The notes under the pieces were generated by a model. That model was not told where the DNA came from. It was given only the letters and a program-made list of their open reading frames with translations, and made no database searches. A program made the translations under genes and the position numbers. 64,000 nucleotides of DNA from Nonomuraea thailandensis. GTDB taxonomy: Bacteria; Actinomycetota; Actinomycetes; Streptosporangiales; Streptosporangiaceae. This document shows, one piece after another, positions 1 through 64,000 of the stretch (position 1 is its first letter; the number at the start of each line of letters is the position of its first letter). The stretch covers positions 10,638,501 through 10,702,500 of the forward strand of contig NZ_JAMZEB010000002.1 of assembly GCF_024172165.1 (NCBI RefSeq). The letters are read 5' to 3'.

Positions 1-1010
1 TCGTTCTCGTCCTGGTCGTAGAAGCTGCTGGTCACACCGTTGAGGTAGCCGACCCGCTTGGAGCCGCTGTACTTGAGCAGCCACGGGCCGCCGTCCGCGC
101 CGGCGGTCATGGAGCACTTCAGGCCGACGTGCTCCTCGATCTTCTTGGCGGCCGAGCCCACGGTCTTGGCCGTGGTCGTGCCGTAGCACCACTTCGGCGT
201 GACCCCGGTGAACGGCTTGTTGCCGTCGGGGTGCGCGGCCTGCGGGTAGCCGAAGACGTAGTGCGCCTTCTTGAGCGGCTGGTTCCAGGCGATGCCCTGG
301 CCGCCGACGTTGTCGCCCAGGCGACCGGCGTCCTCGACCTCGATCGAGCCGTGGCGCCTGCCGGAGCCGGCCGACTTCGAGATCGTCACGCCGTTGTAGA
401 CGGAGACGAACGCGTAGTCGCGATCGTAGTCCTCGTAGACGCTGTAGTCGTAGTGGACGAATGCCTGCTTGCCCACGTAGATGCCCCACGGGGCCTTGCC
501 CTGGTAGTAACCGGGCACGAAGACCCAGTTGTCCATGAGCTGCTCGTCGTTGCCGGTGTCGTACACGCAGTGGCCGGCCGTGGCCACGAGGTTGGCGTAC
601 TTGCCCTGGATCGACGAGGCCGAGCACCAGTGCTTCTCGCCGTCCTGGTCGACGAAGAAGACCTTGCCGATGGTCTTCGGCAGGTTCACGTTCTTCGACT
701 TGGAGGTGGAGGTGGTGGTGCCGGTCGGCGCCACGGAGCCGGCCTTCGTGTCGGCGGTGGCGGTGCCGGTCGACGTGAGCTTGTCGACCTTGGTGGTGTC
801 CTCCTCGACGTAGGTGGCGGCCTCCAGCGCGGCTCCGTTGTTGTCGAACCAGAACTGGGCGATCGCCTTGGCGTTGGCGGCGCTGACGCTCTCGGACGAC
901 TTCCAGCGCGGATCGGCCTGCGCCTGCGCGGATCCGGCGAGGGAGGCGCCGAGCAGGGCGGCGGCGGCCAGCCCGCCGCCGAGGGGGACGAGGGTGTGCT
1001 TGATCTTCAA
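1..1010 (-). CDS. Secreted trypsin-fold (S1-like) protein with Asp in place of the catalytic Ser; C-terminus outside the window
   Basis: The frame opens with TTG at 1010, preceded by AAGGAG with a 7-nt spacer. It begins with a classical signal peptide (MKIKH, hydrophobic core, Ala-rich cleavage region near residue 33). The fold is that of V8-like S1 peptidases of actinomycetes: VATAGHC carries the His, RDYAFV carries a plausible Asp, and the end of the visible part has CSMTAGADGGPW. In relatives, for example the intact protease at 27588-28646 with GGSSGGPW, this position is Ser. Here the codon is GAC, so the nucleophile is Asp. Peptidase activity is therefore doubtful; an adhesin, decoy or inhibitor-binding role is possible. 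The 3' end is cut by the window edge. The family call is firm; loss of activity is inferred. Confidence 0.85.
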   Translation of the reverse strand, partial: MKIKHTLVPLGGGLAAAALLGASLAGSAQAQADPRWKSSESVSAANAKAIAQFWFDNNGAALEAATYVEEDTTKVDKLTSTGTATADTKAGSVAPTGTTTSTSKSKNVNLPKTIGKVFFVDQDGEKHWCSASSIQGKYANLVATAGHCVYDTGNDEQLMDNWVFVPGYYQGKAPWGIYVGKQAFVHYDYSVYEDYDRDYAFVSVYNGVTISKSAGSGRRHGSIEVEDAGRLGDNVGGQGIAWNQPLKKAHYVFGYPQAAHPDGNKPFTGVTPKWCYGTTTAKTVGSAAKKIEEHVGLKCSMTAGADGGPWLLKYSGSKRVGYLNGVTSSFYDQDEN

Positions 1011-1418
1011 GGGAATGCTCCTTGTTCGTCGCGGGAACGCGTCGAGCGTTCGGTGCGTCTATGGGGCAGGAACGTATCCCTCTTGACCGTGCCTTTAAGT
1101 CCTTTTTGTCCGGATTTATCGGGCGCACAGGACGCCGTGATCTCCTCGTGATCTTCGTAAGATCATTTTCGTGTACGCATTCCGCGAGGCCCCTGGGGAT
1201 CCTGAATGCGAATCCGGTGAAAAGCTGAGAATCGCCTAAGAGAATCTATGTGTTGCACCTCACTCTCCCCAGGTCAGAGCCCCTGCCTGCGCTTATCCAA
1301 CTCATAAGCTCGTGACAGGCCTTTCTCAGGTTCGCTCGGCAGAGTGCTGGACGTGGATGACCTTCGGGGCTGAATTCATAAGGTTCGGCCAGGTCTGTCC
1401 AGGATTGGATTATCACCA
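1011..1418. other. Intergenic region, divergent promoters
   Basis: 408 bases between two divergent genes for exported proteins, with no convincing coding frame. It is more A+T-rich than its surroundings. It holds a small palindrome, GATCTT-CGT-AAGATC (1150-1164), and a longer hairpin with CGCATTC (1176-1182) pairing GAATGCG (1204-1210) and G/C-rich pairing inside. Promoters for both genes must lie here, but I cannot assign -35/-10 boxes with confidence. Confidence 0.5.
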
Positions 1419-1907
1419 GTGCGCTTCGCCAAGCCCTTCACCGTGACCATCGCCGGCGCCGCCCTCCTGGCCCTGCCCTTCACCGGCTCCGCCCTCGCGG
1501 ACGGCGCCCGGCCGCAGCCCGCCCCGACCGCCAAGGCCTCGCACCCGGCCCCGGCCAAGCAGGTGCGCAAGGACGACAAGCACCAGGACACAAGGCGCCA
1601 GGCGATCTCGCTCAAGGTGTCCGTCGACCCGAGCCGGGTCCGCGCCGGCTCCTCCTACGACGTGACGATCCTCGCCAGGGGCCTCTCCTCCGGCACCGCC
1701 GTCGTCACCAGCCCCGAGGGCAAGAGCTACCGGGTCTCCCTCTCGGGCGGCCGCGCCACCAAGGAGCTGACCGTGCCGTCGAAGGCGCGGGCCGGCAGCA
1801 GGACCGTCAGCGTCAAGGTCGGCAACAGGACCGCCACGGCGTCGTTCACCGTCGTCGCCCCCAGGAAGCAGGAGCGCGACGAGCGCCGCCACGACGGCCG
1901 CGAGTAG
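1419..1907 (+). CDS. Small secreted protein with one predicted beta-sandwich domain
   Basis: 162 residues from GTG at 1419; the only purine-rich site (AGGA, 1401) is rather far upstream, so the start is moderately sure. A signal peptide (MRFAKPF, hydrophobic stretch, cleavage after SALA near residue 27) is followed by a Pro/Ala/Lys-rich linker, then about 90 residues alternating hydrophobic and polar (SLKVSVDPSRVRAGSSYDV and following) that look like an Ig-like or similar beta-sandwich. It ends in a charged Arg/Glu/Asp tail. No catalytic motif is visible. It is probably an exported cell-surface or extracellular protein of unknown function. Confidence 0.7.
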   Translation: MRFAKPFTVTIAGAALLALPFTGSALADGARPQPAPTAKASHPAPAKQVRKDDKHQDTRRQAISLKVSVDPSRVRAGSSYDVTILARGLSSGTAVVTSPEGKSYRVSLSGGRATKELTVPSKARAGSRTVSVKVGNRTATASFTVVAPRKQERDERRHDGRE

Positions 1908-1949
1908 TCGGAGGAAGGGTGGGCCGGCGGCGCCGCCCGGCCCATCTCC

Positions 1950-1955
1950 TACGCT
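1950..1955 (+). promoter_or_regulatory. Candidate -10 box for a leaderless acetyltransferase mRNA
   Basis: TACGCT fits the actinobacterial TAnnnT -10 pattern and ends 8 bases before the GTG at 1964. No Shine-Dalgarno sequence precedes this GTG, so transcription probably starts at or next to the start codon. A clear -35 box is not seen. Confidence 0.4.
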
Positions 1956-1963
1956 GGCTCGTC

Positions 1964-2407
1964 GTGGACATCCGCACTCGAACCCCCGACGACCTGGCCG
2001 CCTGCGTCGAGGCCCTGGCCGAGGTGCAGGCCGCCGACCGCTACCCCGTGCGCCGGCCGGACGATCCCGGCGCCTGGCTGACCCCCGACCGCATGGCCGG
2101 CGCCTGGATCGCCGTCGAGGCGGGCGCGGTGCTCGGCCACGTGGCGCTCACCCTGGACGCGGAGGTCAGCCGCCTGTTCGTCACCCCCGCCGCCCGGGGC
2201 CGCGGCGTGGCCGCCCGGCTGCTGGACACGGTCCGCGCCGCCACCCCGCAGCCGCTCAAGCTGGAGGTCTCGTCGGAGGGGCGGGCCGCCATCGGGCTCT
2301 ACGAGCGCGCCGGTTGGCGCAGGGTCGGCAGCACCCGCGCCACCTGGCTGAACGCCGCCGGTGAGCCGGCCCTGCTGTACCACTACGTGAGCCCGCCCGA
2401 GGGCTGA
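1964..2407 (+). CDS. GNAT-family N-acetyltransferase
   Basis: 147 residues from GTG 1964 (MDIRTRTPDDL). An in-frame upstream start at 1919 would add a non-homologous Arg-rich stretch, so I prefer the later one. The GNAT core is clear: VSRLFVTPAARGRGVAARLL (about residues 65-84) is the acetyl-CoA pyrophosphate-binding motif A with its R-G-x-G-x-A loop. It is followed by LYERAGWRRVG, the usual C-terminal beta-bulge. It transfers an acetyl group from acetyl-CoA to an amine; the substrate cannot be read from the sequence. It ends 23 bases from the convergent methyltransferase gene. Confidence 0.85.
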   Translation: MDIRTRTPDDLAACVEALAEVQAADRYPVRRPDDPGAWLTPDRMAGAWIAVEAGAVLGHVALTLDAEVSRLFVTPAARGRGVAARLLDTVRAATPQPLKLEVSSEGRAAIGLYERAGWRRVGSTRATWLNAAGEPALLYHYVSPPEG

Positions 2408-2430
2408 GGGCACGCGGCGGACGGGGCCGG

Positions 2431-3213
2431 TCAGGGTTTGCGGCCGACGCCCGCGTAGTAGACGGCCTCCCGGTCGGCGTAGCGGGTCCCCGGCACGGGC
2501 CGCCAGCGCGGCAGCGGGACCACGCCCGGCTCCAGCAGCTCCAGCCCGTCGAAGAACGAGGTGACCTCCTCCAGCGTGCGCAGCGTCATCGGGCTGCCGC
2601 CGCTCTCGTTCCAGTGCCGCACCCCCTCTTCGAGCTGCTTGCCCACGAGCCCGTGGGAGAGGACGAGATGGCTGCCCGGAGCCATGGCGGACATCAGCTC
2701 GCCGATGATCGTGCGGGCGGCGCCGGTGCCGGGGACGAAGTCGATGACGCCGAGCAGGGTCAGGCCGATCGGGCGGTCGAAGTCGAGCAGCTCGGCGGCC
2801 GAGGCGAGGATGCCGCCGGGATCGCGCAGGTCGCCGTCCACGAAGACGGTCGTGCCCGCCGGCGCGGCGCGCAGCAGCTCGCGGGCGTGGGCCAGGACCG
2901 CCGGATCGTTGTCGACGTACACGACGCGGCTGTCCGGGGCCACCGACTGGGCCACCTGGTGGGTGTTGTCCGCGGTCGGGATGCCGGTGCCGACGTCGAG
3001 GAACTGGCGCACGCCCGCCTCACCGGCCAGGTGGCGCACGGCGCGGCCGAGGAACTCCCTGTTGGCCCGCGCCAGCACCGGCAGGTCCGGGACGGCGGCG
3101 AGGATCTGCTCGCTGACGATGCGGTCGATCTCGTAGTGGTCGTGGCCGCCGAGCCACAGGTCGTAGATGCGGGCGGGGCTGGGGACGCTGGTGTCGGGCG
3201 GGCGGTCGGTCAT
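2431..3213 (-). CDS. SAM-dependent methyltransferase of the SAV2177/DUF574 family
   Basis: 260 residues from ATG 3213 with GGAAGG upstream. The N-terminus (SPARIYDLWLGGHDHYEIDR) and the motif FLDVGTGIPTADNTHQVAQ (the SAM loop and the family-specific stretch), then VVYVDNDPAVLAHARELL (ribose-binding acidic region), are diagnostic of the large actinobacterial family of predicted S-adenosylmethionine-dependent methyltransferases. The C-terminal part carries FFDGLELLEPGVVPLPRWRP. Substrates of this family are largely unknown. A paralogue lies at 58613-59446; the two are similar in architecture but clearly diverged. It is a monocistronic leftward gene. Confidence 0.9.
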   Translation of the reverse strand: MTDRPPDTSVPSPARIYDLWLGGHDHYEIDRIVSEQILAAVPDLPVLARANREFLGRAVRHLAGEAGVRQFLDVGTGIPTADNTHQVAQSVAPDSRVVYVDNDPAVLAHARELLRAAPAGTTVFVDGDLRDPGGILASAAELLDFDRPIGLTLLGVIDFVPGTGAARTIIGELMSAMAPGSHLVLSHGLVGKQLEEGVRHWNESGGSPMTLRTLEEVTSFFDGLELLEPGVVPLPRWRPVPGTRYADREAVYYAGVGRKP

Positions 3214-3312
3214 CGGTTCGCGCCTTCCCGGGATCGAGGGGATGCCAGCAGCGTACGTCTGGAAGATCGTCCCGGGTGGGGTGTCCGGGCGGGGCGCCCG
3301 GACACCCGGTGC

Positions 3313-4731
3313 TCAGAGCCCGATGTCGGCCTGCGGCCCCGCGTAGGTCCGCAGCAGCGACGGCACGTCGGCCGCCGGGTCGAGCGTGTAGGAGTAGAAC
3401 GAGCCCGGCGTGAAGGCCGAGCCGCCGGTCTCCTGCTGGCCGCTGCAGCTCACGCAGATGCTTCCGCTCTGCCGGAGCTGGGCGGCGTCGTCCCGGTAGT
3501 AGGGGTCCTTGACGTTCTCGTAATAGGAGTTCTCGATCACCATCTTGGAGGCGCCGCGCGCGTAGTTGCCGTAGCCGCTGACGTTCTGCAGGTAGTTGTT
3601 GTACAGGTGGGCGTAGGCCACGTTGTCGGTGCTGGGGTTGCGGCTGTTGGTGTTGCGGGTCCAGTTGTGGTGGATCGTCATCCGGGAGGTGACGTTCTCG
3701 GTCCAGCCGATGCCGAAGGTCTTGTTGTTCTCCGCCAGGATGTTCCACGACACCGTGAGGTAGCTGGTGTCCTTGCGGCTGTCGATCAGGCCGTCGTTCA
3801 TCCGGGCGATGTGGTTGTGGTCGATCCAGATGTGGTGGGCGGTGTCCATCTGGATGCCGTCGTAGTCGTAGGCGTCGTCACCCGGGTCGTCGTCGGCCAT
3901 GCGGGTGTCGCGGATCGTCAGGTTGCGGATGATCACGTTGCTGACGCCGGCGCCGAGGAAGAAGCCGCCGTTGACGATGTGGCCGCTGGTGCCGACGCCG
4001 ACGATGGTCTTGTTCGAGGCGACCCTGATCTCGGTGCCGTACGGGCTGACCGTGATCGCGCCGTTCACCCTGATCACGTACGGCGCGCTCGCGGTGGCGT
4101 ACCTGACCAGGTCGGCGTAGTTGTTCACGGTGACCGTGGCGCCGGCCGCGCCGCCGGTGGTGCCGCCGCCGGTGGAGGCGAAGCCGTCGGGGGTGCTCGG
4201 CCAGGTCCGGCCGCCGGAGGTCTCGAAGGCCCACTGCTTGTTGGTGTTGGCGGTGCAGGTCTCCTGGATGATCGCGGCGCCGTCGGCGGTGGAGGCGCCC
4301 TCGTCGCTCATGCACAGGCCGGTGGCGTTGCTGATCACCTGGTACGTCCCGCTGCCCGAGGCCGTGAAGCGCCAGAGCTGGTTGGCCTTCAGCCCGTCGC
4401 CGCAGCCCCACTGCTGCAGCCGCAGCCCGGAGGTCGCCGCGCCGTTCGGCACGTCCAGGCACCGGCCGCTGTTGACGTTGCGCAGCGTGTAGAGGCCGGA
4501 TCCGGCCGAGACGACGGTGAACCGCTGCCAGGCGGAGCCGGAGCAGCCCCACTGCTGCATCTGGGCCCCGTTGTCGAGCGAGCCGTTCACCACGTCCAGG
4601 CACTTGCCGCTCTTGGTCACCTTGAGCTGGTACACGCCGCCTGCCACGGGGACGGCGGCCTGTGCGGGGGCGGCGGACACCGCGAGCGAGGCGAGGACGG
4701 CGAGAGAAGTTAACATCGAACGAAATTTCAT
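3313..4731 (-). CDS. Secreted pectate lyase (PL1) with N-terminal ricin-type lectin module (CBM13)
   Basis: 472 residues from ATG 4731 (AAAGGAAG Shine-Dalgarno). The signal peptide (MKFRSMLTSLAVLASLAVSA, cleavage near AQA) leads into a ricin-B beta-trefoil, about residues 32-175, with QxW repeats such as MQQWGCSG, LQQWGCGD and NKQWAFE. After a short linker comes the PL1 parallel beta-helix: GGTTGGAAG, VIIRNLTIRD, HHIWIDHNH, TIHHNWTRNTNSRNPS, HLYNNYL. It cleaves polygalacturonate by beta-elimination outside the cell, the lectin module anchoring it to plant polysaccharide. It starts 11 bases after the pectinesterase stop, so the two form an operon. Confidence 0.93.
   Translation of the reverse strand: MKFRSMLTSLAVLASLAVSAAPAQAAVPVAGGVYQLKVTKSGKCLDVVNGSLDNGAQMQQWGCSGSAWQRFTVVSAGSGLYTLRNVNSGRCLDVPNGAATSGLRLQQWGCGDGLKANQLWRFTASGSGTYQVISNATGLCMSDEGASTADGAAIIQETCTANTNKQWAFETSGGRTWPSTPDGFASTGGGTTGGAAGATVTVNNYADLVRYATASAPYVIRVNGAITVSPYGTEIRVASNKTIVGVGTSGHIVNGGFFLGAGVSNVIIRNLTIRDTRMADDDPGDDAYDYDGIQMDTAHHIWIDHNHIARMNDGLIDSRKDTSYLTVSWNILAENNKTFGIGWTENVTSRMTIHHNWTRNTNSRNPSTDNVAYAHLYNNYLQNVSGYGNYARGASKMVIENSYYENVKDPYYRDDAAQLRQSGSICVSCSGQQETGGSAFTPGSFYSYTLDPAADVPSLLRTYAGPQADIGL
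4222..4635. repeat. Duplicated ricin-module DNA, copy 1
   Basis: This segment of the pectate lyase gene is nearly identical, base for base and in the same orientation, to 5637-6050 in the pectinesterase gene (offset 1415, in frame). Only scattered substitutions are seen, many of them synonymous, whereas the catalytic domains on either side are unrelated. It indicates a recent module duplication or ongoing gene conversion. Confidence 0.85.
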
Positions 4732-4742
4732 GATTCTTCCTT

Positions 4743-6155
4743 TCACCCGATGGGGTTCCAGCCGTCCGATCCGGCCAGGTACTTCTGCGGGGTGTAGTTC
4801 GCCGCCTGGGCGTCGGTGAGCTGCGGCCGGTTGGAGTTCGTCCCGGCTCCCGCCCCGGTGTTGCGGTATTCGAAGAAACGGGCGTTCTTCCAGGAGTTGG
4901 AGGACATGTCGGTCCACGGCTGGGCGGTCCTGATCGTCGCGCTGAGCGTGGACTCGCGGTAGAGGACCTGGGCGTCGGGGCGCCAGGGGCGGCCGAGCTG
5001 GGTGGTGTTCGAGGTGGCGCCGGTGATGCGCGACTTGTGGAACAGGAAGCCGTAGGTCTTGGCGGCCGCCGTGCTGGCGGCCGTGATGGGCCCGCCCGTG
5101 GTGCGCTTCTCGTGGATGTCGCAGTTGTCGAAGACGATGGTGCCGCCGCCGAAGATGAAGTCGACGGTGCCCTCGACGTACGAGCCGGACACGTAGGCCC
5201 TGGTCGAGTCGTTGACCAGGAAGGTGTCCTGGTCGCCGAGCAGGCGCACGTTGGTCAGGCGGGCGCGGTCGGCGTTCAGGTTGAGCGCCACCGCCTGGTG
5301 GCCGTCGGCGGTCGAGGTCTCGTCGAAGTCGTTGGAGATGGTCAGGTTCGTGGCGACGAAGTCGTGGCCGTCGACGAACGCGGTGGCGCTGCCGGATGTC
5401 CCGTATGCGCCTGCATGGTGGTTGTTAACGATAACAGTCTGGGCCGCCGAAGAGCCGAGCCCCTGCAGCGTGACGTACGGCTTGTTCGAGGGGATCCGGA
5501 CGACCTCCCGGTACGTCCCCGGCGCGATCGTGATCGTCACCCGGCTCGCGTTCCCGGCCGGCACGGCGTCGATCGCGGCCTGCACGGTGCGGTGGGTGCC
5601 GCTGCCGTCGGCCGCCACCGTGGGCTTGGCCAGGGGCTCGAAGGCCCACTGCTTGTTGGTGTTGGCGGTGCAGGTCTCCTGGATGATCGCGGCGCCGGAG
5701 GCGGTGGAGGCGCCCTCGTCGCTCATGCACAGGCCGGTGGCGTTGCTGATCACCTGGTACGTTCCGCTGCCCGAGGCCGTGAAGCGCCAGAGCTGGTTGG
5801 CCTTCAGCCCGTCGCCGCAGCCCCACTGCTGCAGCCGCAGCCCGGAGGTGGCCGCTCCGTTGGGCACGTCGAGACATCGGCCGCTGTTGACGTTACGCAG
5901 CGTGTAGGTTCCCGACCCGGCCGAAACGACCCTGAACTGCTGCCACGTGGCACCCGAGCAGCTCCACTGCTGCATCTGGGCCCCGTTGTCGAGCGAGCCG
6001 TTCACCACGTCCAGGCACTTGCCGCTCTTGGTCACCTTGAGCTGGTACACACCTCCCGCCGCCGGCGTATCGGCTCTGGCCTGCGACGATGGCGAGAAAG
6101 CCACTGCCGCGGCGGCCGCGAGCAGGGCGACGCCCGCGGATCTGAGCTTGGGCAT
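4743..6155 (-). CDS. Secreted pectinesterase (CE8) with N-terminal ricin-type lectin module
   Basis: 470 residues from ATG 6155 with GGAAGGAG 7 bases upstream. After a signal peptide (MPKLRSAG, hydrophobic core, ARA cleavage) comes a ricin trefoil (about residues 32-175), then the CE8 beta-helix: GTYREVV, the Gln of HQAVAL, LLGDQDTFLV, VDFIFGGGTIVFDNC and LGRPWRP. All four key positions (Gln, two Asp, Arg) are present, so the enzyme should demethylate pectin, preparing it for the pectate lyase encoded 11 bases downstream. It is the first gene of a leftward two-gene operon next to the LacI regulator, probably under its control. Confidence 0.94.
   Translation of the reverse strand: MPKLRSAGVALLAAAAAVAFSPSSQARADTPAAGGVYQLKVTKSGKCLDVVNGSLDNGAQMQQWSCSGATWQQFRVVSAGSGTYTLRNVNSGRCLDVPNGAATSGLRLQQWGCGDGLKANQLWRFTASGSGTYQVISNATGLCMSDEGASTASGAAIIQETCTANTNKQWAFEPLAKPTVAADGSGTHRTVQAAIDAVPAGNASRVTITIAPGTYREVVRIPSNKPYVTLQGLGSSAAQTVIVNNHHAGAYGTSGSATAFVDGHDFVATNLTISNDFDETSTADGHQAVALNLNADRARLTNVRLLGDQDTFLVNDSTRAYVSGSYVEGTVDFIFGGGTIVFDNCDIHEKRTTGGPITAASTAAAKTYGFLFHKSRITGATSNTTQLGRPWRPDAQVLYRESTLSATIRTAQPWTDMSSNSWKNARFFEYRNTGAGAGTNSNRPQLTDAQAANYTPQKYLAGSDGWNPIG
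5637..6050. repeat. Duplicated ricin-module DNA, copy 2
   Basis: Direct repeat of 4222-4635, lying in the pectinesterase gene. It covers almost the whole lectin module, from near its C-terminal end (SNTNKQWAFE region) to the N-terminal GGVYQLKV region. Confidence 0.85.
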
Positions 6156-6196
6156 CCGCGCTCTCCTTCCTCTCGGCCCCAGAGGAAGCACCAGTC

Positions 6197-6214
6197 GCTT
6201 GACGCCTGTCAAGC
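6197..6214. promoter_or_regulatory. Inverted repeat in the pectinesterase promoter
   Basis: GCTTGAC-GCCT-GTCAAGC has perfect 7-base arms about 40 bases before the pectinesterase ATG. On the minus strand it contains TTGACA, a possible -35 box, so a protein bound here could block RNA polymerase. Confidence 0.45.
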
Positions 6215-6252
6215 AGACAAATTCACAGCCGCGGAAAACCCGTGGTGACGCA

Positions 6253-6263
6253 TGAAACTTTCA
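6253..6263. promoter_or_regulatory. Palindrome TGAAACTTTCA
   Basis: An 11-base palindrome with one central base, extended by one pair to ATGAAACTTTCAT (6252-6264). It overlaps the lacI stop codon and lies about 100 bases upstream of the pectinesterase start. The same 11-mer occurs in reverse orientation at 58518-58528. It resembles GAAA-n-TTTC palindromes known from glycosidase promoters of actinomycetes. Confidence 0.4.
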
Positions 6264-7268
6264 TCGCGGCGCGGTGCTGGAGCGCACCACGAGAGTGGTG
6301 GGCAGCTCGACCCGCTGCGGCGCCTCGCCCGACAGCAGCGCGCCCAGAGCGACGGAGCCCAGGTCAGGCCAGGGTTGGCGGACCGTCGTGAGCGCCGGCG
6401 TGACGTGTGCGGCGGCCCACGAGTCGTCGAAGCCCATCACGCTCACGTCGTCGGGCACTCGCAGGCCGCGCTCGTTCAGCGCCTGGTAGACCCCGACCGC
6501 CATCGCGTCCGAGCAGGCGAAGACGGCCGTGGGCACGTCGGCGGAGAGCAGCTCGCGGGTGGCCTCCAGCGCGCTCTCGCGCTGGAAGTTGCCGCACGCC
6601 TCCCAGCGCGGATCGATCGCCAGCCCGGCCGCGGCCATGGCCTCCCGGTAGCCGGCCAGGCGCTCGATCGCGCACGGCACGCCGGGGCGGCCGGCCATGA
6701 TCGCGATGCGCTCGTGGCCGAGGCCGATCAGGTGCTCGGTGGCCTCGCGGGCGCCATCGCGGTTGGCGGCGGCCACGATCGAGACCCCTGGCGGCGGCTT
6801 GCGCCGCGGGTCGACGATCACCGCGGGGATGCCGTGGTCGGTCAGCCAGGCCCGCTGCGTGGCGGTCGGCGACGTGCGCACCAGCAGGACGCCCGCGCTG
6901 TCCCGCGCGCCGATCCGGTCCAGCCAGGCCGGCGGCGGCTGGCCGTTCTTGGTGCGGCCGACCACGGCGGAGACGATCAGGTCCACGCCGAGCCGCCAGG
7001 CCGCGTCCTCCACGCCGCCGAGGATGGCCAGCGCGTACGGCGAGTCGAGCCCCTGCAGCATGACGTCCACCATGCTGCCCCGGGTGGGCCGGACCCGCTG
7101 GCGCGGGTAGCCGCGCCGCTCCAGCACCTCCGCGACCAGGCGTCTCGTGTGCTGCGAGACGTCGGATCGGCCGTTCAACGCCTTGGAAACGGTTGCAACC
7201 GAAACCCCGGCCTCGCGGGCGATCACTGCCAGTTTCGGCAGTGGGGCGGGATTGTCGGGAGCCGTCAT
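6261..7268 (-). CDS. LacI-family transcriptional regulator of the pectin locus
   Basis: 335 residues from ATG 7268. The N-terminal HTH is typical: KLAVIAREAGVSVATVSKAL followed by NGRSDVSQHTRRLV (about residues 14-45). The hinge leads into a periplasmic-binding-protein-like effector domain with VMLQGLDSPYALAILGGVE, AIMAGRPG, VFACSDAMAVGVYQAL and VMGFDD. It sits between the pectinesterase/lyase operon and the divergent ABC-GH43-lyase operon, so it most likely represses both and is released by a pectin- or hemicellulose-derived sugar. Its own HTH codons contain a perfect LacI-type operator (7184-7197), which suggests autoregulation. Confidence 0.93.
   Translation of the reverse strand: MTAPDNPAPLPKLAVIAREAGVSVATVSKALNGRSDVSQHTRRLVAEVLERRGYPRQRVRPTRGSMVDVMLQGLDSPYALAILGGVEDAAWRLGVDLIVSAVVGRTKNGQPPPAWLDRIGARDSAGVLLVRTSPTATQRAWLTDHGIPAVIVDPRRKPPPGVSIVAAANRDGAREATEHLIGLGHERIAIMAGRPGVPCAIERLAGYREAMAAAGLAIDPRWEACGNFQRESALEATRELLSADVPTAVFACSDAMAVGVYQALNERGLRVPDDVSVMGFDDSWAAAHVTPALTTVRQPWPDLGSVALGALLSGEAPQRVELPTTLVVRSSTAPR
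7184..7197. promoter_or_regulatory. Intragenic LacI-type operator inside the lacI HTH codons
   Basis: TGGAAACGGTTGCA matches the LacI-family consensus TGnAAnCGnTTnCA at every fixed position. It lies about 70 bases inside the regulator gene. The reading frame uses the locally unusual codons GTT, GCA and GTT here, which a GC-rich gene would normally avoid. Confidence 0.5.
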
Positions 7269-7318
7269 GTCCCCACTCTGCTCCGAAGGGCGGGCATAAG
7301 GCCAGGCCATGCCAGCGA

Positions 7319-7334
7319 AAATTTCGAAATTTCG
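7319..7334. promoter_or_regulatory. A/T-rich palindrome AAATTTCGAAATTT
   Basis: A perfect 14-base palindrome (7319-7332), overlapped by the 10-base palindrome CGAAATTTCG (7325-7334), in the shared lacI/ABC promoter region. It stands out in this GC-rich DNA and is probably a binding site or part of the lacI promoter. Confidence 0.45.
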
Positions 7335-7378
7335 GCGTTTGCCCTGATGGTGGCGCCTGACCGGTTCACCCGCCATTG

Positions 7379-7404
7379 ACGTTGCGTTCGTGCTAACGCA
7401 ACGT
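7379..7404. promoter_or_regulatory. Long inverted repeat upstream of the ABC operon
   Basis: ACGTTGCGTT-CGTGCT-AACGCAACGT has perfect 10-base arms and lies 48 bases before the ABC permease start. Each arm contains TTGCG, similar to LacI half-sites, so it may hold two half-sites spaced for a dimer. Confidence 0.6.
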
Positions 7405-7408
7405 TTCC

Positions 7409-7422
7409 TGCAACCGATTGCA
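7409..7422. promoter_or_regulatory. LacI-type operator
   Basis: TGCAACCGATTGCA is a perfect fit to TGnAAnCGnTTnCA, 30 bases before the first permease codon. It is the best candidate for the site through which the neighbouring LacI protein represses the sugar-uptake operon. Confidence 0.65.
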
Positions 7423-7451
7423 GACCGGCACCACGCGAAGGAGTCCGTTAC

Positions 7452-8366
7452 GTGGCCGTCGTCTCGGCGCCCCCGCCCCGCACCAGACCCCGCCGAGCAG
7501 GCGCTTCGACCCCGTACTGGCTGATCGCCCCGTCGGTGGTGGCCATGCTCGGGTTCCTCGTCTACCCGATGCTCAGCGTCCTGTACTACAGCCTGCAGCA
7601 CTACAACGTGACCCAGCCCTGGGACAACGGCTTCGCCGGGCTGGAGAACTTCCGCAGGCTGCTGTTCGAGGACCCGATCTTCTGGCAGAGCCTCGGCTTC
7701 AGCGTCAAGTGGGTGGCCGTCGAGGTCGTGCTGCAGTTCCTGCTCGGGCTGGCGCTCGCGCTGATCGTCAACGAGAGCTTCGTCGGCCGCGCGATCTCGC
7801 GGGCGCTGGTCTTCTCGCCGTGGGCCGTCTCCGGCGTGCTCACCACCGCGATCTGGGTGCTGCTCTACAACCCGTTCACCGGCATGTCCCGCTACCTCGC
7901 CGACCTGGGCCTCATGGAGTACGGCGCCGCCCCGCTGGCGAACCCGGACACCGTCTTCTGGGCCGCGGTGGTGGCCGAGCTCTGGCGCGGGGTGCCGTTC
8001 TTCGCGATCCTGCTCCTGGCCGACCTGCAGTCGGTGTCGAAGGAGCTGTACGAGGCCGCCTCCGTGGACGGCGCCAGCCGGATCCGCCGCTTCTTCCACA
8101 TCACGCTGCCGCACCTGCGCGACGCGATCATCCTGTCCACGCTGCTGCGCTGCGTGTGGGAGTTCAACAACGTGGACCTGCTCTACACGCTGACCGGCGG
8201 CGGCCCGGCCCACCAGACCACCACGCTGCCGCTGTACGTGGCAGCGCTGGCCGCCCAGTCGCACGACTTCGGTTACGCCACCGCGCTGACCACCGTGGCG
8301 TTCCTCATCCTGACCTTCTTCTCGATCGCGTACCTGCGCCTGAGCAAGTTCGGAGCGAAGTCGTGA
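7452..8366 (+). CDS. Sugar ABC transporter permease, MalF/UgpA type
   Basis: 304 residues from GTG 7452, AAGGAG 8 bases upstream. Six membrane segments are visible after an Arg/Pro-rich cytoplasmic start. The EAA loop that docks the ATPase is ELYEAASVDGASRIRRFFHI followed by TLPHL (about residues 198-222). It is first gene of a rightward operon (permease, permease, GH43, binding lipoprotein, two pectin enzymes), so the imported substrate is probably an oligosaccharide from pectin, arabinan or xylan. No ATPase gene is included; a shared MsiK-like ATPase encoded elsewhere is the usual partner. Confidence 0.93.
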   Translation: MAVVSAPPPRTRPRRAGASTPYWLIAPSVVAMLGFLVYPMLSVLYYSLQHYNVTQPWDNGFAGLENFRRLLFEDPIFWQSLGFSVKWVAVEVVLQFLLGLALALIVNESFVGRAISRALVFSPWAVSGVLTTAIWVLLYNPFTGMSRYLADLGLMEYGAAPLANPDTVFWAAVVAELWRGVPFFAILLLADLQSVSKELYEAASVDGASRIRRFFHITLPHLRDAIILSTLLRCVWEFNNVDLLYTLTGGGPAHQTTTLPLYVAALAAQSHDFGYATALTTVAFLILTFFSIAYLRLSKFGAKS

Positions 8367-9238
8367 CCATGGTGACGCAACGCCCCGTGGCCGCCCCGCC
8401 GAAGCAGACCGCCGCCCCGGCCGCGCCGGGCAACCGGGTGCCGCGCTGGCAGATCTACCTCCCGCTGGCCCTGTACCTGCTGTTCACGCTGGTGCCGTTC
8501 TACTGGATGCTGGTCTTCGCGTTCCGGCCGGCCGGCTCGATGGCGATCTTCCCCTGGCCGATCACGCTGGAGCACTTCGACACGGTCTGGAACGGCATGG
8601 GGTTCGCCGTCTTCTTCCGGAACAGCCTGATGGTCGGCGTCGCCTCGCTGGTCGCGACCACCGTGGTGGCGCTGGCCGGTGGGTACGCGCTGGCCCGCTA
8701 CGCCTTCCGCGGCAAGGGCGCGTTCATGGTCGGGATGCTCTGCACGCAGTTCATCCCCGGCGCCCTGATGATCATCCCGCTGTTCGAGATCTTCCGCACG
8801 CTGGACCTGACGAACTCGCTGTGGAGCCTCGTCATCGCCGAGACGGTCTTCCAGCTCCCGCTCTCGCTCATCCTGATCAGCGGCTTCATCCGCAACATCC
8901 CGTACGAGCTGGAGCAGGCCGCCTGGGTGGACGGCTGCTCCCGGCTGCGCGGCTTCCTGGCCATCGTGCTGCCCCTGCTGCGGCCCGCGCTGGTCGCGGT
9001 CGGCTCGTTCGCCTTCATCCACAGCTGGAACAACTTCCTCTTCGCCCTCATGTTCATCAACGACCAGGAGAAATTCACCGTGCCCGTGGGCCTGGCCTAC
9101 AACCTTGGCGAGAACAGCGTCGACTTCGGCGCCCTCGCCGCCGGCGGCGTCGTCGCCGCACTGCCCGTCGTGATCGTCTTCGCCTTCATCCAGCGTTACC
9201 TCGTCCAGGGGATGTCCGCCGGGGCGGTGAAGGGATGA
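8363..9238 (+). CDS. Sugar ABC transporter permease, MalG/UgpE type
   Basis: 291 residues. GTG 8363 overlaps the previous stop by 4 bases and has GGAG 7 bases upstream; ATG 8369 is an alternative. Six membrane spans are visible. The EAA loop reads ELEQAAWVDGCSRLRGFLAI with VLPLLRP, where EQA replaces the usual EAA, a common variant. It forms the inner-membrane channel with the preceding permease. Translation is coupled to the neighbour on both sides. Confidence 0.93.
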   Translation: MTMVTQRPVAAPPKQTAAPAAPGNRVPRWQIYLPLALYLLFTLVPFYWMLVFAFRPAGSMAIFPWPITLEHFDTVWNGMGFAVFFRNSLMVGVASLVATTVVALAGGYALARYAFRGKGAFMVGMLCTQFIPGALMIIPLFEIFRTLDLTNSLWSLVIAETVFQLPLSLILISGFIRNIPYELEQAAWVDGCSRLRGFLAIVLPLLRPALVAVGSFAFIHSWNNFLFALMFINDQEKFTVPVGLAYNLGENSVDFGALAAGGVVAALPVVIVFAFIQRYLVQGMSAGAVKG

Positions 9239-10653
9239 GCTCCCAGACCTACCGCAACCCGGTGCTCAACGCCGACTGGTCCGACCCCGACGTCATCCGC
9301 GTCGGAGACGACTTCTACCTGACGGTCTCCACCTTCACCAAGGTGCCGGGGCTGCCGATCCTGCACTCGCGCGACCTGGTCAACTGGACGATCATCGGCC
9401 ACGCGTACACCCGAGGCCACGACGACGTGCGGCCCGGCTGCGGGGTGTGGGCTCCTTCGCTGCGCCACCACGACGGCCGCTTCTGGATCTTCTGGGGCGA
9501 TCCGGACGTGGGCGTCTGCTGGGTGAGCGCCGAGGACCCGCGAGGCCCGTGGACCGAGCCGCACGTGGTCAAGCCGGGACTCGGGCTGATCGACGCGTGC
9601 CCGCTGTGGGACGAGGACGGGCAGGCGTACCTGGTGCACGGCTGGGCGAAGAGCCGCGCGGGCATCAACAACCGGCTCACCCTGCACCGCATGGCGCCCG
9701 ACGGCAGCAGGGTGCTGGACGAGGGCACGCTGGTCATCGACGCCGACCTGCTGCCGGGATACCGGACCCTGGAAGGGCCCAAGCTCTACAAGCGCGACGG
9801 CGCATACTGGATCTTCGCGCCCGCCGGGGGCGTCGAGCAGGGCTGGCAGTCGGTGTTCCGGGCCGAGTCGATCTTCGGCCCGTACGAGGACCGCATCGTG
9901 CTGGAGCAGGGCGGCACCGACGTCAACGGCCCGCACCAGGGCGGCTGGGTGGACACCCCGTCCGGCGAGCACTGGTTCATGCACTTCCAGGACCGCGGCC
10001 CCTACGGCCGGGTCGTGCACCTGCAGCCCATGGTCTGGGGTGAGGACGGCTGGCCGGTCATGGGCGACGACGGCGAGCCCGTGGCCGGGCACCGGGTGCC
10101 GGTGCCCGGCTGCGAGCCGGCCGCGCCCGCGACGTCCGACGACTTCGCCGGACCGGGGCTCGGGCTGCAGTGGAGCTGGCAGGCCAACCCCGACCCCTCC
10201 TGGTGGGAGCTGCGGGACGGCACGCTCCGGCTGGCCTGCGTGCCCGGCCCCGACGACCTGCGCGAGCGGCCGTCCGTGCTGGGGCAGCGGCTGCCCGGCG
10301 CGCCCTGCACGGTCACCGTCACCCTCACGCTGGCGGGCGAGGGCCGGGCGGGGCTGGCCGTGGTGGGGGACACCGCCGCGTTCGTCGGCCTGGAGCGCGG
10401 CCCGGACGGCAAGCTGCTCCTGGTCCGCGGCGACACGGAGCCGGTCCCGGTCGAGGAGGACGGCGCCGTCACGATCGGCGCGCGGGCCGGCGAGGGCGCG
10501 CTGATCACGTTCATGGCCGGCGGCAGGGACGTGGGCGCGCCCTTCCAGGCCACGCAGGGCCGATGGGTGGGGGCCGTGCTCGGCCTCTTCGCCGCGGGGG
10601 ACGGCACCGGCGAAGCGATCTTCGAGGCGTTCACCGTGGACATCGAGAGGTAG
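9235..10653 (+). CDS. Cytoplasmic GH43-family glycosidase (beta-xylosidase/arabinofuranosidase type)
   Basis: 472 residues from ATG 9235, overlapping the permease stop as ATGA. There is no signal peptide. The N-terminal 300 residues are a five-bladed propeller: NPVLNADWSDPDVIRVGDD contains the Asp base, a middle stretch WDEDGQAYLVHGW the modulating Asp, and YRTLEGPKLYKRDG the Glu acid. Residues from about 305 form a beta-sandwich of the type often found C-terminal in GH43 enzymes. Lying inside the uptake operon, it probably trims imported oligosaccharides to pentoses. Exact specificity cannot be read. Confidence 0.9.
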   Translation: MSSQTYRNPVLNADWSDPDVIRVGDDFYLTVSTFTKVPGLPILHSRDLVNWTIIGHAYTRGHDDVRPGCGVWAPSLRHHDGRFWIFWGDPDVGVCWVSAEDPRGPWTEPHVVKPGLGLIDACPLWDEDGQAYLVHGWAKSRAGINNRLTLHRMAPDGSRVLDEGTLVIDADLLPGYRTLEGPKLYKRDGAYWIFAPAGGVEQGWQSVFRAESIFGPYEDRIVLEQGGTDVNGPHQGGWVDTPSGEHWFMHFQDRGPYGRVVHLQPMVWGEDGWPVMGDDGEPVAGHRVPVPGCEPAAPATSDDFAGPGLGLQWSWQANPDPSWWELRDGTLRLACVPGPDDLRERPSVLGQRLPGAPCTVTVTLTLAGEGRAGLAVVGDTAAFVGLERGPDGKLLLVRGDTEPVPVEEDGAVTIGARAGEGALITFMAGGRDVGAPFQATQGRWVGAVLGLFAAGDGTGEAIFEAFTVDIER

Positions 10654-10659
10654 AGGCAC

Positions 10660-11949
10660 ATGAGACGACACGCGCCGATAGCCGCCGTCGTGCTGACGGC
10701 CGTCCTGGCCGGTTGCGGCTCGGGCGGCGGTTCCGGAGACGGCAGGACCGAGATCACCTTCTGGGACACCAACGCAGGGCCCGCCCGCACGCCGGTCTGG
10801 CAGCACGCCATCGCCGAGTTCGAGAAGGCCAACCCCACGATCAAGGTCAACTACGTGGGCATCCCGATCACGCAGGCGCCGCAGAAGCTCGACACGGCCA
10901 TCGCGGGCGGCGGCACCCCCGACGTGGCCGACATCTCGACCTCGGGGCTGGGCAGCCTGGTGGCCCAGAAGGCACTTGAACCCGTGGACGAGCGCATCGC
11001 CAGGAACCCCGCGCTGAACGGCAAGTTCAACGAAGCCCTGCTGACCACGGTCAAGAACGTCGTGCCCGACGGCAAGATGTACATCTATCCGATCTCCACC
11101 AACGCCGGCGCGTTCTGGTACCGCGAGGACTGGTTCAAGGAGGCGGGGGTGGAGGCCCCGAAGACGTGGTCGGAGTTCTTCACGGTGGTGGACAAGTTCA
11201 CCAAGCCCGAGGAGAACCGCTTCGGCTTCACCATCCGCGGCGGCGCCGGCTCCGTCGCGCAGATGCTGGAGGTCGTCTACGGGCAGTCCGGCGTCACCGA
11301 GATCTTCGACCCCTCCGGCAAGGCCACGCTCAACGACCCGCGTAACGTGACGGCGCTGGAGAAGTACGCGGGGCTCTACAAGAAGAACACCCCCGAGGGT
11401 GACCTGCAGAACGACTACGTCAAGATGGTCGCCCAGTTCGACACCGCGGGCAGCGTCGCGATCATGCAGCACAACCTGGGCTCCTACCAGGACCACATGA
11501 AGGCGCTCGGGGAGGAGAAGGTGGCCTCCTTCTCCGTGCCCAAGTCCGACAGCGGTCCCCAGACCGTGCTGTCGAACCCGGTCGGCGGCGTCGCCGTCTT
11601 CTCCGCCGGCGAGCACAAGGAGGAGGCGGCCAAACTGGCCGAATTCTTCGCCTCGAAGGAGATGGGCGGCTACCTCGCCGAGAAGTCCGGCGTCATCCCG
11701 GCCAACACCGACGTGCCGCCCTCCAAGGCCGCGCACATCCTGGAGGTGCAGCGGGTGCTCAACGACCCGGCGACCAAGGTCGTGCAGATGCCGTACCACC
11801 TGCCGGAATTCAACCAGATCACCAAGACGTGGGCCGAGCCGCAGTTCCAGAAGGTGCTGCTGGGCCGGCTCACGGCCAAGGCCTTCCTCGACGAGCTGGC
11901 GGGCAAGCTGACCCAGGCGCAGGCCGAGTACAAGAAGAGGAACGGCTGA
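10660..11949 (+). CDS. Sugar-binding lipoprotein of the ABC transporter
   Basis: 429 residues from ATG 10660, GAGG upstream. The signal ends in the lipobox LAGC (Cys19), so it is lipid-anchored outside the membrane. The rest is a family 1 extracellular solute-binding protein: ITFWDTNAGPARTPVWQ, IAGGGTPDVADIST, WYREDWFKEAGVEAPKTWSE. It captures the sugar and delivers it to the two permeases. It is unusual that it follows the permeases and the glycosidase rather than leading the operon. The pectate lyase gene overlaps its stop by one base. Confidence 0.93.
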   Translation: MRRHAPIAAVVLTAVLAGCGSGGGSGDGRTEITFWDTNAGPARTPVWQHAIAEFEKANPTIKVNYVGIPITQAPQKLDTAIAGGGTPDVADISTSGLGSLVAQKALEPVDERIARNPALNGKFNEALLTTVKNVVPDGKMYIYPISTNAGAFWYREDWFKEAGVEAPKTWSEFFTVVDKFTKPEENRFGFTIRGGAGSVAQMLEVVYGQSGVTEIFDPSGKATLNDPRNVTALEKYAGLYKKNTPEGDLQNDYVKMVAQFDTAGSVAIMQHNLGSYQDHMKALGEEKVASFSVPKSDSGPQTVLSNPVGGVAVFSAGEHKEEAAKLAEFFASKEMGGYLAEKSGVIPANTDVPPSKAAHILEVQRVLNDPATKVVQMPYHLPEFNQITKTWAEPQFQKVLLGRLTAKAFLDELAGKLTQAQAEYKKRNG

Positions 11950-13151
11950 TGCACACGGTCGTCGCACTCGCCGTCGCCGCGGTGACGGCGTTACACCCCG
12001 CCCCCGACCTGGGCCGCCAGGTGCTCGCCCCGAACGACGGGTGGGCCGCCGCCGAGGGCGGCACCACCGGCGGGTCCGCCGACCGGCGCGCGGTCACCGT
12101 CCGCACCCGCGACGAGCTGGCCGCGGCCGTCGCCGGGAACGAGCCGAAGATCGTCTACGTCGAGGGCTCGCTGAACGCGGGCTCCAGGACCTGCGCCGAC
12201 TACGCCGTCCCCGAGTACGACCTGCAGAAGTACCTGGAGGCCTACGACCCGGCCCACTGGACGGGGCCCGCGGCGGGCCCGCTGGAGGAGGCCCGCAAGG
12301 CGTCCGCCGCCAACCAGCGGCAGGACGTGGTGATCACCATCGGCTCGAACACCACGCTCGTCGGCCGCCGCGGCGCGAGCCTCACCGGCCTCGGCCTCAT
12401 GATCGACAAGGCCGACAACGTCATCGTCAGGAACCTCGCCGTCCACGACGCCTACGACTGCTTCCCCGTGTGGAGCGGCGGCGACTGGAAGACCGACTAC
12501 GACAACCTGATGGTCTCCGAGTCCACGCACGTCTGGGTGGACCACGTCACGCTCACCGACGGCGACCGCCCCGACCAGGCCGAGCCGTTCTACTTCGGCA
12601 AGCGCTTCCTGCACCACGACGGGCTGCTCGACGTCGTCAGGGGCAGCGACCTGGTGACGATCTCCTGGAGCGTGTTCGCCGGGCACGACAAGTCTCTGCT
12701 GTGGGGCAACACCGACAACCCCGAGCACGACGCCGGCAAGCTGCGCATCACCCTGCACCACAACCTGCTGTCGGGGCTCAACCAGCGGGCGCCGCGCGTG
12801 CGCCACGGGCAGGTGCACGTCTACAACAACGCCTACGTGGTCCCGGCCGGCGCCGAGTACCAGTACTCGTGGGGCGTCGGCGTCAACTCCGCCATCTACG
12901 CCCAGAACAACACCTTCAGCGGCACCACGCCCGAAAAGATCATTTACGGCTGGGGCGGCACCGCGATCCATGAGGAGGGCACGCTGGTGAACGGCAGGCC
13001 GGTGGACGTGCTGGCGGCGTACAACGCCGTCAAGGACCCCGATCTCGGCTCCGACGTGGGCTGGGCCCCGAGCCTGCACGGGCGTGTGGACCCCGCGCGG
13101 GCCGTGCCCGCCCTGGTCAAGGCGAGGGCCGGGGCCGGGAGGATCTCATGA
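11949..13151 (+). CDS. Pectate lyase, PL1 family
   Basis: 400 residues from ATG 11949 (TGATG overlap with the binding-protein stop). A short signal-like stretch (MHTVVALAVAAVTAL) lacks a basic n-region, so export needs checking. PL1 features are clear: GGTTGGSADRRAVTV, NTTLVGRRGASLTGLGL, VIVRNLAVHD, HVWVDHVTLTDG, TLHHNLLSGLNQRAPRVRHG (the Arg-x-Pro-x-x-Arg catalytic region) and HVYNNAYV. It cleaves the polygalacturonan backbone. It overlaps the next pectin gene by 4 bases. Confidence 0.9.
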   Translation: MHTVVALAVAAVTALHPAPDLGRQVLAPNDGWAAAEGGTTGGSADRRAVTVRTRDELAAAVAGNEPKIVYVEGSLNAGSRTCADYAVPEYDLQKYLEAYDPAHWTGPAAGPLEEARKASAANQRQDVVITIGSNTTLVGRRGASLTGLGLMIDKADNVIVRNLAVHDAYDCFPVWSGGDWKTDYDNLMVSESTHVWVDHVTLTDGDRPDQAEPFYFGKRFLHHDGLLDVVRGSDLVTISWSVFAGHDKSLLWGNTDNPEHDAGKLRITLHHNLLSGLNQRAPRVRHGQVHVYNNAYVVPAGAEYQYSWGVGVNSAIYAQNNTFSGTTPEKIIYGWGGTAIHEEGTLVNGRPVDVLAAYNAVKDPDLGSDVGWAPSLHGRVDPARAVPALVKARAGAGRIS

Positions 13152-14980
13152 GGGCGGCGGCGGTCCTGGCCCTGGTCGCGGGGCTGCTCCTGATCCCCGC
13201 GCCCGCCCAGGCCGAGGAGCGGGCCGACGGGTTCGCCGGGCTGAACGCCCTGGGGGTGGACGGCACCACCGGAGGCGCGGCCGGCGAGACCGTGACCGTG
13301 GACAACGCGGCCGACCTGGAGCGGTACGCCACCGCCGCCGAGCCGTACGTGATCAGGGTCAGGGGCTCGATCACGATGGAGCCGTACGGCAAGGAGATCG
13401 CGGTCGCCTCCGACAAGAGCATCGTCGGCGAGGGCGCGGGCGCCGAGGTCGTGCACGGCGGGTTCTTCCTCAACGGCGTGCACAACGTCATCATCCGCAA
13501 CCTGACGATCCGCGACACGTACGTGCCGGGCGACTGGGACGGCAAGACCAAGGACTACGACGGCATCCAGATGGACGGCGCCCACCACGTCTGGATCGAC
13601 CACAACCACTTCACCCGCACCGGCGACGGCCTGCTCGACATCCGCAGGGACAGCGACTACGTCACCGTCTCCTGGAACGTCTTCAGCGACCACAACAAGG
13701 CCGTCGGCGTCGGCTGGACCTCCAACGTGGTCACCAAGGTGACCTTCCACCACAACTGGATCCGCGGCACCCACCAGCGCAACGCCAGCATCGACAACAC
13801 CGAGGCCGCGCACTGGTACAACAACTACGTCCAGGACACCGCGATGTACGGGACGATGATCCGCGGCGGCGGCAGGCTGGTCGTGGAGAACAGCTACTAC
13901 CAGGGCGTGCCCGACCCGATCGTGGCCAAGGACCCGGCCTCGCAGGTCGTGCAGCGGGGCAACGTGCTGCGCGACTCGCCCGGCCGCTCCGACAGCGCGG
14001 GCGCGGCGTTCGACCCGTCTGCCTACTACGCCTACACGCTCGACCCCGCCGAGCGGGTGCCCGGCATCGTCACCAGAGGCGCGGGCCCGCTCGGCGCGAA
14101 GGCCGGCAGGGCCGACGGGACCGACGGGACCGACGGGGCCGGCAGGGCCGACGAGACCGGGAGGAACGCGAGGCGTATCACCGTCGCGCTCGACGGCACC
14201 GGCGACTACGCCAGCATCCAGGCGGCCGTGGGCGCGGCCCCGCGCGGCGCGGTGATCACCGTCGAGCCGGGCGTCTACCGCGAGATGCCGCGGATCTGGG
14301 CGGGCCGCCGCGACCTGACGATCAAGGGAGCGACCGGCGATCCCGAGGACGTGGTCGTCACCTACGACCTGTCCGCCGACGCCGCGAAGTTCTACGGCGG
14401 CACCTGGGGAGCCGCGCAGAGCGCCACCCTCGCCGTGCTCGCCGACGGCGTCACGGTGCGGGACCTGACGCTCCACAACGCCGCCGACGAGACGGTCAAC
14501 CCCGGACCCGCGCCCGCCGTGCGCACGGCCGGGGACAGGACCGCCCTCGACGGCGCCAGGATCCTCGGCAACGGGGGCGTGCTCCAGTCGGACGGCCCTC
14601 GCGCCTACCTGCGCGACTGCTACGTGGAGGGCGACGCCGACATCGTGCGCGGCCAGGGCACGACCGTCCTGGACGGCTGCACGATCAGGTCGACCGGCCC
14701 CGGCAACGTGCTCGCGGGCGGCACCGTCCTGGTCGACGGCGGCCGGCTGGAGGGCGACGCCGCCAGGACCGTCTCGCTGGGGAGCTCCGGCGCTGCCGTC
14801 GTCCGCGACGCGTGGCTGGGCGCGCACGTCAAGGACGACCCGTGGGCGGGCGAGGGCCGCTTCGCCGAGTACCGCAACACGGGCCCGGGCGCGGCCGTCA
14901 CGGCCGACCGGCCTCAGCTCACCGACCGGCAGGCGGCCAGGCACACCGTCGAGCGGTATCTGGCGGGCTGGCGCCCATGA
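13148..14980 (+). CDS. Secreted fusion: PL1 pectate lyase plus degenerate CE8 pectinesterase-like domain
   Basis: 610 residues from ATG 13148, with a signal peptide (MRAAAVLALVAGLLLIPAPA). Residues ~35-320 form a PL1 helix close to that of the lyase at 3313 (GGAAGETVTV, VIIRNLTIRD, HHVWIDHNH, FHHNWIRGTHQ). After a Gly/Asp/Thr-rich linker, residues ~345-610 align with CE8. The pectinesterase residues are mostly gone: the Gln of HQAVAL is lost, GDQDTF reads GNGGVL, DFIFG reads DIVRG (Asp kept), and LGRPW reads LGSSG. The CE8 half is therefore probably inactive and may serve as a pectin-binding module. Last gene of the uptake operon. Confidence 0.9.
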   Translation: MRAAAVLALVAGLLLIPAPAQAEERADGFAGLNALGVDGTTGGAAGETVTVDNAADLERYATAAEPYVIRVRGSITMEPYGKEIAVASDKSIVGEGAGAEVVHGGFFLNGVHNVIIRNLTIRDTYVPGDWDGKTKDYDGIQMDGAHHVWIDHNHFTRTGDGLLDIRRDSDYVTVSWNVFSDHNKAVGVGWTSNVVTKVTFHHNWIRGTHQRNASIDNTEAAHWYNNYVQDTAMYGTMIRGGGRLVVENSYYQGVPDPIVAKDPASQVVQRGNVLRDSPGRSDSAGAAFDPSAYYAYTLDPAERVPGIVTRGAGPLGAKAGRADGTDGTDGAGRADETGRNARRITVALDGTGDYASIQAAVGAAPRGAVITVEPGVYREMPRIWAGRRDLTIKGATGDPEDVVVTYDLSADAAKFYGGTWGAAQSATLAVLADGVTVRDLTLHNAADETVNPGPAPAVRTAGDRTALDGARILGNGGVLQSDGPRAYLRDCYVEGDADIVRGQGTTVLDGCTIRSTGPGNVLAGGTVLVDGGRLEGDAARTVSLGSSGAAVVRDAWLGAHVKDDPWAGEGRFAEYRNTGPGAAVTADRPQLTDRQAARHTVERYLAGWRP

Positions 14981-14985
14981 GATCA

Positions 14986-15012
14986 CGGCCCGGGCTGGGG
15001 GAGCCCGGGCCG
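14986..15012 (+). terminator. Terminator of the ABC/pectin operon
   Basis: An 11-base-pair perfect stem, CGGCCCGGGCT with AGCCCGGGCCG, and a GGGGG loop, six bases after the stop codon. A short T-rich stretch (CTGTCTTT) follows. Confidence 0.75.
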
Positions 15013-15114
15013 ATGACTGTCTTTACCAGGAGCAATCCAGCCGTAGAGTAGTCGTATCAGTACGCCTGGTTACGATGGCGAAGTTCGCGCATCCATCACG
15101 CCAGGGGGCTGAAA

Positions 15115-16500
15115 ATGACCGATGAGACGCAGGCCGCGAAGATAAGGGTCAACGGGGCAGAAGAGAACGTCCTCGACACCGAGGCCGCGCTCCTGCACGC
15201 GCAGGACGACCCGGTGGCCTCGGCCGCCGTCGACGTGGCCGTCGAGACCGAGCTGCTGGAGGACTCCGGGTCGCTGGACGCTCGCAGGGAGAGCGAGCGC
15301 CAGATCGCCGAGCTGACCTCCAAGGAGCAGGAGCGCGTCCGCGGCATCCAGCGTGAGCTGCGCACCATGGGCGCCGACGTCTGGCCGGTCGCCAGGTGGT
15401 GGGGTTACGAGATCCACCTCAACGAGTCGGCCGCGCTGCTGGCGGCGGAGATCCCGCAGCTCATCGGGGAGATCTCGGGCGCGGTGCTGGGCTCCTGGCT
15501 GGCCCCGCTCATCGAGCGCTCGGTGCGCGCCAAGGCCGAGTGGATCGCCTCCATCGCCCGGCCGTACGGGGTCAGGCTGGCCTCGCCGTGGACCGCCCCC
15601 GGCATGCTGGTCCCGGCCCGCCAGAGCGGCGGCGACACGAGCCTGTACTGGACGGTCCACGAGCCGGGCGACGGCTGGAGCCCGGACCAGCGCTTCGTCG
15701 ACCACTTCAGCGTGTCGGGCCCGGCCCTGGCCGAGTTCCAGGACCGGCTGTTCCTGGCCCACCGGGGCGCCGACGGCGACTCCAGCCTGTGGTGGACGAG
15801 CTACGACGCGGAGGAGGGCTGGAGCGACGACCAGATGCTCCCCCGGCACTTCAGCGAGTCGGCCCCGGCGCTGGCCGCCTACGACGGCCGGCTCTACTGC
15901 GTGCACCGTGGCAGCCGCGGTGACACGGCGCTGTGGTGGGCCCGCTGGGACGGCTCGTACTGGAGCTCCGACCAGCGCTTCCCGCAGCACTTCAGCGAGT
16001 CGGCCCCGGCGCTGGCCGCCTACGACGGGCAGCTCTTCTGCGTGCACCGCGGCGCGGGCAGCGACCAGGCGCTGTGGTGGACCCGCTGGGACGGTTCCAC
16101 CTGGAGCCCCGACGAGCGGCTGCCGCAGCACTTCAGCGCCGCCAACCCGGCACTGGCCGTCTACCGAGGTCACCTCTACTGCGTGCACCGCGGCGCGGGC
16201 GGCGACTCGGCGCTGTGGTGGACCCGCTGGGACGGCTCGCGGTGGAGCCCGGACCAGAAGCTGGGCGGCCACCACACCACCGAGGGCCCGGCCCTGACCG
16301 TCTACAAGGACCGGCTGTACTGCGTGCACCGCGGCTCCGCCGACCCGAGCCTGTGGTGGAGCAGCTTCAACGGCTCCGGCTGGACCGCCGACCAGCGGCT
16401 GCCCCACCACTACAGCGCCGAGGCCCCGGCGATCATCGCCTACCGCGACAGGAACGCCACCCGCGACCAGCTCCTGTGCGTGCACCGGGGCATCCGCTAG
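15115..16500 (+). CDS. Six-repeat beta-propeller protein with an amphipathic N-terminal region
   Basis: 461 residues from ATG 15115 (AGGGGG upstream); no signal peptide. The first 90 residues are acidic and helical, then WWGYEIHLNESAALLAAEI and a hydrophobic helical stretch to about residue 150. From residue ~165 come repeats of about 48 residues, each with PALAxYxxxLYCVHRG, xxALWWxRWDGSxWSxDQ and a HFSE end. The N-terminal unit supplies only the second half of a repeat and the C-terminal unit only the first half, as in a propeller closed by strand exchange. Similar Trp-rich repeats occur in sugar-binding propellers. Function unknown; a lectin or surface-binding toxin is conceivable. Confidence 0.8.
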   Translation: MTDETQAAKIRVNGAEENVLDTEAALLHAQDDPVASAAVDVAVETELLEDSGSLDARRESERQIAELTSKEQERVRGIQRELRTMGADVWPVARWWGYEIHLNESAALLAAEIPQLIGEISGAVLGSWLAPLIERSVRAKAEWIASIARPYGVRLASPWTAPGMLVPARQSGGDTSLYWTVHEPGDGWSPDQRFVDHFSVSGPALAEFQDRLFLAHRGADGDSSLWWTSYDAEEGWSDDQMLPRHFSESAPALAAYDGRLYCVHRGSRGDTALWWARWDGSYWSSDQRFPQHFSESAPALAAYDGQLFCVHRGAGSDQALWWTRWDGSTWSPDERLPQHFSAANPALAVYRGHLYCVHRGAGGDSALWWTRWDGSRWSPDQKLGGHHTTEGPALTVYKDRLYCVHRGSADPSLWWSSFNGSGWTADQRLPHHYSAEAPAIIAYRDRNATRDQLLCVHRGIR

Positions 16501-16519
16501 ACCCCGGCGTCAGAACGGC

Positions 16520-16552
16520 GAATGCCGGCTCGCGATCCGCGAGCCGGCATTC
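16520..16552. terminator. Bidirectional terminator
   Basis: A perfect 14-base-pair stem, GAATGCCGGCTCGC with its complement, and a 5-base GATCC loop between the convergent propeller and hydrolase genes. Confidence 0.8.
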
Positions 16553-16563
16553 TCATGCGTGGA

Positions 16564-17898
16564 TCACCAGCCGGCGAGCTGCTCCAGGAACCACTCGATC
16601 AGCGGGCGCGACACCGAGGAGTGCTCGGTGTTGGTCGCGTCGCAGCAGAACGCGTCCAGGAACGTCTCGTCCTTCGGCAGGTCACCGAGGTCCAGGTACA
16701 GGTCGGACTGCCACTGGAACGGGTCCCTGGCCAGCGCGATCGCGCTGACCGCAGGCACGAACGCGCTGGTCCTGAAGCGGTCCTGGATCGGCAGCCCGAC
16801 CGCGTCGGCGAGCCTGCCCCAGGAGTCGAGCGTGCCGCCGGGCGCCCCGTCGAACGCGCGCACGTGCGAGGTGGCGCTCGTCCACACCGGAGCCCCGAAG
16901 CGGACGGCGCCGACGTTCTGCAGCTCCCCGCCGTCGGGCTGGATCCGGGCCGTGAGCTGCAGGGCCTCGTGCTGCAGGTCGAAGACCGGTGTGCCGGGCG
17001 GCAGGTCGGGCCCGGTGCCGTTGCCCGTGCCGTTGGCCAGGCCCAGCTTGTACGGGCGCATCGGGAACCAGCCCACCCTGCGCAGGTCCTCCAGGAACTC
17101 CTTGCGCAGCGAGCTGGAGGTGGTCACCGGGCCGGAGTAGTCGGCGCTCTCCACCCAGCCCCACAGGAGCTGCTGCGCGGCCGGGCTGCGGATCAGCTCG
17201 GCCTGCCCCGGCCCGCCCGAGCGCGGCGCCAGCGCCTCGTGCAGGTACGCGAGCTGCTGGAGCACCAGCGGGATCCAGGCGCCGAGGTGCGGCGAGTCGA
17301 AGGAGAAGTACTTGTCGGTCTGGTGGTCGACGCGCTCGTTCTCCATGCGCGCCAGCGCGTACCGGGTGACGATGCCGCCCATGCTGGCCCCGCCCACGAC
17401 CAGCGGGTCGTCGCCCCGCCGCTCCTCGATGGCGCGCAGCACGGCGGTGACCGCCACGGCGGCGTTGGCCTGGATCGCGATGTGCCGCTGGTCGAAGCCC
17501 AGCAGCACGACGTCGATGCCCATCGTCCTGAGCTGGTCGAGGAAGCCGGGCACCCCCTTCTGGTACGGCTTGTTGAGCTGCCGCCACAGCGCGTCCAGGT
17601 CGCTCGGCCCGTAGTTGAAGCCGTCGGCCAGGATCAGCGGCCTGGTCAGGTCGTCGTGCCCCTCGGCCAGGTGCACGGCCGCCCGGCCGGTGGCCGTCTG
17701 GCCGTGGTGCGGGCGGTCGCCGACCAGGTCCCAGATCTGGTCGGCGGGGCGGGCCTCGCCCTCGCGCTCCGGCGGGGCGGCGAACCAGACCCCTTGCTGC
17801 CCGAGCGCGTCGGCGATCCGCTCGACCTGCTCGGAGGTCAGGCTGCTCTCGATGCCCGAGGCCCTGGTCTCGACGTCGATTCTCGGTTCCTGCGCCAT
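16564..17898 (-). CDS. Alpha/beta-hydrolase, lipase/PGAP1-like
   Basis: 444 residues from ATG 17898 with AGAGG upstream; no signal peptide. PLILADGFNYGPSDLDALW (about residues 88-106) resembles the oxyanion/strand region of large lipases, and VVGGASMGGIVTRYAL holds the nucleophile elbow G-A-S-M-G. FDSPHLGAWIP matches the region after the nucleophile in triacylglycerol lipases and PGAP1-like enzymes. A late NTEHSSV may supply the catalytic His. It probably hydrolyses an ester; the substrate is unknown. It stands alone, separated by a strong terminator from its convergent neighbour. Confidence 0.8.
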   Translation of the reverse strand: MAQEPRIDVETRASGIESSLTSEQVERIADALGQQGVWFAAPPEREGEARPADQIWDLVGDRPHHGQTATGRAAVHLAEGHDDLTRPLILADGFNYGPSDLDALWRQLNKPYQKGVPGFLDQLRTMGIDVVLLGFDQRHIAIQANAAVAVTAVLRAIEERRGDDPLVVGGASMGGIVTRYALARMENERVDHQTDKYFSFDSPHLGAWIPLVLQQLAYLHEALAPRSGGPGQAELIRSPAAQQLLWGWVESADYSGPVTTSSSLRKEFLEDLRRVGWFPMRPYKLGLANGTGNGTGPDLPPGTPVFDLQHEALQLTARIQPDGGELQNVGAVRFGAPVWTSATSHVRAFDGAPGGTLDSWGRLADAVGLPIQDRFRTSAFVPAVSAIALARDPFQWQSDLYLDLGDLPKDETFLDAFCCDATNTEHSSVSRPLIEWFLEQLAGW

Positions 17899-18096
17899 GC
17901 TCGATCCTCTCGCTTGCTGAGGGGCCGCTGGGGCCACTGAGCACACCATACGATTACTCTCCGTAATAATCCGCGAACTCGACGTGGTGGCGTGGGAGCG
18001 GTGTTTCCGCAGGTCAGAGCGGAAGACGTGACACCCTGCGGACACGGGGCAGAGGGGCAGCGGACGACGGCGTTCGAGCGAGGTTCGGGGGAAGTC

Positions 18097-18660
18097 ATGT
18101 CCGGCAGCGGGTCCCAGGCGTTCTGGATCGACGCCACGCGCGTCGGCACTCAGGAGCACTACGGCGAGCACCTGCGCACCTGGCGGCACGCCTTCGCCGC
18201 CGCGGCGGGCGAGCCGGCCGCGGCGGGCGTCACGCTGGATCCGCTGCACTTCGCGCTGGGCGCCTGGGAGGTGGCCAACCGGCCGGTGGCCGACCCTCCG
18301 TACGTGTGCCGCCACCCCCGCGTGCTGGACGCCACCTGCCACCGGCCGGAGGAGGCGCAGGGCATGCTGGCCGTGGTGGAGCTGGCCGCGCCCGCGCCGG
18401 TCCGGGTGCCTGACGGGTGGGCGCAGTGGCAGCGGCAGGCCGAGGGGCCGTACGCGGCGCCGCCGTACGAGCGGCCGACCGCGCTGACCACGCTGGAGCT
18501 GCGCGTGCCGCTGCCGGTCGACCGGCTGCCCACCCCCACCAGGGCGCGGGCGTCCGGGCTGCCCAACCTCGACGACGCCCAGGCCGCGCTCGAAGCGCTC
18601 GTGGCCGAGCTGAACGCCGTGGTCGTCCCCTTCCTGAGAGAGCTGGAGGCGAGCCGATGA
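18097..18660 (+). CDS. Hypothetical protein, 187 residues
   Basis: From ATG 18097, GGGGAAG upstream. No signal peptide or membrane segment and no motif that I recognise. It is mixed alpha/beta, Ala/Pro-rich, with aromatic patches (QAFWIDATRVGTQEHYGEHL, WAQWQRQAEGPYAAPPYERP) and a helical C-terminus (LDDAQAALEALVAELNAVVV). The next gene overlaps its stop by 4 bases (ATGA), so the two are translationally coupled. Strong GC3 bias supports coding. Confidence 0.7.
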   Translation: MSGSGSQAFWIDATRVGTQEHYGEHLRTWRHAFAAAAGEPAAAGVTLDPLHFALGAWEVANRPVADPPYVCRHPRVLDATCHRPEEAQGMLAVVELAAPAPVRVPDGWAQWQRQAEGPYAAPPYERPTALTTLELRVPLPVDRLPTPTRARASGLPNLDDAQAALEALVAELNAVVVPFLRELEASR

Positions 18661-18995
18661 AACACCGTGACGACGACGAGTTCTTCGCCCCCGTCCTGCG
18701 GGAGCCGCCTCCCGCCGACGGCGACGTGAGCGACACCGGCGTGCCGGGCGTGCACGGCGCCGGCCACGGGCAGTGGGCGCAGGAGCCGCCGCCCTCGAAC
18801 CGGCTGGGCCTGCGCCTGCTGGCGGCCGGCCTGGTGCTGCTCGCCGGAGTGGTGCTGGCCGTGCTGGCGCTGCTCGCAGGCCGGCCGCCGCTGGCCGTCC
18901 CGCCCGCCGTGGTGGCGCTGGCCGCCGCCGTCTACCTGGTCGTGTTCGGCGTGCGGCGATCCCGCTCGAACGGCGGCCCGCCGACCTTCGGCTGA
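18657..18995 (+). CDS. Small membrane protein with two transmembrane helices
   Basis: 112 residues. An acidic, Pro-rich cytoplasmic N-terminus of about 50 residues is followed by two hydrophobic helices (LRLLAAGLVLLAGVVLAVLA and VPPAVVALAAAVYLVVFGV) and a short basic tail (RRSRSNGG). The start overlaps the stop of the preceding hypothetical gene. It probably acts with that protein at the membrane; function unknown. Confidence 0.7.
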   Translation: MKHRDDDEFFAPVLREPPPADGDVSDTGVPGVHGAGHGQWAQEPPPSNRLGLRLLAAGLVLLAGVVLAVLALLAGRPPLAVPPAVVALAAAVYLVVFGVRRSRSNGGPPTFG

Positions 18996-19057
18996 GGTTT
19001 CACCCCTTCCACGTGGGTAAACGGCCTGCTGGGGAAGCACGAGAGCGAGGAGCTCCG

Positions 19058-19315
19058 ATGTCCGCGATGTCGCTGGTAGACAAGGAATGCGTGCGCCAGT
19101 TGCTGAATTCGCAGCACCCGGACGCCACGCTGGTCTTCGTACGGGGAGACTGCGTCGTCCTGCCCGCCGCCGAGGTGGACGACGCCCACAAGGGCCTGGT
19201 GATCGCCCGGCGTGACGAGGTGATGGCCCAGCTCCCGGACGACGCGCCGACGGACCAGATGCTCGACGACCTGGCCGTCCGGCTGGACAACATCGTCCGC
19301 GACCTGGGCGCCTGA
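19058..19315 (+). CDS. Small hypothetical protein, 85 residues
   Basis: From ATG 19058 with GAGGAG 7 bases upstream, an excellent site. The protein is acidic and compact (LVDKECVRQLLNSQHPDATL, VVLPAAEVDD, TDQMLDDLAVRLDNIVRDLG) with no membrane segment. I do not recognise a family. It ends 4 bases before the convergent response-regulator gene. Confidence 0.65.
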   Translation: MSAMSLVDKECVRQLLNSQHPDATLVFVRGDCVVLPAAEVDDAHKGLVIARRDEVMAQLPDDAPTDQMLDDLAVRLDNIVRDLGA

Positions 19316-19319
19316 CGGG

Positions 19320-19967
19320 TCAGACGCTGTCGAGATAGCGCAGCACGGCCGCCACCCGCCGGTCGGTGCCGTCGGCGGGCTGCAGGTCGAGCTTGGCGAA
19401 GATGCTCCTGATGTGCTTGTGCACGGCCCCGTCGGTGACGTGCAGCCGCCCGGCGATGGCCGAGTTGCCCAGGCCCTCGGCCATCAGGGCGAGCACGTCG
19501 CGCTCGCGCGGGCTGAGCCGGTCGAGGCGGTTGCCGGGGCGGCTCCTGGTCAGGAGCTGCGCGACCACCTCCGGGTCGATGGCCGTGCCGCCGCCGGCCA
19601 CCCGGTGCAGCGCGGCCAGGAACTCCTGGACCCGGCCGACCCGCTCCTTGAGCAGGTAACCCAGGCGGGCGCTGCCGTGGGCGAGCAGGTCGGTGGCGAA
19701 CGCCTGCTCGACGTAGGCCGACAGCACGAGCACGGCCAGCTCCGGCAGCCGCCGCCTGGCCTCGACGGCCGCCCGGATGCCCTCGTCGGTGTGGCCGGGC
19801 GGCATGCGGACGTCCACGATGGCGACGTCCGGCTCGTACGCGTCCACCGCGCCGAGGAAGCCGGCGGCGTCGCGAGCGGTGGCCACCACGTCCAGCCCCT
19901 CCGCGCGCAGCAGCAGCGCGAGGCCCTCACGCAGCAGCGGGTCGTCCTCGGCGATCACAATCCGCAT
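19320..19967 (-). CDS. NarL/FixJ-type response regulator
   Basis: 215 residues from ATG 19967. The receiver domain has the acidic pair (AEDDPLLREGL), the phosphorylation Asp in VAIVDVRMPPG and the Lys in LLKERVG. The C-terminal LuxR-type HTH is LSPRERDVLALMAEGLGNSA through GAVHKHIRSIFAKLDL. It overlaps the kinase gene by 13 bases, so the pair is co-translated. The target genes are not evident. Confidence 0.93.
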   Translation of the reverse strand: MRIVIAEDDPLLREGLALLLRAEGLDVVATARDAAGFLGAVDAYEPDVAIVDVRMPPGHTDEGIRAAVEARRRLPELAVLVLSAYVEQAFATDLLAHGSARLGYLLKERVGRVQEFLAALHRVAGGGTAIDPEVVAQLLTRSRPGNRLDRLSPRERDVLALMAEGLGNSAIAGRLHVTDGAVHKHIRSIFAKLDLQPADGTDRRVAAVLRYLDSV

Positions 19968-21298
19968 GGCAGGCTCACCACCAGGGTCGTCGGCCCGCCC
20001 GGCGGGCTGGCCAGCTCGAACGTGCCGTCGTGCGCCTCGGCCCGGCGGCGGATGCCGCCCAGCCCGGAGCCGCCGGCCTCGGCCGCGCCGCCGCGGCCGT
20101 CGTCGGTGATCTGGACGCGCAGCCGGTCGCCGGTCCCGCGGACGGTCACGACGGCCCGGCTCGCCCGGCTGTGCCTGGCGACGTTGGTGAGCGCCTCGGC
20201 CACCACGAAGTAGGCGGTGGCCTCGACGGACGCCGGGAACCTGCCCGGCACCTCGGCGTCGATCCGGCAGGGCACCGGGCACGCGGCGGCCAGCCCGCTC
20301 AGCGCGCCGGCCAGGCTGCGCTCGGCCAGCACCGGGGGCAGGATGCCGCGCACCACCGCGCGCAGCTCGGCCAGTGCCTGCTCGGCGGTGTCCTGGGCGC
20401 GTTCGAGCAGCTCGTCGGCGGTGGCCGGGTCGCGGGTGAGCGCGCGGCGGGCCGCGCCCACCAGGACGTTGACGGCCACGAGCCGGTTCTGGGCGCCGTC
20501 GTGCAGCGAGCGCTCGATCCTGCGCAGCTCGGTGGCGTGCGCGTCCAGGGCCGCCGCCCGGGTGGCGGTGAGCTGGGCGACCCGAAGGGCCAGGTCGGTG
20601 CCGGGGCCGGCGGACAGGAACCGGCGCCCCGGCCAGGCCTGCATCTGGGCCAGGCCCGGGACGAAGAGCAGGGCGAGGGCGAGCCAGGCCAGGCTCAGCG
20701 GGCTGACGGCGATCGCGCCGGGCCAGGTGTCGGTGCGCCAGCCCAATCCCATGTCGGCCGTCTCCGCGGCCGGCAGCAGCCACCAGTACAGCGGGTAGAG
20801 CAGGTCGCGCACGGCGGCGAACGGCAGCGTCAGGGCGATCAGCCCGTACAGCAGGCCGAGCGTGGCGTGCAGCGACATCCAGGCCAGCTCCCGGCGGGCG
20901 GCGGGCTGCCCGATGGCGGCTCGCCACTCGCCGGGGACCGGCTCGGGCTCGACGAGCTGCGGCCCCCAGCGGGACAGCCGCGTCCGCTCCCTGCCGGCGA
21001 CCACCCGCAGGCCGCGCAGGGCGGCAGGCAGCAGGCGCAGCCCGACGCCGGACAGGCAGGCCACGGCGACGCCGAGCATCCCGGTCAGGGCGATCAGCGC
21101 CAGCGCGGCGGTGCCCATGCCGCCGACGAGGTGTTCGAGGCCGTCGAGGGTGGCACGGGCACGGGCGACCAGTACCCGCGCACGGGCGGCACGGGCGACC
21201 GGCCGCCGCGCGTGGGCGACCAGCGCCCACGCGCGGGCGGTGCGGGCACGGGCGATCAGCGCCCGCGCGCGGGCGGGCGTCGCGTCCTGCGTGGGCAT
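19955..21298 (-). CDS. Sensor histidine kinase, NarL-partner type (HisKA_3), with Arg/Ala-rich N-terminus
   Basis: 447 residues from ATG 21298, where AGGAGG lies 8 bases upstream; GTG 21307 is possible. The first ~45 residues are almost only Ala, Arg and Val and come from imperfect DNA repeats. Then follow membrane segments, including GMGTAALALIALTGMLGVAV, LALLYGLIALTLPFA-like stretches and SPLSLAWLALALLFVPGL. The phospho-acceptor His is in RRIERSLHDGAQNRL. The ATPase domain has EALTNVARHSRAS, ITDDGRGG and GSGLGGIRRRAE. It phosphorylates the regulator encoded directly downstream; the signal is unknown. Confidence 0.92.
   Translation of the reverse strand: MPTQDATPARARALIARARTARAWALVAHARRPVARAARARVLVARARATLDGLEHLVGGMGTAALALIALTGMLGVAVACLSGVGLRLLPAALRGLRVVAGRERTRLSRWGPQLVEPEPVPGEWRAAIGQPAARRELAWMSLHATLGLLYGLIALTLPFAAVRDLLYPLYWWLLPAAETADMGLGWRTDTWPGAIAVSPLSLAWLALALLFVPGLAQMQAWPGRRFLSAGPGTDLALRVAQLTATRAAALDAHATELRRIERSLHDGAQNRLVAVNVLVGAARRALTRDPATADELLERAQDTAEQALAELRAVVRGILPPVLAERSLAGALSGLAAACPVPCRIDAEVPGRFPASVEATAYFVVAEALTNVARHSRASRAVVTVRGTGDRLRVQITDDGRGGAAEAGGSGLGGIRRRAEAHDGTFELASPPGGPTTLVVSLPCGL
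21151..21276. repeat. Imperfect GC-rich tandem repeats in the kinase N-terminus
   Basis: Units such as ACGGGCGACCAGTACCCGCG and ACGGGCGGC recur with variation three to four times over about 125 bases. They encode the Ala/Arg/Val-rich start of the histidine kinase. Slippage-prone DNA of this sort can change in length between strains. Confidence 0.6.
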
Positions 21299-21398
21299 CC
21301 GCGCCACCTCCTCCTCGGTCTCAGACCCTAGGACAGACGCGGATATGTCGGGTGATCGGCGGCGAAAGAGTACAGCAGGCTGTACTCCGGCGGACGCG

Positions 21399-21803
21399 TC
21401 AGGAGCCGTGCGGCGGTTCCGAGGTCACCCACCACAGGGTGCCGAACGGGTCGACCCAGCCGCCCATCCTCGTCCCCTCCTGCTCGGACACCTCCATGAC
21501 CGGGGTGGCGCCCTTGGCGATGGCGGCGGCGTACGCCCTGTCCGGGTCGGGCAGCGTGACGTACATCTGCGTGCGGGAGGGATCCTCCCCCTCGCGGTAC
21601 GGCGGCAGGCACTGCTCGCCGTCGATCCTGGCGTCGGCGAAGTAGATCGTGCTGTCGCCGATGCGCATCTCGCCGTGCACGACCCGCTCGGGGTCGCCGT
21701 CGAGCGGGATGAGGGTCTTGGCCTGCGCGCCGAAGACGTGCGCGGCGTAGTCGGTGAACTGCCTGGCGCTGTGCACCATGAGGTACGGCGTCACGGTCGT
21801 CAT
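21399..21803 (-). CDS. VOC/glyoxalase-fold protein, PhnB-like
   Basis: 134 residues from ATG 21803 with AGAGGAG upstream. Starting TVTPYLMVHSARQFTDYAAH, it has the two beta-alpha-beta-beta-beta modules of the VOC superfamily, with HGEMRIGDSTIYFAD and the end GGWVDPFGTLWWVTSEP. This resembles PhnB-like proteins and bleomycin-resistance-type dioxygenase folds. The reaction cannot be told from the sequence. It is divergent from pobA, with paired palindromes between them. Confidence 0.85.
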   Translation of the reverse strand: MTTVTPYLMVHSARQFTDYAAHVFGAQAKTLIPLDGDPERVVHGEMRIGDSTIYFADARIDGEQCLPPYREGEDPSRTQMYVTLPDPDRAYAAAIAKGATPVMEVSEQEGTRMGGWVDPFGTLWWVTSEPPHGS

Positions 21804-21819
21804 CGTTCTCCTCTGCTCT

Positions 21820-21876
21820 TCAAATTTGACTAGTACGGCCACGGTAGCCATGCCCGGCGGCTCTAGTCAAACTTGA
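21820..21876. promoter_or_regulatory. Twin palindromic operators between VOC gene and pobA
   Basis: TCAAATTTGACTAG (21820-21833) and CTAGTCAAACTTGA (21863-21876) form an inverted pair with one mismatch, 29 bases apart. Each arm also contains its own palindrome (TCAAATTTGA, perfect; TCAAACTTGA, one mismatch), like sites of MarR- or PadR-type repressors. They sit exactly between two divergent genes; the cognate regulator is not adjacent. Confidence 0.6.
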
Positions 21877-21932
21877 TCAGCCCGCGATAAAGGGGCTTGC
21901 GCATTTTTCGATCTTGGTGTCGGATGCCCAGC

Positions 21933-23099
21933 ATGCGGGAGAGCATCGAGGTCGTCATCATCGGATCGGGACCGGCCGGCCTGACCCTGGCCAACCTGCT
22001 CCAGCGAGCCGGGGTCGGCTGCGTGGTGCTGGAGCGGCAGAGCCGCTCGTACGTCGAGCAGCGGCAGCGCGCCGGCGTGCTGGAGCACCACGGCGCCCGC
22101 GTCTTCGAGGAGTGGGGGCTGGCCGGCAGCGTGCTGGCCGGCACGTCGAGCGACAGCACGCTGGAGATCCGCCTCGACGGCCGGCCGCGCTTCATCGACG
22201 TCGCCGCCCTGGCCGACGGCAGGGCGGGGCGGATCGTGCCGCAGCAGGTCCTCGTCGTCCGACTGATCAAGGCCTTCCTGGAGGGCGGGGGAGACCTGCG
22301 CTTCGAGGCCGCCGAGGTGACCCCGCACGGCCTCGACGGCGCCACGCCGACCGTCACGTACCGGGACGCCGACGGCGTCGTGCACGAGATCGAGTGCGCG
22401 TACGTCGCGGGCTGCGACGGCTTCCACGGCGTCAGCCGCGCCGGCGTGCCGGAGGGCGCGCTGACCACCTACACCTACGACCACGGTGTCGGCTGGCTGA
22501 CGGTGCTGGCCGACGCGCCCGCGCCGCGCCACCCGCTCTTCGGCATCCATCCGGCCGGCTTCGCGGCCCAGTTCGCGAGGGGGCCCAAGGCCAGCCGCTT
22601 CTACCTCGAATGCGCGCCGGGCGACAGTCTCGACGAGTGGGGCGACGAGCGGATCTGGGAGCAGTTACGGCTGCGCCTCGGCGACGCCACCCTGGCCACC
22701 GGGCCGATCACGGAGAAGCTCTTCGTCGAGATGCGCTGCTTCGTCGCCGACCCCATGCGTTACGGCAGGCTCTTCCTCGTCGGGGACGCCGCGCACATCA
22801 TCACCCCGATGGGCGGCAAGGGCATGAACCTGGCCATCGCCGACGCGAACGTGCTGGCCCACGGCCTGCGCGCGGCGCTGCGCGAGGGTGACGAGGGACC
22901 GCTGGCCGCCTACTCCGAGACGTGCCTGAAGCGGGTGTGGGACCACCAGGAGTTCTCCCGGTGGATGCACGAGATGATGCACGAGGCCGGGAACGCCGCA
23001 CCGGCCGGGCCGTTCCGGCGGCAGCTCGCCAGGGCGCGGCTGGAGCGGCTGTTCGCCTCCGACGCCGCGGCGCGGGCGTTCGCCGATCTCATGGCGTGA
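21933..23099 (+). CDS. pobA: 4-hydroxybenzoate 3-monooxygenase (PobA-type flavoprotein)
   Basis: 388 residues from ATG 21933; ATG 21924 is also possible. No good Shine-Dalgarno site precedes either. The chosen start places the FAD-binding IEVVIIGSGPAGLTLANLL right at the N-terminus, as in known PobA (about 394 residues). Other signatures are RQRAGVLEHHGARVFEEWGL, AGCDGFHGVSR and LVGDAAHIITPMGGKGMNLA. It hydroxylates 4-hydroxybenzoate to protocatechuate using NAD(P)H and oxygen; a related aromatic substrate cannot be excluded. A chorismate mutase gene follows, hinting at aromatic acid metabolism. Confidence 0.88.
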   Translation: MRESIEVVIIGSGPAGLTLANLLQRAGVGCVVLERQSRSYVEQRQRAGVLEHHGARVFEEWGLAGSVLAGTSSDSTLEIRLDGRPRFIDVAALADGRAGRIVPQQVLVVRLIKAFLEGGGDLRFEAAEVTPHGLDGATPTVTYRDADGVVHEIECAYVAGCDGFHGVSRAGVPEGALTTYTYDHGVGWLTVLADAPAPRHPLFGIHPAGFAAQFARGPKASRFYLECAPGDSLDEWGDERIWEQLRLRLGDATLATGPITEKLFVEMRCFVADPMRYGRLFLVGDAAHIITPMGGKGMNLAIADANVLAHGLRAALREGDEGPLAAYSETCLKRVWDHQEFSRWMHEMMHEAGNAAPAGPFRRQLARARLERLFASDAAARAFADLMA

Positions 23100-23178
23100 A
23101 ACGATCAGGCGTCGAATGTCCATTTTCTGCTAATATTTCCCCTTCTAAGGCGATGTTGAGTCGAGGGGGCGTATTTTT

Positions 23179-23520
23179 ATGGAAAGAACCTCTGAAGATC
23201 AGCCTGATGTTGAAATGTTCGTCCGGAACGAGCTGCAGCGGCTCAGGGACAGCATCGACAATCTTGACGCCGCCCTCGTCCACCTGCTCGCCGAGCGTTT
23301 CAAGTGCACCCAGGAAGTCGGCCGGCTGAAGGCCGAATATCAGCTTCCGCCGGCGGATCCCGCGCGGGAGGCGGCCCAAATTCGCCGCCTGCGCGCGCTG
23401 GCCGAGGAATCGAAACTGGATCCCGTCTTCGCCGAACGATTCCTCAATTTCATCATCGCGGAGGTCGTCCGGCACCACGAGCTGATCGCCAGCAGCCACG
23501 CGGCCGCCCGGCGCGGCTAG
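23179..23520 (+). CDS. Chorismate mutase, AroQ (type II) helical family
   Basis: 113 residues from ATG 23179. The pattern RLRDSIDNLDAALVHLLAER followed by FKCTQEVGRLKAE is the AroQ helix 1 with the active-site Arg and Lys, then PADPAREAAQIRRLRALAEE and FLNFIIAEVVRHHE. It converts chorismate to prephenate, or could act as a related lyase of this fold. There is no signal peptide, so it is cytoplasmic. Its stop overlaps the convergent MauE-like gene by 4 bases through a CTAG. Confidence 0.88.
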   Translation: MERTSEDQPDVEMFVRNELQRLRDSIDNLDAALVHLLAERFKCTQEVGRLKAEYQLPPADPAREAAQIRRLRALAEESKLDPVFAERFLNFIIAEVVRHHELIASSHAAARRG

Positions 23521-24266
23521 ACGAGCGCCACCCGCACGTCCGCCGGGTCGTCGCCGGCGAGCGGGACGGCGAAGACGGCCGTGCGGCCCCGTGCCCCGTA
23601 CACCACGAAGCGGGTGCCGTCCTCGTCCCACGACTCCAGCACGTCCGAGCTGAGCTGGGCCGAGGCCGAGCAGTACGCGAGGCTGCGGCGCAGCAGGTGC
23701 AGGGAGGTCTCCAGCGGGACGTCCGCCGGCGGCGGGATCGCCAGCGGGCGGCGCACCCGCACCAGCAGGCGGCGCAGCGGGGTGAGCCAGTAGCGGTCCA
23801 GCTCGGCCGAGAGCGCCAGCAGGACGACGGCCTCCAGCATGATCACGGCGGGAAGGGCGGGGCCCGCCGGCGCCGTCGCCGCGAGCAGGGATGCGGCCAG
23901 CAGCAGGCCCGCGCGGGCGAAGGCGCGCAGGTCCACGGGGCGGGAGTGCGTGCCCAGGCAGCCGCACGACGAGGCGGGCGCGGCCACGCGGGCATAGGCC
24001 AGGTAGGCCAGGAACCCGGCGGACAGCAGCGCGGCGGCCACGCCGTCCACGCGGTGGAGCGGCGGCGCCAGCAGCGCGGCGGCCACGGCCAGCTCGGCCA
24101 GGCCGACGAGCAGCAACGCGGGGACCGCGCGCGCCGGGCCGGTCAGCCGGGCCAGGGCGGTCCGCCCGGCCTGCGCCCTCATCCGCCTGCCGAACAGCTT
24201 CACCAGGCCGGCCCAGAGGAGGAAGACGGCTATCACGTACGGCTGCGACGCGGCGATCCCCTGCAT
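23517..24266 (-). CDS. MauE/DoxX-family membrane protein with CxC motif
   Basis: 249 residues from ATG 24266; AAGGAGG is placed 7 bases upstream. The N-terminal 160 residues hold several membrane helices typical of MauE/DoxX (YVIAVFLLWAGLVKLFGRRM, ARAVPALLLVGLAELAVAAA). A membrane-edge motif ASSCGCLG carries a CxC pair. The C-terminal ~90 residues are cytoplasmic (SLHLLRRSLAYCSASAQL). MauE helps disulfide formation in methylamine dehydrogenase light chain. Here the gene ends an operon whose first gene encodes a Cys-rich protein, which suggests a similar redox role (inference). Confidence 0.8.
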   Translation of the reverse strand: MQGIAASQPYVIAVFLLWAGLVKLFGRRMRAQAGRTALARLTGPARAVPALLLVGLAELAVAAALLAPPLHRVDGVAAALLSAGFLAYLAYARVAAPASSCGCLGTHSRPVDLRAFARAGLLLAASLLAATAPAGPALPAVIMLEAVVLLALSAELDRYWLTPLRRLLVRVRRPLAIPPPADVPLETSLHLLRRSLAYCSASAQLSSDVLESWDEDGTRFVVYGARGRTAVFAVPLAGDDPADVRVALV

Positions 24267-24280
24267 GGCACTGCCTCCTT

Positions 24281-24871
24281 CTAGTGCGGGGAGAAGACCG
24301 TGGCGATGTCGACCTCGTTCGTGTCCGGCCGCCAGGCGCCCAGGATCTGCACGTGCTGGCTGACCTTCAGCATCGACAGGTCCGCCGTGGGCGGCGACTC
24401 CGAGTGGACGGCCACCGACTTGCCGGCGACGACGTGACACAGCACGTCGTGGCCGTTGTGGTCGAGGCGGATGGTCTGGCCGGTGATGTTCCTGATGTGG
24501 CCCTTGATGTTGACGATGTTCAGCCACACCGCCTCGGCGGCCAGCATGCCGTCGGGCATGCGCACGCCTCTGGCGTACAGGCCGTCACCGGGCTTGGCCT
24601 GGTCGAACGGGACCGGCCCGAGCTTCCACAGGCTGGTGCCGTCCACGACCCTGATGGTGTGGAAGACCAGGTCGGAGCCCAGGACGAGGAGGGTGTTGTC
24701 CTTGATCGAGCGGATCCGGCCCTCGGCGAAGTCCGGGTCGGGGGCGCCGGGCTCCACCTTCTGGGCGGCGAAGGCCGCCTCGGGGCCGAGCGAGCCCAGC
24801 GCGGTGGCGGCGACGACGCCGGCGCCCCCGCCGAGCACGGCGGACTTGAGCACGTCCCTTCTGCTGCGCAT
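24281..24871 (-). CDS. Tat-exported protein with two OB-like beta domains
   Basis: 196 residues from ATG 24871. A twin-arginine signal (RSRRDVLKSAV) and Ala-rich region end near AFAA (about residue 36). The mature part has two similar beta-rich halves: EGRIRSIKDNTLLVLGSDLV with GDGLYARGVRMPDGMLAAE, then GHIRNITGQTIRLDHNGHDV with HVQILGAWRPDTNEVDIATV. These look like OB-fold (DUF5666-type) repeats. There is no known active site. It lies 11 bases after the Cys-rich gene and 14 before the MauE-like gene, in one tight operon. Tat use suggests folding or disulfide formation before export. Confidence 0.75.
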   Translation of the reverse strand: MRSRRDVLKSAVLGGGAGVVAATALGSLGPEAAFAAQKVEPGAPDPDFAEGRIRSIKDNTLLVLGSDLVFHTIRVVDGTSLWKLGPVPFDQAKPGDGLYARGVRMPDGMLAAEAVWLNIVNIKGHIRNITGQTIRLDHNGHDVLCHVVAGKSVAVHSESPPTADLSMLKVSQHVQILGAWRPDTNEVDIATVFSPH

Positions 24872-24882
24872 CGTTCGCCCTC

Positions 24883-25332
24883 CTAGGCCGTCGAGATCTC
24901 CACCGGCCGCAGGCCGGACGAGAGGCTGGCGATCTGGCTGTAGGCGGCGGGGGTCAGGTCGATCAGGCGGTTGCTCGCGCAGGTCGCGCCGCAGCAGCTC
25001 CGCTCGCCGCAGAACAGGTCGGTCTGCGGGCCGCAGTCGGCGATGGCGGTGACGACGCTGGTGCCGGTGCACAGCGCCGTGATGCGGTGGCGGAACCCGC
25101 AGGTCCTGCGGGACAGGCTGACGCCGCAGCTGTCAGGGCGGGTGATCGCCCAGCAGGCGTCGGAGGTGTTGGGCCAGGCGTGCTGGAGGCTCCCGGAGTT
25201 GCAGGTGCCGCAGGCTCCCTTTCCGGTGCTGCTGCAGGGGCCCCACGCGGTGCCGCAGCAGAACCAGGAGACCTCTCCCTGGACGGGGCCGAGTAAGTCG
25301 GCGGGCGGGTCGGTGGCCGTGCTTCGCGCCAT
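24883..25332 (-). CDS. Cysteine-rich protein with a double-psi-barrel (RlpA/expansin-like) C-terminal part
   Basis: 149 residues from ATG 25332 (AAGGAGGA, 5-base spacer). No signal peptide is visible although the composition is that of an extracytoplasmic protein: about 18 Cys, many paired (FCCGT, CGTC, CGERSCCGATC). From about residue 85, CGFRHRITALCTGTSVVTAI, DCGP and RLIDLTPAAYSQIASLSSG match the double-psi beta-barrel of RlpA/barwin/expansin proteins. It is first gene of an operon with a Tat protein and a MauE-like membrane protein. Possibly it is exported together with the Tat protein. Candidate promoter box TTGACG at 25427-25422. Confidence 0.7.
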   Translation of the reverse strand: MARSTATDPPADLLGPVQGEVSWFCCGTAWGPCSSTGKGACGTCNSGSLQHAWPNTSDACWAITRPDSCGVSLSRRTCGFRHRITALCTGTSVVTAIADCGPQTDLFCGERSCCGATCASNRLIDLTPAAYSQIASLSSGLRPVEISTA

Positions 25333-25454
25333 GCGCGTCCTCCTTGGGTGGACTCTGGACGATCTCGGCGAAGGTGTTGAAGCTTTCCGACTTGATCTAT
25401 GAGTACCATGTAAGGATTTTTCGTCAATGGCCGATTTTCGTGATCTGTGGCTTG

Positions 25455-26354
25455 TCATGGCGCGAGCTGGAAGTGCCAGACGACGATCGCGGGCACGCCT
25501 TCGACGGCCGCCCTGGCGGCCTCGGGCGCCAGCTCCACCAGGACCCACGGCCACAGCTCCCACGGCCCCGGAGCGGTCGGCCCGTCCGGCGGGGTGGCCC
25601 GCGGGACGGGTGGCGCCGGCGCCTGCATCGCGGGCTCCTCGCAGCGGCGCACCCGCAGGCCCGCCCTCAGCGCGGCCCTGACGTAGTCGCCGATCGGGTG
25701 ATGATAGGTGGCCACGCGCGCGGGCCGGCCGTCCGGCAGGCGCAGGTTCGGAACGACGCCCCGGGCCACCCCCGCCGGATGGATGTCCGCGATCACCACG
25801 TGCCCGCCGGGCCGCAGCACCCGGGCGAACTCCGCGAGCACCGGGTCCAGCGAGGGCGCGTGGGTCAGCGCCAGCGAGCAGACGACCAGGTCGGCGGTGT
25901 CGTCCGGCACCGGGAGGCCGCGGAGGTCACCGAGGCGGAAGTCGCCCTCCGGAACCCGTTCGCGGGCCAGAGCCAGCATGTCGGGCGAGCTGTCCACGCC
26001 GATCACGCGGTGACCGCGCTCGGCCAGCGCCGCGGCGAAGCGGCCCGTGCCGCAGGCCGCGTCCAGGGCGACGCCCGCCGGCAGCCCGTCGATGATCGCG
26101 TGGACCAGGGGCTCGTCGTAGTCGAAGGTCGAGTTCGGCCCGTCGTACGTCCGCGACCAGATGCGATAGCCCTCCACCGTGTCCACGCGGGCCACCTCCA
26201 CGCCCGCCTCCGCCAGCGACTCGTCGGCGAGCAGCGCGCGGATCTCGGCGATGCGCTCCTCGACGAACTCGCGGCCGTGCTCTCCGGTGAACGCCCTCAT
26301 CAGGGCCATGCCTTCGAGGCCCAGCACGTAGGCCAGGGGATGCTCGTACGTCAC
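25455..26354 (-). CDS. Class I SAM-dependent methyltransferase
   Basis: 299 residues from ATG 26354. A helical N-terminus of about 90 residues (HPLAYVLGLEGMALMRAFTG, SRTYDGPNSTFDYDEP) precedes the Rossmann methyltransferase core: VALDAACGTGRFAAALAERG (motif I), VIGVDSSPDML (motif II), DLVVCSLALTHAPSLDPVLA and LRPGGHVVIADIHP. It belongs to the UbiE/methyltransf_11 type. The methyl acceptor is unknown. The long Pro-rich segment PAPPVPRATPPDGPTAPGP near the C-terminus is likely a flexible loop. Confidence 0.88.
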   Translation of the reverse strand: MTYEHPLAYVLGLEGMALMRAFTGEHGREFVEERIAEIRALLADESLAEAGVEVARVDTVEGYRIWSRTYDGPNSTFDYDEPLVHAIIDGLPAGVALDAACGTGRFAAALAERGHRVIGVDSSPDMLALARERVPEGDFRLGDLRGLPVPDDTADLVVCSLALTHAPSLDPVLAEFARVLRPGGHVVIADIHPAGVARGVVPNLRLPDGRPARVATYHHPIGDYVRAALRAGLRVRRCEEPAMQAPAPPVPRATPPDGPTAPGPWELWPWVLVELAPEAARAAVEGVPAIVVWHFQLAP

Positions 26355-26394
26355 CGGCGCACGCTAACCAAGCGGGTCCGCCGGCGCGAGCGAA

Positions 26395-27534
26395 TTATCC
26401 GCAGAACGCGGTCACCGTGGCGGCCAGCACGTCGGTCACCCGGTGCACCGAGGCGATGTCGGCCCACTCCGTGTCGGCGTGCGCGCCGCCGCCGTCGGCG
26501 CCGAAGAGCAGGCACGGGATGCCGGCCCGGGCCAGCAGGGCGCAGTCCGTCCAGAAGGGCTCGGCGCGGATGACCGGCGGCCGGCCGAGCGCCCGCTCCG
26601 CCTCGCGCAGCAGCACGCGCGTGATCGCCGCGTCGGGGTCGGCCTCGAAGGGCTCGCGGTGCAGGCCGGGGCGCAGGCGGTAGTCGAAGCCGGGGACGGT
26701 GGCGGCGAGCTGATCGAGAACCCCGATCAGCTCGTCGCGGACGCCCTGCTCGCTCTCGCCGGGCACCGTGCGCCGCTCGATCGTGATCCGGCAGCGGGCC
26801 GGATAGGTGGAGGGGCCCTCGCCGCCCTCGATGAGCGAGGCGTGGACGGTGCCCGGCCCCAGCAGCCGGTGCCCGCCTGAGCCGGCCAGCCGCCGGCCGA
26901 GCGCCTCCAGCGCCACCAGGAAGTGATCGGCCTTGGCGATCGCGTCCACGCCCAGGTCGGGGCGGGAGCCGTGGGCGGCGCGGCCCAGCACCTCCACCTC
27001 GAACCAGGCGAAGCCCTTGTGCGCCAGCGTCACCTCCAGCAGGCTCGGCTCGGTCACGACGGCGCCGTCGGCGGTGAAGCGCTCCAGCACCTCCTCGGTG
27101 CCGAAGCTGGTGTTCTCCTCGTCGGCCACGCAGGCCACGATGACGTCGCCGCGCAGCGGGCCGCCCGCGGTGGCGCGGGCGGCGGCGGCCATCATCGCGG
27201 CCACGCCGCTCTTCATGTCGAAGGCGCCCCGGCCGTGGATTCTGCCGTCCTCGACGCGCGGGACGAGAGGATCACCGTCGTACGTGCCGTGGGCGACGGT
27301 GTCGAGGTGACCGTTGAGCATGATCGAGCGCCCGCCGCCGGTGCCGCGGGCCACGGCCACCACGGAGGGGCGGCCGGGCCGCCGCTCCAGGCGGTGGATC
27401 TCGAACCCCCGCTCGCCCAGCCACTGCGCGCAGAACGCGGCGGCGGCCTGCTCCCCCGCGCCGCCGGGGGAGAGGCCGGGGTTGACGGAGTCGAGGGCGA
27501 TGAGGCGTTCGAGCAGCGGCAGCGGGTCTGGCAT
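26395..27534 (-). CDS. M20-family metallopeptidase/deacylase (ArgE/DapE/carboxypeptidase type)
   Basis: 379 residues. ATG 27534 has GGGAGG with a 6-base spacer; an upstream in-frame ATG at 27561 lacks one. Metal ligands are readable in order: LNGHLDTVAHG (His), GRGAFDMKSG (bridging Asp), ADEENTSFG (Glu base and ligand), VTEPS, and GGGAHADTEW (His near the end). The middle lid domain carries HGSRPDLGVDAI. It hydrolyses an N-acyl amino acid or peptide with two zinc ions; the exact substrate is open. It stands downstream of the secreted V8-like protease, both leftward. Confidence 0.9.
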   Translation of the reverse strand: MPDPLPLLERLIALDSVNPGLSPGGAGEQAAAAFCAQWLGERGFEIHRLERRPGRPSVVAVARGTGGGRSIMLNGHLDTVAHGTYDGDPLVPRVEDGRIHGRGAFDMKSGVAAMMAAAARATAGGPLRGDVIVACVADEENTSFGTEEVLERFTADGAVVTEPSLLEVTLAHKGFAWFEVEVLGRAAHGSRPDLGVDAIAKADHFLVALEALGRRLAGSGGHRLLGPGTVHASLIEGGEGPSTYPARCRITIERRTVPGESEQGVRDELIGVLDQLAATVPGFDYRLRPGLHREPFEADPDAAITRVLLREAERALGRPPVIRAEPFWTDCALLARAGIPCLLFGADGGGAHADTEWADIASVHRVTDVLAATVTAFCG

Positions 27535-27587
27535 GGCGAGCCTCCCGGGGTGAGGGATCACCCGCCATCATGCCCCAGCGGCCCGCT

Positions 27588-28646
27588 TCAGAGGGCGTCG
27601 GTGTTCTGCGCCGTCCGGTAGACGGCCATGGCCTCGTCGCCGAAGAAGGGGCCGAACATGAAGCCCGGGGCGAAGTTGTAGGTGAAGCTGTTGACGGAGT
27701 TCAGCCAGCCCAGGCCGGTGCCCTCGTCGAAGCCCTGGAACCAGGGCCCGCCGCTGGACCCGCCGGTCATGTTGCAGCGCAGCCCCTGGTCGCGGGTCAT
27801 GACCGTGTCGTTGAACGCGCGCCCGCTGCAGTAGATCAGCTCCGACCCGTCGAACGGGTCGGCCGCCGGATACCCGAAGGCGAACATCTGCCGCTGCCTG
27901 GCCTGGTTGAAGGCGACTCCCTGCCCGCCCACGACGTCGGTCAGCGTGCGCCCGTTCAGCGGCGCCACGACGACGGCGGCCACGTCGAAGTTGATGTCCT
28001 CCCTGGCGTTCCACTGCTGGGTGGTGAGCATCGCGCTGGCGACCCAGGTGCCGAACGGGCGCCGCCCGTCGTCGAAGGCCGGCACGAACACCCAGTTCCT
28101 GTGCGCGGCCCCGTTCAGCTTCACGCAGTGCCCGGCGGTGATCACCACGCTCTCGTTCGCGCTGGTCACGGCCGAGCCCGAGCAGGAGGAGTTGCGGCCG
28201 TCGGCGGTGGTGAAGAAGACCCGGCCGGTGGTGCGCACGATCGCGCCGCCGTCCGTCCACTGCAACCCCGGGCTGTTGGGCACCAGGGACTGCCGCGCGG
28301 CGGTGACCGGCGCGGTGCCGCCGACCGACCACGCGGCGCCACGCGTGGTCCAAGGGCTGCGGCGGGTGATGGTGGCGCCGCGGGTGGCCCAGGGCTCGCC
28401 CTGGGACGGGCCGCGCGACTGGGTACGCCGCGGCGCGGGCGCGTTCAGGGGCTGTGCCGCGAGCATGCGCTGCGTGGTCCAGTACTGCGAGACGGTCCTG
28501 CGCTCCGCCTGTGAATCCGTGGCGGTCCAGCCGGCGGGCCTGGGGTCGAGCCCGTTCGCGGCCTCGGCCCGCGCGGCTCCCGCCGGTACCAGGGCGCCTG
28601 CCAGGGCGAGGGCGACGGCGGAGAGCAGGCTGACTCTGCGGTGCAT
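27588..28646 (-). CDS. Secreted V8/trypsin-like serine endopeptidase
   Basis: 352 residues from ATG 28646, GGGAGG 6 bases upstream. Signal peptide (MHRRVSLLSAVALALAGA, cleavage near ARA), a pro-region of about 110 residues rich in Arg/Thr/Pro, then the S1 domain: SVVITAGHCVKL (His), INFDVAAVVV (Asp) and CNMTGGSSGGPWF (Ser). The triad is complete, unlike in the relative at 1-1010. It should be an extracellular endopeptidase made as a zymogen. Its ribosome binding site is buried in a perfect 11-base-pair hairpin directly before the ATG, so translation is probably controlled. Confidence 0.92.
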   Translation of the reverse strand: MHRRVSLLSAVALALAGALVPAGAARAEAANGLDPRPAGWTATDSQAERRTVSQYWTTQRMLAAQPLNAPAPRRTQSRGPSQGEPWATRGATITRRSPWTTRGAAWSVGGTAPVTAARQSLVPNSPGLQWTDGGAIVRTTGRVFFTTADGRNSSCSGSAVTSANESVVITAGHCVKLNGAAHRNWVFVPAFDDGRRPFGTWVASAMLTTQQWNAREDINFDVAAVVVAPLNGRTLTDVVGGQGVAFNQARQRQMFAFGYPAADPFDGSELIYCSGRAFNDTVMTRDQGLRCNMTGGSSGGPWFQGFDEGTGLGWLNSVNSFTYNFAPGFMFGPFFGDEAMAVYRTAQNTDAL

Positions 28647-28690
28647 TACGTACCTCCCGAAACCCGGAATCTGCCGTAAGGAGGTACGTA
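28647..28690 (-). promoter_or_regulatory. Shine-Dalgarno-sequestering hairpin of the protease mRNA
   Basis: In the minus-strand transcript TACGTACCTCC (28690-28680) pairs perfectly with GGAGGTACGTA (28657-28647), which contains the ribosome binding site and touches the start codon. The loop is 22 bases. Such an arrangement shuts translation unless something opens the stem: temperature, a ligand, a protein or a ribosome. Confidence 0.65.
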
Positions 28691-28948
28691 GGGACCGCGC
28701 CATCTTCCTCAACACCTGCACAAATGGATATATCGCCATCACGTGGCGAAGTCGCCATATTGCGGAGCGTAACCAGAGGTGGAATGCCGTTGCTTTACGA
28801 AATTGCGGTGCGATATTGACGCTCTTTCACCGGCTCTTTCCCAGTACGAGAAATTCGCATTCGGCGTGGCGTTGTCATCTGGCTCGCGGCAAGTGTAAGC
28901 ATCGTACCGGTCTGGCGACTAAGGGTCGCATTCCGAAAGGAACGGTAA
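28691..28948. other. Intergenic region, divergent promoters
   Basis: With the hairpin, 302 bases between a leftward protease and a rightward secreted protein, clearly richer in A+T than the surroundings. TTGACG at 28816 and TTGTCA near 28873 are possible -35 boxes, but no convincing -10 follows at the right distance. No coding frame with actinomycete codon use is seen. Confidence 0.45.
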
Positions 28949-29590
28949 ATGCTCACCCCAATGAGAAAAATGGCGAAGCCCGTCGCGCGCGGCATTCTGG
29001 CGGCCGTGCTGGCCGTGACCATGGCCCCGGCGGCGAGCGCGGGCGACAAGGACGACGTCCCCGACCACCACAAGTTCGACCGTGGTTTCGTCGACCACAA
29101 TCACGATGACGACGGCGGCAGGAACTGCCGGCCGCGTACGTTCTTCCGGATCCACCAGATGTCGCCGCGGAATTTCTTCGTGCCTCGCACCCGCTACATC
29201 GACGGCCCCGGCGGCTCGATGACGGTGTCGGTCACGCGCGAGCACGAGGTCACCGCCTTCCTGGAGACGGAGAACGAGGCCGAGAAGGTCATCGACAAGG
29301 GCGAAGTGATCTACAACCTGCGCCGGCTCGGCCTGCCGCACCTGGAGGAGCGGCACATGGTCTTCAGCGGGCACGAGTACACGCAGGAGATCAGCGACGG
29401 CATGTACGGCAACATGTGGTACCGGGTCTTCGGTTACCGCGTGGGCTGGTCGGCCTGGAACGTTCTCGGCACCTGCGAGCGCTTCAAGGTCAGCGCGGGC
29501 ATCGCCAACGTGCCTTCCCGGGTGGAGGGCTGGCGCTACTGGGAGACCAAGCACCCGATGTTCAAGCGCCGCAAGCTGTCCTACAAGTAG
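28949..29590 (+). CDS. Secreted hypothetical protein, 213 residues
   Basis: From ATG 28949 with AAAGGAA upstream. Signal peptide (KMAKPVARGILAAVLAVTMA, cleavage after ASA). A short His/Asp-rich stretch (HHKFDRGFVDHNHDDD) follows and could bind metal. The mature domain is beta-rich and aromatic (MTVSVTREHEVTAFLETENE, YRVFGYRVGWSAWNVLGTCE), with two Cys that may form a disulfide. The pattern of Val/Thr strands is reminiscent of small secreted beta-barrel proteins, but I do not recognise a family. Confidence 0.7.
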   Translation: MLTPMRKMAKPVARGILAAVLAVTMAPAASAGDKDDVPDHHKFDRGFVDHNHDDDGGRNCRPRTFFRIHQMSPRNFFVPRTRYIDGPGGSMTVSVTREHEVTAFLETENEAEKVIDKGEVIYNLRRLGLPHLEERHMVFSGHEYTQEISDGMYGNMWYRVFGYRVGWSAWNVLGTCERFKVSAGIANVPSRVEGWRYWETKHPMFKRRKLSYK

Positions 29591-29710
29591 GGGAGAACCC
29601 CCAGGTCAGAGGGTTTCGCGGCTGCTCGGCGGGTAGGGTTGCGGGTCAGCCCGGCTGCGCCGGGCGCGCAGCCGTCCGGCGCGCGACCCGAGTCCATAAA
29701 GGGGGACATC

Positions 29711-29842
29711 ATGGCCGCGATGCAGCGATATCTGGGTTTCTTCTCTTTCTTCAGAATTCCGGGACCGGAGCCCACGTATCCGGGCCAGAGCGAAGGCGCC
29801 GGCGGTGGCCGCGCCCGCAGGCGTCGGCGCCGGCGCCGCTGA
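29711..29842 (+). CDS. 43-residue peptide with aromatic N-terminus and eight-arginine tail
   Basis: ATG 29711 is preceded by AAGGGGGA at good distance. The peptide begins MAAMQRYLGFFSFFRIPGPE, continues with a Gly/Pro/Glu-rich middle and ends GGGRARRRRRRRR before TGA. There is no cleavable signal. An in-frame upstream extension to 29639 lacks a ribosome site. A hydrophobic aromatic patch plus a polycationic tail could associate with membranes or nucleic acid. A strong hairpin terminator follows immediately, supporting a short transcribed gene. Function unknown. Confidence 0.5.
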   Translation: MAAMQRYLGFFSFFRIPGPEPTYPGQSEGAGGGRARRRRRRRR

Positions 29843-29855
29843 GCGCGCGCCGTCC

Positions 29856-29892
29856 GAGATGTGAGGGTGTGTTCCGACGGCCCTCACATCTC
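29856..29892. terminator. Bidirectional terminator hairpin
   Basis: GAGATGTGAGGG pairs perfectly with CCCTCACATCTC (12 base pairs, 13-base loop) between the small peptide gene and the convergent serine hydrolase gene. Confidence 0.7.
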
Positions 29893-29903
29893 ACGGTCGC
29901 CCA

Positions 29904-31109
29904 TCAGGAGAAGGACGCCACCACGATGCCGAGCGTGCGCCCGTTCTGGCCGGAGGCCTTGGCGTCGGTGGAGTTGACCGAGTAGACCAGGGTCCTCGAC
30001 AGGTCCCGGGTGGCGCCCACCCCGCTGGCGTAGCCGTAGCGGGACCCCGTCTTGCCGTACCCCACGATCCCGCCCGGCAGCACCATCCTGCTCATGCCGG
30101 AGGTGTAGGTCGCGGGCTGGTTGCCGCACTCGTCGAACATCGTCACGTCCGGGACGGTGAACATGGGCTCGAGCCGGGCCGGCGGCACGACCTCGCCGGA
30201 GAACAGCGCCTTGACGAACTTCTCCAGGTCCGCGGCCGTCGAGATCAGGTCGCCCGAGGCCCAGGTCGAGGTGACGCTCGTCCTGGTCATGTCCACCACG
30301 TACCCGTCGCCGTAGCCGATGGCGTTCTCGAAGCCCGCGGGCACGCTCTGGTAGCCCCGGTGGTGCGGGCCCCTGAGGGTGGTCGAGGCGCCGGGCAGGT
30401 AGCTGTCGCGCATGCCGACCGGGCGCAGGATGCGGCTCGTCACCTCGTGCTCGTACGTCCTGCCCGTGACCTGCTCGATCAGCAGGCCGGCCACGAACGT
30501 GTTGATGTTCAGGTAGTGCTGCCTGGTGCCCGGGGTGAACTCGATCGGGTCGCGCACGGCCTGGGCCACGTACTCCCGCGGGGTCCACCGCTTGAACCTG
30601 GTCTCGTAGACGTATTCGAGGTCGTCGGGCAGGCCGGGCGCGGGCAGGCCGCTGGTGTGGTTCAGCAGCTGGCCCACCTGGATGCGCGGGTAGGAGGCGG
30701 GCAGCAGGCCGGGCAGATGGTCCTGGACGGCGTCGTCCAGGGAGAGCCGGCCCTCGGCGACGAGTTGCAGCACGACCGCGGTGGTGAACATCTTCGTCAC
30801 GCTGCCGGCGCGGAAGCGCACGTGCTCCGCGGCCGGGCGCCGCGTCTTCAGGTCGGCCACGCCGCTCACGCCCCTCCACGAGCCCTTCGTGCCGCCCACG
30901 CGGACCACGGCCGCGGTGGCGTCGGCCGCGGGCAGGTCACCGATGGCCCGGCCGAGCGCCGCCTCGTTGACCGGCGGGATCACGGCGTCAGGGTCCGGCT
31001 CGACGACGGTGGGAGCCGGGCAGGGGCGAGGGGTGGGCGTGGCCGCCTGGGCGGGCGCCGCCACGAGGACGGTGGCCAGGGCGAGGCAGGCGGCTGCGGT
31101 CTTCAACAA
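29904..31109 (-). CDS. Secreted serine hydrolase, class C beta-lactamase/DD-peptidase family
   Basis: 401 residues from TTG 31109, with AGGAG 6 bases upstream; a second TTG follows at 31106. Signal peptide (LLKTAAACLALATVLVAAPA). The family's three active-site boxes are present: RFRAGSVTKMFT (Ser-x-x-Lys), HYLNINTF (Tyr-x-Asn) and YGKTGSRYG (Lys-Thr-Gly). GQLLNHTSGLP is the typical following motif. It belongs with D-alanyl-D-alanine carboxypeptidases and esterases of this fold; true beta-lactamase activity is not predicted with confidence. Confidence 0.9.
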   Translation of the reverse strand: MLKTAAACLALATVLVAAPAQAATPTPRPCPAPTVVEPDPDAVIPPVNEAALGRAIGDLPAADATAAVVRVGGTKGSWRGVSGVADLKTRRPAAEHVRFRAGSVTKMFTTAVVLQLVAEGRLSLDDAVQDHLPGLLPASYPRIQVGQLLNHTSGLPAPGLPDDLEYVYETRFKRWTPREYVAQAVRDPIEFTPGTRQHYLNINTFVAGLLIEQVTGRTYEHEVTSRILRPVGMRDSYLPGASTTLRGPHHRGYQSVPAGFENAIGYGDGYVVDMTRTSVTSTWASGDLISTAADLEKFVKALFSGEVVPPARLEPMFTVPDVTMFDECGNQPATYTSGMSRMVLPGGIVGYGKTGSRYGYASGVGATRDLSRTLVYSVNSTDAKASGQNGRTLGIVVASFS

Positions 31110-31271
31110 GGTGATCTCCTCAGGGCTGCTGGAACGACGCCCATCCTGCTGAGCGGCACCCTCACCGCGGATCGCCGACGCGACCCATTTCCTCTCCCTC
31201 CCGCGAGGGAGCCCCCGAATCCCTCGCACCGGCGATGCCCGGCACCCCTCCCCGGGCCGAGGATTTCCGCC

Positions 31272-31850
31272 ATGAACTCCCGCATCGCCTTCATCGCCGC
31301 TCCCCTGCTCACCTTCGCCTACGGGGTGATCCGCATCATCGACGGGTTCGACGGCAGTCGTGGCCCCGGCCTCGCCTGGACCGCCGGGCATCTCGCGTTC
31401 ATGGCGGCCCTTGTCCTGTTCGCGCAGATCTTCTGGCGGCTGCGCGCCATGGCGGGACGCGACACGTTGTCCACCGTGACCGCGGTGGCCGGGACCGCCG
31501 GCATCGTGACCCTGCTCGCCCAGTTCGGGATCGACATCGTGGTCGGGTTCATGGCCGCCGACCACGACGGGATGGGCGTGCTCTTCGACCAGGTGCAGAG
31601 CGTGCCGGGGGTGTCGCCGATCGTCTACGACGGCGGCCCGTTCCTGTTCTACCTGGCCCAGCTCGGCCTCGTCCTGCAGCTCGCGGTCATGCGCCGGGTC
31701 AAGGCGTGGATGCCCGTGCTGGTGCTGCTCGACCTCGCCCTGCCGTTCATGGACAAGGACCTCATCCCGCTCGGCGCCCTGTGCCTGCTGATCTCGTTCG
31801 TGCCGCTCGCGCGCCGGGAGCCCGCCCGCCACGCGGTCGCCGTCGCGTGA
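31272..31850 (+). CDS. Four-helix integral membrane protein, unknown function
   Basis: 192 residues from ATG 31272. Hydrophobic segments are seen at about residues 5-20, 35-55, 68-92 (TVTAVAGTAGIVTLLAQFGI), 120-140 and 150-180. No catalytic motif is seen. It lies 23 bases before a histidine kinase gene on the same strand, so it is likely transcribed with that two-component system and might be part of its sensing input. Confidence 0.7.
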   Translation: MNSRIAFIAAPLLTFAYGVIRIIDGFDGSRGPGLAWTAGHLAFMAALVLFAQIFWRLRAMAGRDTLSTVTAVAGTAGIVTLLAQFGIDIVVGFMAADHDGMGVLFDQVQSVPGVSPIVYDGGPFLFYLAQLGLVLQLAVMRRVKAWMPVLVLLDLALPFMDKDLIPLGALCLLISFVPLARREPARHAVAVA

Positions 31851-31873
31851 GACGGAGGGCACAATTGGGGCTT

Positions 31874-33034
31874 ATGTCCGAGTCACGGTTGGTCGCGCGG
31901 TTCCGCCGCTGGTACGGCGGTCTGCCCACGATCCTGGTGGACGGCGCGCTCGCGGCGCTGGTGCTGGCCGTGCAGCTCTGGCCGTTCCTGTCCCGTGACA
32001 ACCCGCACGGCGGGCCCTGGCACTGGTGGGGTTACGCGGTGGTGGTCGTCTCCGCCGTGCCGCTGATCTGGCGGCGCCGCGCGCCGGTGATCGTGCTGCT
32101 GGCCGTCTGCGTCCCCACGGGCTTCTACGACCTCGTGGACGAGGTGGCCTCCCAGCCCATCTGGTACACGGGGCTGGTGGCCCTCTACACGCTGGCCGCC
32201 TACTCCAGCAGGTGGAAGCGGTGGATCGCGTTCGCCGTCACGCTCGGGGGCGGCCTGCTCATCGTCGGCTCGGCCGAGTCGGGGGTGCGCGGCACCGTGC
32301 AGTTCGTCGCCGCGTACGCCATCGGCCGCGCGGCCGCCGCCTCCCGTGCCCACGCCGCCGCGCTGGAGGAGCGGGCCGTGCAACTCGCCCGGGAGCGCGA
32401 GATCGAGGCCGAGCGCGCCGCCGAGCGGGAGCGGGCCAGGATCGCCCGCGACATGCACGACATCCTCGCCCACGCGGTCAGCGTCATGGTCGTCCAGGCC
32501 GAGGCAGGCCCGGTGGCGGTCACCTCGAACCCGGCCAGGGCCGTGGCCGCCTTCGACGCCATCGCCGGCGCCGGGCGCGACGCCATGGACCAGCTCCGAC
32601 GCCTGCTGAACGTGCTCAAGGAGGACGAGGGCCCGCGCGGCCCCCAGCCCACCATCGACGGGCTGCCCGCCCTCGCCGACCAGATCCGGGGAACCGGACT
32701 GCACGTGACATACTCCACCACGGGCTCGCCCCGGCCGCTGTCGCCCGACACCGAGGTGGCCGCGTACCGCATCACCCAGGAAGCCCTCACCAACATCGTC
32801 AAGCACGCGGCCGCCACCCGCGCCGGCATCGACCTCACCTGGCAGGACCACGCACTCATGATCGACATCACGGACGACGGCCATGGCCGGGACCCGAGGC
32901 TCCCCTCGGGCGGCAACGGCCTGATCGGCATCCGCGAGCGTGCCGCCGCGTGCGGCGGCACCGCCGAGCTCGGCCCGCGCGCCGGCGGGCCCGGGTTCCA
33001 GGTGCTCGTCCGGCTCCCGCTGGCGGCGTCGTGA
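31874..33034 (+). CDS. Sensor histidine kinase, NarL-partner type (HisKA_3)
   Basis: 386 residues from ATG 31874. About five membrane helices occupy the first 155 residues (ILVDGALAALVLAVQLWPFL, WWGYAVVVVSAVPLIW). A charged coiled-coil linker (LEERAVQLAREREIEAERAA) leads to the phospho-acceptor ARIARDMHDILAHAVSVMVV. The ATPase part has EALTNIVKHAAAT, ITDDGHGRD and GNGLIGIRERAA. The response-regulator gene overlaps its stop by 4 bases. The signal is unknown; the membrane protein upstream may contribute. Confidence 0.93.
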   Translation: MSESRLVARFRRWYGGLPTILVDGALAALVLAVQLWPFLSRDNPHGGPWHWWGYAVVVVSAVPLIWRRRAPVIVLLAVCVPTGFYDLVDEVASQPIWYTGLVALYTLAAYSSRWKRWIAFAVTLGGGLLIVGSAESGVRGTVQFVAAYAIGRAAAASRAHAAALEERAVQLAREREIEAERAAERERARIARDMHDILAHAVSVMVVQAEAGPVAVTSNPARAVAAFDAIAGAGRDAMDQLRRLLNVLKEDEGPRGPQPTIDGLPALADQIRGTGLHVTYSTTGSPRPLSPDTEVAAYRITQEALTNIVKHAAATRAGIDLTWQDHALMIDITDDGHGRDPRLPSGGNGLIGIRERAAACGGTAELGPRAGGPGFQVLVRLPLAAS

Positions 33035-33699
33035 GCATCCGCGTCGTGGTGGCGGACGACCAGGAGCTCGTCCGCGCGGGGTTCAGCATGATCCTCGACG
33101 CCCAGCCGGACATCGAGGTCGTCGCCGAGGCGGGCGACGGGGCCCAGGCGATCGCCGCCGTCCGCGAACACCGGCCCGACCTGCTCCTGCTCGACATCCG
33201 CATGCCGGTCATGGACGGCATCGAGGCCGCCCGCGCCGTCTGCGCGGACGGCGACTGCCGGGTCCTCATGCTCACCACGTTCGACCTGGACGACTACGTC
33301 TACGACGCGCTGCGGGCGGGGGCCAGCGGGTTCCTGCTCAAGGACGTCAGGCGCGACGACCTGGTGCACGCCGTACGGGTGGTCGCGGCCGGCGAGTCGC
33401 TGCTCTCCCCTTCGGTCACCACGAGGCTCATCGCCGACTTCACCTCCCGGGCCGCCCCGCGCGCCGTCGCGCCGCCGTCGGAGCGGCTGTCGGCGCTGAC
33501 CGGGCGGGAGCAGGAGACGCTGCGCATGATGGCCAGGGGGCTGTCCAACGCGGAGATCGCGCGGGAGATGGTGGTCAGCGAGCACACGGTGAAGACGCAC
33601 GTCAGCAACGTGCTGACCAAGCTGGGGCTGCGCGACCGGGTGCAGGCGGTGATCGCGGCGTACGAGACGGGGCTCGTCGTGCCGGGCGACACTCACTGA
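33031..33699 (+). CDS. NarL/FixJ-type response regulator
   Basis: 222 residues from GTG 33031 (GTGA overlap with the kinase). Receiver: ADDQELVRAGF, phosphorylation Asp in LLLLDIRMPVMDG, LLKDVRRDD. LuxR-type HTH: LTGREQETLRMMARGLSNAE and VSEHTVKTHVSNVLTKLGLR. It probably controls the cell-envelope genes nearby, such as the HtrA-like protease 150 bases downstream; this is only suggested by position. Confidence 0.93.
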   Translation: MSIRVVVADDQELVRAGFSMILDAQPDIEVVAEAGDGAQAIAAVREHRPDLLLLDIRMPVMDGIEAARAVCADGDCRVLMLTTFDLDDYVYDALRAGASGFLLKDVRRDDLVHAVRVVAAGESLLSPSVTTRLIADFTSRAAPRAVAPPSERLSALTGREQETLRMMARGLSNAEIAREMVVSEHTVKTHVSNVLTKLGLRDRVQAVIAAYETGLVVPGDTH

Positions 33700-33847
33700 T
33701 TTTTTGCGATTTTCCCGGCGCGCTGATCACCGCTGCCAGCACCGATAAGGCGGAGATCAGCGGAGGAGCCTAACCGGGCAATCCCGGCTTAGTCGGCGTT
33801 TACGCCCCATGGCTCACTCTTGTGTCATCGGCACTCTAGGAGATGAC

Positions 33848-35074
33848 ATGGACGCGAACGAGCCTCGCACCGGCGGTTGGAGCCAGTTCGGCGACACCCC
33901 GCCCGCCGCCGGAGGGTTCACCCGGCCGAACCCGGTGATGCCGCCCCCTCCGCCGCCGAGGCGCGCCGGGTTCATGCTGACCCGCAAGGCGATCGCCGGG
34001 CTGGCGGTGGCCGCCGTGGCCGCGCTGTCGGCGGCGGCGCTGGGTGGCGGGGCCATGGGCGCGTACCTGGCGGGGGCGAACCCGCAGCCCGTGGTGACCA
34101 CCACCGCGAGCAATCCGAGCCCGGTGTTCCGCACCGCGGCCGACCAGTACACGGTGGCGCAGGTCGCGGAGAAGGTGCAGCCGTCCGTGGTGATGATCCA
34201 GGGCCAGACGGGTGAGGGCTCAGGTGTGGTGCTGTCGCAGGACGGATACATCCTGACCAACAACCACGTCGTCTCGGGGCAGAACGGCGGGCTGACGGTC
34301 AAGTTCAACGACGGCAAGACGGCCAAGGCGACCGTGGTCGGCACCGACCCGGCCACCGACCTGGCCGTGATCAAGGCCGAGGGCGTGTCGGGGCTGGCCA
34401 AGGTGGCGCTCGGCGACAGCGACCAGCTCAAGGTGGGCGACGACGTGCTGGCCATCGGCAGCCCGCTGGGCCTGGACGGCACGGTCACCTCGGGCATCAT
34501 CAGCGCGCTGGACCGTACCGTGACCTCCGGGAGCGGCCAGCCCGACCAGCAGCTCCCGCCGGGCTGGGGCGGGCAGGAGCAGCAGCGGCAGCAGGAGACG
34601 ACCACGCTCGGCGGCATGATCCAGACCGACGCGGCGATCAACCCGGGCAACTCCGGCGGCGCCCTGGTGAACGCGGCGGGCGAGCTGGTCGGCATCAACA
34701 GCGCGGTCGCCGCCGACGGCGTCAACCTCGGCTTCGCGATCCCCGTTAACACCGCCAAGCACGTCTCCGAGCAGCTCATCAGCAAGGGCACGGTGAGCCA
34801 CGCGTTCCTGGGCGTGAGCGTCACCGACGCCAGCGGCGACGTGGCCGGCGCGCTCGTCCGGCAGGTGACCGCGGGCAGCCCCGCCGAGAAGGCCGGGCTG
34901 CGGCAGGGGGACCTGATCACCAGGATCGGCCAGACGCCGGTCCAGGGCGGTGACACGGTCGTCGGCCAGGTGCGCGGGTTCAAGGTCGGCCAGCAGGTCG
35001 TCATCACCTACCAGCGTGACGGCGAGGAGAACACCGTCACCGTCACCATGCAGGAGCAGAAGCAGCAGCCGTAG
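33848..35074 (+). CDS. Membrane-anchored HtrA/DegP-like serine protease (S1C) with PDZ domain
   Basis: 408 residues from ATG 33848 with GGAG upstream. A Pro-rich cytoplasmic part and one membrane helix (AIAGLAVAAVAALSAAALGG) are followed by the protease: ILTNNHVVSG (His), ATDLAVIKAE (Asp) and INPGNSGGALV (Ser). From about residue 315 a PDZ domain reads HAFLGVSVTDASGDVAGALV, AGSPAEKAGLRQGDLI. The triad is complete. It degrades or refolds damaged extracytoplasmic proteins. A two-component operon lies upstream and a strong terminator directly after. Confidence 0.93.
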   Translation: MDANEPRTGGWSQFGDTPPAAGGFTRPNPVMPPPPPPRRAGFMLTRKAIAGLAVAAVAALSAAALGGGAMGAYLAGANPQPVVTTTASNPSPVFRTAADQYTVAQVAEKVQPSVVMIQGQTGEGSGVVLSQDGYILTNNHVVSGQNGGLTVKFNDGKTAKATVVGTDPATDLAVIKAEGVSGLAKVALGDSDQLKVGDDVLAIGSPLGLDGTVTSGIISALDRTVTSGSGQPDQQLPPGWGGQEQQRQQETTTLGGMIQTDAAINPGNSGGALVNAAGELVGINSAVAADGVNLGFAIPVNTAKHVSEQLISKGTVSHAFLGVSVTDASGDVAGALVRQVTAGSPAEKAGLRQGDLITRIGQTPVQGGDTVVGQVRGFKVGQQVVITYQRDGEENTVTVTMQEQKQQP

Positions 35075-35090
35075 CCGGCGCGTTCCTCCG

Positions 35091-35130
35091 AGATCGCCTC
35101 CACCGCGCGGGTGGGGGCGATCTTTGTTTG
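35091..35130 (+). terminator. Rho-independent terminator
   Basis: A 14-base-pair stem (35091-35104 with 35110-35123, one G-T pair) and a GCGCG loop, followed by a T-rich run TTTGTTTG, just after the HtrA-like gene. Confidence 0.85.
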
Positions 35131-35264
35131 CGCACTTAGTGCGATCCGATGCGGGAGATGCGCGGATCAGTGGCGATTAGGCCCTCCTCGATCGGCGTAA
35201 CTCGGGTTACATTCACGTTAATTTGCCCTCTCTTATCCCCCCGAGTAGACCGAAGGAGAGAGGC

Positions 35265-37358
35265 ATGAGCGCGAGAACCGTGATGGCCGTCCTGAGTGCT
35301 GCGGCGATTCTCATGCCGGCCGCCGCCGCACAGGCAGGCGTGGCGGCGCCGCCGCCCGACTCCCAGTTCCAGAAGGTGACGCTCAACGACAACCCGGGCG
35401 AGCCCATGGACCTGGCGGTGTTACCCGACTCCAGGGTGCTGCACACGACCAGGAAGGGCGAGGTCTGGCTGCACGACCCGAAGACCGGGCTCAACACGCT
35501 GGCCGCCGACCTCGACGTCTACGAGCACGACGAGGAGGGCCTGCAGAGCGTCGCCCTCAGCCCCGGCTTCGGCAAGGGCTCCAAGAAGGACGACTGGGTC
35601 TACCTCTACTACTCGCCCCCGCTGAACACCCCGGTCGACGACCCCGCGACTCCGGACGTCAACGAGGGCGACGCCCCGTTCGCCGGGACGCCGGCCGACT
35701 TCACGCCCTTCAAGGGCCTGATCAGGCTGTCCCGCTTCCGCTGGGGCGGCACGACCATCGACCTGCGCAGCGAGCAGCGCATCCTCGACGTCCCGGTGGA
35801 CCGGGGCATCTGCTGCCACGTCGGCGGCGACATCGTCTTCGACGCCGCGGGCAACCTCTACCTGTCCACCGGCGACGACACGAACCCGTTCCAGTCCGAC
35901 GGCTTCACGCCGATCGACGAGCGGGCCGACCGGAACCCCGCCTTCGACGCCCAGCGCAGCGCCGGGAACACCAACGACCTGCGCGGCAAGATCCTGCGCA
36001 TCAGCGTGCGCGAGAACGGCTCGTACACGATCCCCAGAGGCAACCTCTTCAGGCCGGGCACGGCGGGCACCAGGCCGGAGATCTACGCGATGGGCCTGCG
36101 CAACCCGTTCAGGATCGAGCTGAACCGGCGCACCGGCGAGCTGTACGTCGCCGACTACTCGCCCGACCAGCAGGACGCCGACCCGGCACGTGGCCCGGCG
36201 GGGCACGGGAAGTGGACGGTCGTGCGCAGGGCGGGCAACTACGGCTGGCCGTACTGCGCGACGGCGCGGCTGCCGTACGTGGACTACGACTTCGCCACCG
36301 GCGCCTCGGGCGCCCCGTTCGACTGCGCCGCGCCCGTCAACGAGTCGCCGCGCAACACCGGCCTGCGCCGGCTGCCGCCGGTCGTCCAGCCGGACGTGTG
36401 GTACTCGTACGGGCCCTCGCAGGAGTTCCCCGAGCTGGGCACCGGCGGCATCGGCCCGATGGCGGGACCGGCCTACGACTTCGACCCGTCCGACACGCGC
36501 GGCCGCACGGCCGTGGGCTGGCCGCGGTACTACGACGGCGTCCCGCTCTTCTACGAGTGGACCCGCGACTACGTCAAGGCGTTCCACGACAACGGCAGGC
36601 GGATCGAGCCCGTGCTGCCCTCGTTCGTCTTCGACAACCCGATGGACCTGGAGTTCGGCCCCGACGGCGCGCTCTACGTCCTGGAGTACGGCGACGGCTT
36701 CTTCAGCGAGAACCCGGACGCCCAGCTCGCCCGCATCGACTACATCGGCAACACCGGCAACCACACGCCGATCCCGGCCGCGCAGGCCTCGGCGACGAGC
36801 GGCCTGGCCCCGCTCACCGTCACCTTCACCAGCACCGGCACCAGCGACGCCGACGGCGACCGGATCCGCTACGCGTGGGACTTCGACGCCGACGGCCGGG
36901 TGGACTCCCGCAGCCCGGGCGGCTCCTTCACCTACACGGAGAACGGCATCTACCACGCCACCCTGCGGGTCACCGATCCCAGCGGCAGGTCGGCGGCCAC
37001 CTCGGTGCGGATCGTGGTCGGCAACGCCGCGCCGGCCGTCGAGCTGGTGCGGCCGGTGGCCGGACAGCCGTTCGCCTTCGGCGACCTGGTCGAGTTCGAG
37101 GTGCGCGTCACCGACGACCAGCCGGTGAACTGCGCGAACGTCACCGTGGACTACATCCTCGGGCACGACGACCACGGCCACCCGCAGACCACGGCCCGCG
37201 GCTGCACGGGGTCCATCCAGACCACCGTGCCGAGCGGCCACGACCCGGAGACCGACGAGCTCACCGGCGTCTTCGTGGCCACCTACACCGATCCCGGCAC
37301 CGGGGGCCTGCCCCCGCTGACCTCCAGCACGCAGGTCGTGCTCGAGCCCACCAGTTAG
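35265..37358 (+). CDS. Secreted glucose/sorbosone dehydrogenase-like propeller with PKD domain
   Basis: 697 residues from ATG 35265 (AAGGAGAG). Signal peptide (SARTVMAVLSAAAILMPAAA, cleavage AQA). Residues ~40-500 form the GSDH six-bladed propeller: DNPGEPMDLAVLPDSRVLHT, CCHVGGDIVFDAAGNLYLST, GDDTNPF, RGKILRI, YAMGLRNPFRIELNRRTGEL, GNYGWPYC, NPMDLEFGPDGALYVLEYGD. A PKD domain follows (~510-590: DADGDRIRYAWDFDADGRVD), then a beta-domain. Such proteins oxidise or bind sugars outside the cell, often with PQQ. The next gene, a Tat-exported TIM-barrel protein, is 11 bases away and surely co-transcribed. Confidence 0.88.
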   Translation: MSARTVMAVLSAAAILMPAAAAQAGVAAPPPDSQFQKVTLNDNPGEPMDLAVLPDSRVLHTTRKGEVWLHDPKTGLNTLAADLDVYEHDEEGLQSVALSPGFGKGSKKDDWVYLYYSPPLNTPVDDPATPDVNEGDAPFAGTPADFTPFKGLIRLSRFRWGGTTIDLRSEQRILDVPVDRGICCHVGGDIVFDAAGNLYLSTGDDTNPFQSDGFTPIDERADRNPAFDAQRSAGNTNDLRGKILRISVRENGSYTIPRGNLFRPGTAGTRPEIYAMGLRNPFRIELNRRTGELYVADYSPDQQDADPARGPAGHGKWTVVRRAGNYGWPYCATARLPYVDYDFATGASGAPFDCAAPVNESPRNTGLRRLPPVVQPDVWYSYGPSQEFPELGTGGIGPMAGPAYDFDPSDTRGRTAVGWPRYYDGVPLFYEWTRDYVKAFHDNGRRIEPVLPSFVFDNPMDLEFGPDGALYVLEYGDGFFSENPDAQLARIDYIGNTGNHTPIPAAQASATSGLAPLTVTFTSTGTSDADGDRIRYAWDFDADGRVDSRSPGGSFTYTENGIYHATLRVTDPSGRSAATSVRIVVGNAAPAVELVRPVAGQPFAFGDLVEFEVRVTDDQPVNCANVTVDYILGHDDHGHPQTTARGCTGSIQTTVPSGHDPETDELTGVFVATYTDPGTGGLPPLTSSTQVVLEPTS

Positions 37359-37369
37359 GAGACACCCTC

Positions 37370-38269
37370 ATGTGTTACGGCTACGGCCCCAGCAGGCGCT
37401 CCCTGCTCGCGGCGGGCCTCGGGCTGGGCGCCGCCGCCCTGGCCGCCGCGTCCCCCGCCGCCGCGGCTTCACCGCCGCACCACCACGGCGGCAGGGAGCG
37501 AGTGCCTCCCGGCCAGATCAGCATCCAGCTCTGGACGGTGCGCGACGACCTGGCCCAGAACTACGACAGCACCCTGGCCTACCTCGCCGGGATCGGATAT
37601 CCGAAGGTCGAGCTGGCGCTGGGCTACTTCGGCCGTACGGCGCGGCAGTTACGCGACTTCCTCGACGGGCTCGGCATCGAGGCCAGCTCCAGCCACGACG
37701 GCATCAGCCCCGACGACGCCGCGCTGCAGACGAAGATCGAGAACGCGCTGACACTGGGCCAGACCTACATGGTCGTGCCGTACCTGGCCTCGGACAGCCT
37801 GGACGAGTGGAAGGGCTGGGCCGAGCGGATGAACGTCGAGGCGCAGGCCGCCCGCAAGGCCGGGCTGCGTTACGGCTACCACAACCACGCCCACGAGTTC
37901 ACCACCGACCTCGGCGGCGGGGTGACCCCGTGGGACGTGCTCACCTCCGAGCTCGACCCGCGCCTGGTCCACCTGGAGATCGACATCTACTGGGCGGTCA
38001 CCGGCGGCGTCGGGCGCGGGGCCAGGGACCCGGTGAAGTTCGCGATCGACGTCATCAGGCGGGCGCCGCAGCGGGTGCTGCAGTACCACGTCAAGGACCG
38101 GCACCTGGACGGTGACATGGCCGACCTGGGCACCGGCACGATCGACTTCCGCCGGGTCTTCGACGCCCACCGGGTCAGGGAGTACATCGTGGAGAACGAC
38201 ACCCCCGACGTGACGCCGAGGCAGACGTCGCAGGTCGGCTACCGCTACCTGCGCAAGCTCCGCTTCTAG
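37370..38269 (+). CDS. Tat-exported sugar phosphate isomerase/epimerase-like TIM barrel
   Basis: 299 residues from ATG 37370 (AGGAGA, 7-base spacer). Twin-arginine signal (PSRRSLLAAGLGLGAAAL). The mature protein is an AP-endonuclease-2-type TIM barrel: ISIQLWTVRDDLAQNYDSTL, GIGYPKVELALGYFG, YGYHNHAHEF, VHLEIDIYWAVTGG and LQYHVKDRH with the metal-binding Glu/His/Asp positions. It probably isomerises or oxidises a sugar or inositol in partnership with the dehydrogenase-like protein encoded 11 bases upstream. Confidence 0.88.
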   Translation: MCYGYGPSRRSLLAAGLGLGAAALAAASPAAAASPPHHHGGRERVPPGQISIQLWTVRDDLAQNYDSTLAYLAGIGYPKVELALGYFGRTARQLRDFLDGLGIEASSSHDGISPDDAALQTKIENALTLGQTYMVVPYLASDSLDEWKGWAERMNVEAQAARKAGLRYGYHNHAHEFTTDLGGGVTPWDVLTSELDPRLVHLEIDIYWAVTGGVGRGARDPVKFAIDVIRRAPQRVLQYHVKDRHLDGDMADLGTGTIDFRRVFDAHRVREYIVENDTPDVTPRQTSQVGYRYLRKLRF

Positions 38270-38366
38270 GCGTAAAGAGTTCGTGCTGACGCCGCCGACA
38301 CGCGGTAGAAATCGGTCTTCTGGGAACTTTCCTCCGCACTGAGACATATGGGGCCTGGGGGGAAGT

Positions 38367-39170
38367 ATGTACCACTCGCTCGGTGTCGTCGTCACCGCGT
38401 TCATCACCGCCGCGCCGCCGCAGGTGGACAACATCGCCCACCGCGGCGGCTCGGCGCACGCGCCCGAGAACACCATCGCGGCGTGCGCCGTGGCCAGGGC
38501 CCAGGGGGCCGACGTGTGCGAGTTCGACGTCCAGCAGACCAAGGATCACCGGCTCGTGCTGATGCACGACGAGACCCTGAGTAGGACCACGAACGTCGAG
38601 AAGATCTTTCCCAGGCGGAAGCCGTGGTGGGTCTCCGACTTCACGCTCGCGGAGATCGAGCGGCTGGACGCGGGCTCGTGGTTCTCCGCGCGTTTCCGCG
38701 GCGAGGGCGTGCCCACGCTCAAGAGGGCCCTGGAGTCGATGCGCGAGACCGGCACAGGGCTGCTGCTGGAGATCAAGCACTCCCCGCGCAGCCCGGACAT
38801 CGACCGCCGCGTGGCCGCCGAGCTGCAGGAGGAGCGCGAGTCGTGGAGCCCGGAGCGGCTGACGGTGCAGGCGTTCGGCTGGCCGTCGATGCGGGTCCTG
38901 CGCGACATGGTGCCCGGCCTGCCCATCGCGCTGCTCGGCAGGCCCGCCGCCGGCAAGCTCGCCGAAGTGGCCCGCTACGCCGACGGCCTCACCCTTCCGC
39001 ACGCCGGGCTCACCGCGGGGTACGTCAAGAAGGTGCACGAGCGGGGCATGCGCGTCTACACCTGGTCGGCCGACCGGTCCGCCCTCATCCGGCGGCTGGT
39101 TTCCTACGGCGTGGACGGCATCATGACCAACAGGCCCGGCCGCCTCCATGCCGTCGTACGCCGAGGGTGA
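38367..39170 (+). CDS. Glycerophosphodiester phosphodiesterase (GDPD)
   Basis: 267 residues from ATG 38367. A weak signal-like start (MYHSLGVVVTAFITAA) suggests export. GDPD features are complete: NIAHRGGSAHAPENTIAA, GADVCEFDVQQTKDHRLVLM and HDETLSRTT, LLLEIKHS, and a C-terminal VYTWSADRS with GVDGIMTNRPGRL. It splits glycerophosphodiesters into glycerol-3-phosphate and an alcohol, for phospholipid or teichoic-acid turnover. It appears to be a single-gene unit. Confidence 0.9.
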   Translation: MYHSLGVVVTAFITAAPPQVDNIAHRGGSAHAPENTIAACAVARAQGADVCEFDVQQTKDHRLVLMHDETLSRTTNVEKIFPRRKPWWVSDFTLAEIERLDAGSWFSARFRGEGVPTLKRALESMRETGTGLLLEIKHSPRSPDIDRRVAAELQEERESWSPERLTVQAFGWPSMRVLRDMVPGLPIALLGRPAAGKLAEVARYADGLTLPHAGLTAGYVKKVHERGMRVYTWSADRSALIRRLVSYGVDGIMTNRPGRLHAVVRRG

Positions 39171-39457
39171 CACCCGCCGCCTAGGCTGGTAGGCCGTCCA
39201 CCTGTGAAAGGCGTTCTTGCAGTGTTGTGGCCTTGTATCGCCGACGGTCACGGTAACGTGCCTCAACGTGCGCGACAGCCGTGCAGAACAAATGCCGTCC
39301 CATGGGTGAAGCGTGGAACGTGCCAGGCCAGATCTCCATGCGTGACCGGTGCGATCAAGCCAAGAAGCAAACGCTCCCGCCCTACGGCGCAGGCGCGTCC
39401 CTCCATGCACGCCAGCCGCGCAGTGCCCTGCGCGCCGCCTTGGGAACAGGGATAGAG

Positions 39458-41320
39458 GTGGCTGACAGCACCGAGAGCGCGCAACCGGGCCATGTCCCCG
39501 GCGTGGCGGAGCGGCGGGACCTCCGGCTCCTGTGGACCGGCTCCACCGCCTCGCAGCTGGGAAACATGGCCTCCACGGTGACCGCGCCACTGCTCGCGCT
39601 CACGCTGACCAGCTCTCCGGTCTTCGCCGGATGGGTCGCCGCCGCCGGCACGCTGCCGCGCATCCTGCTGCACCTGCCCGCCGGCGTGCTGGCCGACTAC
39701 TCCGACCGGCGCCGCGTGATGGTCGGCAGCATGCTCGTCCGCGCGGCGCTGGCCGTGCTGATGGTCGGCTGCCTGATCGTCAGCGAAGACGGGGGAATCG
39801 TGTACCTGCTGCCCCTCGTCAGCATCGCGCAGGGCATCTGCGTGGTGCTCTACAGCACGGCCGAGACGACGGCCGTGCCCTGGCTGGTGCGCCGCGAGCG
39901 GCTGGCCAGGGCCATGGCGGGCAACGAGGCCCGCACCCACGTGGCCGGGCTGCTCGGCAGGCCGCTGGGCGGGTGGCTGTTCGAGCTGGGCCGCTGCTGG
40001 CCGTTCGTGCTGGACGTCGCCACCTCCGTCGTGTCGGCGCTCACCCTGCTGAGGATGCGCAACAAACGGTTCGCGCGGGCCGCGGTCAGGCGCCCGCTGC
40101 GGCCGGCGCGGCAGCTACGCGCGTTCCGGCGCGGCCTGACCTTCCTGCGGCACGAGGAGTTCCTGGCCCGCGTCATGATCGTCTGCGCGCTGGCGAACTT
40201 CGCCTTCCAGACCCTGGGCCTCACCCTGGTCCTGCTCGCCCACGAGCGGGAGATGTCGCCCCTGATGATCGGCCTGCTCATCGCGGCCTCGGGGCTGGGC
40301 GGGGTGCTGGGCTCGCTGACGGCCCCGCGCATGCTGCGCAGGATGAAGCCGGCCCGGCTGATCGTCGCGGGCGTCTGGGCGTGGTTGCTGCTGAGCGCGT
40401 GCCTCACCGTGACCGACCACGGCTCGTTCCTGTACGTCGCCGCCGTGCTGCCCGCCGCGTGGGGCGGGATCGGGTTCATCGGGGCGCACATCAACGTCGC
40501 GCTGGCCCTCTACCAGACCTCGGGCGTGCCGAAGCGGCTGTTCGGCCGGGTCACCAGCGTGATCCGGTTCTTCTCCGGCAGCACCGTGCCGCTCGGCGCC
40601 CTGGCGGGCGGCTACCTCCTGGCCCTGCTCGGCACGGAGCGCGCCGTCGTCCTGGTGGCCTTCGTGGTCGGCGGGCTGGCGCTGGCGATCTCCGCGCCGC
40701 GGCGCCCGTCAGCCGTCCGGCGCCGGCTCCGCCGGGAGCGGCCGGGCGACCGGGCCCGGCAGGGGGGCGGGCAACTCGCCGGCCACGTCGTGGAAGAGGT
40801 CGTCGCTCAGCGCATGGAGGCTGCTCTGCAGGCTGGCCTGTATCGCCGCAGGAGCCTCCGCGGGCACCGAGGTGGACCACGCCTGGAGATACGCCTCGTC
40901 GACTGCCCGGGTCAGCGACTCGATCCTGTGGTGGACCCGCGGCGGGCACAGCGGCCGCAGCCAAGCGACCGCGACGCTGGCCGCCAGGTACTCCACACGT
41001 ACCTGGCGAAGCTGCTCGGGCCGGTCCTCGCCGCCGAGGCGGGCGAGGCTGTTGCCGCGCATGTCGAGAGAGATGCGTACGGCGAGCCCCAGCTTCAGCA
41101 CCGCCGCCTGCGCGTCGGCGAACGCCGCGAGCAGCTCCTTGACCAGCGCGTCCCGCCGGAGCGCTTCCCGCTCCTCCGCCGCCGCCGCGCGGTCCTGCCT
41201 GGCCTTGTTCCGCTCACTGATCACGTAGGAACCGGCGCCGGACAGCGCGGCCAGCACGGCGCTGCCGCCGGTGATCAGGGTGAGCAGTGCGGTTTCACTG
41301 ATCAGCGATGCCTCCTTTGA
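39458..41320 (+). CDS. MFS transporter; frame stays open through the antisense of the next gene
   Basis: From GTG 39458. The transporter part spans about 418 residues to ~40713: twelve helices, with MFS loop motifs LADYSDRRRVMVGSM and GVLGSLTAPRMLRRMKPARL. This is the ENTS-like exporter type. No stop follows where one is expected; the frame continues to 41320 for 200 more residues. That tail (RRRLRRERPGDRARQ and so on) lies antisense to 40709-41305, has poor GC3 and no hydrophobic helices, so it is probably not functional sequence. Either the original stop was lost or the gene ends in a long antisense overlap. Substrate unknown. Confidence 0.75.
   Translation: MADSTESAQPGHVPGVAERRDLRLLWTGSTASQLGNMASTVTAPLLALTLTSSPVFAGWVAAAGTLPRILLHLPAGVLADYSDRRRVMVGSMLVRAALAVLMVGCLIVSEDGGIVYLLPLVSIAQGICVVLYSTAETTAVPWLVRRERLARAMAGNEARTHVAGLLGRPLGGWLFELGRCWPFVLDVATSVVSALTLLRMRNKRFARAAVRRPLRPARQLRAFRRGLTFLRHEEFLARVMIVCALANFAFQTLGLTLVLLAHEREMSPLMIGLLIAASGLGGVLGSLTAPRMLRRMKPARLIVAGVWAWLLLSACLTVTDHGSFLYVAAVLPAAWGGIGFIGAHINVALALYQTSGVPKRLFGRVTSVIRFFSGSTVPLGALAGGYLLALLGTERAVVLVAFVVGGLALAISAPRRPSAVRRRLRRERPGDRARQGGGQLAGHVVEEVVAQRMEAALQAGLYRRRSLRGHRGGPRLEIRLVDCPGQRLDPVVDPRRAQRPQPSDRDAGRQVLHTYLAKLLGPVLAAEAGEAVAAHVERDAYGEPQLQHRRLRVGERREQLLDQRVPPERFPLLRRRRAVLPGLVPLTDHVGTGAGQRGQHGAAAGDQGEQCGFTDQRCLL
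40709..41305 (-). CDS. Small membrane-anchored helical protein coupled to the nSTAND ATPase
   Basis: About 198 residues. AAAGGAGG (41318-41311) fits a CTG start at 41305 that overlaps the ATPase stop; the first ordinary start, GTG 41257, would cut away half of the membrane helix (ETALLTLITGGSAVLAALSG). After the helix comes a charged coiled coil (SERNKARQDRAAAAEEREAL) and a helical domain with LHALSDDLFHDVAGEL. The end is Pro-rich. I recognise no family. Being the last gene behind the ATPase, it may be its membrane partner or effector. GC3 is high in this frame and low on the opposite strand. Confidence 0.65.
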   Translation of the reverse strand: MISETALLTLITGGSAVLAALSGAGSYVISERNKARQDRAAAAEEREALRRDALVKELLAAFADAQAAVLKLGLAVRISLDMRGNSLARLGGEDRPEQLRQVRVEYLAASVAVAWLRPLCPPRVHHRIESLTRAVDEAYLQAWSTSVPAEAPAAIQASLQSSLHALSDDLFHDVAGELPAPLPGPVARPLPAEPAPDG

Positions 41321-42860
41321 GCGCCTGGCCGAGGCCGGTCCGTACGACCGGGTCGTTCGGGATCCTGCTGACGGCGGCCATCAGGTGCTCGATGGCCGTG
41401 CTCCGCCGGCCCTGCGCGAGCGAGATGCGGCCGACCGCCGCGAGTATCCAGCCCACGGAGGCGCAGTCGTTGAGCGCCTCGTACAGGGTCGCGGCGGCGA
41501 GGTAACGGGCTATGGCCTCGTCCAGCGAGCGCTGCTCGTAGCAGAGGTTGCCGAGCAGCGACTCGATGTCGGCGCGCACCCGCATCTCCTTCGGCGGGCA
41601 GACGCGGGCGGCCTCCAGGGCCAGCCGCCCGGCCCGGCCCGGCTCGCCCGCGTCGCGGGCGCGCCCGGCGGCGCACAGCAGCGCGGCCGGGTCCGGCGGG
41701 GGCGCGGGCCACTGCCCGGCGTCGAGCCTGCGCAGCGGGGCGAGCAGACGCCGCCGGCGCAGGTCCGGGCCCGCGCTGTGCCGGGCGTTCGTGATGAGGT
41801 GGCGGTCCTCCAGCGAGTGCAGGAACGCGTCGGTGATCCCGGCGGGCGGGGCCGGGCCTGCGCTGCCGCGCTGCAGCAGGGCGCGCCGCAGCCAGGACTC
41901 CAACTCGCGCGGCGGCAGCTCGTGCTCGGCCGCGGCGGCGGCGAGCGTCCTGCCGCACCAGTCGGCCAGGGCCCGCTCGACCTCGGCCCGCAGGCGCGTG
42001 GAGACGAAGTGGTCGTGGGCGGGGGGATCGCGCCACAGGTGCGCGCCCGCCACCTGCAGCAGCAGGGGGTCGATCGCCCGGGTCAGCCGGCTCACGCGCC
42101 CGCTGCCGTCCCTGATCGCGCGCAGCTCCTCCAGCAGCTCCTCGACCTCGGCCGGGGGGAAGTGCAGCCGCATGGCCTGGGCGGAGCGGCTCACGACGTC
42201 GGCGGCGGCCTCGGGCGTCAGGGGCCTGAGGTGGTACTCGGCGCACTCCGGCCGCCCCGCGTCCTTCACCTCGTGGCGCAGGTCGTCGAGGTAGTCGGAG
42301 CGCACGGCCAGGAGCAGGCGCAGGTTCGGCCGGCGGGCCAGCGCCTCGAAGAGCTCGTCCAGCAGCCGGCGGCGGTGCCCCTTGCGCGGCTCCTGCCGGC
42401 GCAGGAACGCCTCCGCCTGGTCGACGGCGGCGAAGATCAGGGCCGGCTCCCCGTCGCTGTCGAGCGTCTGCCTGCCGCGTACGAACTCGCCGATCGACAG
42501 CTCCGCCAGCCGCCCCGGCGACTCCTCCGGGTCCCAGGACGACAGCAGAGTGAGCACGTACGGGTTGTGGCCGGGCAGCGCGGCGACCGGCCACACCCGG
42601 CACGAGGTGGCCCGGCCGAGCGGCAGCACGTTGGCGTTGTCGGCGCGAAGCTTGGGGATGAGCCCCGCGCGCAGCAGCGAGGTCTTGCCCGCGGCGGCGT
42701 CGGAGTGGAGGATCGTCAGCCGGTTGCGCCGCCACAGCCCGCGCAGCAGCCGGATCTCGTCGGACCGTCCGAAGAAGAGGCTCTCGTCATGAGCGGTGAA
42801 CGGCCGCGGGCCGATGAAGGGGCTGCGTCGCCGCCGCAGTGCCGCGGGTATTCCTGCCAT
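41295..42860 (-). CDS. nSTAND-type P-loop ATPase with C-terminal TPR-like repeats
   Basis: 521 residues from ATG 42860 (GAGG upstream). The N-terminus FIGPRPFTAHDESLFFGRSD is the signature of nSTAND1 proteins. Walker A is SDAAAGKTSLL (residues 53-63), Walker B LIFAAVDQAEAF (141-152), followed by winged-helix-like segments (LTRAIDPLLLQVAGAHLW) and C-terminal helical repeats (NLCYEQRSLDEAIARYLAAA). STAND ATPases act as switchable signalling scaffolds and many work in microbial conflict. It lies downstream of fxsA on the same strand and overlaps the next membrane-protein gene by 11 bases. Confidence 0.85.
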   Translation of the reverse strand: MAGIPAALRRRRSPFIGPRPFTAHDESLFFGRSDEIRLLRGLWRRNRLTILHSDAAAGKTSLLRAGLIPKLRADNANVLPLGRATSCRVWPVAALPGHNPYVLTLLSSWDPEESPGRLAELSIGEFVRGRQTLDSDGEPALIFAAVDQAEAFLRRQEPRKGHRRRLLDELFEALARRPNLRLLLAVRSDYLDDLRHEVKDAGRPECAEYHLRPLTPEAAADVVSRSAQAMRLHFPPAEVEELLEELRAIRDGSGRVSRLTRAIDPLLLQVAGAHLWRDPPAHDHFVSTRLRAEVERALADWCGRTLAAAAAEHELPPRELESWLRRALLQRGSAGPAPPAGITDAFLHSLEDRHLITNARHSAGPDLRRRRLLAPLRRLDAGQWPAPPPDPAALLCAAGRARDAGEPGRAGRLALEAARVCPPKEMRVRADIESLLGNLCYEQRSLDEAIARYLAAATLYEALNDCASVGWILAAVGRISLAQGRRSTAIEHLMAAVSRIPNDPVVRTGLGQALKGGIADQ

Positions 42861-43029
42861 GGGGAGACCTCGCTAACCGAGGAGCCGACATATTGCGCCG
42901 CCCGGCGATCGCACCGGCACGCCACGGTGCGAAATCAAATATCGCCCGGGCCGAAACGCAATGATGTCTCATTCCGCACCACATTTCCAAGGTACCGCAC
43001 GACGCTGTGGAGCACTTGTCGGGCGCGGC

Positions 43030-43049
43030 CATTTCGGGCCACCGAAATG
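43030..43049 (-). terminator. Hairpin just after fxsA
   Basis: CATTTCGG-GCCA-CCGAAATG, an 8-base-pair perfect stem, lies 11 bases after the fxsA stop. It has no T-run. It may act as an attenuator that makes precursor mRNA more abundant than the downstream nSTAND mRNA. Confidence 0.45.
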
Positions 43050-43060
43050 AAAGGCGGCGG

Positions 43061-43252
43061 TCAGTTCTCCGCGCGCGCCGGAGGCGTGCTGTTGTCGAAT
43101 GCCGCGTACACGTCCTCCTGCTCCCGGCCGGGCTCCAGCAGCTCGCGCAGTGCCGTGCCCAGGGCGGAGTCGCCAAGTTCGCGCAGGTGGACGGGGGAGA
43201 GGGCGGAAACGTCGACCAGGTCGCCCTGTCGTACGGAAAGCTGCGGTCGCAT
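43061..43252 (-). CDS. fxsA: FxsA-type precursor peptide (FxSxx-COOH system)
   Basis: 63 residues from ATG 43252 with GGGAG 6 bases upstream. The leader DLVDVSALSPVHLRELGDSA followed by LGTALRELL matches FxSxx-COOH precursors (L-x-D-V-S ... L-x-x-L-x-D-S-A-L). The core end is VYAAFDNSTPPARAEN. Canonical members stop at Phe-x-Ser-x-x; here F-D-N-S-T is followed by seven more residues. Phe-Asp-Asn fits the aromatic-x-x tripeptide that three-residue cyclophane-forming radical SAM enzymes cross-link. fxsT is divergent and fxsB lies 3 kb away. The family call is good; the modified site is inferred. Confidence 0.75.
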   Translation of the reverse strand: MRPQLSVRQGDLVDVSALSPVHLRELGDSALGTALRELLEPGREQEDVYAAFDNSTPPARAEN

Positions 43253-43484
43253 GAGCGCTCCCTCGTGGCCATGAGGCGCCGGGTGTGGCTCCGCCCCGCT
43301 GAATTGATCTGGACTTTCGTGGAGCCATTAATCCGGCGATCTCAGTCTTCGTCTGGACTCTACCGCTGCGGGGCCGGTCCGGGCGGTTAGGATGGTGCTC
43401 GTCATCATTACTTCCCCATGCCTTTGCAGTCGCAATCCATCGAACGAAAACGTCATCGGGTCGAGTGGACGGGAGGCAGCACAC

Positions 43485-46010
43485 GTGATGGTTTCAGAGC
43501 CGTCCGCCACGGAGCGATCACCACGTGATTTTCCGACGGTGTGGAAAGTGCCCCCGCGGAACAAGAACTTCACCGGGCGGGAGACCCTGCTCAACAGGCT
43601 GCACACGGGCATCGGTGACAACGTCACGGCGGTCGTGCCGCACACCCTGCACGGCCTGGGCGGCGTCGGCAAGACGCAGATGGCCATCGAGTACGCCTAC
43701 CGCTTCCGCGACAGCTACGACGTCGTCTGGTGGATCCCCGCCGACCAGCCCGGCCTGGTCCGCGCGACCCTGGCACAGCTCGCGCCGAAGCTGGGCGTGC
43801 CCGACGCCACGACGGCGGGCATCGAGGACGCCGCCAACGCCGTGCTCGACGCCCTGCGCAGGGGCGAGCCGTACGGCCGCTGGCTGCTCATCTTCGACAA
43901 CGCCGACCAGCCGGAGGACTTCGGCGAGCTGATCCCGCCGGGCCCCGGCGACGTCCTGGTCACCTCGCGCAACCACCGCTGGGCCGGCGTCTACGAGACG
44001 ATCGCCGTGGACGTCTTCCCGCGCAAGGAGAGCATGGAGTTCCTCTCCAAGCGCGTGCCGTCGGTCACGGTAGAGGAGGCCGACAAGCTGGCGGAGGCAC
44101 TCGGCGACCTGCCGCTGGCGCTGGAGCAGGCGGCCGCCCTCCAGGTCGAGACCGGCATGTCGGCGCAGGAGTACCTGCGCCTGTTCGAGCAGCACGCCTC
44201 CAGCCTGCTGGAGGAGGGCAAACCCCGGGAGTACCCCTGGTCGATGACGACGGCCTGGCGGCTGTCGGTGACCAAGCTGCGCGAGCACCTGCCGGAAGCC
44301 ATGGACCTGCTGCGCACCTGCGCGTTCTTCGGCCCCGAGCCCATCCCGCGCGACGCCTTCCGCCCGGTCAAGGGCCCGGTGCGGCCCGAGCTGGCCGAGC
44401 TGCTCGCCACGCCCATCCGGCTGAGCAAGGCCATCGCGACGCTGGCGCGCTACGCGCTGGTGCGCATCGACCCCGACGAGCGCACGCTCCAGGTGCACCG
44501 GCTGATCCAGGCCCTGCTGAGGGAGGAGCTGCCGGCTGCGCTGCAGGGCGAGATCCGCTCCGAGGTGCACTCCCTCATCGTCGAGGCGGCCCCCGCGGGC
44601 GCCGACATCCCCGCGAACTGGCCGCGCTACCAGGCGCTGCTCGCCCACGTGGACCCGGCGGAGGTGGCGGAGAGCACCCGGCCGGACGTGCGCTCGTTCG
44701 CGCACAACATGCTGGGCGCCCTGGCGTCGTCGGGCGACTACCGCACCGCCAGCAGGTACGCCGAAGCGTTCGTGCAGCAGTGGTCCCGCGACTCCGGCGC
44801 CACGGACCCCGACGTGCTGCGGGCGCAGCGCGTCAAGGGCGACATGCTGCGCGAGTTCGGCCGCTACGCCGACGCCTACGAGCTGAACACGACGACGCTG
44901 GCCACCATGCGCGAGGTGCTCGGCCACGACCACCGCGAGGTGCTGATCCTGCTCAACGGCATCGGCGCCGACCTGCGCGGGCGCGGCCGGTTCATCGACG
45001 CCAGGGAGCACGACAAGGAGTCGGTGGAGCGGCACCGGGCGGTGCTCGGCTCCGACGACGTGCAGACGCTGCGCGCGATCAACAACCTGGCCCTCGACTT
45101 CGGCCTCACCAGCGACTACCGCGCCTCCCAGGTGCTGCTGGAGGAGGCCTACCGCGCCGCCCAGGCCAACGAGGGCAAGGTGAGCCGCGGCACCTTCCTC
45201 AACCTGTGGGCCAGCCTGGCCCGCTCCGTCCGGCAGTGCGGCGACTACAACGAGGCGTGCGACGTGGGCAGGGACGCGCTCGGCTACGGGCGGCAACACC
45301 TCGACGCCGACCACCCGCGCGTGCTCCTCGTGCAGAAGGACCTGGCCATCGCCCTGCTCCGGGCGGGCGAGCGGGAGGAGGGCCTGGAGCTGGCCCGGGA
45401 CGTGCACGCCCGATACGTGCGCATCTACGACCTCAACCACCCGGGCACGCTGGCGGCCGCCGCCTGCCTGGCCAACTCCCTGCGCACCAACGACCTGCCG
45501 GAGGACGCCTACCGGCTCGCCAAGGACACCCGCGACCGCTACGCCCGGGTCTACAGCTCCGAGCACCCGTACCACTACGGCTGCATCAGCAACGTGGCGC
45601 TGCTGGAGCGGGTGCGGGGCGAGCCCGCGGTGGCGTACGAGCTGAACGAGCAGGCACTGGCGGGGCTGGAGAGCAGGTTCGGGCGCGACCACCACTACGT
45701 GCTCACCGTCGCGGTCAACCTGGCCAGCGACCTGGCCGCGCTGGGCGAGCTCGACCGGGCCTGCCGGCTGGGCGAGGAGTCGCTGCAGCGGCTGCGCCGG
45801 CTCCTGGGCGAGCACCATCCCGCCTCCCTGGCCGCCGCCGCCAACCTGGCCACCGACCTGGCCGCCGCCGGCCGGGGCGACGAGGCCAAGCGGCTGTTCG
45901 ACGAGACGATGCGGCGCTACGAGGAGACGCTCGGGCGCGAGCACTTCGACGCGCTGGCGGCGGCCGAAGGCCGCCACCTCGACCTCGACTTCGACCCGCC
46001 GCCGATCTAG
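43485..46010 (+). CDS. fxsT: FxSxx-COOH system NB-ARC/tetratricopeptide repeat protein
   Basis: 841 residues. GTG 43485 has GGGAGG with an 8-base spacer; ATG 43488 is next. The N-terminus VWKVPPRNKNFTGRETLLNR and the P-loop HGLGGVGKTQMAIEYAYRFR (about residues 57-75) are typical of FxsT. Walker B is WLLIFDNAD. An NB-ARC-type winged helix follows (ALGDLPLALEQAAALQVETG), then from about residue 420 a long array of TPR units (GHDHREVLILLNGIGADLRG, GEHHPASLAAAANLATDLAA). It is thought to be a regulatory/scaffold protein of this peptide system. Convergent with fxsB, 4 bases apart. Confidence 0.88.
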   Translation: MMVSEPSATERSPRDFPTVWKVPPRNKNFTGRETLLNRLHTGIGDNVTAVVPHTLHGLGGVGKTQMAIEYAYRFRDSYDVVWWIPADQPGLVRATLAQLAPKLGVPDATTAGIEDAANAVLDALRRGEPYGRWLLIFDNADQPEDFGELIPPGPGDVLVTSRNHRWAGVYETIAVDVFPRKESMEFLSKRVPSVTVEEADKLAEALGDLPLALEQAAALQVETGMSAQEYLRLFEQHASSLLEEGKPREYPWSMTTAWRLSVTKLREHLPEAMDLLRTCAFFGPEPIPRDAFRPVKGPVRPELAELLATPIRLSKAIATLARYALVRIDPDERTLQVHRLIQALLREELPAALQGEIRSEVHSLIVEAAPAGADIPANWPRYQALLAHVDPAEVAESTRPDVRSFAHNMLGALASSGDYRTASRYAEAFVQQWSRDSGATDPDVLRAQRVKGDMLREFGRYADAYELNTTTLATMREVLGHDHREVLILLNGIGADLRGRGRFIDAREHDKESVERHRAVLGSDDVQTLRAINNLALDFGLTSDYRASQVLLEEAYRAAQANEGKVSRGTFLNLWASLARSVRQCGDYNEACDVGRDALGYGRQHLDADHPRVLLVQKDLAIALLRAGEREEGLELARDVHARYVRIYDLNHPGTLAAAACLANSLRTNDLPEDAYRLAKDTRDRYARVYSSEHPYHYGCISNVALLERVRGEPAVAYELNEQALAGLESRFGRDHHYVLTVAVNLASDLAALGELDRACRLGEESLQRLRRLLGEHHPASLAAAANLATDLAAAGRGDEAKRLFDETMRRYEETLGREHFDALAAAEGRHLDLDFDPPPI

Positions 46011-46014
46011 CCGC

Positions 46015-47229
46015 TCAGCCCGGGCCGGTCAGGAGCGCCACGTCGTCGGCCACGAGCCGCCGGACGTGCGTGATCAGCCGGTACAGGTCACGGCAGTAGA
46101 CGGAGGGGTTGCGGAAGCCCGCGCCGGAGCGGTACCGGTGCGGGTAGAGGCCGCCGCCGCAGACGCGGGCGATCGCGCACGAGGAGCAGCCGGCCGACAG
46201 CGCCTGCTCGCCGATCTGCCGCGCCGCCACCGACGGCAGGAACAGCGCCGTGTCGAACGAGTCGCGCAGCACGTGCAGCATGGTCGCCGTGGCCCCGTCG
46301 TAGGCCGACTTGAGCGTGTCGACCTGCTCGATGCTGCCGTCCGTCTCCACCACCACGACCGCCACCGGCGACAGGCCGATCGCCTCGCTGCGCGAGGGCC
46401 GGCCGAGGAGCAGGCGGATGATCTCGCTGAACAGCCGGACCTGCGTCTCCTGCGCCGGGGCCTGGTACCAGCGGTCGAAGACGGCCACGAGCCAGTCGCC
46501 GTACGGCGTGCCGTCCTTCGACCAGCCGGGCGGCGGGGTGTCCCAGTTGCCGTGCGGCAGCAGGAAGTCCACCACCGGCGGGCCGAAGCGCAGCAGCGCC
46601 TCGTACGTGACGACCGGATCGCTGGCCAGGTCCAGCGTGCACAGCAGGCCGCTGAACAGGTGCCGGTAGGCGGGCGAGGTCAGGTTCTCCAGCCGGGCCC
46701 GCACCTCGGCGTAGGTGCCGGTGCCCTGCGCGCGGCGGCGATGGCGGTCGTGCCCCTCCTCGTCGCCGTCCAGGCTGACGCCCACCCGCACGTCGAGCTC
46801 GGCGAACAGCCGCAGGAACGCCTCGTTGAGCAGCACCCCGTTGGTCTGCACCCGGACGGTCGCCGTGACGCCGTCGCCGAGCTCGGCACGCAGCCGGTTC
46901 ACCGCGTAGCGGGTGTGCTCGACACCCGCGAGCAGCGGCTCGCCGCCGTGCAGGACGATCTCGACGGCGCGCATGCCGTGCGCCTCGGCGTGCTCGGCGA
47001 CGCGCGCGGCCACCCGGTCGATCGTCGCCTTGGACATGCGGCGCGGCTGGCCGCGCCAGCCCTGGTCGGCCATCTCGTAGACGTAGCAGTAGTCGCAGGC
47101 CAGGTTGCAGCGGCTGTGCAGCTTCAGGATGAACTGCCGGAACGGCGTCGGCCGCCACCCCGACTCCAGCAGGTTGCCGACGTCGAGATCGGCCGGCCAT
47201 TCGAGCTCGCGCCGGGCATTGTTTCCCAC
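46015..47229 (-). CDS. fxsB: Radical SAM/SPASM cyclophane-forming peptide maturase FxsB
   Basis: 404 residues from GTG 47229, AGGAG 9 bases upstream; the frame stays open to 47346 without another good site. The [4Fe-4S] radical SAM motif is RCNLACDYCYVYE (Cys 41, 45, 48), followed by VEIVLHGGEPLL, VRVQTNGVLLNE and GVSLDGDEEGHDRHR. The C-terminal SPASM region has GCSSCAIARVCGGG and VYCRDL for auxiliary clusters. FxsB belongs with XyeB and GrrM among three-residue cyclophane-forming enzymes, which join an aromatic ring to the beta-carbon of a residue two places on. The substrate is the nearby FxsA peptide. Confidence 0.92.
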   Translation of the reverse strand: MGNNARRELEWPADLDVGNLLESGWRPTPFRQFILKLHSRCNLACDYCYVYEMADQGWRGQPRRMSKATIDRVAARVAEHAEAHGMRAVEIVLHGGEPLLAGVEHTRYAVNRLRAELGDGVTATVRVQTNGVLLNEAFLRLFAELDVRVGVSLDGDEEGHDRHRRRAQGTGTYAEVRARLENLTSPAYRHLFSGLLCTLDLASDPVVTYEALLRFGPPVVDFLLPHGNWDTPPPGWSKDGTPYGDWLVAVFDRWYQAPAQETQVRLFSEIIRLLLGRPSRSEAIGLSPVAVVVVETDGSIEQVDTLKSAYDGATATMLHVLRDSFDTALFLPSVAARQIGEQALSAGCSSCAIARVCGGGLYPHRYRSGAGFRNPSVYCRDLYRLITHVRRLVADDVALLTGPG

Positions 47230-47421
47230 GCTGATCAGCTCCTGATGGCGAGATGCGAGCGCAGCGGCGGCTGAGGGCTCGGCGGCACGGGGATGCCCCG
47301 GATCGGAGATCGGCAAACGCCGGGCTGGTAGCCGCCACCTGGACAACGACCGGGCAGGAAACGGTCATGACTTCGGCCATCCGGCCGTGAGACGCTCCGG
47401 TGCCGTGGGGAGCACGAGACC

Positions 47422-47700
47422 GTGAGTCCGGACTACCGCTGGCACCTGCGGAAGATGATGGCCGTCCGTGGCATGTACGCCACCACCGACCTGCGGCCCC
47501 TGCTCGCGGAGCGGGGCTTCCGCCTGTCGCAGAGCCAGGTCTACCGGCTGGTCGCCGAGCGGCCGGTGCGGCTCAACCTGCGCGTGCTGATGGCCCTGCT
47601 GGACATCCTCGACTGCACGATGGAGGAGCTCATCGAGCCGGTCCCGGCCGGCACGGGGACGAGCCCCGCGCCGCGTCCGGAGACAGGCCGGCCGGCATGA
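47422..47700 (+). CDS. XRE-type helix-turn-helix regulator of integrative-element type
   Basis: 92 residues from GTG 47422 (GGGGAG, 9-base spacer). DYRWHLRKMMAVRGMYATTD, then LAERGFRLSQSQVYRLVAER and LRVLMALLDILDCTMEELIE, is the short Cro/C1-like HTH that in actinomycetes is usually encoded next to a tyrosine recombinase of integrative elements. No recombinase is present here, so it is probably a remnant or an adopted regulator. It is divergent from fxsB and so could bind the fxsB promoter. Confidence 0.8.
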   Translation: MSPDYRWHLRKMMAVRGMYATTDLRPLLAERGFRLSQSQVYRLVAERPVRLNLRVLMALLDILDCTMEELIEPVPAGTGTSPAPRPETGRPA

Positions 47701-47737
47701 GCGGCGTCCCGCCTCGCTCGGTCCGCCCTCGGCCCGG

Positions 47738-47785
47738 CTCGAGCGCTTCCCCGCTGTGGGTCTCGAGCGCTTCCCCGCTGTGGGT
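47738..47785. repeat. Perfect 24-base tandem duplication
   Basis: The 24 bases at 47738-47761 (starting CTCGAGCGCTTCC) recur exactly at 47762-47785, in the noncoding gap between the XRE gene and the oxidoreductase gene. Confidence 0.9.
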
Positions 47786-47817
47786 GAGGTGCTGCCCGGC
47801 GGCGGGACGCCGGTGTC

Positions 47818-48786
47818 TCAGGGGATGAGCAGCGTCTTGCCGAGCGTGGCCCGCTTGCCGATGGCCGCGTGCGCGTCGGCGGCCCCCTCCAGCGGGAACG
47901 TCTGGCCGATCACCGGCCGCAGCCGCCCGGCGGCGCCCTCGGCCAGCGCCCGCACCGACAGCTCGTGAACGGCCGCCGGCGACGGGAAGGCCGCGCCCAT
48001 CGGCACCAGGGTGACGCCCCGCCCGGTCGCCTCCTCCGCCGGGATCGACGTCATCTCCCCGCTCCCCGCCCCGAACGCCAGGAACCGCCCGCCCTGCCGG
48101 ACCAGCTCGAACGCCGCCCGCCCGATGGCGCCGCCCGCGGGGTCGGCGGACACGTCCACGCCCGCGCCGCCGGTCGCCTCGCGTACCCGATCGGCCCAGC
48201 CGGGCTCGGTGTAGTCCACGCCAACCTCGGCGCCCCTGCTCAGGGCGAGGTCCAGCTTGGGCCCCGAGCTGGCGGCGGCGATCACCCGCGCGCCCGCCTG
48301 CCTGGCGAGCTGGATCAGCAGGCTGCTGACGCCGCTCGCGGCGGCCCCGATCAGCACCCACTCCCCGGCCGCGGGCGCCAGGGCCCGCGCGATGCCCAGG
48401 GCGGTGCGCCCGTCGTTCAGCAGGCCGACCGCGTCGCGGAAGCCGAGCCCGTCCGGGATCGGCACCAGCAGGCCGGCGTCGACCGCCACCTTCTCGGCAT
48501 ACCCGCCCGAGCCGCCGGTGGTGCTGGCCACCCGCTGGCCGACCAGCGCGGCGTCCACGTCCGGACCCGCGGCCACGACGGTGCCCGCCACGCCGTTGCC
48601 GGGGATGATCGGCAGCGCCGGCAACGCCATGGGCGCCGAGCCCGAACGCACCTGCGTCTCCACGTACGTGATCCCGATCGCCGCGGTCTCGATCAGCACC
48701 TGTCCCGCACCCGGCACGGGATCCGGCGTCTGCTCGACCCGCAGCACCTCCGGCCCGCCGAACTCCCTCAACCAGACAGCACGCAT
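47818..48786 (-). CDS. Zinc-free medium-chain dehydrogenase, quinone oxidoreductase-like
   Basis: 322 residues from ATG 48786, AAGGAG upstream. N-terminal GroES-like domain (RAVWLREFGGPEVLRVEQTP, IIPGNGVAGTVVAAGPDVD) and Rossmann domain (WVLIGAAASGVSSLLIQLAR, GARVIAAASSGPKLDLALSR, GAEVGVDYTEPGW). The usual Cys/His zinc ligands are absent, as in QOR/zeta-crystallin proteins that reduce quinones or enones with NADPH. It faces away from ddl, with a 115-base divergent promoter region. Confidence 0.9.
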   Translation of the reverse strand: MRAVWLREFGGPEVLRVEQTPDPVPGAGQVLIETAAIGITYVETQVRSGSAPMALPALPIIPGNGVAGTVVAAGPDVDAALVGQRVASTTGGSGGYAEKVAVDAGLLVPIPDGLGFRDAVGLLNDGRTALGIARALAPAAGEWVLIGAAASGVSSLLIQLARQAGARVIAAASSGPKLDLALSRGAEVGVDYTEPGWADRVREATGGAGVDVSADPAGGAIGRAAFELVRQGGRFLAFGAGSGEMTSIPAEEATGRGVTLVPMGAAFPSPAAVHELSVRALAEGAAGRLRPVIGQTFPLEGAADAHAAIGKRATLGKTLLIP

Positions 48787-48901
48787 CCTTGGACTCCTTC
48801 AGCTTCTCGGGCAGAAAATGGGCAGTGAACGGCCTGGGAAGCGATCAGCCGGACCGCCCAGAATCACCGGGTTGGCTCCCGGTGAGGAAGGCTGATCGAT
48901 C

Positions 48902-49858
48902 ATGAGTGAACGCCTGCGCGTCGCCGTGCTGGCGGGCGGGCCGTCCCCCGAGCACGAGGTCTCGCTGCAGTCGGCGCAGGCGGTGCTCGACACGTTGCCG
49001 AAGGACCGGTACGACACGATCCCCGTCATCATCGACCGGCACGGCAGATGGCCGCTGGACCTGCGCCGCGGCATCGCGGACGTGGTGTTCCCCGTGCTGC
49101 ACGGCCCGTACGGCGAGGACGGCGTCATCCAGGGCCACCTGGAGACGCTGGGCCTGCCGTACGTGGGCTGCGGCGTGCTGGCCTCGGCCGTGGCGATGGA
49201 CAAGAGCGCGATGCGCCGGGCGTTCCTCGCCGAGGACATCCCCGTCACGCCGCACGTCTGGTTCAGCGAGCACGACTGGCGCGCCACGACCGACCCGTGG
49301 AGCCTGGTGAAGCCGCTCGGCTGGCCGATGTACGTCAAGCCGGCGAACATGGGCTCATCCATCGGCATCTCCCGCGTCACCTCGGTCGAGGAGCTGCGGG
49401 CGGGGGTCGAGCTGGCCTTGACCTACGACCGGGTGGTCGTCGTCGAGCAGGGCGTCGTGGCACGCGAGCTGATCTGCGGCGTGCTCGGCGACCATGACAC
49501 CCCCGAGGCCTCGGTGACCGGTGAGCTCAACGTCCACGGCGACTGGCTCGACTACGAGGCCAAATACCTCAGCCACTCGGAGATCGCCACTATTCCCGCG
49601 GCGCTGCCCGGCCGGGTGGCCGAGGAGGTGCGCGAGCTGGCCCTGCGCGCCTTCCGCGCGGTGGGCGGGTACGGGCTGTCCAGGGTGGACTTCCTCTACG
49701 AGGAGGAGACCTGCCGCCTGTACGTGCTGGAGATCAACACCATGCCCGGCTTCACCCCTCGATCCGTCTTCGCCAGGGCCTGGGAGGCCAGCGGGGTCCC
49801 GTACCCGGACCTGTTGGGCCGCCTCATCGACCTGGCGCTCGCCAGGAGCGGCTCATGA
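48902..49858 (+). CDS. ddl: D-alanine-D-alanine ligase
   Basis: 318 residues from ATG 48902 (GAGGAAGG). The ATP-grasp ligase is complete. The specificity triad of D-Ala-D-Ala ligases is present: Glu in SPEHEVSLQ, Ser in NMGSSIGIS and Tyr in DYEAKYLS, so D-Ala-D-Ala rather than D-Ala-D-lactate is predicted. Mg-binding VLEINTMPGFTPRS closes the site. At 318 residues it is shorter than the usual ~360-residue actinobacterial housekeeping Ddl, which suggests a second copy. murF overlaps its stop by 4 bases. Confidence 0.92.
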   Translation: MSERLRVAVLAGGPSPEHEVSLQSAQAVLDTLPKDRYDTIPVIIDRHGRWPLDLRRGIADVVFPVLHGPYGEDGVIQGHLETLGLPYVGCGVLASAVAMDKSAMRRAFLAEDIPVTPHVWFSEHDWRATTDPWSLVKPLGWPMYVKPANMGSSIGISRVTSVEELRAGVELALTYDRVVVVEQGVVARELICGVLGDHDTPEASVTGELNVHGDWLDYEAKYLSHSEIATIPAALPGRVAEEVRELALRAFRAVGGYGLSRVDFLYEEETCRLYVLEINTMPGFTPRSVFARAWEASGVPYPDLLGRLIDLALARSGS

Positions 49859-51228
49859 TCCCGATGACACTGGCCGAGATCGCCCGGGTGCTGGGCGCCG
49901 GCCTGCACGACGTGCCGGATCCGCACGCGCTGGTGACGGCGCCGTCGGCGGTCGACTCGCGCGAGGTGCGGCCCGGCGGCCTGTTCGCCGCCACCGCGGG
50001 CGCCCGCGTGGACGGCCACGACTACGCGGCCGGCGCGGTGGCCGACGGCGCGGTGGCCGTGCTGGCCGCCCGCCCCGTCGGGGTGCCCGCGATCCTGGTG
50101 GAGGACGTGCAGTCGGCGCTCGGCGTGCTCGCCCGGCACGTGCTCGGCCGGCTCGATCCGACCGTGATCGCGCTGACCGGCTCCGTGGGCAAGACCACGA
50201 CCAAGGACCTGCTCGCCCAGGTGCTCGAACCGCACGCGCCGACGATCTCCACCGACCGCTCGTTCAACAACGAGCTCGGGCTGCCGCTCACCGTGCTGCG
50301 CGCCGACGCCGGCACCCGGTACCTGGTGCTGGAGATGGGCGCGGGCACGAAGGGCGACCTGACGTACCTGACCGGGATCGCCCCGCCCGACCTGAGCCTG
50401 GTGCTCAACGTCGGCGCCGCGCACGTCTCGCGCATGGGCGGCGGGCTGGCGGACGTGGCCGCCGCCAAGGGCGAGCTGGTCGAGGCCCTTCCGCCGGACG
50501 GGTACGCGCTGCTCAACGCCGACGATCCGTACGTCGTCGGCATGGTGCCGCGCACCAGAGCCCGGATCGTGCTGTACGGACGGTCGCCGGGGGCCGCCGT
50601 ACGAGCCGAGAGGGTGGCGCTGGACGAGGCGGGCAGGGCCGCGTTCGACCTGGTCACGCCGTCGGGGCGGGCCAGGGTCCGGCTCGGCCTCGTCGGCGCG
50701 CACCAGGTGGCCAACGCGCTCGGCGCCGCCGCGGCGGCCGTCACGCTCGGGCTGCCCGCCGACGGGATCGCCGCCGGGCTGAGCGCGGCCGGCCGGCGCT
50801 CGCCGGGGCGGTTCGAGATCAGCGAGCGCCCGGACGGCGTGACGGTCGTCGACGACGCCTACAACGCCAACCCGGAGTCGATGCGGGCCGGGCTGCACGC
50901 GTTCAAGGCGCTGGCCGGCAGCCGCCGCACGGTCGCGATCCTCGGCGGGATGGGGCAGCAGGCCGACGCCTCGCGCGCCCGGCACGCCCAGGTGGGGCGG
51001 CTCGTGGCCGAGTTGGGCATCGACGTGCTGATCGCCGTGGGCGAGGAGGACGTGCCGGCCATGGCGCGGGAAGCGCGGTTGTCCGGGCCCGGTGTCACCG
51101 TGCACCTGAGCGAGGACGTGACGGGAGCGATCACGCTGGCCAAGGAGCTGATCGAGCCCGGGGACGTGGTGTTCGTCAAGGCGTCCAGCGAGTACGGCCT
51201 GGGCGCCTGCGCCCGCGCGCTGCGCTGA
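49855..51228 (+). CDS. murF: UDP-MurNAc-tripeptide-D-alanyl-D-alanine ligase (MurF)
   Basis: 457 residues from ATG 49855 (ATGA overlap with ddl). Mur-ligase features in order: SAVDSREVRPGGLFAATAG, the ATP loop ALTGSVGKTTTKDLLAQVL, RSFNNELGLPLT, LEMGAGTKGDLTYLT, GAHQVANALGAAAAA, VVDDAYNANPESM and AILGGMGQ. It adds the dipeptide made by Ddl to the cell-wall precursor. The ddl-murF pair lies outside a cell-division/wall cluster, so it is likely a paralogous set for a special wall state. The racemase gene converges with a one-base gap. Confidence 0.93.
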   Translation: MIPMTLAEIARVLGAGLHDVPDPHALVTAPSAVDSREVRPGGLFAATAGARVDGHDYAAGAVADGAVAVLAARPVGVPAILVEDVQSALGVLARHVLGRLDPTVIALTGSVGKTTTKDLLAQVLEPHAPTISTDRSFNNELGLPLTVLRADAGTRYLVLEMGAGTKGDLTYLTGIAPPDLSLVLNVGAAHVSRMGGGLADVAAAKGELVEALPPDGYALLNADDPYVVGMVPRTRARIVLYGRSPGAAVRAERVALDEAGRAAFDLVTPSGRARVRLGLVGAHQVANALGAAAAAVTLGLPADGIAAGLSAAGRRSPGRFEISERPDGVTVVDDAYNANPESMRAGLHAFKALAGSRRTVAILGGMGQQADASRARHAQVGRLVAELGIDVLIAVGEEDVPAMAREARLSGPGVTVHLSEDVTGAITLAKELIEPGDVVFVKASSEYGLGACARALR

Positions 51229-51229
51229 C

Positions 51230-51925
51230 TCAGCGCTCTCCCAGGGCGAGCCCGGCTGCCGCCTCCGCGTGCAGCCGGGCGCTCGGCAGCACCGGGATCG
51301 CGGTGTCCTTGTCGCTGATCAGCAGCTCGATCTCGGTGCAGCCGAGTATCACGCCCTCGGCCCCGGAGGCCGCCAGCTCGGCGACGATCTCCACGTAGGC
51401 CTCCTTCGAGGACGGCCGGAGCACGCCGCGCACCAGCTCCTCGAAGATCACCCGATGCACCAGCTCGCGCCGTTCCCGGCCGGGCACGATCACCTCGAAG
51501 CCGTACGCGGCCAGCCGGTCGCGCAGGAACGGCTCCTCCATGGTGAACCGGGTGCCCAGCAGCCCGACCCTGCGCCAGCCCCTGGAGACGACCTCCGCGC
51601 CCACGGCGTCGGCGATGTGCAGCACGGGCACGCCGGTGCCGCGCGCCACCTCGTCGCACACGCGGTTGAAGGTGTTGCTGCAGATGAGCAGCAGGTCGGC
51701 GCCCATGCGCTCCAGCCTGCCGCCCGCGTCGGCCAGCATCGTGCCCACCTCGTCCCAGCGGCCGGCGAAGATGAGGTCCTCGACCGTCGTGTAGTCGACG
51801 GACCAGATCAGGCTGTTGGCGGAGTGGCTGCCGCCGAGCCGTTCGCGTACCCGCTGGTTGATGATCTGGTAGTAGATGATCGTCGATTCCCAGCTCAGCC
51901 CGCCGATCAGCCCGATAGTGCGCAT
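51230..51925 (-). CDS. Aspartate/glutamate racemase family protein
   Basis: 231 residues from ATG 51925. TIGLIGGLSWESTIIYYQII opens the fold. The two catalytic Cys are in LLLICSNTFNRV and GVILGCTEIELL, both present, so racemisation is expected; Asp is the commonest substrate of this subgroup. Adjacent to ddl-murF it could provide a D-amino acid for the cell wall, but this is only suggested by position. Confidence 0.9.
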   Translation of the reverse strand: MRTIGLIGGLSWESTIIYYQIINQRVRERLGGSHSANSLIWSVDYTTVEDLIFAGRWDEVGTMLADAGGRLERMGADLLLICSNTFNRVCDEVARGTGVPVLHIADAVGAEVVSRGWRRVGLLGTRFTMEEPFLRDRLAAYGFEVIVPGRERRELVHRVIFEELVRGVLRPSSKEAYVEIVAELAASGAEGVILGCTEIELLISDKDTAIPVLPSARLHAEAAAGLALGER

Positions 51926-51945
51926 GGCGGCAGGCTAGAGGGGGC

Positions 51946-51964
51946 GCCTGCCCATTGGGCAGGC
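51946..51964 (-). terminator. Hairpin after the MFS gene
   Basis: GCCTGCCC-ATT-GGGCAGGC, an 8-base-pair stem, 37 bases beyond the MFS stop on the minus strand. No T-run follows. Confidence 0.5.
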
Positions 51965-52001
51965 CGAAAAGTGTCCAGTTTCCGCTGATCCGCCGCCCGG
52001 G

Positions 52002-53186
52002 CTAGCCCGGCTGTCCCGCCGTCGCCCGCTCGCCCGCGCGGCGGGTGGCGGCCAGGTAGAGCAGGCACACCGCGGCGAGCGCCGCGCTCACGCCGAGCGC
52101 GACCGGCGCTCCCACAGGGAGCAGCAGCCCGCCGAGCGCCGTCCCCAGGGCGATGCCGAGGTAGAGGGCGGAGCCGTTCAGCCCCACGACCACGGCGGTC
52201 TCCTGGGGGGCGGCGGAGATCAGCCGCAGTTGTTGCGCCGGTGTCTGGAACCAGGTGCTCGCGCCCCAGGCCGCCATCAGCAGCGCGGCGATGGGGAGCA
52301 GGTGCGGCCCCGTGCCGGTGGCCAGGGTGAAGGCGCCCAGGGTGAGGGCGAGCGCCGCGTACCCCACGGCCAGCACCCGGACGGGCCCGTACCGGTCGGC
52401 GGCGCTGCCCGCGACCAGGTTGGCGGCGAAGGCGCCCGCGCCGTACAGGAAGAGCAGCCACATCTCGGACGCCGGCGTGGCTCCCAGCGTGTGCAGGAGC
52501 GGAACGGCGTAGGCGTACAGGCCGTAGCTGGCCATCATGCCGAGCGTGGTCAGCGGCAGCACCGCGACGACGCCCGGGCGGCGCAGGGCGTCGAGCCGGG
52601 CGCGCAGGGGGACGCTCGGGCTGCCGGGCAGGGCGGGCAGGACGGCGATCACGCCGGCGGCGCAGATCACGCAGAGCGCGGCGACGAGCCCGAGCGCGAC
52701 CCGCCAGTTCAACGTCCTGTCGGCCAGGTTGCCCAGCGGCACGCCCAGCGCGGTGGCGACGGTCAGCCCGCCGACCACCACGGCCAGCGCGCGGGCCCGT
52801 TGTCCCGGCGCGGCCATGGAGGCGGCGACGGCCCCGGCGTTCGGGGTGAACGCGGCGGCCCCGGCGGCGGCCAGCACCCGGGTGACCATCAGCACCGGGT
52901 AGCTGGGCGCCAGCGCGGACCCGAGGTTGGCCAGCGCGAGCACGACCAGCGCGGTGGCCAGCAGGGCCCGGCGCGGCACCCGCGCCGTGAACGTGGCCAG
53001 CACGGGTGAGAGCACCGCGTACGCGACGGCGAACACGGTGGCCGACTGCCCGGCGGTGCTCTCGGAGACCTCTAACGACCTGGCCATCGCGGGCAGGAAC
53101 CCGGCCACCACGTACGCGTCGGTGCCGACGGCGAACGTGCCGAGCCCCAGCACCAGGATCCTGACCGGGATACGAGACATCCTCAT
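52002..53186 (-). CDS. MFS transporter, arabinose-efflux (AraJ/YdhP)-like
   Basis: 394 residues from ATG 53186; ATG 53180 is equally placed for the purine site AGGA. Twelve helices. RILVLGLGTFAVGTDAYVVA and FLPAMARSLEVSESTAGQ, then YAVLSPVLATFTARVPRRAL (motif A) and the middle GSAADRYGPVRVLAV, are typical of DHA1-type exporters such as AraJ and chloramphenicol-resistance-like proteins. It follows the Rrf2 regulator gene by 42 bases on the same strand and is probably controlled by it. Confidence 0.9.
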   Translation of the reverse strand: MRMSRIPVRILVLGLGTFAVGTDAYVVAGFLPAMARSLEVSESTAGQSATVFAVAYAVLSPVLATFTARVPRRALLATALVVLALANLGSALAPSYPVLMVTRVLAAAGAAAFTPNAGAVAASMAAPGQRARALAVVVGGLTVATALGVPLGNLADRTLNWRVALGLVAALCVICAAGVIAVLPALPGSPSVPLRARLDALRRPGVVAVLPLTTLGMMASYGLYAYAVPLLHTLGATPASEMWLLFLYGAGAFAANLVAGSAADRYGPVRVLAVGYAALALTLGAFTLATGTGPHLLPIAALLMAAWGASTWFQTPAQQLRLISAAPQETAVVVGLNGSALYLGIALGTALGGLLLPVGAPVALGVSAALAAVCLLYLAATRRAGERATAGQPG

Positions 53187-53228
53187 TCCTGTCCTGAGTA
53201 GACCGCCGGACGGCGGGGAGGGGCCGGG

Positions 53229-53699
53229 TCAGCCGCGCATGCGCGCGTAGTTGCGACGGGTGCGCTCACCCGAGGAGGCGGAGTCCGCCATGAGATCGGC
53301 GATCGTCCGCGCGGCCAGTTCCCGCCGCCAGGCCAGCTCGGCCCGCCGCATCGCCATGGAGATCCCGCAGGGGCGGCGGAACCGCCCGCCCTCCGCGCCG
53401 GCGCCGCGCTGCCGGATCTCGACGCAGCGGAACGCCTCCGCGGCCCCTTCCAGCGCGGTCACCACGTCCATCATCGTGATCTGCTCCGGCGGCCTGGCCA
53501 GCGAGAAGCCGCCCCTGGCGCCGGGGGCCGAGTCGAGGATCCCGGCCCTGGTGAGGGCCTGGAGCCGCTTCTTCAGGTACTCCTGTGGGAGGTCGAACCA
53601 GGCGGCGAGTTTGCGGATCGACACCGGCCCCTCGTCCCTGAGCCAGCCCAGGGTCACGCAGCAGTGCAACCCCCACTCGACTCCTTCACCCATCTGCAC
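53229..53699 (-). CDS. Rrf2-family transcriptional regulator
   Basis: 156 residues from GTG 53699; a leaderless start with TATTAT 8 bases upstream. The winged helix fits Rrf2 (VEWGLHCCVTLGWLRDEGPV, SIRKLAAWFDLPQEYLKKRL, GGFSLARPPEQITMMDVVTA). Only two Cys remain in the region that in NsrR/IscR holds three Fe-S ligands (FRCVEIRQRGAG ... PCGI), so an iron-sulfur cluster is doubtful. It is first gene of an operon with the MFS exporter and probably senses a small molecule or redox change. Confidence 0.87.
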   Translation of the reverse strand: MQMGEGVEWGLHCCVTLGWLRDEGPVSIRKLAAWFDLPQEYLKKRLQALTRAGILDSAPGARGGFSLARPPEQITMMDVVTALEGAAEAFRCVEIRQRGAGAEGGRFRRPCGISMAMRRAELAWRRELAARTIADLMADSASSGERTRRNYARMRG

Positions 53700-53707
53700 A
53701 AACCGGG

Positions 53708-53713
53708 ATAATA
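53708..53713 (-). promoter_or_regulatory. -10 box of the Rrf2-MFS operon
   Basis: TATTAT on the minus strand, a near-consensus -10, ends 8 bases before the GTG at 53699, which has no Shine-Dalgarno site. The mRNA is probably leaderless. Confidence 0.55.
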
Positions 53714-53805
53714 CACGTCCCGAATAGACCGCGCGTCGTCACGGATGTGAGACCACTCTCGGGTTAGGGTGCATAACGGTAAGTAGTCGAGAGGTGGGGG
53801 CAAAG

Positions 53806-53967
53806 ATGGCTCAGAACGATGGCATCCAGAATGTCGTGAGCTCGATCAACGACTTTCTCCAGCAGGCCGTCGACCGTCAGGACGTGCCGCAGGACATCCG
53901 CGACCGGGCCGAGCGCCTGAGGGCGAACCTGTCGCAGCTGTCCGGCGGATCGGCCATGTCGATCTAG
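53806..53967 (+). CDS. 53-residue helical protein
   Basis: From ATG 53806, with GGTGGGGG upstream. The peptide starts MAQNDGIQNVVSSINDFLQQ, continues as amphipathic helix (DIRDRAERLRANLSQL) and ends GGSAMSI. Codon third positions follow the G/C bias of the genome. It has no signal or membrane helix. It is a likely real short gene of unknown function, perhaps a small helical binding protein. Confidence 0.6.
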   Translation: MAQNDGIQNVVSSINDFLQQAVDRQDVPQDIRDRAERLRANLSQLSGGSAMSI

Positions 53968-54029
53968 CCGATCACGGTCCGGAAGGCGGCGGCCTTCGCC
54001 CACGTGCGGGCGGGCCGCCGTCTCGCATG

Positions 54030-54794
54030 TCAGCCGGACCGCGGGGCGGAGACCGGGGAGACCGTGCCGCCGGGGTCGAGCTCGAAGGTCTGGCCGTCCT
54101 CGGGGAAGACGATGTTCGGCCGGTCGGAGCCCGTGACCTCCTCGCCCAGGTGCGTGGGGAAGAGCGTGAGGCCGGGGTGGTCGTCGGCGATCCGCTCCAC
54201 GTCGTCCAGGCCCATGTGCCCGGCCTTCGAGGTGAGGAAGGACGCGTCCAGCGCGAGGGCGGAGCTCGTGCGGGCGAGCCGCTCGACCGAGGGGCACAGG
54301 ACGGTGTCGCCGGTGTAGCCGAAGACGGCGCCGGCGGTGTCGGTGACGGAGTAACCGAGCGCGATCGGGGTGGTGTGCTCCACGGGCAGGGCCCGGATGC
54401 GGTAACCCTCCCCGGACCACTCCCCGCCCTCCTGGCCGAACTCGACGAAACGCGGGTGGAGGTTGGGCCGCACCTGCTCCCAGACGCCCGGATAGCTGAT
54501 CTCGAACAGGTGGGCCACGCGCTCGGCGAACCCGGTCGGGCCGATGAGGACCAGCTCGCGCTCCCGCTTGCGCAGCAGGCCCTGCTCCATGAGCAGGAAG
54601 ATGACGTCGAAGAAGTGGTCGGCGTGGAAATGGGTGATGAGGCAGAGGTCGATCGCGGTCAGGTCGATCCGCGAGCGGCGCATCGCCTTGACGGAGCCGT
54701 TCGGTGTGTCGATGAGGAGCCTGTGGTCCAGCAGCGCGGAGGCGCTCATGCGGTCGTGGAAGATGGATCCGGTGCCGACGAAGTGAATCCGCAT
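54030..54794 (-). CDS. Metallo-beta-lactamase-fold hydrolase, RNase Z-like
   Basis: 254 residues from ATG 54794; a TTG at 54800 is possible. It starts MRIHFVGTGSIFHDRMSASA. The metal-binding LITHFHADHFFDVIFLL (His-x-His-x-Asp-His) is intact, followed by VEHTTPIALGYSV, FGYTGDTVLCPSVERL (Asp ligand) and LFPTHLGEEV (last His). The layout resembles RNase Z/arylsulfatase-like MBL enzymes, but it lacks the long exosite arm of tRNA RNase Z, so another phosphoester or ester substrate is likely. Confidence 0.88.
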   Translation of the reverse strand: MRIHFVGTGSIFHDRMSASALLDHRLLIDTPNGSVKAMRRSRIDLTAIDLCLITHFHADHFFDVIFLLMEQGLLRKRERELVLIGPTGFAERVAHLFEISYPGVWEQVRPNLHPRFVEFGQEGGEWSGEGYRIRALPVEHTTPIALGYSVTDTAGAVFGYTGDTVLCPSVERLARTSSALALDASFLTSKAGHMGLDDVERIADDHPGLTLFPTHLGEEVTGSDRPNIVFPEDGQTFELDPGGTVSPVSAPRSG

Positions 54795-54862
54795 TTCCAA
54801 CCCCTATAGCTTAATGTGACGGATATATTACACAGAGTAGTTGTTCTAGGGGTGGGAGAATC

Positions 54863-55549
54863 ATGACCGTTGTGGTGAGGTCCGCGTCACTGGCGGTGGC
54901 CATGGTGCTGCTCGACCCCGCCGCCGCCCAGGCCGCACACGCCGACCGCGCCGCCTACGCCGGCGCCCACGCCGCACACGCCGACGCGCACGCCGACCGT
55001 GCTGGGGATGTGGTCGTGGTCGCGCCGGATCCTGGCGATCGGGTCGGCTTGGCGGCGCTGGTGGAGCTGACCGTGCGGCGGCTGCTGCTGGCCGATGAGG
55101 TGGCGGCGGCCAAGCTCGGCGACGGTCGCCCGATCACCGATCCCGTACGCGAGCGGCGCCTGCTCGGCGCGGTCGCCGACCTGGCGGCCCGGGCCGGGCT
55201 GGCGCCGGAGGCCGGGGTGCGGTTCTTCCGGGCGCAGATCGAGGCGGGCAAGATGGTCCAGCGCGGGCTGCACGCGCGCTGGCGGGCGCATCCGGAGCTG
55301 CGTCCCGGGCGGCGCCCCGACCTGGCGGCCGAAGTGCGCCCGCGGCTCGACCGGCTCACGCCGCCGCTGCTGCGCCTGCTCAAGCAGACCGAGCCGGTAC
55401 GCGCGTCCGCCGGCCGTTGCCGGGCCGGGCTGGCCGCGGCGCTGCTCGCCGTCGGGACGCGTACCGTCCTCGACCGGCTGCACCGCGACGCCCTCGACGC
55501 GGCCCTCGCCCCGCTCTGCTCTCCCGGTCAGGCCGAGCGCGTCACCTGA
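54863..55549 (+). CDS. Secreted chorismate mutase-like protein (AroQ-gamma type)
   Basis: 228 residues from ATG 54863. The signal-like start (MTVVVRSASLAVAMVLLDPA, AQA) is followed by a low-complexity Ala/His/Asp-rich stretch (AAHADRAAYAGAHAAHADAH). The mature helical domain fits periplasmic chorismate mutases: LVELTVRRLLLADEVAAAKL, ITDPVRERRLLGAVADLAAR, VRFFRAQIEAGKMVQRGLHA. The catalytic Arg/Lys/Gln positions appear kept. Secreted mutases are known from mycobacteria; their role outside the cell is unclear. It overlaps the convergent gene by 22 bases. Confidence 0.82.
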   Translation: MTVVVRSASLAVAMVLLDPAAAQAAHADRAAYAGAHAAHADAHADRAGDVVVVAPDPGDRVGLAALVELTVRRLLLADEVAAAKLGDGRPITDPVRERRLLGAVADLAARAGLAPEAGVRFFRAQIEAGKMVQRGLHARWRAHPELRPGRRPDLAAEVRPRLDRLTPPLLRLLKQTEPVRASAGRCRAGLAAALLAVGTRTVLDRLHRDALDAALAPLCSPGQAERVT

Positions 55550-56007
55550 TGCCGGGTCCGGGGCGCGGAACACCACGGCCCTGTCCCGCTCGCGGCGACC
55601 CGCGCACAGCTCGGCGGCCTTCGGGTGGCCGGGCGCCCGCGACCGGAGGCGTAGGGGCGCGTCGGCACGGGCAGCGGGATGACCACGGCCGTGGAAGCCG
55701 CGACGGGCGCCGGCTCAGCGACTGGTGCGGGCTCCGCGTCCGCGAGCTCTGCGGTGGGTACGGGCTCGGCGAGCGCCGGCTGGGCGAGTGCGGGTGCGGG
55801 CTCAGCGGGTGCGGGTGCGGGCTCAGCGAGTGCCGTTGCGGTGAGGGCCGGCTGAGCGGGGGCCGGTCCGGTGGGGACCGGTTCGGTGGCGTCGGGTTTT
55901 CGGGAGCCGGCGAGAGGAGGCAGCAGCGCGTCCTCCAGCAGTTGCATGAGCATCAGACCGATCAGTGCCGCCACCGGGATGGCCAATGCCGCGAGGATGA
56001 TCGTCAC
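55528..56007 (-). CDS. Membrane-anchored Pro/Ala/Glu-repeat protein
   Basis: 159 residues from GTG 56007; the AGGAG motif lies directly against this start, which is unusually close, so the start is uncertain. One N-terminal membrane helix (TIILAALAIPVAALIGLMLM) is followed by repeats of Ala-Glu-Pro-Ala-Pro (ALAEPAPAPAEPAPALAQ) and a basic Ser/Thr/Pro tail. The repeat arm could span the peptidoglycan or cross cytoplasm. Function unknown. It overlaps the convergent chorismate mutase gene by 22 bases. Confidence 0.55.
   Translation of the reverse strand: MTIILAALAIPVAALIGLMLMQLLEDALLPPLAGSRKPDATEPVPTGPAPAQPALTATALAEPAPAPAEPAPALAQPALAEPVPTAELADAEPAPVAEPAPVAASTAVVIPLPVPTRPYASGRGRPATRRPPSCARVAASGTGPWCSAPRTRHQVTRSA
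55788..55828. repeat. 21-base tandem repeat in the Pro/Ala-rich gene
   Basis: GTGCGGGTGCGGGCTCAGCG at 55788-55807 recurs exactly at 55809-55828 (period 21), within a longer degenerate repeat tract at about 55735-55870. It encodes the Ala-Glu-Pro-Ala-Pro units. Confidence 0.75.
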
Positions 56008-56128
56008 CTCCTGCTGTGGCGCCGGGCGGCCGCTCGGATGTGGACCGCCTCGTTACACGTTCCGCCAACGAGCGCCCCCTACCGCACCAGAACCGGACTA
56101 AACGGGCCTGATGGACTCGGTGCGCAAG

Positions 56129-57682
56129 TCAGGAGAGGTTGCAGGTGGCCGAGGGGTACCACGCCTGCTCCGGCGGCACACCCACGGCGTTCGCGTAGCC
56201 CGGGTACTTCCACGCGCACACCGCCGACACCGTGACCTCCGTGCCGTCCGCGCACTTCAGGGTGGCCCAACTGGCGCCGTACGTCATCGTGTGCCCCTGC
56301 GCCTTGCAGTACGCGCCGACGTCGTTCCACGTGACCGTGCCCGTGCTGGGCTGGAGCGACGGCTTGGGGGAGGACGGCGGGCCGGTGGTGCTCTTGCTCG
56401 CGGGCGACCTGCTGGCGGTGGGCTTGGGCGTCGTCCGAGGTTTCCTGGTCGGGGTGGTGGGGCTGGTGCCCGGCGTCGAGTCCTGGTCGCGGGTGGGGGT
56501 CGCCGACTTGCGGGGCGTCTTCACCGGGGACGCCTGCGCGGGGCCGGTCGTCGCCTTGCCGGGCCTCGTCGTGGCGAGCAGCTCGTACGCGGTGGGCGCG
56601 GGCGAGGGGGTGGACGCCGGAGCCGACGGCGGGACCGAGGTGGCCGGCGCCAGGGCCGCCTGCCGCTGGGCGGTGGCGGGCGCCAGGGCGTACACGCCGA
56701 TGCCCACACCGGCGGCGACGATCATGGCCGCACTCGCCGAGGCGACGGCGAACATACGACGGCGAGCGGGCCTCCCGGCGAGGGCCTCCTGGGTGGCGAC
56801 GTGCCCGTTCGTGGAGTGTCCGGCGAAGGCGCCTCCCACGGGGCCGTCGGCGGCGGCCTGCCAGGTCGGGGTGGGCAGGGCGCGCAGGCGCTCGACCACC
56901 TGGGCCGCGGTGGGCCGCCGCGTCTGGTCCTTGGCCAGGCACTCCTCCAGCAGCCGCCGCAGCCGCCCGTCCACCCCGCCCAGATCCGGCTCGCTGTTCA
57001 GCACCGAATGCAGGGCCGCGGGGATGGAGTCGCCGGGGAAGGCCCGCCGCCCGGTGGCCGCGTAGTACATGGTCGCGGCCCAGGCGAACAGGTCGGCGGC
57101 CGGCCCCACGTCCTCGTCGGCGATCTGCTCGGGCGCCATGTACGCGGGGCTCCCGATGGGCTGGCTGCTGGCCACCGACTGGCTCACGTCCAGGGCCTTG
57201 GCGATGCCGAAGTCGATCACCACGGGCCCGTCGGGCCCCAGCAGCACGTTGCCCGGCTTGAAGTCCCTGTGCACCACCCCGGCCGCGTGGATCGCGGCCA
57301 GCGCCGTCGCGGTGTTGATCGCCAGCCGCTGCAGCGCCGCCGCGCCGCGCGGCCCGCTCTCCCTGACCGAGTCCTGCAGCGAGGGCCCGTGCACGTACTC
57401 ACTGACGATGTACGGCCGGGCCCCCACGAACCCGGAGTCGAGCAGCTGCGCCGTGCAGAACGGCGCCACCCGCTTGGCCGTCTGCACCTCCCGCAGGAAC
57501 CGGATCCTGGCCGCGTCGTCGGCGATGAGATGCGAGTGCAGCAGCTTGACCGCGACGAGCACGCCGCCAGGGCCGCGGCCCGTGTAGACCACGCCCTGCC
57601 CGCCCGACCCGAGCCGGCCCTCCAGGCGGTACGGGCCGACCTCGACGGGGTCTTCGGGGAGCAGGCTCATGGGCTCGGGCAC
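56129..57682 (-). CDS. Membrane Ser/Thr protein kinase with Cys-containing extracellular domain
   Basis: 517 residues from GTG 57682 (GAGGAG, 5-base spacer). Kinase domain, about residues 15-280: GRLGSGGQGVVYTGRG, VAVKLLHSH, VVHRDFKPGNVLLG, VVIDFGIAKAL, GSPAYMAPEQIADEDVG. One membrane helix (AVASASAAMIVAAGVGIGVY, about 315-335). Then a Thr/Pro/Ser-rich stalk and a ~75-residue extracellular end (VTWNDVGAYCKAQGHTMTYG, CADGTEVTVSAVCAWKYPGY) with four Cys, likely two disulfides. There are no PASTA repeats, so it probably senses something other than muropeptides. Confidence 0.92.
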   Translation of the reverse strand: MPEPMSLLPEDPVEVGPYRLEGRLGSGGQGVVYTGRGPGGVLVAVKLLHSHLIADDAARIRFLREVQTAKRVAPFCTAQLLDSGFVGARPYIVSEYVHGPSLQDSVRESGPRGAAALQRLAINTATALAAIHAAGVVHRDFKPGNVLLGPDGPVVIDFGIAKALDVSQSVASSQPIGSPAYMAPEQIADEDVGPAADLFAWAATMYYAATGRRAFPGDSIPAALHSVLNSEPDLGGVDGRLRRLLEECLAKDQTRRPTAAQVVERLRALPTPTWQAAADGPVGGAFAGHSTNGHVATQEALAGRPARRRMFAVASASAAMIVAAGVGIGVYALAPATAQRQAALAPATSVPPSAPASTPSPAPTAYELLATTRPGKATTGPAQASPVKTPRKSATPTRDQDSTPGTSPTTPTRKPRTTPKPTASRSPASKSTTGPPSSPKPSLQPSTGTVTWNDVGAYCKAQGHTMTYGASWATLKCADGTEVTVSAVCAWKYPGYANAVGVPPEQAWYPSATCNLS

Positions 57683-57713
57683 GGGTTCTCCTCGACGTCG
57701 TGCTCGGCGGGGC

Positions 57714-58364
57714 TCAGGACGGTACGCCGGGGATCGGCCGGCCCGGCGGGAGGTGGGCGACCAGCCCCTCGGCGGCCGCGGACATCATGAACACGAAGAA
57801 GTCCTCCTGGGTGTGCGCGGGGATGCCGGCGGTGGCCCGCCGCAGGAGCTCCGAGCCGGCCATCACCCTCATGGCCTCGTCGACGGCCGGGGTGCCGAGC
57901 AGGCTCGTCCGCCACTGCTCGGCCACGCTGGCGCCGATGGCCATGGTGGCCATCGCGGAGGAGAGCGCGACGGCGGCGGCAGGCTCGTATCCGCGCCGGC
58001 CCAGGGCGATGATCTGGTGCTCCAGCAGCCGCAGGCCGGACGGCCCGCGCGGGAACAGCCGCTGCATGTACTCGGCCGTCCCGGGGTGGCTGAGCGTGAA
58101 GCGCCGCAACTGCACGGCGAAGCCGGCGAGGTGCGCGGCGGTGGGCTCGGCGGGGTCGTCGACCAGCGTCAGCTTGCCCAGGATCGCCTCGCCGACCAGC
58201 CGCTCCAGCTCCGACCGGCCGGTCACGTGGCGGTAGAGCGCCGCGGTGGTGACGCCGAGCGCGTCGGCGACGCCCTGCATGCTGAGCTGGTCGAGGCCGA
58301 TGCGGGTGCCGGCCTCGACCACGTCACCAAGCGTGAAGCTGGCCGTGCGCCCGCCGGTCTTCAT
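57714..58364 (-). CDS. TetR-family transcriptional regulator
   Basis: 216 residues from ATG 58364. HTH region: FTLGDVVEAGTRIGLDQLSM and GVADALGVTTAALYRHVTGR. The C-terminal domain resembles TetR_C-type ligand-binding helices. A perfect inverted repeat lies 12 bases before the ATG, well placed for autorepression. The divergent DUF574 methyltransferase gene starts 250 bases away and is a possible target. It stands 31 bases upstream of the kinase gene on the same strand. Confidence 0.9.
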   Translation of the reverse strand: MKTGGRTASFTLGDVVEAGTRIGLDQLSMQGVADALGVTTAALYRHVTGRSELERLVGEAILGKLTLVDDPAEPTAAHLAGFAVQLRRFTLSHPGTAEYMQRLFPRGPSGLRLLEHQIIALGRRGYEPAAAVALSSAMATMAIGASVAEQWRTSLLGTPAVDEAMRVMAGSELLRRATAGIPAHTQEDFFVFMMSAAAEGLVAHLPPGRPIPGVPS

Positions 58365-58375
58365 GGGTGAGCCCC

Positions 58376-58398
58376 CTAAGTTACGGTGCCTAACTTAG
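58376..58398. promoter_or_regulatory. TetR operator
   Basis: CTAAGTTA-CGGTGCC-TAACTTAG: perfect 8-base arms, 7-base centre, directly upstream of the TetR gene. This is the expected size and place for a TetR dimer site. Confidence 0.7.
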
Positions 58399-58516
58399 AA
58401 GAATGATCAGCCCTCGCGCAAGGAGTCAGGAGCCCCGCCGCTGGACCGGCCACCCACCCGGCGCCCCCGCGCGGGAGCGCCGGCCGCGCCACCACCGCAG
58501 CGCTCGGCCCGCCTGA

Positions 58517-58534
58517 GTGAAAGTTTCACGTGAA
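58517..58534. promoter_or_regulatory. Overlapping palindromes before the DUF574 methyltransferase
   Basis: GTGAAAGTTTCAC (58517-58529, one central base) overlaps TTCACGTGAA (58525-58534, perfect). The first contains the same 11-mer as at 6253-6263, in reverse. They lie about 80 bases before the methyltransferase start. Confidence 0.5.
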
Positions 58535-58612
58535 GCTGTGGCATGAGAGACATGCCCGCTATGCTCGCGGCACGCATCGATGCCGATCACTGGGCCACGG
58601 CGGAAGGTGACC

Positions 58613-59446
58613 ATGAGCGAGGCGTCCCCCGAGCGGATCTGGACCCATCAGGACCCTGATTACCTGCCTCCGGAGATCGACACCAGCAAACCCAGCATCG
58701 CCCGCGTCTACGACGCGTTCCTGGGCGGCAAGGACAACTTCGCGGTCGACCGGGCCATCGCGACGGAGGGCATGAAGCACTTCCCCGACGGCGGCGGCGG
58801 CGCGCGCAACAACCGCGCGATGTTGTTCAGGGGCGTGAAGTTCATGACGGAGCAGGGCATCGACCAGTTCCTCGATGTCGGCTCCGGCCTGCCCACGATG
58901 GACAACACCCACTCCGTCGCCCAGCGCATCAACCCGGACGCCCGCGTCGTCTACGTCGACAACGATCCCATCGTGCTGGCCCACGCCCGGGCGCTGCTGC
59001 AGACCAACGACAACACCCGGGTCATCACCGCCGACATGCGCGAGCCCGAGGCCATCTTCGAGCACCCGAAGGTGCGCGGCTTCCTGGACTTCTCCCGCCC
59101 GATCGGCCTGCTGCTGGTGGCTGTGGTGCACCACCTCGGCGACGACGAAGGCCCGGCGGAGCTGGTGGACACCTACAAGTCCCGCCTGGCCTCCGGCAGC
59201 TACCTCCAGCTCACGCACTTCTGCTCGTGCGCGCCCGAGGTGCGGGCGCTGGAAGGGGTCCTGCTGTCGATGCTGGGCACCGGCAGGGCCCGCGACCTGA
59301 AGGAGATCACCCGCTTCTTCGACGGCCTCGACCTGGTCGAGCCGGGCGTGGTGCACCTGCCGGAGTGGCGTCCGGACGAGCCCGTCAGGCAGCCTCTCGA
59401 CCTGGCCGGCAACTGCATCGCGGGCGGCGTGGGCCGCAAGCCCTGA
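58613..59446 (+). CDS. SAM-dependent methyltransferase of the SAV2177/DUF574 family
   Basis: 277 residues from ATG 58613, GGAAGG 5 bases upstream. It has the family N-terminus KPSIARVYDAFLGGKDNFAV, SAM-binding FLDVGSGLPTMDNTHSVAQ, ARVVYVDNDPIVLAHARALL, and the end FFDGLDLVEPGVVHLPEWRP. It shares the whole architecture with 2431-3213 in this window. The acceptor is unknown. It is probably controlled through the palindromes upstream. Confidence 0.9.
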   Translation: MSEASPERIWTHQDPDYLPPEIDTSKPSIARVYDAFLGGKDNFAVDRAIATEGMKHFPDGGGGARNNRAMLFRGVKFMTEQGIDQFLDVGSGLPTMDNTHSVAQRINPDARVVYVDNDPIVLAHARALLQTNDNTRVITADMREPEAIFEHPKVRGFLDFSRPIGLLLVAVVHHLGDDEGPAELVDTYKSRLASGSYLQLTHFCSCAPEVRALEGVLLSMLGTGRARDLKEITRFFDGLDLVEPGVVHLPEWRPDEPVRQPLDLAGNCIAGGVGRKP

Positions 59447-59478
59447 CCCGCGAGCCCTGACCACGCGGGCTCATCAGT

Positions 59479-59497
59479 CGCGGGTCCTGACCCGCGG
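59479..59497. terminator. Bidirectional terminator
   Basis: CGCGGGT-CCTG-ACCCGCG hairpin between the convergent methyltransferase and P450 genes, next to a weaker GAGCCC/GGGCTC stem (59452-59472). Confidence 0.65.
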
Positions 59498-59500
59498 GGC

Positions 59501-60727
59501 TCACCATTCGAGCCGCAACGCGAGCGGCCCCCGGTGGTCGAGCGTGCCGCGGTACTCGATCCGCTGGTCCGGCACGAGCCGCAGCCCGGGCAGGCGCTCG
59601 GCGAGCAGGCGCAGCGAGATCTCGGCCTGCCGGCGCGCCAGGCCGGCCCCGGGGCAGTAGTGGGGGCCCTGCCCGAAGACCACGTTGGCGTGCGGGGGCC
59701 GGGTGATGTCGAACGTCTCGGCCCGCTCGAAGGCGTCCTCGTCCCGGTTGGCGGAGGCCAGGCAGAGGGCGAACTCGGTGCCCGCGGGGAATTCCCGCCC
59801 CCCGACCTCGGCGTCGGCGGTCGACACCCGCAGGAAGATGTGCGTCGGGGTGTCGTAGCGGGCGATCTCCTCGGCGGCGTTCGGCGCGAGGTCGGGCCGC
59901 TCGCACAGCAGCCGCCACTGGTCCGGCCGGGAGAGGAGCTGGAGCAGGCCGTTGCCGAGCAGCGCCGAGGTGGTGATGTGACCCGGCAGGGCGACGCCCA
60001 GGACCAGGCCGACCAGCTCGGCCATCTCCTCGAAGGACAGCGGCCCGTCGCCCGGGGCGAACGCGGCCAGGTAGGAGCTGATCACGTCGTCGCGGGGCGC
60101 GGCGCGGCGCTCGTTCACGTACCGCTCGATGAGCCGCTGGAAGCGCACCCACGCCCGGGCGCACGCGAGCTGCTCCTCCTCGGAGGCGAACCGGTGCCCC
60201 ATCGAGACGGCCGCCGCGGCCCGGCTGTCGTCCCCGAACGCCGTGCTGTCCTCCTCCGCGAACCCGACGAGCCTGGCGATCACGTCCACGGGCAGCCGGT
60301 TGGCGTACCCGGCCATGAACTCGACGCCGCCGTCCTTGGCGAAGCCGTCGATGAGCTGGGAGGCGCGTTCGGTGACGTACGGCTCGATCGCGGCGACCCG
60401 TTCGGGGGTGAGCGCCGCGGCCGCGGGCGCCCGCCGCCGCCGGTGCTCCTCGCCGTCCATCGTGATGTACGAGCCCCGGTTGGGAAAGCCCTTCTCCAGC
60501 TCCGCGATGAGCGCCGGAGGGAACGGCGCGTACGGCCGCAGGGTGTTGGCCGAGGAGAACCGGCTGCCGTCACGCAGGATCCGGCGTACGTCGGCCATCT
60601 TCGTCACCACCCAGGCCCCCATCACCGGGGAGTAGAACAGCGGCTCCTCCCGGCGGGCCCGCGCGTAGAAGGGGTAGGGATCGGCGTGGTGCTCGTGGAG
60701 CGGTTCGTACAGGTCACCCAGCGACAT
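59501..60727 (-). CDS. Cytochrome P450
   Basis: 408 residues from ATG 60727 (AAGG, 8-base spacer); GTG 60736 and ATG 60733 also lie in frame. Class I bacterial P450: ExxR in EEIARYDTPTHIFLR, heme loop VFGQGPHYCPGAGLARRQAE with the Cys ligand. The I-helix reads VALPGHITTSALL where most relatives have A-G-x-(D/E)-T-T; the acidic residue is Ile here, which may alter oxygen activation or substrate use. No ferredoxin gene is adjacent. It is divergent from an MmyB-type regulator. Substrate unknown. Confidence 0.9.
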   Translation of the reverse strand: MSLGDLYEPLHEHHADPYPFYARARREEPLFYSPVMGAWVVTKMADVRRILRDGSRFSSANTLRPYAPFPPALIAELEKGFPNRGSYITMDGEEHRRRRAPAAAALTPERVAAIEPYVTERASQLIDGFAKDGGVEFMAGYANRLPVDVIARLVGFAEEDSTAFGDDSRAAAAVSMGHRFASEEEQLACARAWVRFQRLIERYVNERRAAPRDDVISSYLAAFAPGDGPLSFEEMAELVGLVLGVALPGHITTSALLGNGLLQLLSRPDQWRLLCERPDLAPNAAEEIARYDTPTHIFLRVSTADAEVGGREFPAGTEFALCLASANRDEDAFERAETFDITRPPHANVVFGQGPHYCPGAGLARRQAEISLRLLAERLPGLRLVPDQRIEYRGTLDHRGPLALRLEW

Positions 60728-60854
60728 GCCCATCACCTTCGCCTGGAAGCCCGGAACGGAAGCCGGGAAGCCTGAACAGCTTGGAGGTCGGGAAGCCTGA
60801 ACAGCTTGAAAGTCCGGAAGATGGCAATTGCCCTGACTATAACCCGGCGCCGGT

Positions 60855-60860
60855 TACCGT
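60855..60860 (+). promoter_or_regulatory. Candidate -10 box, leaderless regulator mRNA
   Basis: TACCGT five bases before ATG 60866, with no Shine-Dalgarno site. It is consistent with a leaderless start. Confidence 0.4.
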
Positions 60861-60865
60861 GGCGT

Positions 60866-61705
60866 ATGACCAGCGAGACCCCCGAGGCCCGGCGGCACCG
60901 CCGCGAGCAGCTCCGCGACTTCCTGCGCGCCTGCCGGGCGCGGCTCACCCCCGGCGACGTCGGCATGGCGGACGCGGGCCGGCGCAGGACCCCGGGGCTG
61001 CGGCGCGAGGAGGTGGCCGTGCTGGCCGGGGTCGGCGTGTCCTGGTACACGTGGCTGGAGCAGGGCCGCGACATCAACGTCTCGGCCGAGGTGCTCGACG
61101 CGATCGGCCGGGCCCTGCGGCTGACCGAGCCGGAGCGCGCCCACCTGTACCTGCTGGCCGGCCTCAACCCGCCGCGTCCCGGCGGCGGGCCCCGCGCCGA
61201 GGTCACCCCGGAGCTGCGGCGGCTGCTCGACGCGTGGGCGCCGCGACCGGCGATCCTGCGGGACAGCCGCTGGAACCTGCTGGCGATCAACGAGGGGACG
61301 CGGGCGGTGTTCGGCTACGACGACACCGATCACAACTGCCTGGTCTCGTTCTTCACCAACGCCCGCTACCGAGGCATGCACGTGCAGTGGGACGCGGTCG
61401 CGCCCGCCGTGGTCGCCGCCTTCCGCGCCGACGCGGGGCACGCGCCCGGCGATCCCGAGTTCGACCGGCTGGTGGCCGACCTCGGCGCGGTGAGCCCCGA
61501 GTTCGCCGAGCTCTGGGCCCGCCACGAGGTGGGCGCCGCCGTCCAGGCGGTGAAGGCGGTGCGCCACCCCGCGGCGGGCGACCTGTTCTTCGAGATGACG
61601 ACCCTGACCGTGGCCGACCGGCCCGACTGGCACCTGGAGCTGTACAACCCGCGGCCCGGGACCGAGGAGCGCCTGTCCAAGGTGGTGGTGTCGGACCCAG
61701 GCTGA
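60866..61705 (+). CDS. XRE-family regulator with MmyB-like ligand-binding domain
   Basis: 279 residues from ATG 60866. HTH: LRDFLRACRARLTPGDVGMA ... RRTPGLRREEVAVLAGVGVS followed by WYTWLEQGRDINVS. The C-terminal MLTR/MmyB domain has PAILRDSRWNLLAINEGTRA and RYRGMHVQWD. Such regulators bind fatty-acid-like ligands and usually control an adjacent SDR or oxidoreductase gene. The SDR gene 44 bases downstream is the likely target, and perhaps the divergent P450. Confidence 0.9.
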   Translation: MTSETPEARRHRREQLRDFLRACRARLTPGDVGMADAGRRRTPGLRREEVAVLAGVGVSWYTWLEQGRDINVSAEVLDAIGRALRLTEPERAHLYLLAGLNPPRPGGGPRAEVTPELRRLLDAWAPRPAILRDSRWNLLAINEGTRAVFGYDDTDHNCLVSFFTNARYRGMHVQWDAVAPAVVAAFRADAGHAPGDPEFDRLVADLGAVSPEFAELWARHEVGAAVQAVKAVRHPAAGDLFFEMTTLTVADRPDWHLELYNPRPGTEERLSKVVVSDPG

Positions 61706-61749
61706 GCACGCACTGTTTCGCCCGCGAGCCGGTCGGCAGGCTGGGTGCC

Positions 61750-62505
61750 ATGACGAAGACACGTTTCGACGGCAAGATCGCGCTCATCACCGGCGGCACG
61801 AGCGGCATGGGCCTGGCCGCCGCCCGCAGGTTGCTCGCCGAGGGCGCGCAGGTGGTCATCACCGGCAGGGACAAGGCCCGCCTGGACACCGCGCTGGACG
61901 ACCTGGGCGGCGGTGACCGCGTGCTCGCCGTCCAGGGCGACGTGGCGGACCTGGCCGGGCTGGACACGCTGACCGCCGCGATCCGCGACCGGTACGGGCG
62001 GCTGGACGTGGTGTTCGCCAACGCGGGCGTCGCCTCGTTCGGCGAGGTCACCGAGGCCGAGTTCGACCGCGTCGTGAACATCAACTTCAAGGGGGTGTTC
62101 TTCACCGTCCACAAGACGCTGCCGCTGCTCGCCGACGGCGCCGCGATCGTGATCAACGCCTCGTGGACGCTGCACCGCGGCCTGCCCGGCGCCTCGATCT
62201 ACGCGGCGACCAAGGCGGCGGTGCACAACCTGGCGCACACGCTCGCGGCCGACCTGGCGCCCAGGGGCATCCGGGTCAACTCGGTCAGCCCCGGCTACAT
62301 CGAGACCCCGATGTTCCACGACAACATCTCCGCAGAGGCCGAGGCCGCCGTGCTCGCCGCGGTGCCCGCAGGTCGCCTGGGCACCGCCGAGGACGTGGCG
62401 GGCGCGGTCGCCTTCCTCGCCTCGGACGAGGCCTCCTACGTCAACGGGCAGGACCTGGTCATCGACGGCGGCCTGGTCGCCACCGCCTCCGGGCTCACGG
62501 GCTGA
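61750..62505 (+). CDS. Short-chain dehydrogenase/reductase (SDR)
   Basis: 251 residues from ATG 61750. NAD(P)-binding ALITGGTSGMGLAAARRLL, VVFANAGVASFGEV, catalytic Ser in IVINASWTLHR, Tyr-x-x-x-Lys in SIYAATKAAVHNLAHTLAAD, SPGYIETPMF and the end YVNGQDLVIDGGLVATASG. A classical SDR that oxidises or reduces an alcohol/ketone. The MmyB-type regulator upstream is its probable controller. It overlaps the convergent acyltransferase gene by 11 bases. Confidence 0.92.
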   Translation: MTKTRFDGKIALITGGTSGMGLAAARRLLAEGAQVVITGRDKARLDTALDDLGGGDRVLAVQGDVADLAGLDTLTAAIRDRYGRLDVVFANAGVASFGEVTEAEFDRVVNINFKGVFFTVHKTLPLLADGAAIVINASWTLHRGLPGASIYAATKAAVHNLAHTLAADLAPRGIRVNSVSPGYIETPMFHDNISAEAEAAVLAAVPAGRLGTAEDVAGAVAFLASDEASYVNGQDLVIDGGLVATASGLTG

Positions 62506-63778
62506 CCCTCGCCCGCGCGCGGATCACGCGGCGGCCCAGCTCCTGGGCGGGCAGCTCGACGAACCGGTAGGCCAGGGTGGCCACGGCGACGACCACGGCC
62601 CCCAGCACCAGCGACCAGGTGACCCGCCCGGCCGGTGAGACCTCGCCCGGGTACGGCACCAGCCGCCGCAGCACCTGCACCGCCAGGGGATGCAGCAGGT
62701 AGACGGAGTAGCTGATCAGCCCGAGCCGTACCAGGAGGGCGGACGGCCGCCGCAGCAGGCGGAAGGCCGCGAAGGTCAGCCAGGCCGCCGCCACGGCCGC
62801 CGACCAGCTCCACCGGAACGCCAGCGCCCGCTCGTCGGACATCCCCCAGCCGGGGCCGAACCAGAGCGCGGCCCCGACGCACACGACGGGCACCAGCCCC
62901 ACCGCCCACCTCGCGCCTCGGTGGAGCTGCCCCTGGTCCAGCCGGCGCAGCGCGGTCCCGGCGAACATGGTGGCCACGATGGCCAGGCTTTGCCAGGCCC
63001 CGATCCGGCTGTTGGCGCCGAGCAGCACGACGGCGAGCACGGCCAGGGCGGCGGCGCCGCACAGGCGTACGCGGTGGCCGCCGCTGAGGACCGCGGCGAG
63101 CCCGGCCACCAGGACGGCGGTCACCACCAGCACGACGGTGCCGACCCCGAGGCCCCGCGACACCGCGCCGGCCGGCAGCAGCCCGCCCGCGAGCACGGCC
63201 GCCATCAGCACGACGAGGGTGCCGGTGGTGCGCGGCCGGCGCGGCGCGACGACGAAGATCGCCGTCACCAGCAGGTAGAACACCATCTCGTAGGAGAGCG
63301 TCCAGAACACGTTGACGACGCTGACCACCTGGAGGAAGTCCTGCAACATGGTCAGGTGGGCCAGGCCGGCCACGGCCGGTTGCTCGCCGAGCTGGGCGGG
63401 CAGCTCCGAGTACACCCGCAGGAGGCCGAACCCGGTCCCGGCCGCCGCCGCGACGATCAGCAGGGGGTAGAGGCGGAACGCCCGGCCGATCCAGAACCCG
63501 GTGACGCTGCCGCGCCGCTCCAGCGAGGCCGGCACCACATAGCCGCTGACCAGGAAGAACACCATGACGCCGTACTGCCCGAAGTCGAACCACGGGCTGA
63601 CGGTCGCGCGGACCTCGGGGAAGAGGGGGTCGAGCAGGTGCTCGAAGAGCACGGCGAGCACGGCCAGGCCGCGCAGGGCGTCCAGCCAGGTCTGCCTGCG
63701 CGACGGCGGAGGCGGCTGCGTACGGACGCCGTCCCGCGGCCCGCCGTCGCCCTTCAGGGCTGCCAGGTTGATAGACAC
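62495..63778 (-). CDS. Membrane acyltransferase, AT3 family
   Basis: 427 residues from GTG 63778, a leaderless start behind TAACGT. About ten membrane helices. AT3 signatures: WLDALRGLAVLAVLFEHLLD, VMVFFLVSGYVVPASLERR, GFWIGRAFRLYPLL and VFWTLSYEMVFYLLV; the end is LISYSVYLLHPLAVQVLRRL and RFVELPAQELGRR. AT3 proteins O-acetylate or acylate extracytoplasmic sugars or antibiotics. The substrate is not evident. It is separate from the SDR gene, which converges with it. Confidence 0.92.
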   Translation of the reverse strand: MSINLAALKGDGGPRDGVRTQPPPPSRRQTWLDALRGLAVLAVLFEHLLDPLFPEVRATVSPWFDFGQYGVMVFFLVSGYVVPASLERRGSVTGFWIGRAFRLYPLLIVAAAAGTGFGLLRVYSELPAQLGEQPAVAGLAHLTMLQDFLQVVSVVNVFWTLSYEMVFYLLVTAIFVVAPRRPRTTGTLVVLMAAVLAGGLLPAGAVSRGLGVGTVVLVVTAVLVAGLAAVLSGGHRVRLCGAAALAVLAVVLLGANSRIGAWQSLAIVATMFAGTALRRLDQGQLHRGARWAVGLVPVVCVGAALWFGPGWGMSDERALAFRWSWSAAVAAAWLTFAAFRLLRRPSALLVRLGLISYSVYLLHPLAVQVLRRLVPYPGEVSPAGRVTWSLVLGAVVVAVATLAYRFVELPAQELGRRVIRARARVSP

Positions 63779-63784
63779 CCGGTC

Positions 63785-63790
63785 ACGTTA
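63785..63790 (-). promoter_or_regulatory. -10 box of the acyltransferase
   Basis: TAACGT on the minus strand lies 6 bases before GTG 63778, which has no Shine-Dalgarno sequence: another leaderless arrangement. Confidence 0.45.
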
Positions 63791-63936
63791 GGGGGTCAAC
63801 CTGAGCGAATGCTCAGAACAAGTCCAGGTCAGGCGGCTTCTTGTCTTGCACGAAACCTATGGTGAATATTCCTTTCCGCGGGATGTCCCGACCCTGTCGC
63901 CCTGCCTAACCTCCGTAGTGAGGGGGAGGTGTCGTC

Positions 63937-64000
63937 ATGAAGATCGTGGTGATCGGTGGGACCGGGCTGATCGGCTCGAAACTGGTGGCCTGGCTGGAGG
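63937..64000 (+). CDS. Start of an NAD(P)-binding (SDR-like/NmrA-type) protein, cut by the window end
   Basis: ATG 63937 with GGGGGAGG 7 bases upstream. The 21 visible residues begin MKIVVIGGTGLIGSKLVAWL, the glycine-rich dinucleotide-binding loop (G-G-T-G-L-I-G) of extended or atypical SDR proteins. The rest lies outside the window. Confidence 0.75.
   Translation, partial: MKIVVIGGTGLIGSKLVAWLE

Follow-up and report, generated by a model that had tools for sequence, protein, structure and literature searches.

An FxSxx-type peptide locus of Nonomuraea thailandensis with two STAND ATPases, a membrane protein and a transporter: a possible peptide-controlled switch

Background

Do an nSTAND ATPase and a small membrane protein encoded directly behind the gene of an FxSxx-type precursor peptide belong to the same system as the peptide, and if so, what might such a system do? 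The question is raised by a locus in a 64,000-nucleotide stretch of the Nonomuraea thailandensis genome (contig NZ_JAMZEB010000002.1, positions 10,638,501 to 10,702,500), here called the window. An original prediction made from the letters alone had assigned the ATPase to the peptide locus by gene order and had read the whole as a regulated conflict or signalling system. In the open-licence literature we found no paper testing the biological role of an Fxs peptide.

Results

Composition of the locus

The cassette is arranged in the order fxsB / fxsT / fxsA-nSTAND-MEM / MFS, where MEM denotes the membrane protein, and all of its reading frames are open (Table 1). As predicted, fxsA, fxsB and fxsT are recognisable by established families, each scoring above its cut-off, and the same holds for the nSTAND ATPase on the fxsA strand. 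FxsC, said to be absent from the window, has no TIGR04276 match even across the organism's own genome (E 0.001); this family is matched in 19 of 197 genomes of the class, in 15 of them above cut-off. The MFS transporter at the cassette end is an addition to the predicted gene set. A consensus scan of positions 40500-43500 found neither a promoter nor a terminator, such a consensus being uninformative for an actinomycete.

Table 1. Features of the fxs cassette in the window
Feature	Position	Strand	Evidence
MFS transporter, convergent	39440..41320	+	MFS_1 110.7 bits, MFS_3 98.7 bits; domain about 39530-40697
MEM, 198-aa membrane protein: N-terminal hydrophobic helix and helical bundle	40709..41305	-	relatives, dN/dS, shared start
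nSTAND1-TPR ATPase, 521 aa	41295..42860	-	PF20703 98.3 bits, cut-off 27.1
fxsA, 63-aa precursor peptide	43061..43252	-	TIGR04268 33.4 bits, cut-off 28
Predicted cross-link triad Phe52-Asp53-Asn54 of FxsA	43091..43099	-	occupies the F-x-[S/N] place of relatives
fxsT, NB-ARC/TPR STAND ATPase, divergent to fxsA	43392..46010	+	NF040586 971.9 bits, residues 53-872, cut-off 300
fxsB, radical SAM/SPASM cyclophane-forming maturase, 404 aa	46015..47229	-	TIGR04269 473.7 bits, cut-off 370

FxsA does not end in FxSxx-COOH. Its F-D-N at residues 52-54 is followed by STPPARAEN, that is, FDNST and then PPARAEN, and tails beyond the motif are also found on several of its relatives, the shortest being that of locus L098 (FDNSTAL). 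The CX3CX2C motif of FxsB is visible in the translation and the protein ends with its SPASM part, without a fused HExxH domain; a blastp search of window positions 33001-55000 with one HExxH homologue (E 1e-12) gave no aKG-HExxH peptide beta-hydroxylase (TIGR04267) either. FxsT, which may start at ATG 43392 or at ATG 43488, is matched by NB-ARC and TPR domains, while the TPR matches of the nSTAND ATPase lie below their Pfam cut-offs. Among 18 nSTAND sequences the Walker Lys59 is nearly invariant and Asp147-Gln148-x-Glu150 is invariant; the nearest relatives have Ser or Ala in place of the first P-loop Gly. Near its C-terminus the window protein is about 40 residues shorter than most of its sisters, with about 120 bases missing relative to loci L107 and L092.

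The small membrane protein overlapping nSTAND proved to be real, with relatives of 35-87% identity in 8 further loci, but its start moves from the predicted GTG 41257 to CTG 41305. This codon is preceded by the Shine-Dalgarno sequence AAAGGAGG and gives an 11-base overlap with the end of nSTAND; the corresponding codon is CTG in L092 and L094, TTG in L093 and in L090, whose MEM is a remnant only, and ATG in L096, L097 and L238. The predicted MEM structure resembles only generic helical bundles. The hydrophobicity of a second stretch, beginning at residue 56, comes close to that of the first (1.66 and 1.71, respectively), so the protein may have either one or two membrane helices and any topology is a guess; the helical bundle is probably cytosolic. 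The MFS frame, with its start at TTG 39440 or GTG 39458, continues without a stop codon to 41320, running antisense to MEM.

Compared with the copies in genome G045, the window genes are under purifying selection, with dN/dS values of 0.25-0.33 for fxsA (0.293), fxsB, fxsT and MEM (0.245) and of 0.394 for nSTAND. Constraint is weaker against the more distant copies of G007 (0.41, 0.572 and 0.62 for FxsA, MEM and nSTAND, respectively).

Association of nSTAND with fxs genes

A count over 54 genomes of the genus gave 70 nSTAND places. An FxsB homologue is found no more than 12 kb away from 55 of them, where 0.26 would be expected, and 67 of 70 are near FxsB or FxsT. This is the opposite of nSTAND homologues occurring mostly without fxs genes, which the original prediction had named as evidence against itself, and it bears out the guess drawn from gene order. 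Conversely, nSTAND is absent within 12 kb of 26 of the 81 FxsB places. (The 70 places derive from 72 rows by merging two-piece matches in G010 and G021, the 81 from 83 rows by counting the broken G037 copy, matched in two pieces, once and excluding the 63-residue partial G013:C49.) Fxs genes are common in the family: in a sample of 250 genomes, tallied at genome level with few candidates scored per genome so that counts may be low, FxsT was found among the matches listed in 191 genomes overall and in 116 of the 117 that carry nSTAND (Fisher p 2e-18, relatedness ignored), and 75 genomes have FxsT without nSTAND.

FxsA, FxsB, MEM and MFS have been lost or damaged jointly in genomes G028, G018, G010 and G037. 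In three close relatives, however, the nSTAND frame is open after loss of fxsA, fxsT, fxsB, MEM and MFS, and dN/dS between two of these orphans is 0.387, similar to that between the window and G045 copies, so that nSTAND may work alone. These orphans count against a strict dependence on fxs.

Alternative partners of nSTAND

One of the scans for loci contributed a sample of at least 79. Of 108 loci with a match to nSTAND, 91 entered the tree, 10 being left out as duplicates from the same genome and 7 for having fewer than 300 matched residues. The latter 7 include L084, an Fxs locus that lacks both SIR2 and MEM and is thus outside the 58 Fxs loci counted below. A single supported clade unites the Fxs nSTANDs (62 rows, SH-aLRT 100; midpoint-rooted tree). 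A SIR2 gene lies upstream of nSTAND in 26 of the 58 loci and MEM accompanies it in 11, never both; neither was detected in 21. SIR2 is absent from all 29 MEM loci (11 plus 19 minus one, L110 and L241 being the same contig), including, among the matches listed, the 19 fetched outside the genus, and none was detected at the window locus. SIR2 and MEM therefore look like alternative partners. Distant nSTAND relatives adjoin SIR2 genes, and a SIR2-type NADase was probably the ancestral partner. TTNYD and HLHG are both kept in 10 of 11 aligned Fxs-linked SIR2s as compared to none of 5 non-Fxs SIR2s.

MEM adjoins nSTAND in 10 of 10 matches in the genus and, among the matches listed, in 19 of 19 outside it, where few candidates were scored per genome and tallies may be low; these 19 loci contain FxsT (19), MFS (18), FxsB (17) and HExxH (16). 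Of 61 loci, 31 have the transporter 3' of nSTAND/MEM, and in the other 30 none was detected. FxsA went undetected in 24 of the 58 Fxs loci, probably due to divergence, and in five of the 58 nSTAND is on the strand opposite to fxsA. Taken together, these genes recur jointly and mostly in the same order, both within the genus and in further genera of the family, which supports the view that the window locus is a single functional cassette.

Discussion

That a peptide is combined with a membrane protein, a transporter and two ATPases resembling immune receptors suggests a peptide-controlled immune or cell-death switch in a soil actinobacterium. FxsB would cross-link Phe52 to Asn54 of FxsA, Phe-Cbeta(Asn) and Phe-Cbeta(Ser) links being known from triceptides according to the available part of PMC11002830, and the mature peptide would then be exported by the MFS transporter. 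The TPR domains of FxsT and nSTAND may read the peptide, alone or together with a danger cue, and activated nSTAND would switch on a dedicated partner, a SIR2-type NADase in many sister loci and MEM in this branch. As an output, cells of the mycelium would die or turn dormant, which would make the system a peptide-controlled switch resembling abortive infection. We consider it most likely that the matured peptide serves as an alarm or co-ligand of the STAND ATPases, which would drive SIR2 or MEM; the model as a whole, a cassette whose cross-linked FxsA peptide is read by FxsT and nSTAND, is offered tentatively, at somewhat under an even chance. A bolder version, which we think rather unlikely, is that bacterial NLR-like ATPases have as their ligand a ribosomal cyclophane peptide that the cell itself makes, exports and senses again, whereupon the nSTAND receptor would set off a SIR2 NADase or, in this branch, MEM as a new membrane effector. 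If true, this would amount to peptide-gated, colony-level immunity or programmed death.

But might FxsA not simply be a weapon? A secreted cross-linked antimicrobial, exported by MFS against competitors, with MEM as self-immunity and the two STAND ATPases regulating production, would be in keeping with the recurrence of an MFS_1/MFS_3-type transporter, with the loss of MEM and MFS along with fxsA and fxsB, and with the precedents of darobactin, a radical SAM-made cross-linked peptide antibiotic (PMC9055067, in its available part), and dynobactin, another such antibiotic (available part of PMC11002830). We nevertheless judge this unlikely, given that sister loci carry SIR2 at the place of MEM, a SIR2 NADase being easier to understand as an internal effector than as an immunity protein, and that the transporter is undetected in about half of the loci. 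Quite improbable, in our view, is that nSTAND with SIR2 or MEM is merely a neighbour, an independent phage-defence module at an Fxs-rich place. The persistence of the three orphans, with the dN/dS of 0.387 between two of them, would fit, as would the non-Fxs relatives adjoining SIR2 genes, the checked cases being CHAT-SIR2 and nSTAND-WD40 proteins; co-occurrence at 67 of 70 places and, among the matches listed, in 116 of 117 genomes, the recurrent gene order and the single clade argue against it.

There is, finally, a very slim chance that the window copy is decaying, as it is without the HExxH hydroxylase, encodes a tailed FxsA and has an nSTAND shortened by those 40 residues. Sister G037, with a broken fxsB, no fxsA and cut MEM and MFS genes, and three other sisters retaining only nSTAND, illustrate such a course. 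However, the window frames are open and constrained. Moreover, the nearest fxsB-bearing loci (L092-L094, L096-L099) likewise have no detected HExxH, although it is present in L087 and L110, and the FxsA of the same loci also shows F[D/E]N followed by a tail.

From the comparison of loci, an orphan RiPP gains a concrete set of partners, namely an nSTAND ATPase of immune type, SIR2 or MEM as exchangeable partners, and a transporter. This turns its role into a testable receptor-ligand question and makes MEM a candidate for a new effector family.

How does the cassette relate to known systems? SIR2 and nSTAND1 pairs outside Fxs (L141-L184), for which we found no literature source naming them, likewise place a homologous nSTAND1 ATPase near a SIR2_2 partner; they contain CHAT-SIR2 (L151, L158) and WD40 (L145, L151) in the loci checked, whereas the Fxs versions have TPR for WD40 and SIR2 without CHAT, or MEM for SIR2. 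AVAST type 5 (SIR2-STAND) also uses a STAND ATPase that contains a repeat region to drive a SIR2 effector, but joins an N-terminal SIR2 and nSTAND3 in one protein where Fxs loci have separate genes and nSTAND1, and peptide maturation, unlike in Fxs loci, goes unmentioned in the available part of PMC12931631. The actinobacterial FxSxx conflict systems of Kaur et al. 2020 (PMC7159879) share the FxSxx-type precursor, the radical SAM/SPASM maturase and an AP-ATPase with TPRs, and standalone forms are mentioned; the words nSTAND, SIR2 and MFS appear nowhere in the text of that paper. Different from these systems, as described there, our locus has no FxsC, and inspection revealed no VMAP/vWA ternary genes next to fxs. 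Both the proposal of Kaur et al. and the kinship with SIR2-nSTAND pairs agree with the conflict-system reading of the original prediction, in which the signalling mechanism is conjectural. Last, the triceptides or three-residue cyclophane RiPPs, as set out in the available part of PMC11002830, also combine a SPASM radical SAM enzyme with an aromatic-x-[N/S] motif; compared with them, the window FxsA bears FDN and a 7-aa tail past the five-residue motif instead of a C-terminal FxSxx, and it is linked to STAND ATPases.

Results

In the original prediction this part of the 13.8-Mb genome was an fxs locus extended by an nSTAND ATPase and a small membrane protein (MEM), a description that is real and correct apart from the start of MEM and an interpretation that is right in outline. 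In a model search fxsA, fxsB and fxsT exceed curated cut-offs, and the nSTAND1 domain lies above and the TPR matches of nSTAND below the Pfam cut-offs. As to extent, the genes are present as described and the cassette is wider than the coordinates then proposed, because an MFS homologue recurs 3' of nSTAND or MEM. Of 61 related loci, 31 have such a homologue, 26 in convergent orientation and five on nSTAND's strand; they include both MEM-type loci and those with a SIR2 (NADase-type) partner. Full MFS/MEM antisense overlap is also seen in loci L092 and L098, and partial overlap in L093, L094, L097, L099 and L087. The cluster of the HTH_26 protein divergent from fxsB lies outside those common to at least three mapped loci. 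The ligase and racemase-family genes are possibly a second cell-wall precursor set.

Features of the window from low to high coordinates, with dN/dS against genome G045 and the more distant genome G007
Feature	Coordinates	Strand	dN/dS, G045	dN/dS, G007
MFS transporter	frame open to 41320	+		
MFS frame antisense over whole MEM	40709-41320	+		
MEM	40709-41305	-	0.245	0.57
nSTAND1-TPR ATPase	41295-42860	-	0.39	0.62
fxsA (precursor peptide)		-	0.29	0.41
fxsT (NB-ARC/TPR ATPase)		+	0.29	
fxsB (radical SAM maturase)		-	0.33	
Cro/C1-type HTH_26 protein	47422-47700	+		
D-Ala-D-Ala ligase gene, then directly Mur ligase gene	48902-51228			
Asp/Glu racemase-family gene, downstream of the pair		opposite to the pair		

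That nSTAND belongs to the fxs system would have been contradicted by homologues occurring mostly without fxs genes, and the opposite was found. At E up to 1e-20, nSTAND homologues occupy 70 places in 44 of 54 genus genomes, 55 of them within 12 kb of FxsB (chance expectation 0.26); FxsB homologues occupy 81 places, 55 with and 26 without nSTAND. Since 12 of the 15 nSTANDs without FxsB have FxsT and an HExxH protein (aKG-HExxH peptide beta-hydroxylase) nearby, 67 of 70 are Fxs-linked; the remaining three are orphans. In a sample of 250 family genomes nSTAND occurs in 117 and FxsT in 191, both together in 116 of the 117 (p 2e-18 in a Fisher test that ignores relatedness), and in the sole exception, G249, nSTAND lies at a contig start. 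Loci L218-L225 and L140 carry nSTAND, FxsT and HExxH with no FxsB match (L140 and L220-L225 also SIR2) and may be Fxs-like systems that lack the radical SAM enzyme. Within one branch of Nonomuraea that has no SIR2 (L074, L075, L076, L083, L103, L104) an AAA_16-type ATPase of about 900 residues (c7) and a companion of about 330 (c12) recur beside fxsB; L085 has a shorter c7-type ATPase.

Many FxsA relatives end C-terminally in F-x-[S/N]-x-x (FSNSI, FQSAL, FTSSI), and others, in several branches, have short tails. The window FxsA and its nearest relatives have F[D/E]N and then a tail of varying length: after FDNST follow PPARAEN in the window and just two residues in L098. The label FxSxx-COOH therefore does not strictly describe them. 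Triceptide enzymes, as described in PMC11002830, join Phe to the Cbeta of an Asn or Ser at the second position after it, so that a cross-link from Phe52 to Asn54 is predicted here. No HExxH gene was detected at the window locus, L092-L094 or L096-L099; two further MEM loci, L087 and L110, have one.

MEM, an unclassified protein, has a hydrophobic helix at its N-terminus and an almost equally hydrophobic stretch from residue 56 (1.66 vs 1.71). The predicted model (mean pLDDT 79.7, three sequences) has a long helix running into a helical bundle, at whose start the second stretch is placed; its structure matches are generic only. The start first assigned to MEM was not borne out: translation would begin at CTG 41305 behind AAAGGAGG, where relatives have CTG, TTG or ATG. 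MEM gave ten matches in nine of 54 genus genomes, each 3' of an nSTAND found in the genus search and one (G037) a 30-residue remnant, and profile matches in 22 of 250 family genomes. All 19 matches outside Nonomuraea were fetched: nSTAND and FxsT lie near all 19, MFS near 18, FxsB near 17 and HExxH near 16, with L254 truncated by a contig end; SIR2 is absent from all 19.

A scan of named genomes yielded at least 79 nSTAND loci, in which two of the orphans appear as L107 and L108. Among the matches listed, the closer loci, L109-L140, are actinobacterial and have FxsB or FxsT in all but L138, a 3-kb contig bearing HExxH, and the more distant L141-L185 (Chloroflexota, Pseudomonadota, some Actinomycetota, others) have no detected Fxs gene and a SIR2 match in 40 of 45, upstream of nSTAND except in L172, L174 and L179. 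Paired SIR2 and nSTAND1 genes occur in Chloroflexota, Pseudomonadota and further groups (L141-L184, e.g. L151:7857-13717); Pfam finds CHAT-SIR2 in both partners checked (L151, L158) and nSTAND1-WD40 in both ATPases checked (L145, L151). Among the matches listed, the midpoint-rooted nSTAND tree places the Fxs set (62 rows) and the SIR2-only set (29 rows) on opposite sides of a fully supported split, and the window nSTAND nests in the MEM branch. The simplest reading of this tree would be that SIR2 came first. SIR2 is present in 26 of the 58 unique Fxs loci among the matches listed, in each case on nSTAND's strand and upstream of it; MEM is present in 11, one of them a remnant, no locus has both and 21 have neither. 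In an alignment of 16 SIR2s, TTNYD and HLHG, whose Asn and His we take to be catalytic, are both kept in ten of 11 from Fxs loci and in none of the five others, all with changed signature residues. In PADLOC the three non-Fxs SIR2s tested had matches of ThsA type and a few others, of 48 bits at most, and the one partial non-Fxs nSTAND tested had none.

Discussion

Comparison of these sequences supports one cassette in which one nSTAND clade has a dedicated and exchangeable partner, SIR2 or MEM. We propose that the FxsA peptide would be cross-linked, exported by MFS and sensed by the TPRs, and that SIR2 or MEM would then be activated.

Some genomes speak against a tight coupling of nSTAND to the other genes. 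In G028, G018 and G010 the nSTAND frame is open and fxsA, fxsT, fxsB, MEM and MFS are gone. These orphans (L089, L091, L095) lie between two deletions with one edge common within ten bases; the deletion beyond fxsA runs from 43053-43059 in two genomes, and from 42875 in the third, to 47808-47818 in every one of them. G037 has kept nSTAND and FxsT, with fxsA absent, fxsB broken, and MEM and MFS cut. So decay affects FxsA, FxsB, MEM and MFS jointly, and nSTAND can survive their loss. An nSTAND that has lost the peptide evidently does not kill the cell, a point against the peptide as its antitoxin. An activating peptide would fit the orphans, as far as genomes in which MEM too is lost or cut can indicate.

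The general idea of a peptide-amplified conflict system is not new here: in the text of Kaur et al. 2020 (PMC7159879) such peptides are proposed as a toxin or signal amplifying conflict systems with AP-ATPases. The words nSTAND, SIR2 and MFS are absent from that text; nSTAND1 is named in PMC8195603, and the open-licence literature searched gave no further paper on the gene set. The locus is a variant of already described Fxs systems, with MEM as a candidate new effector family.
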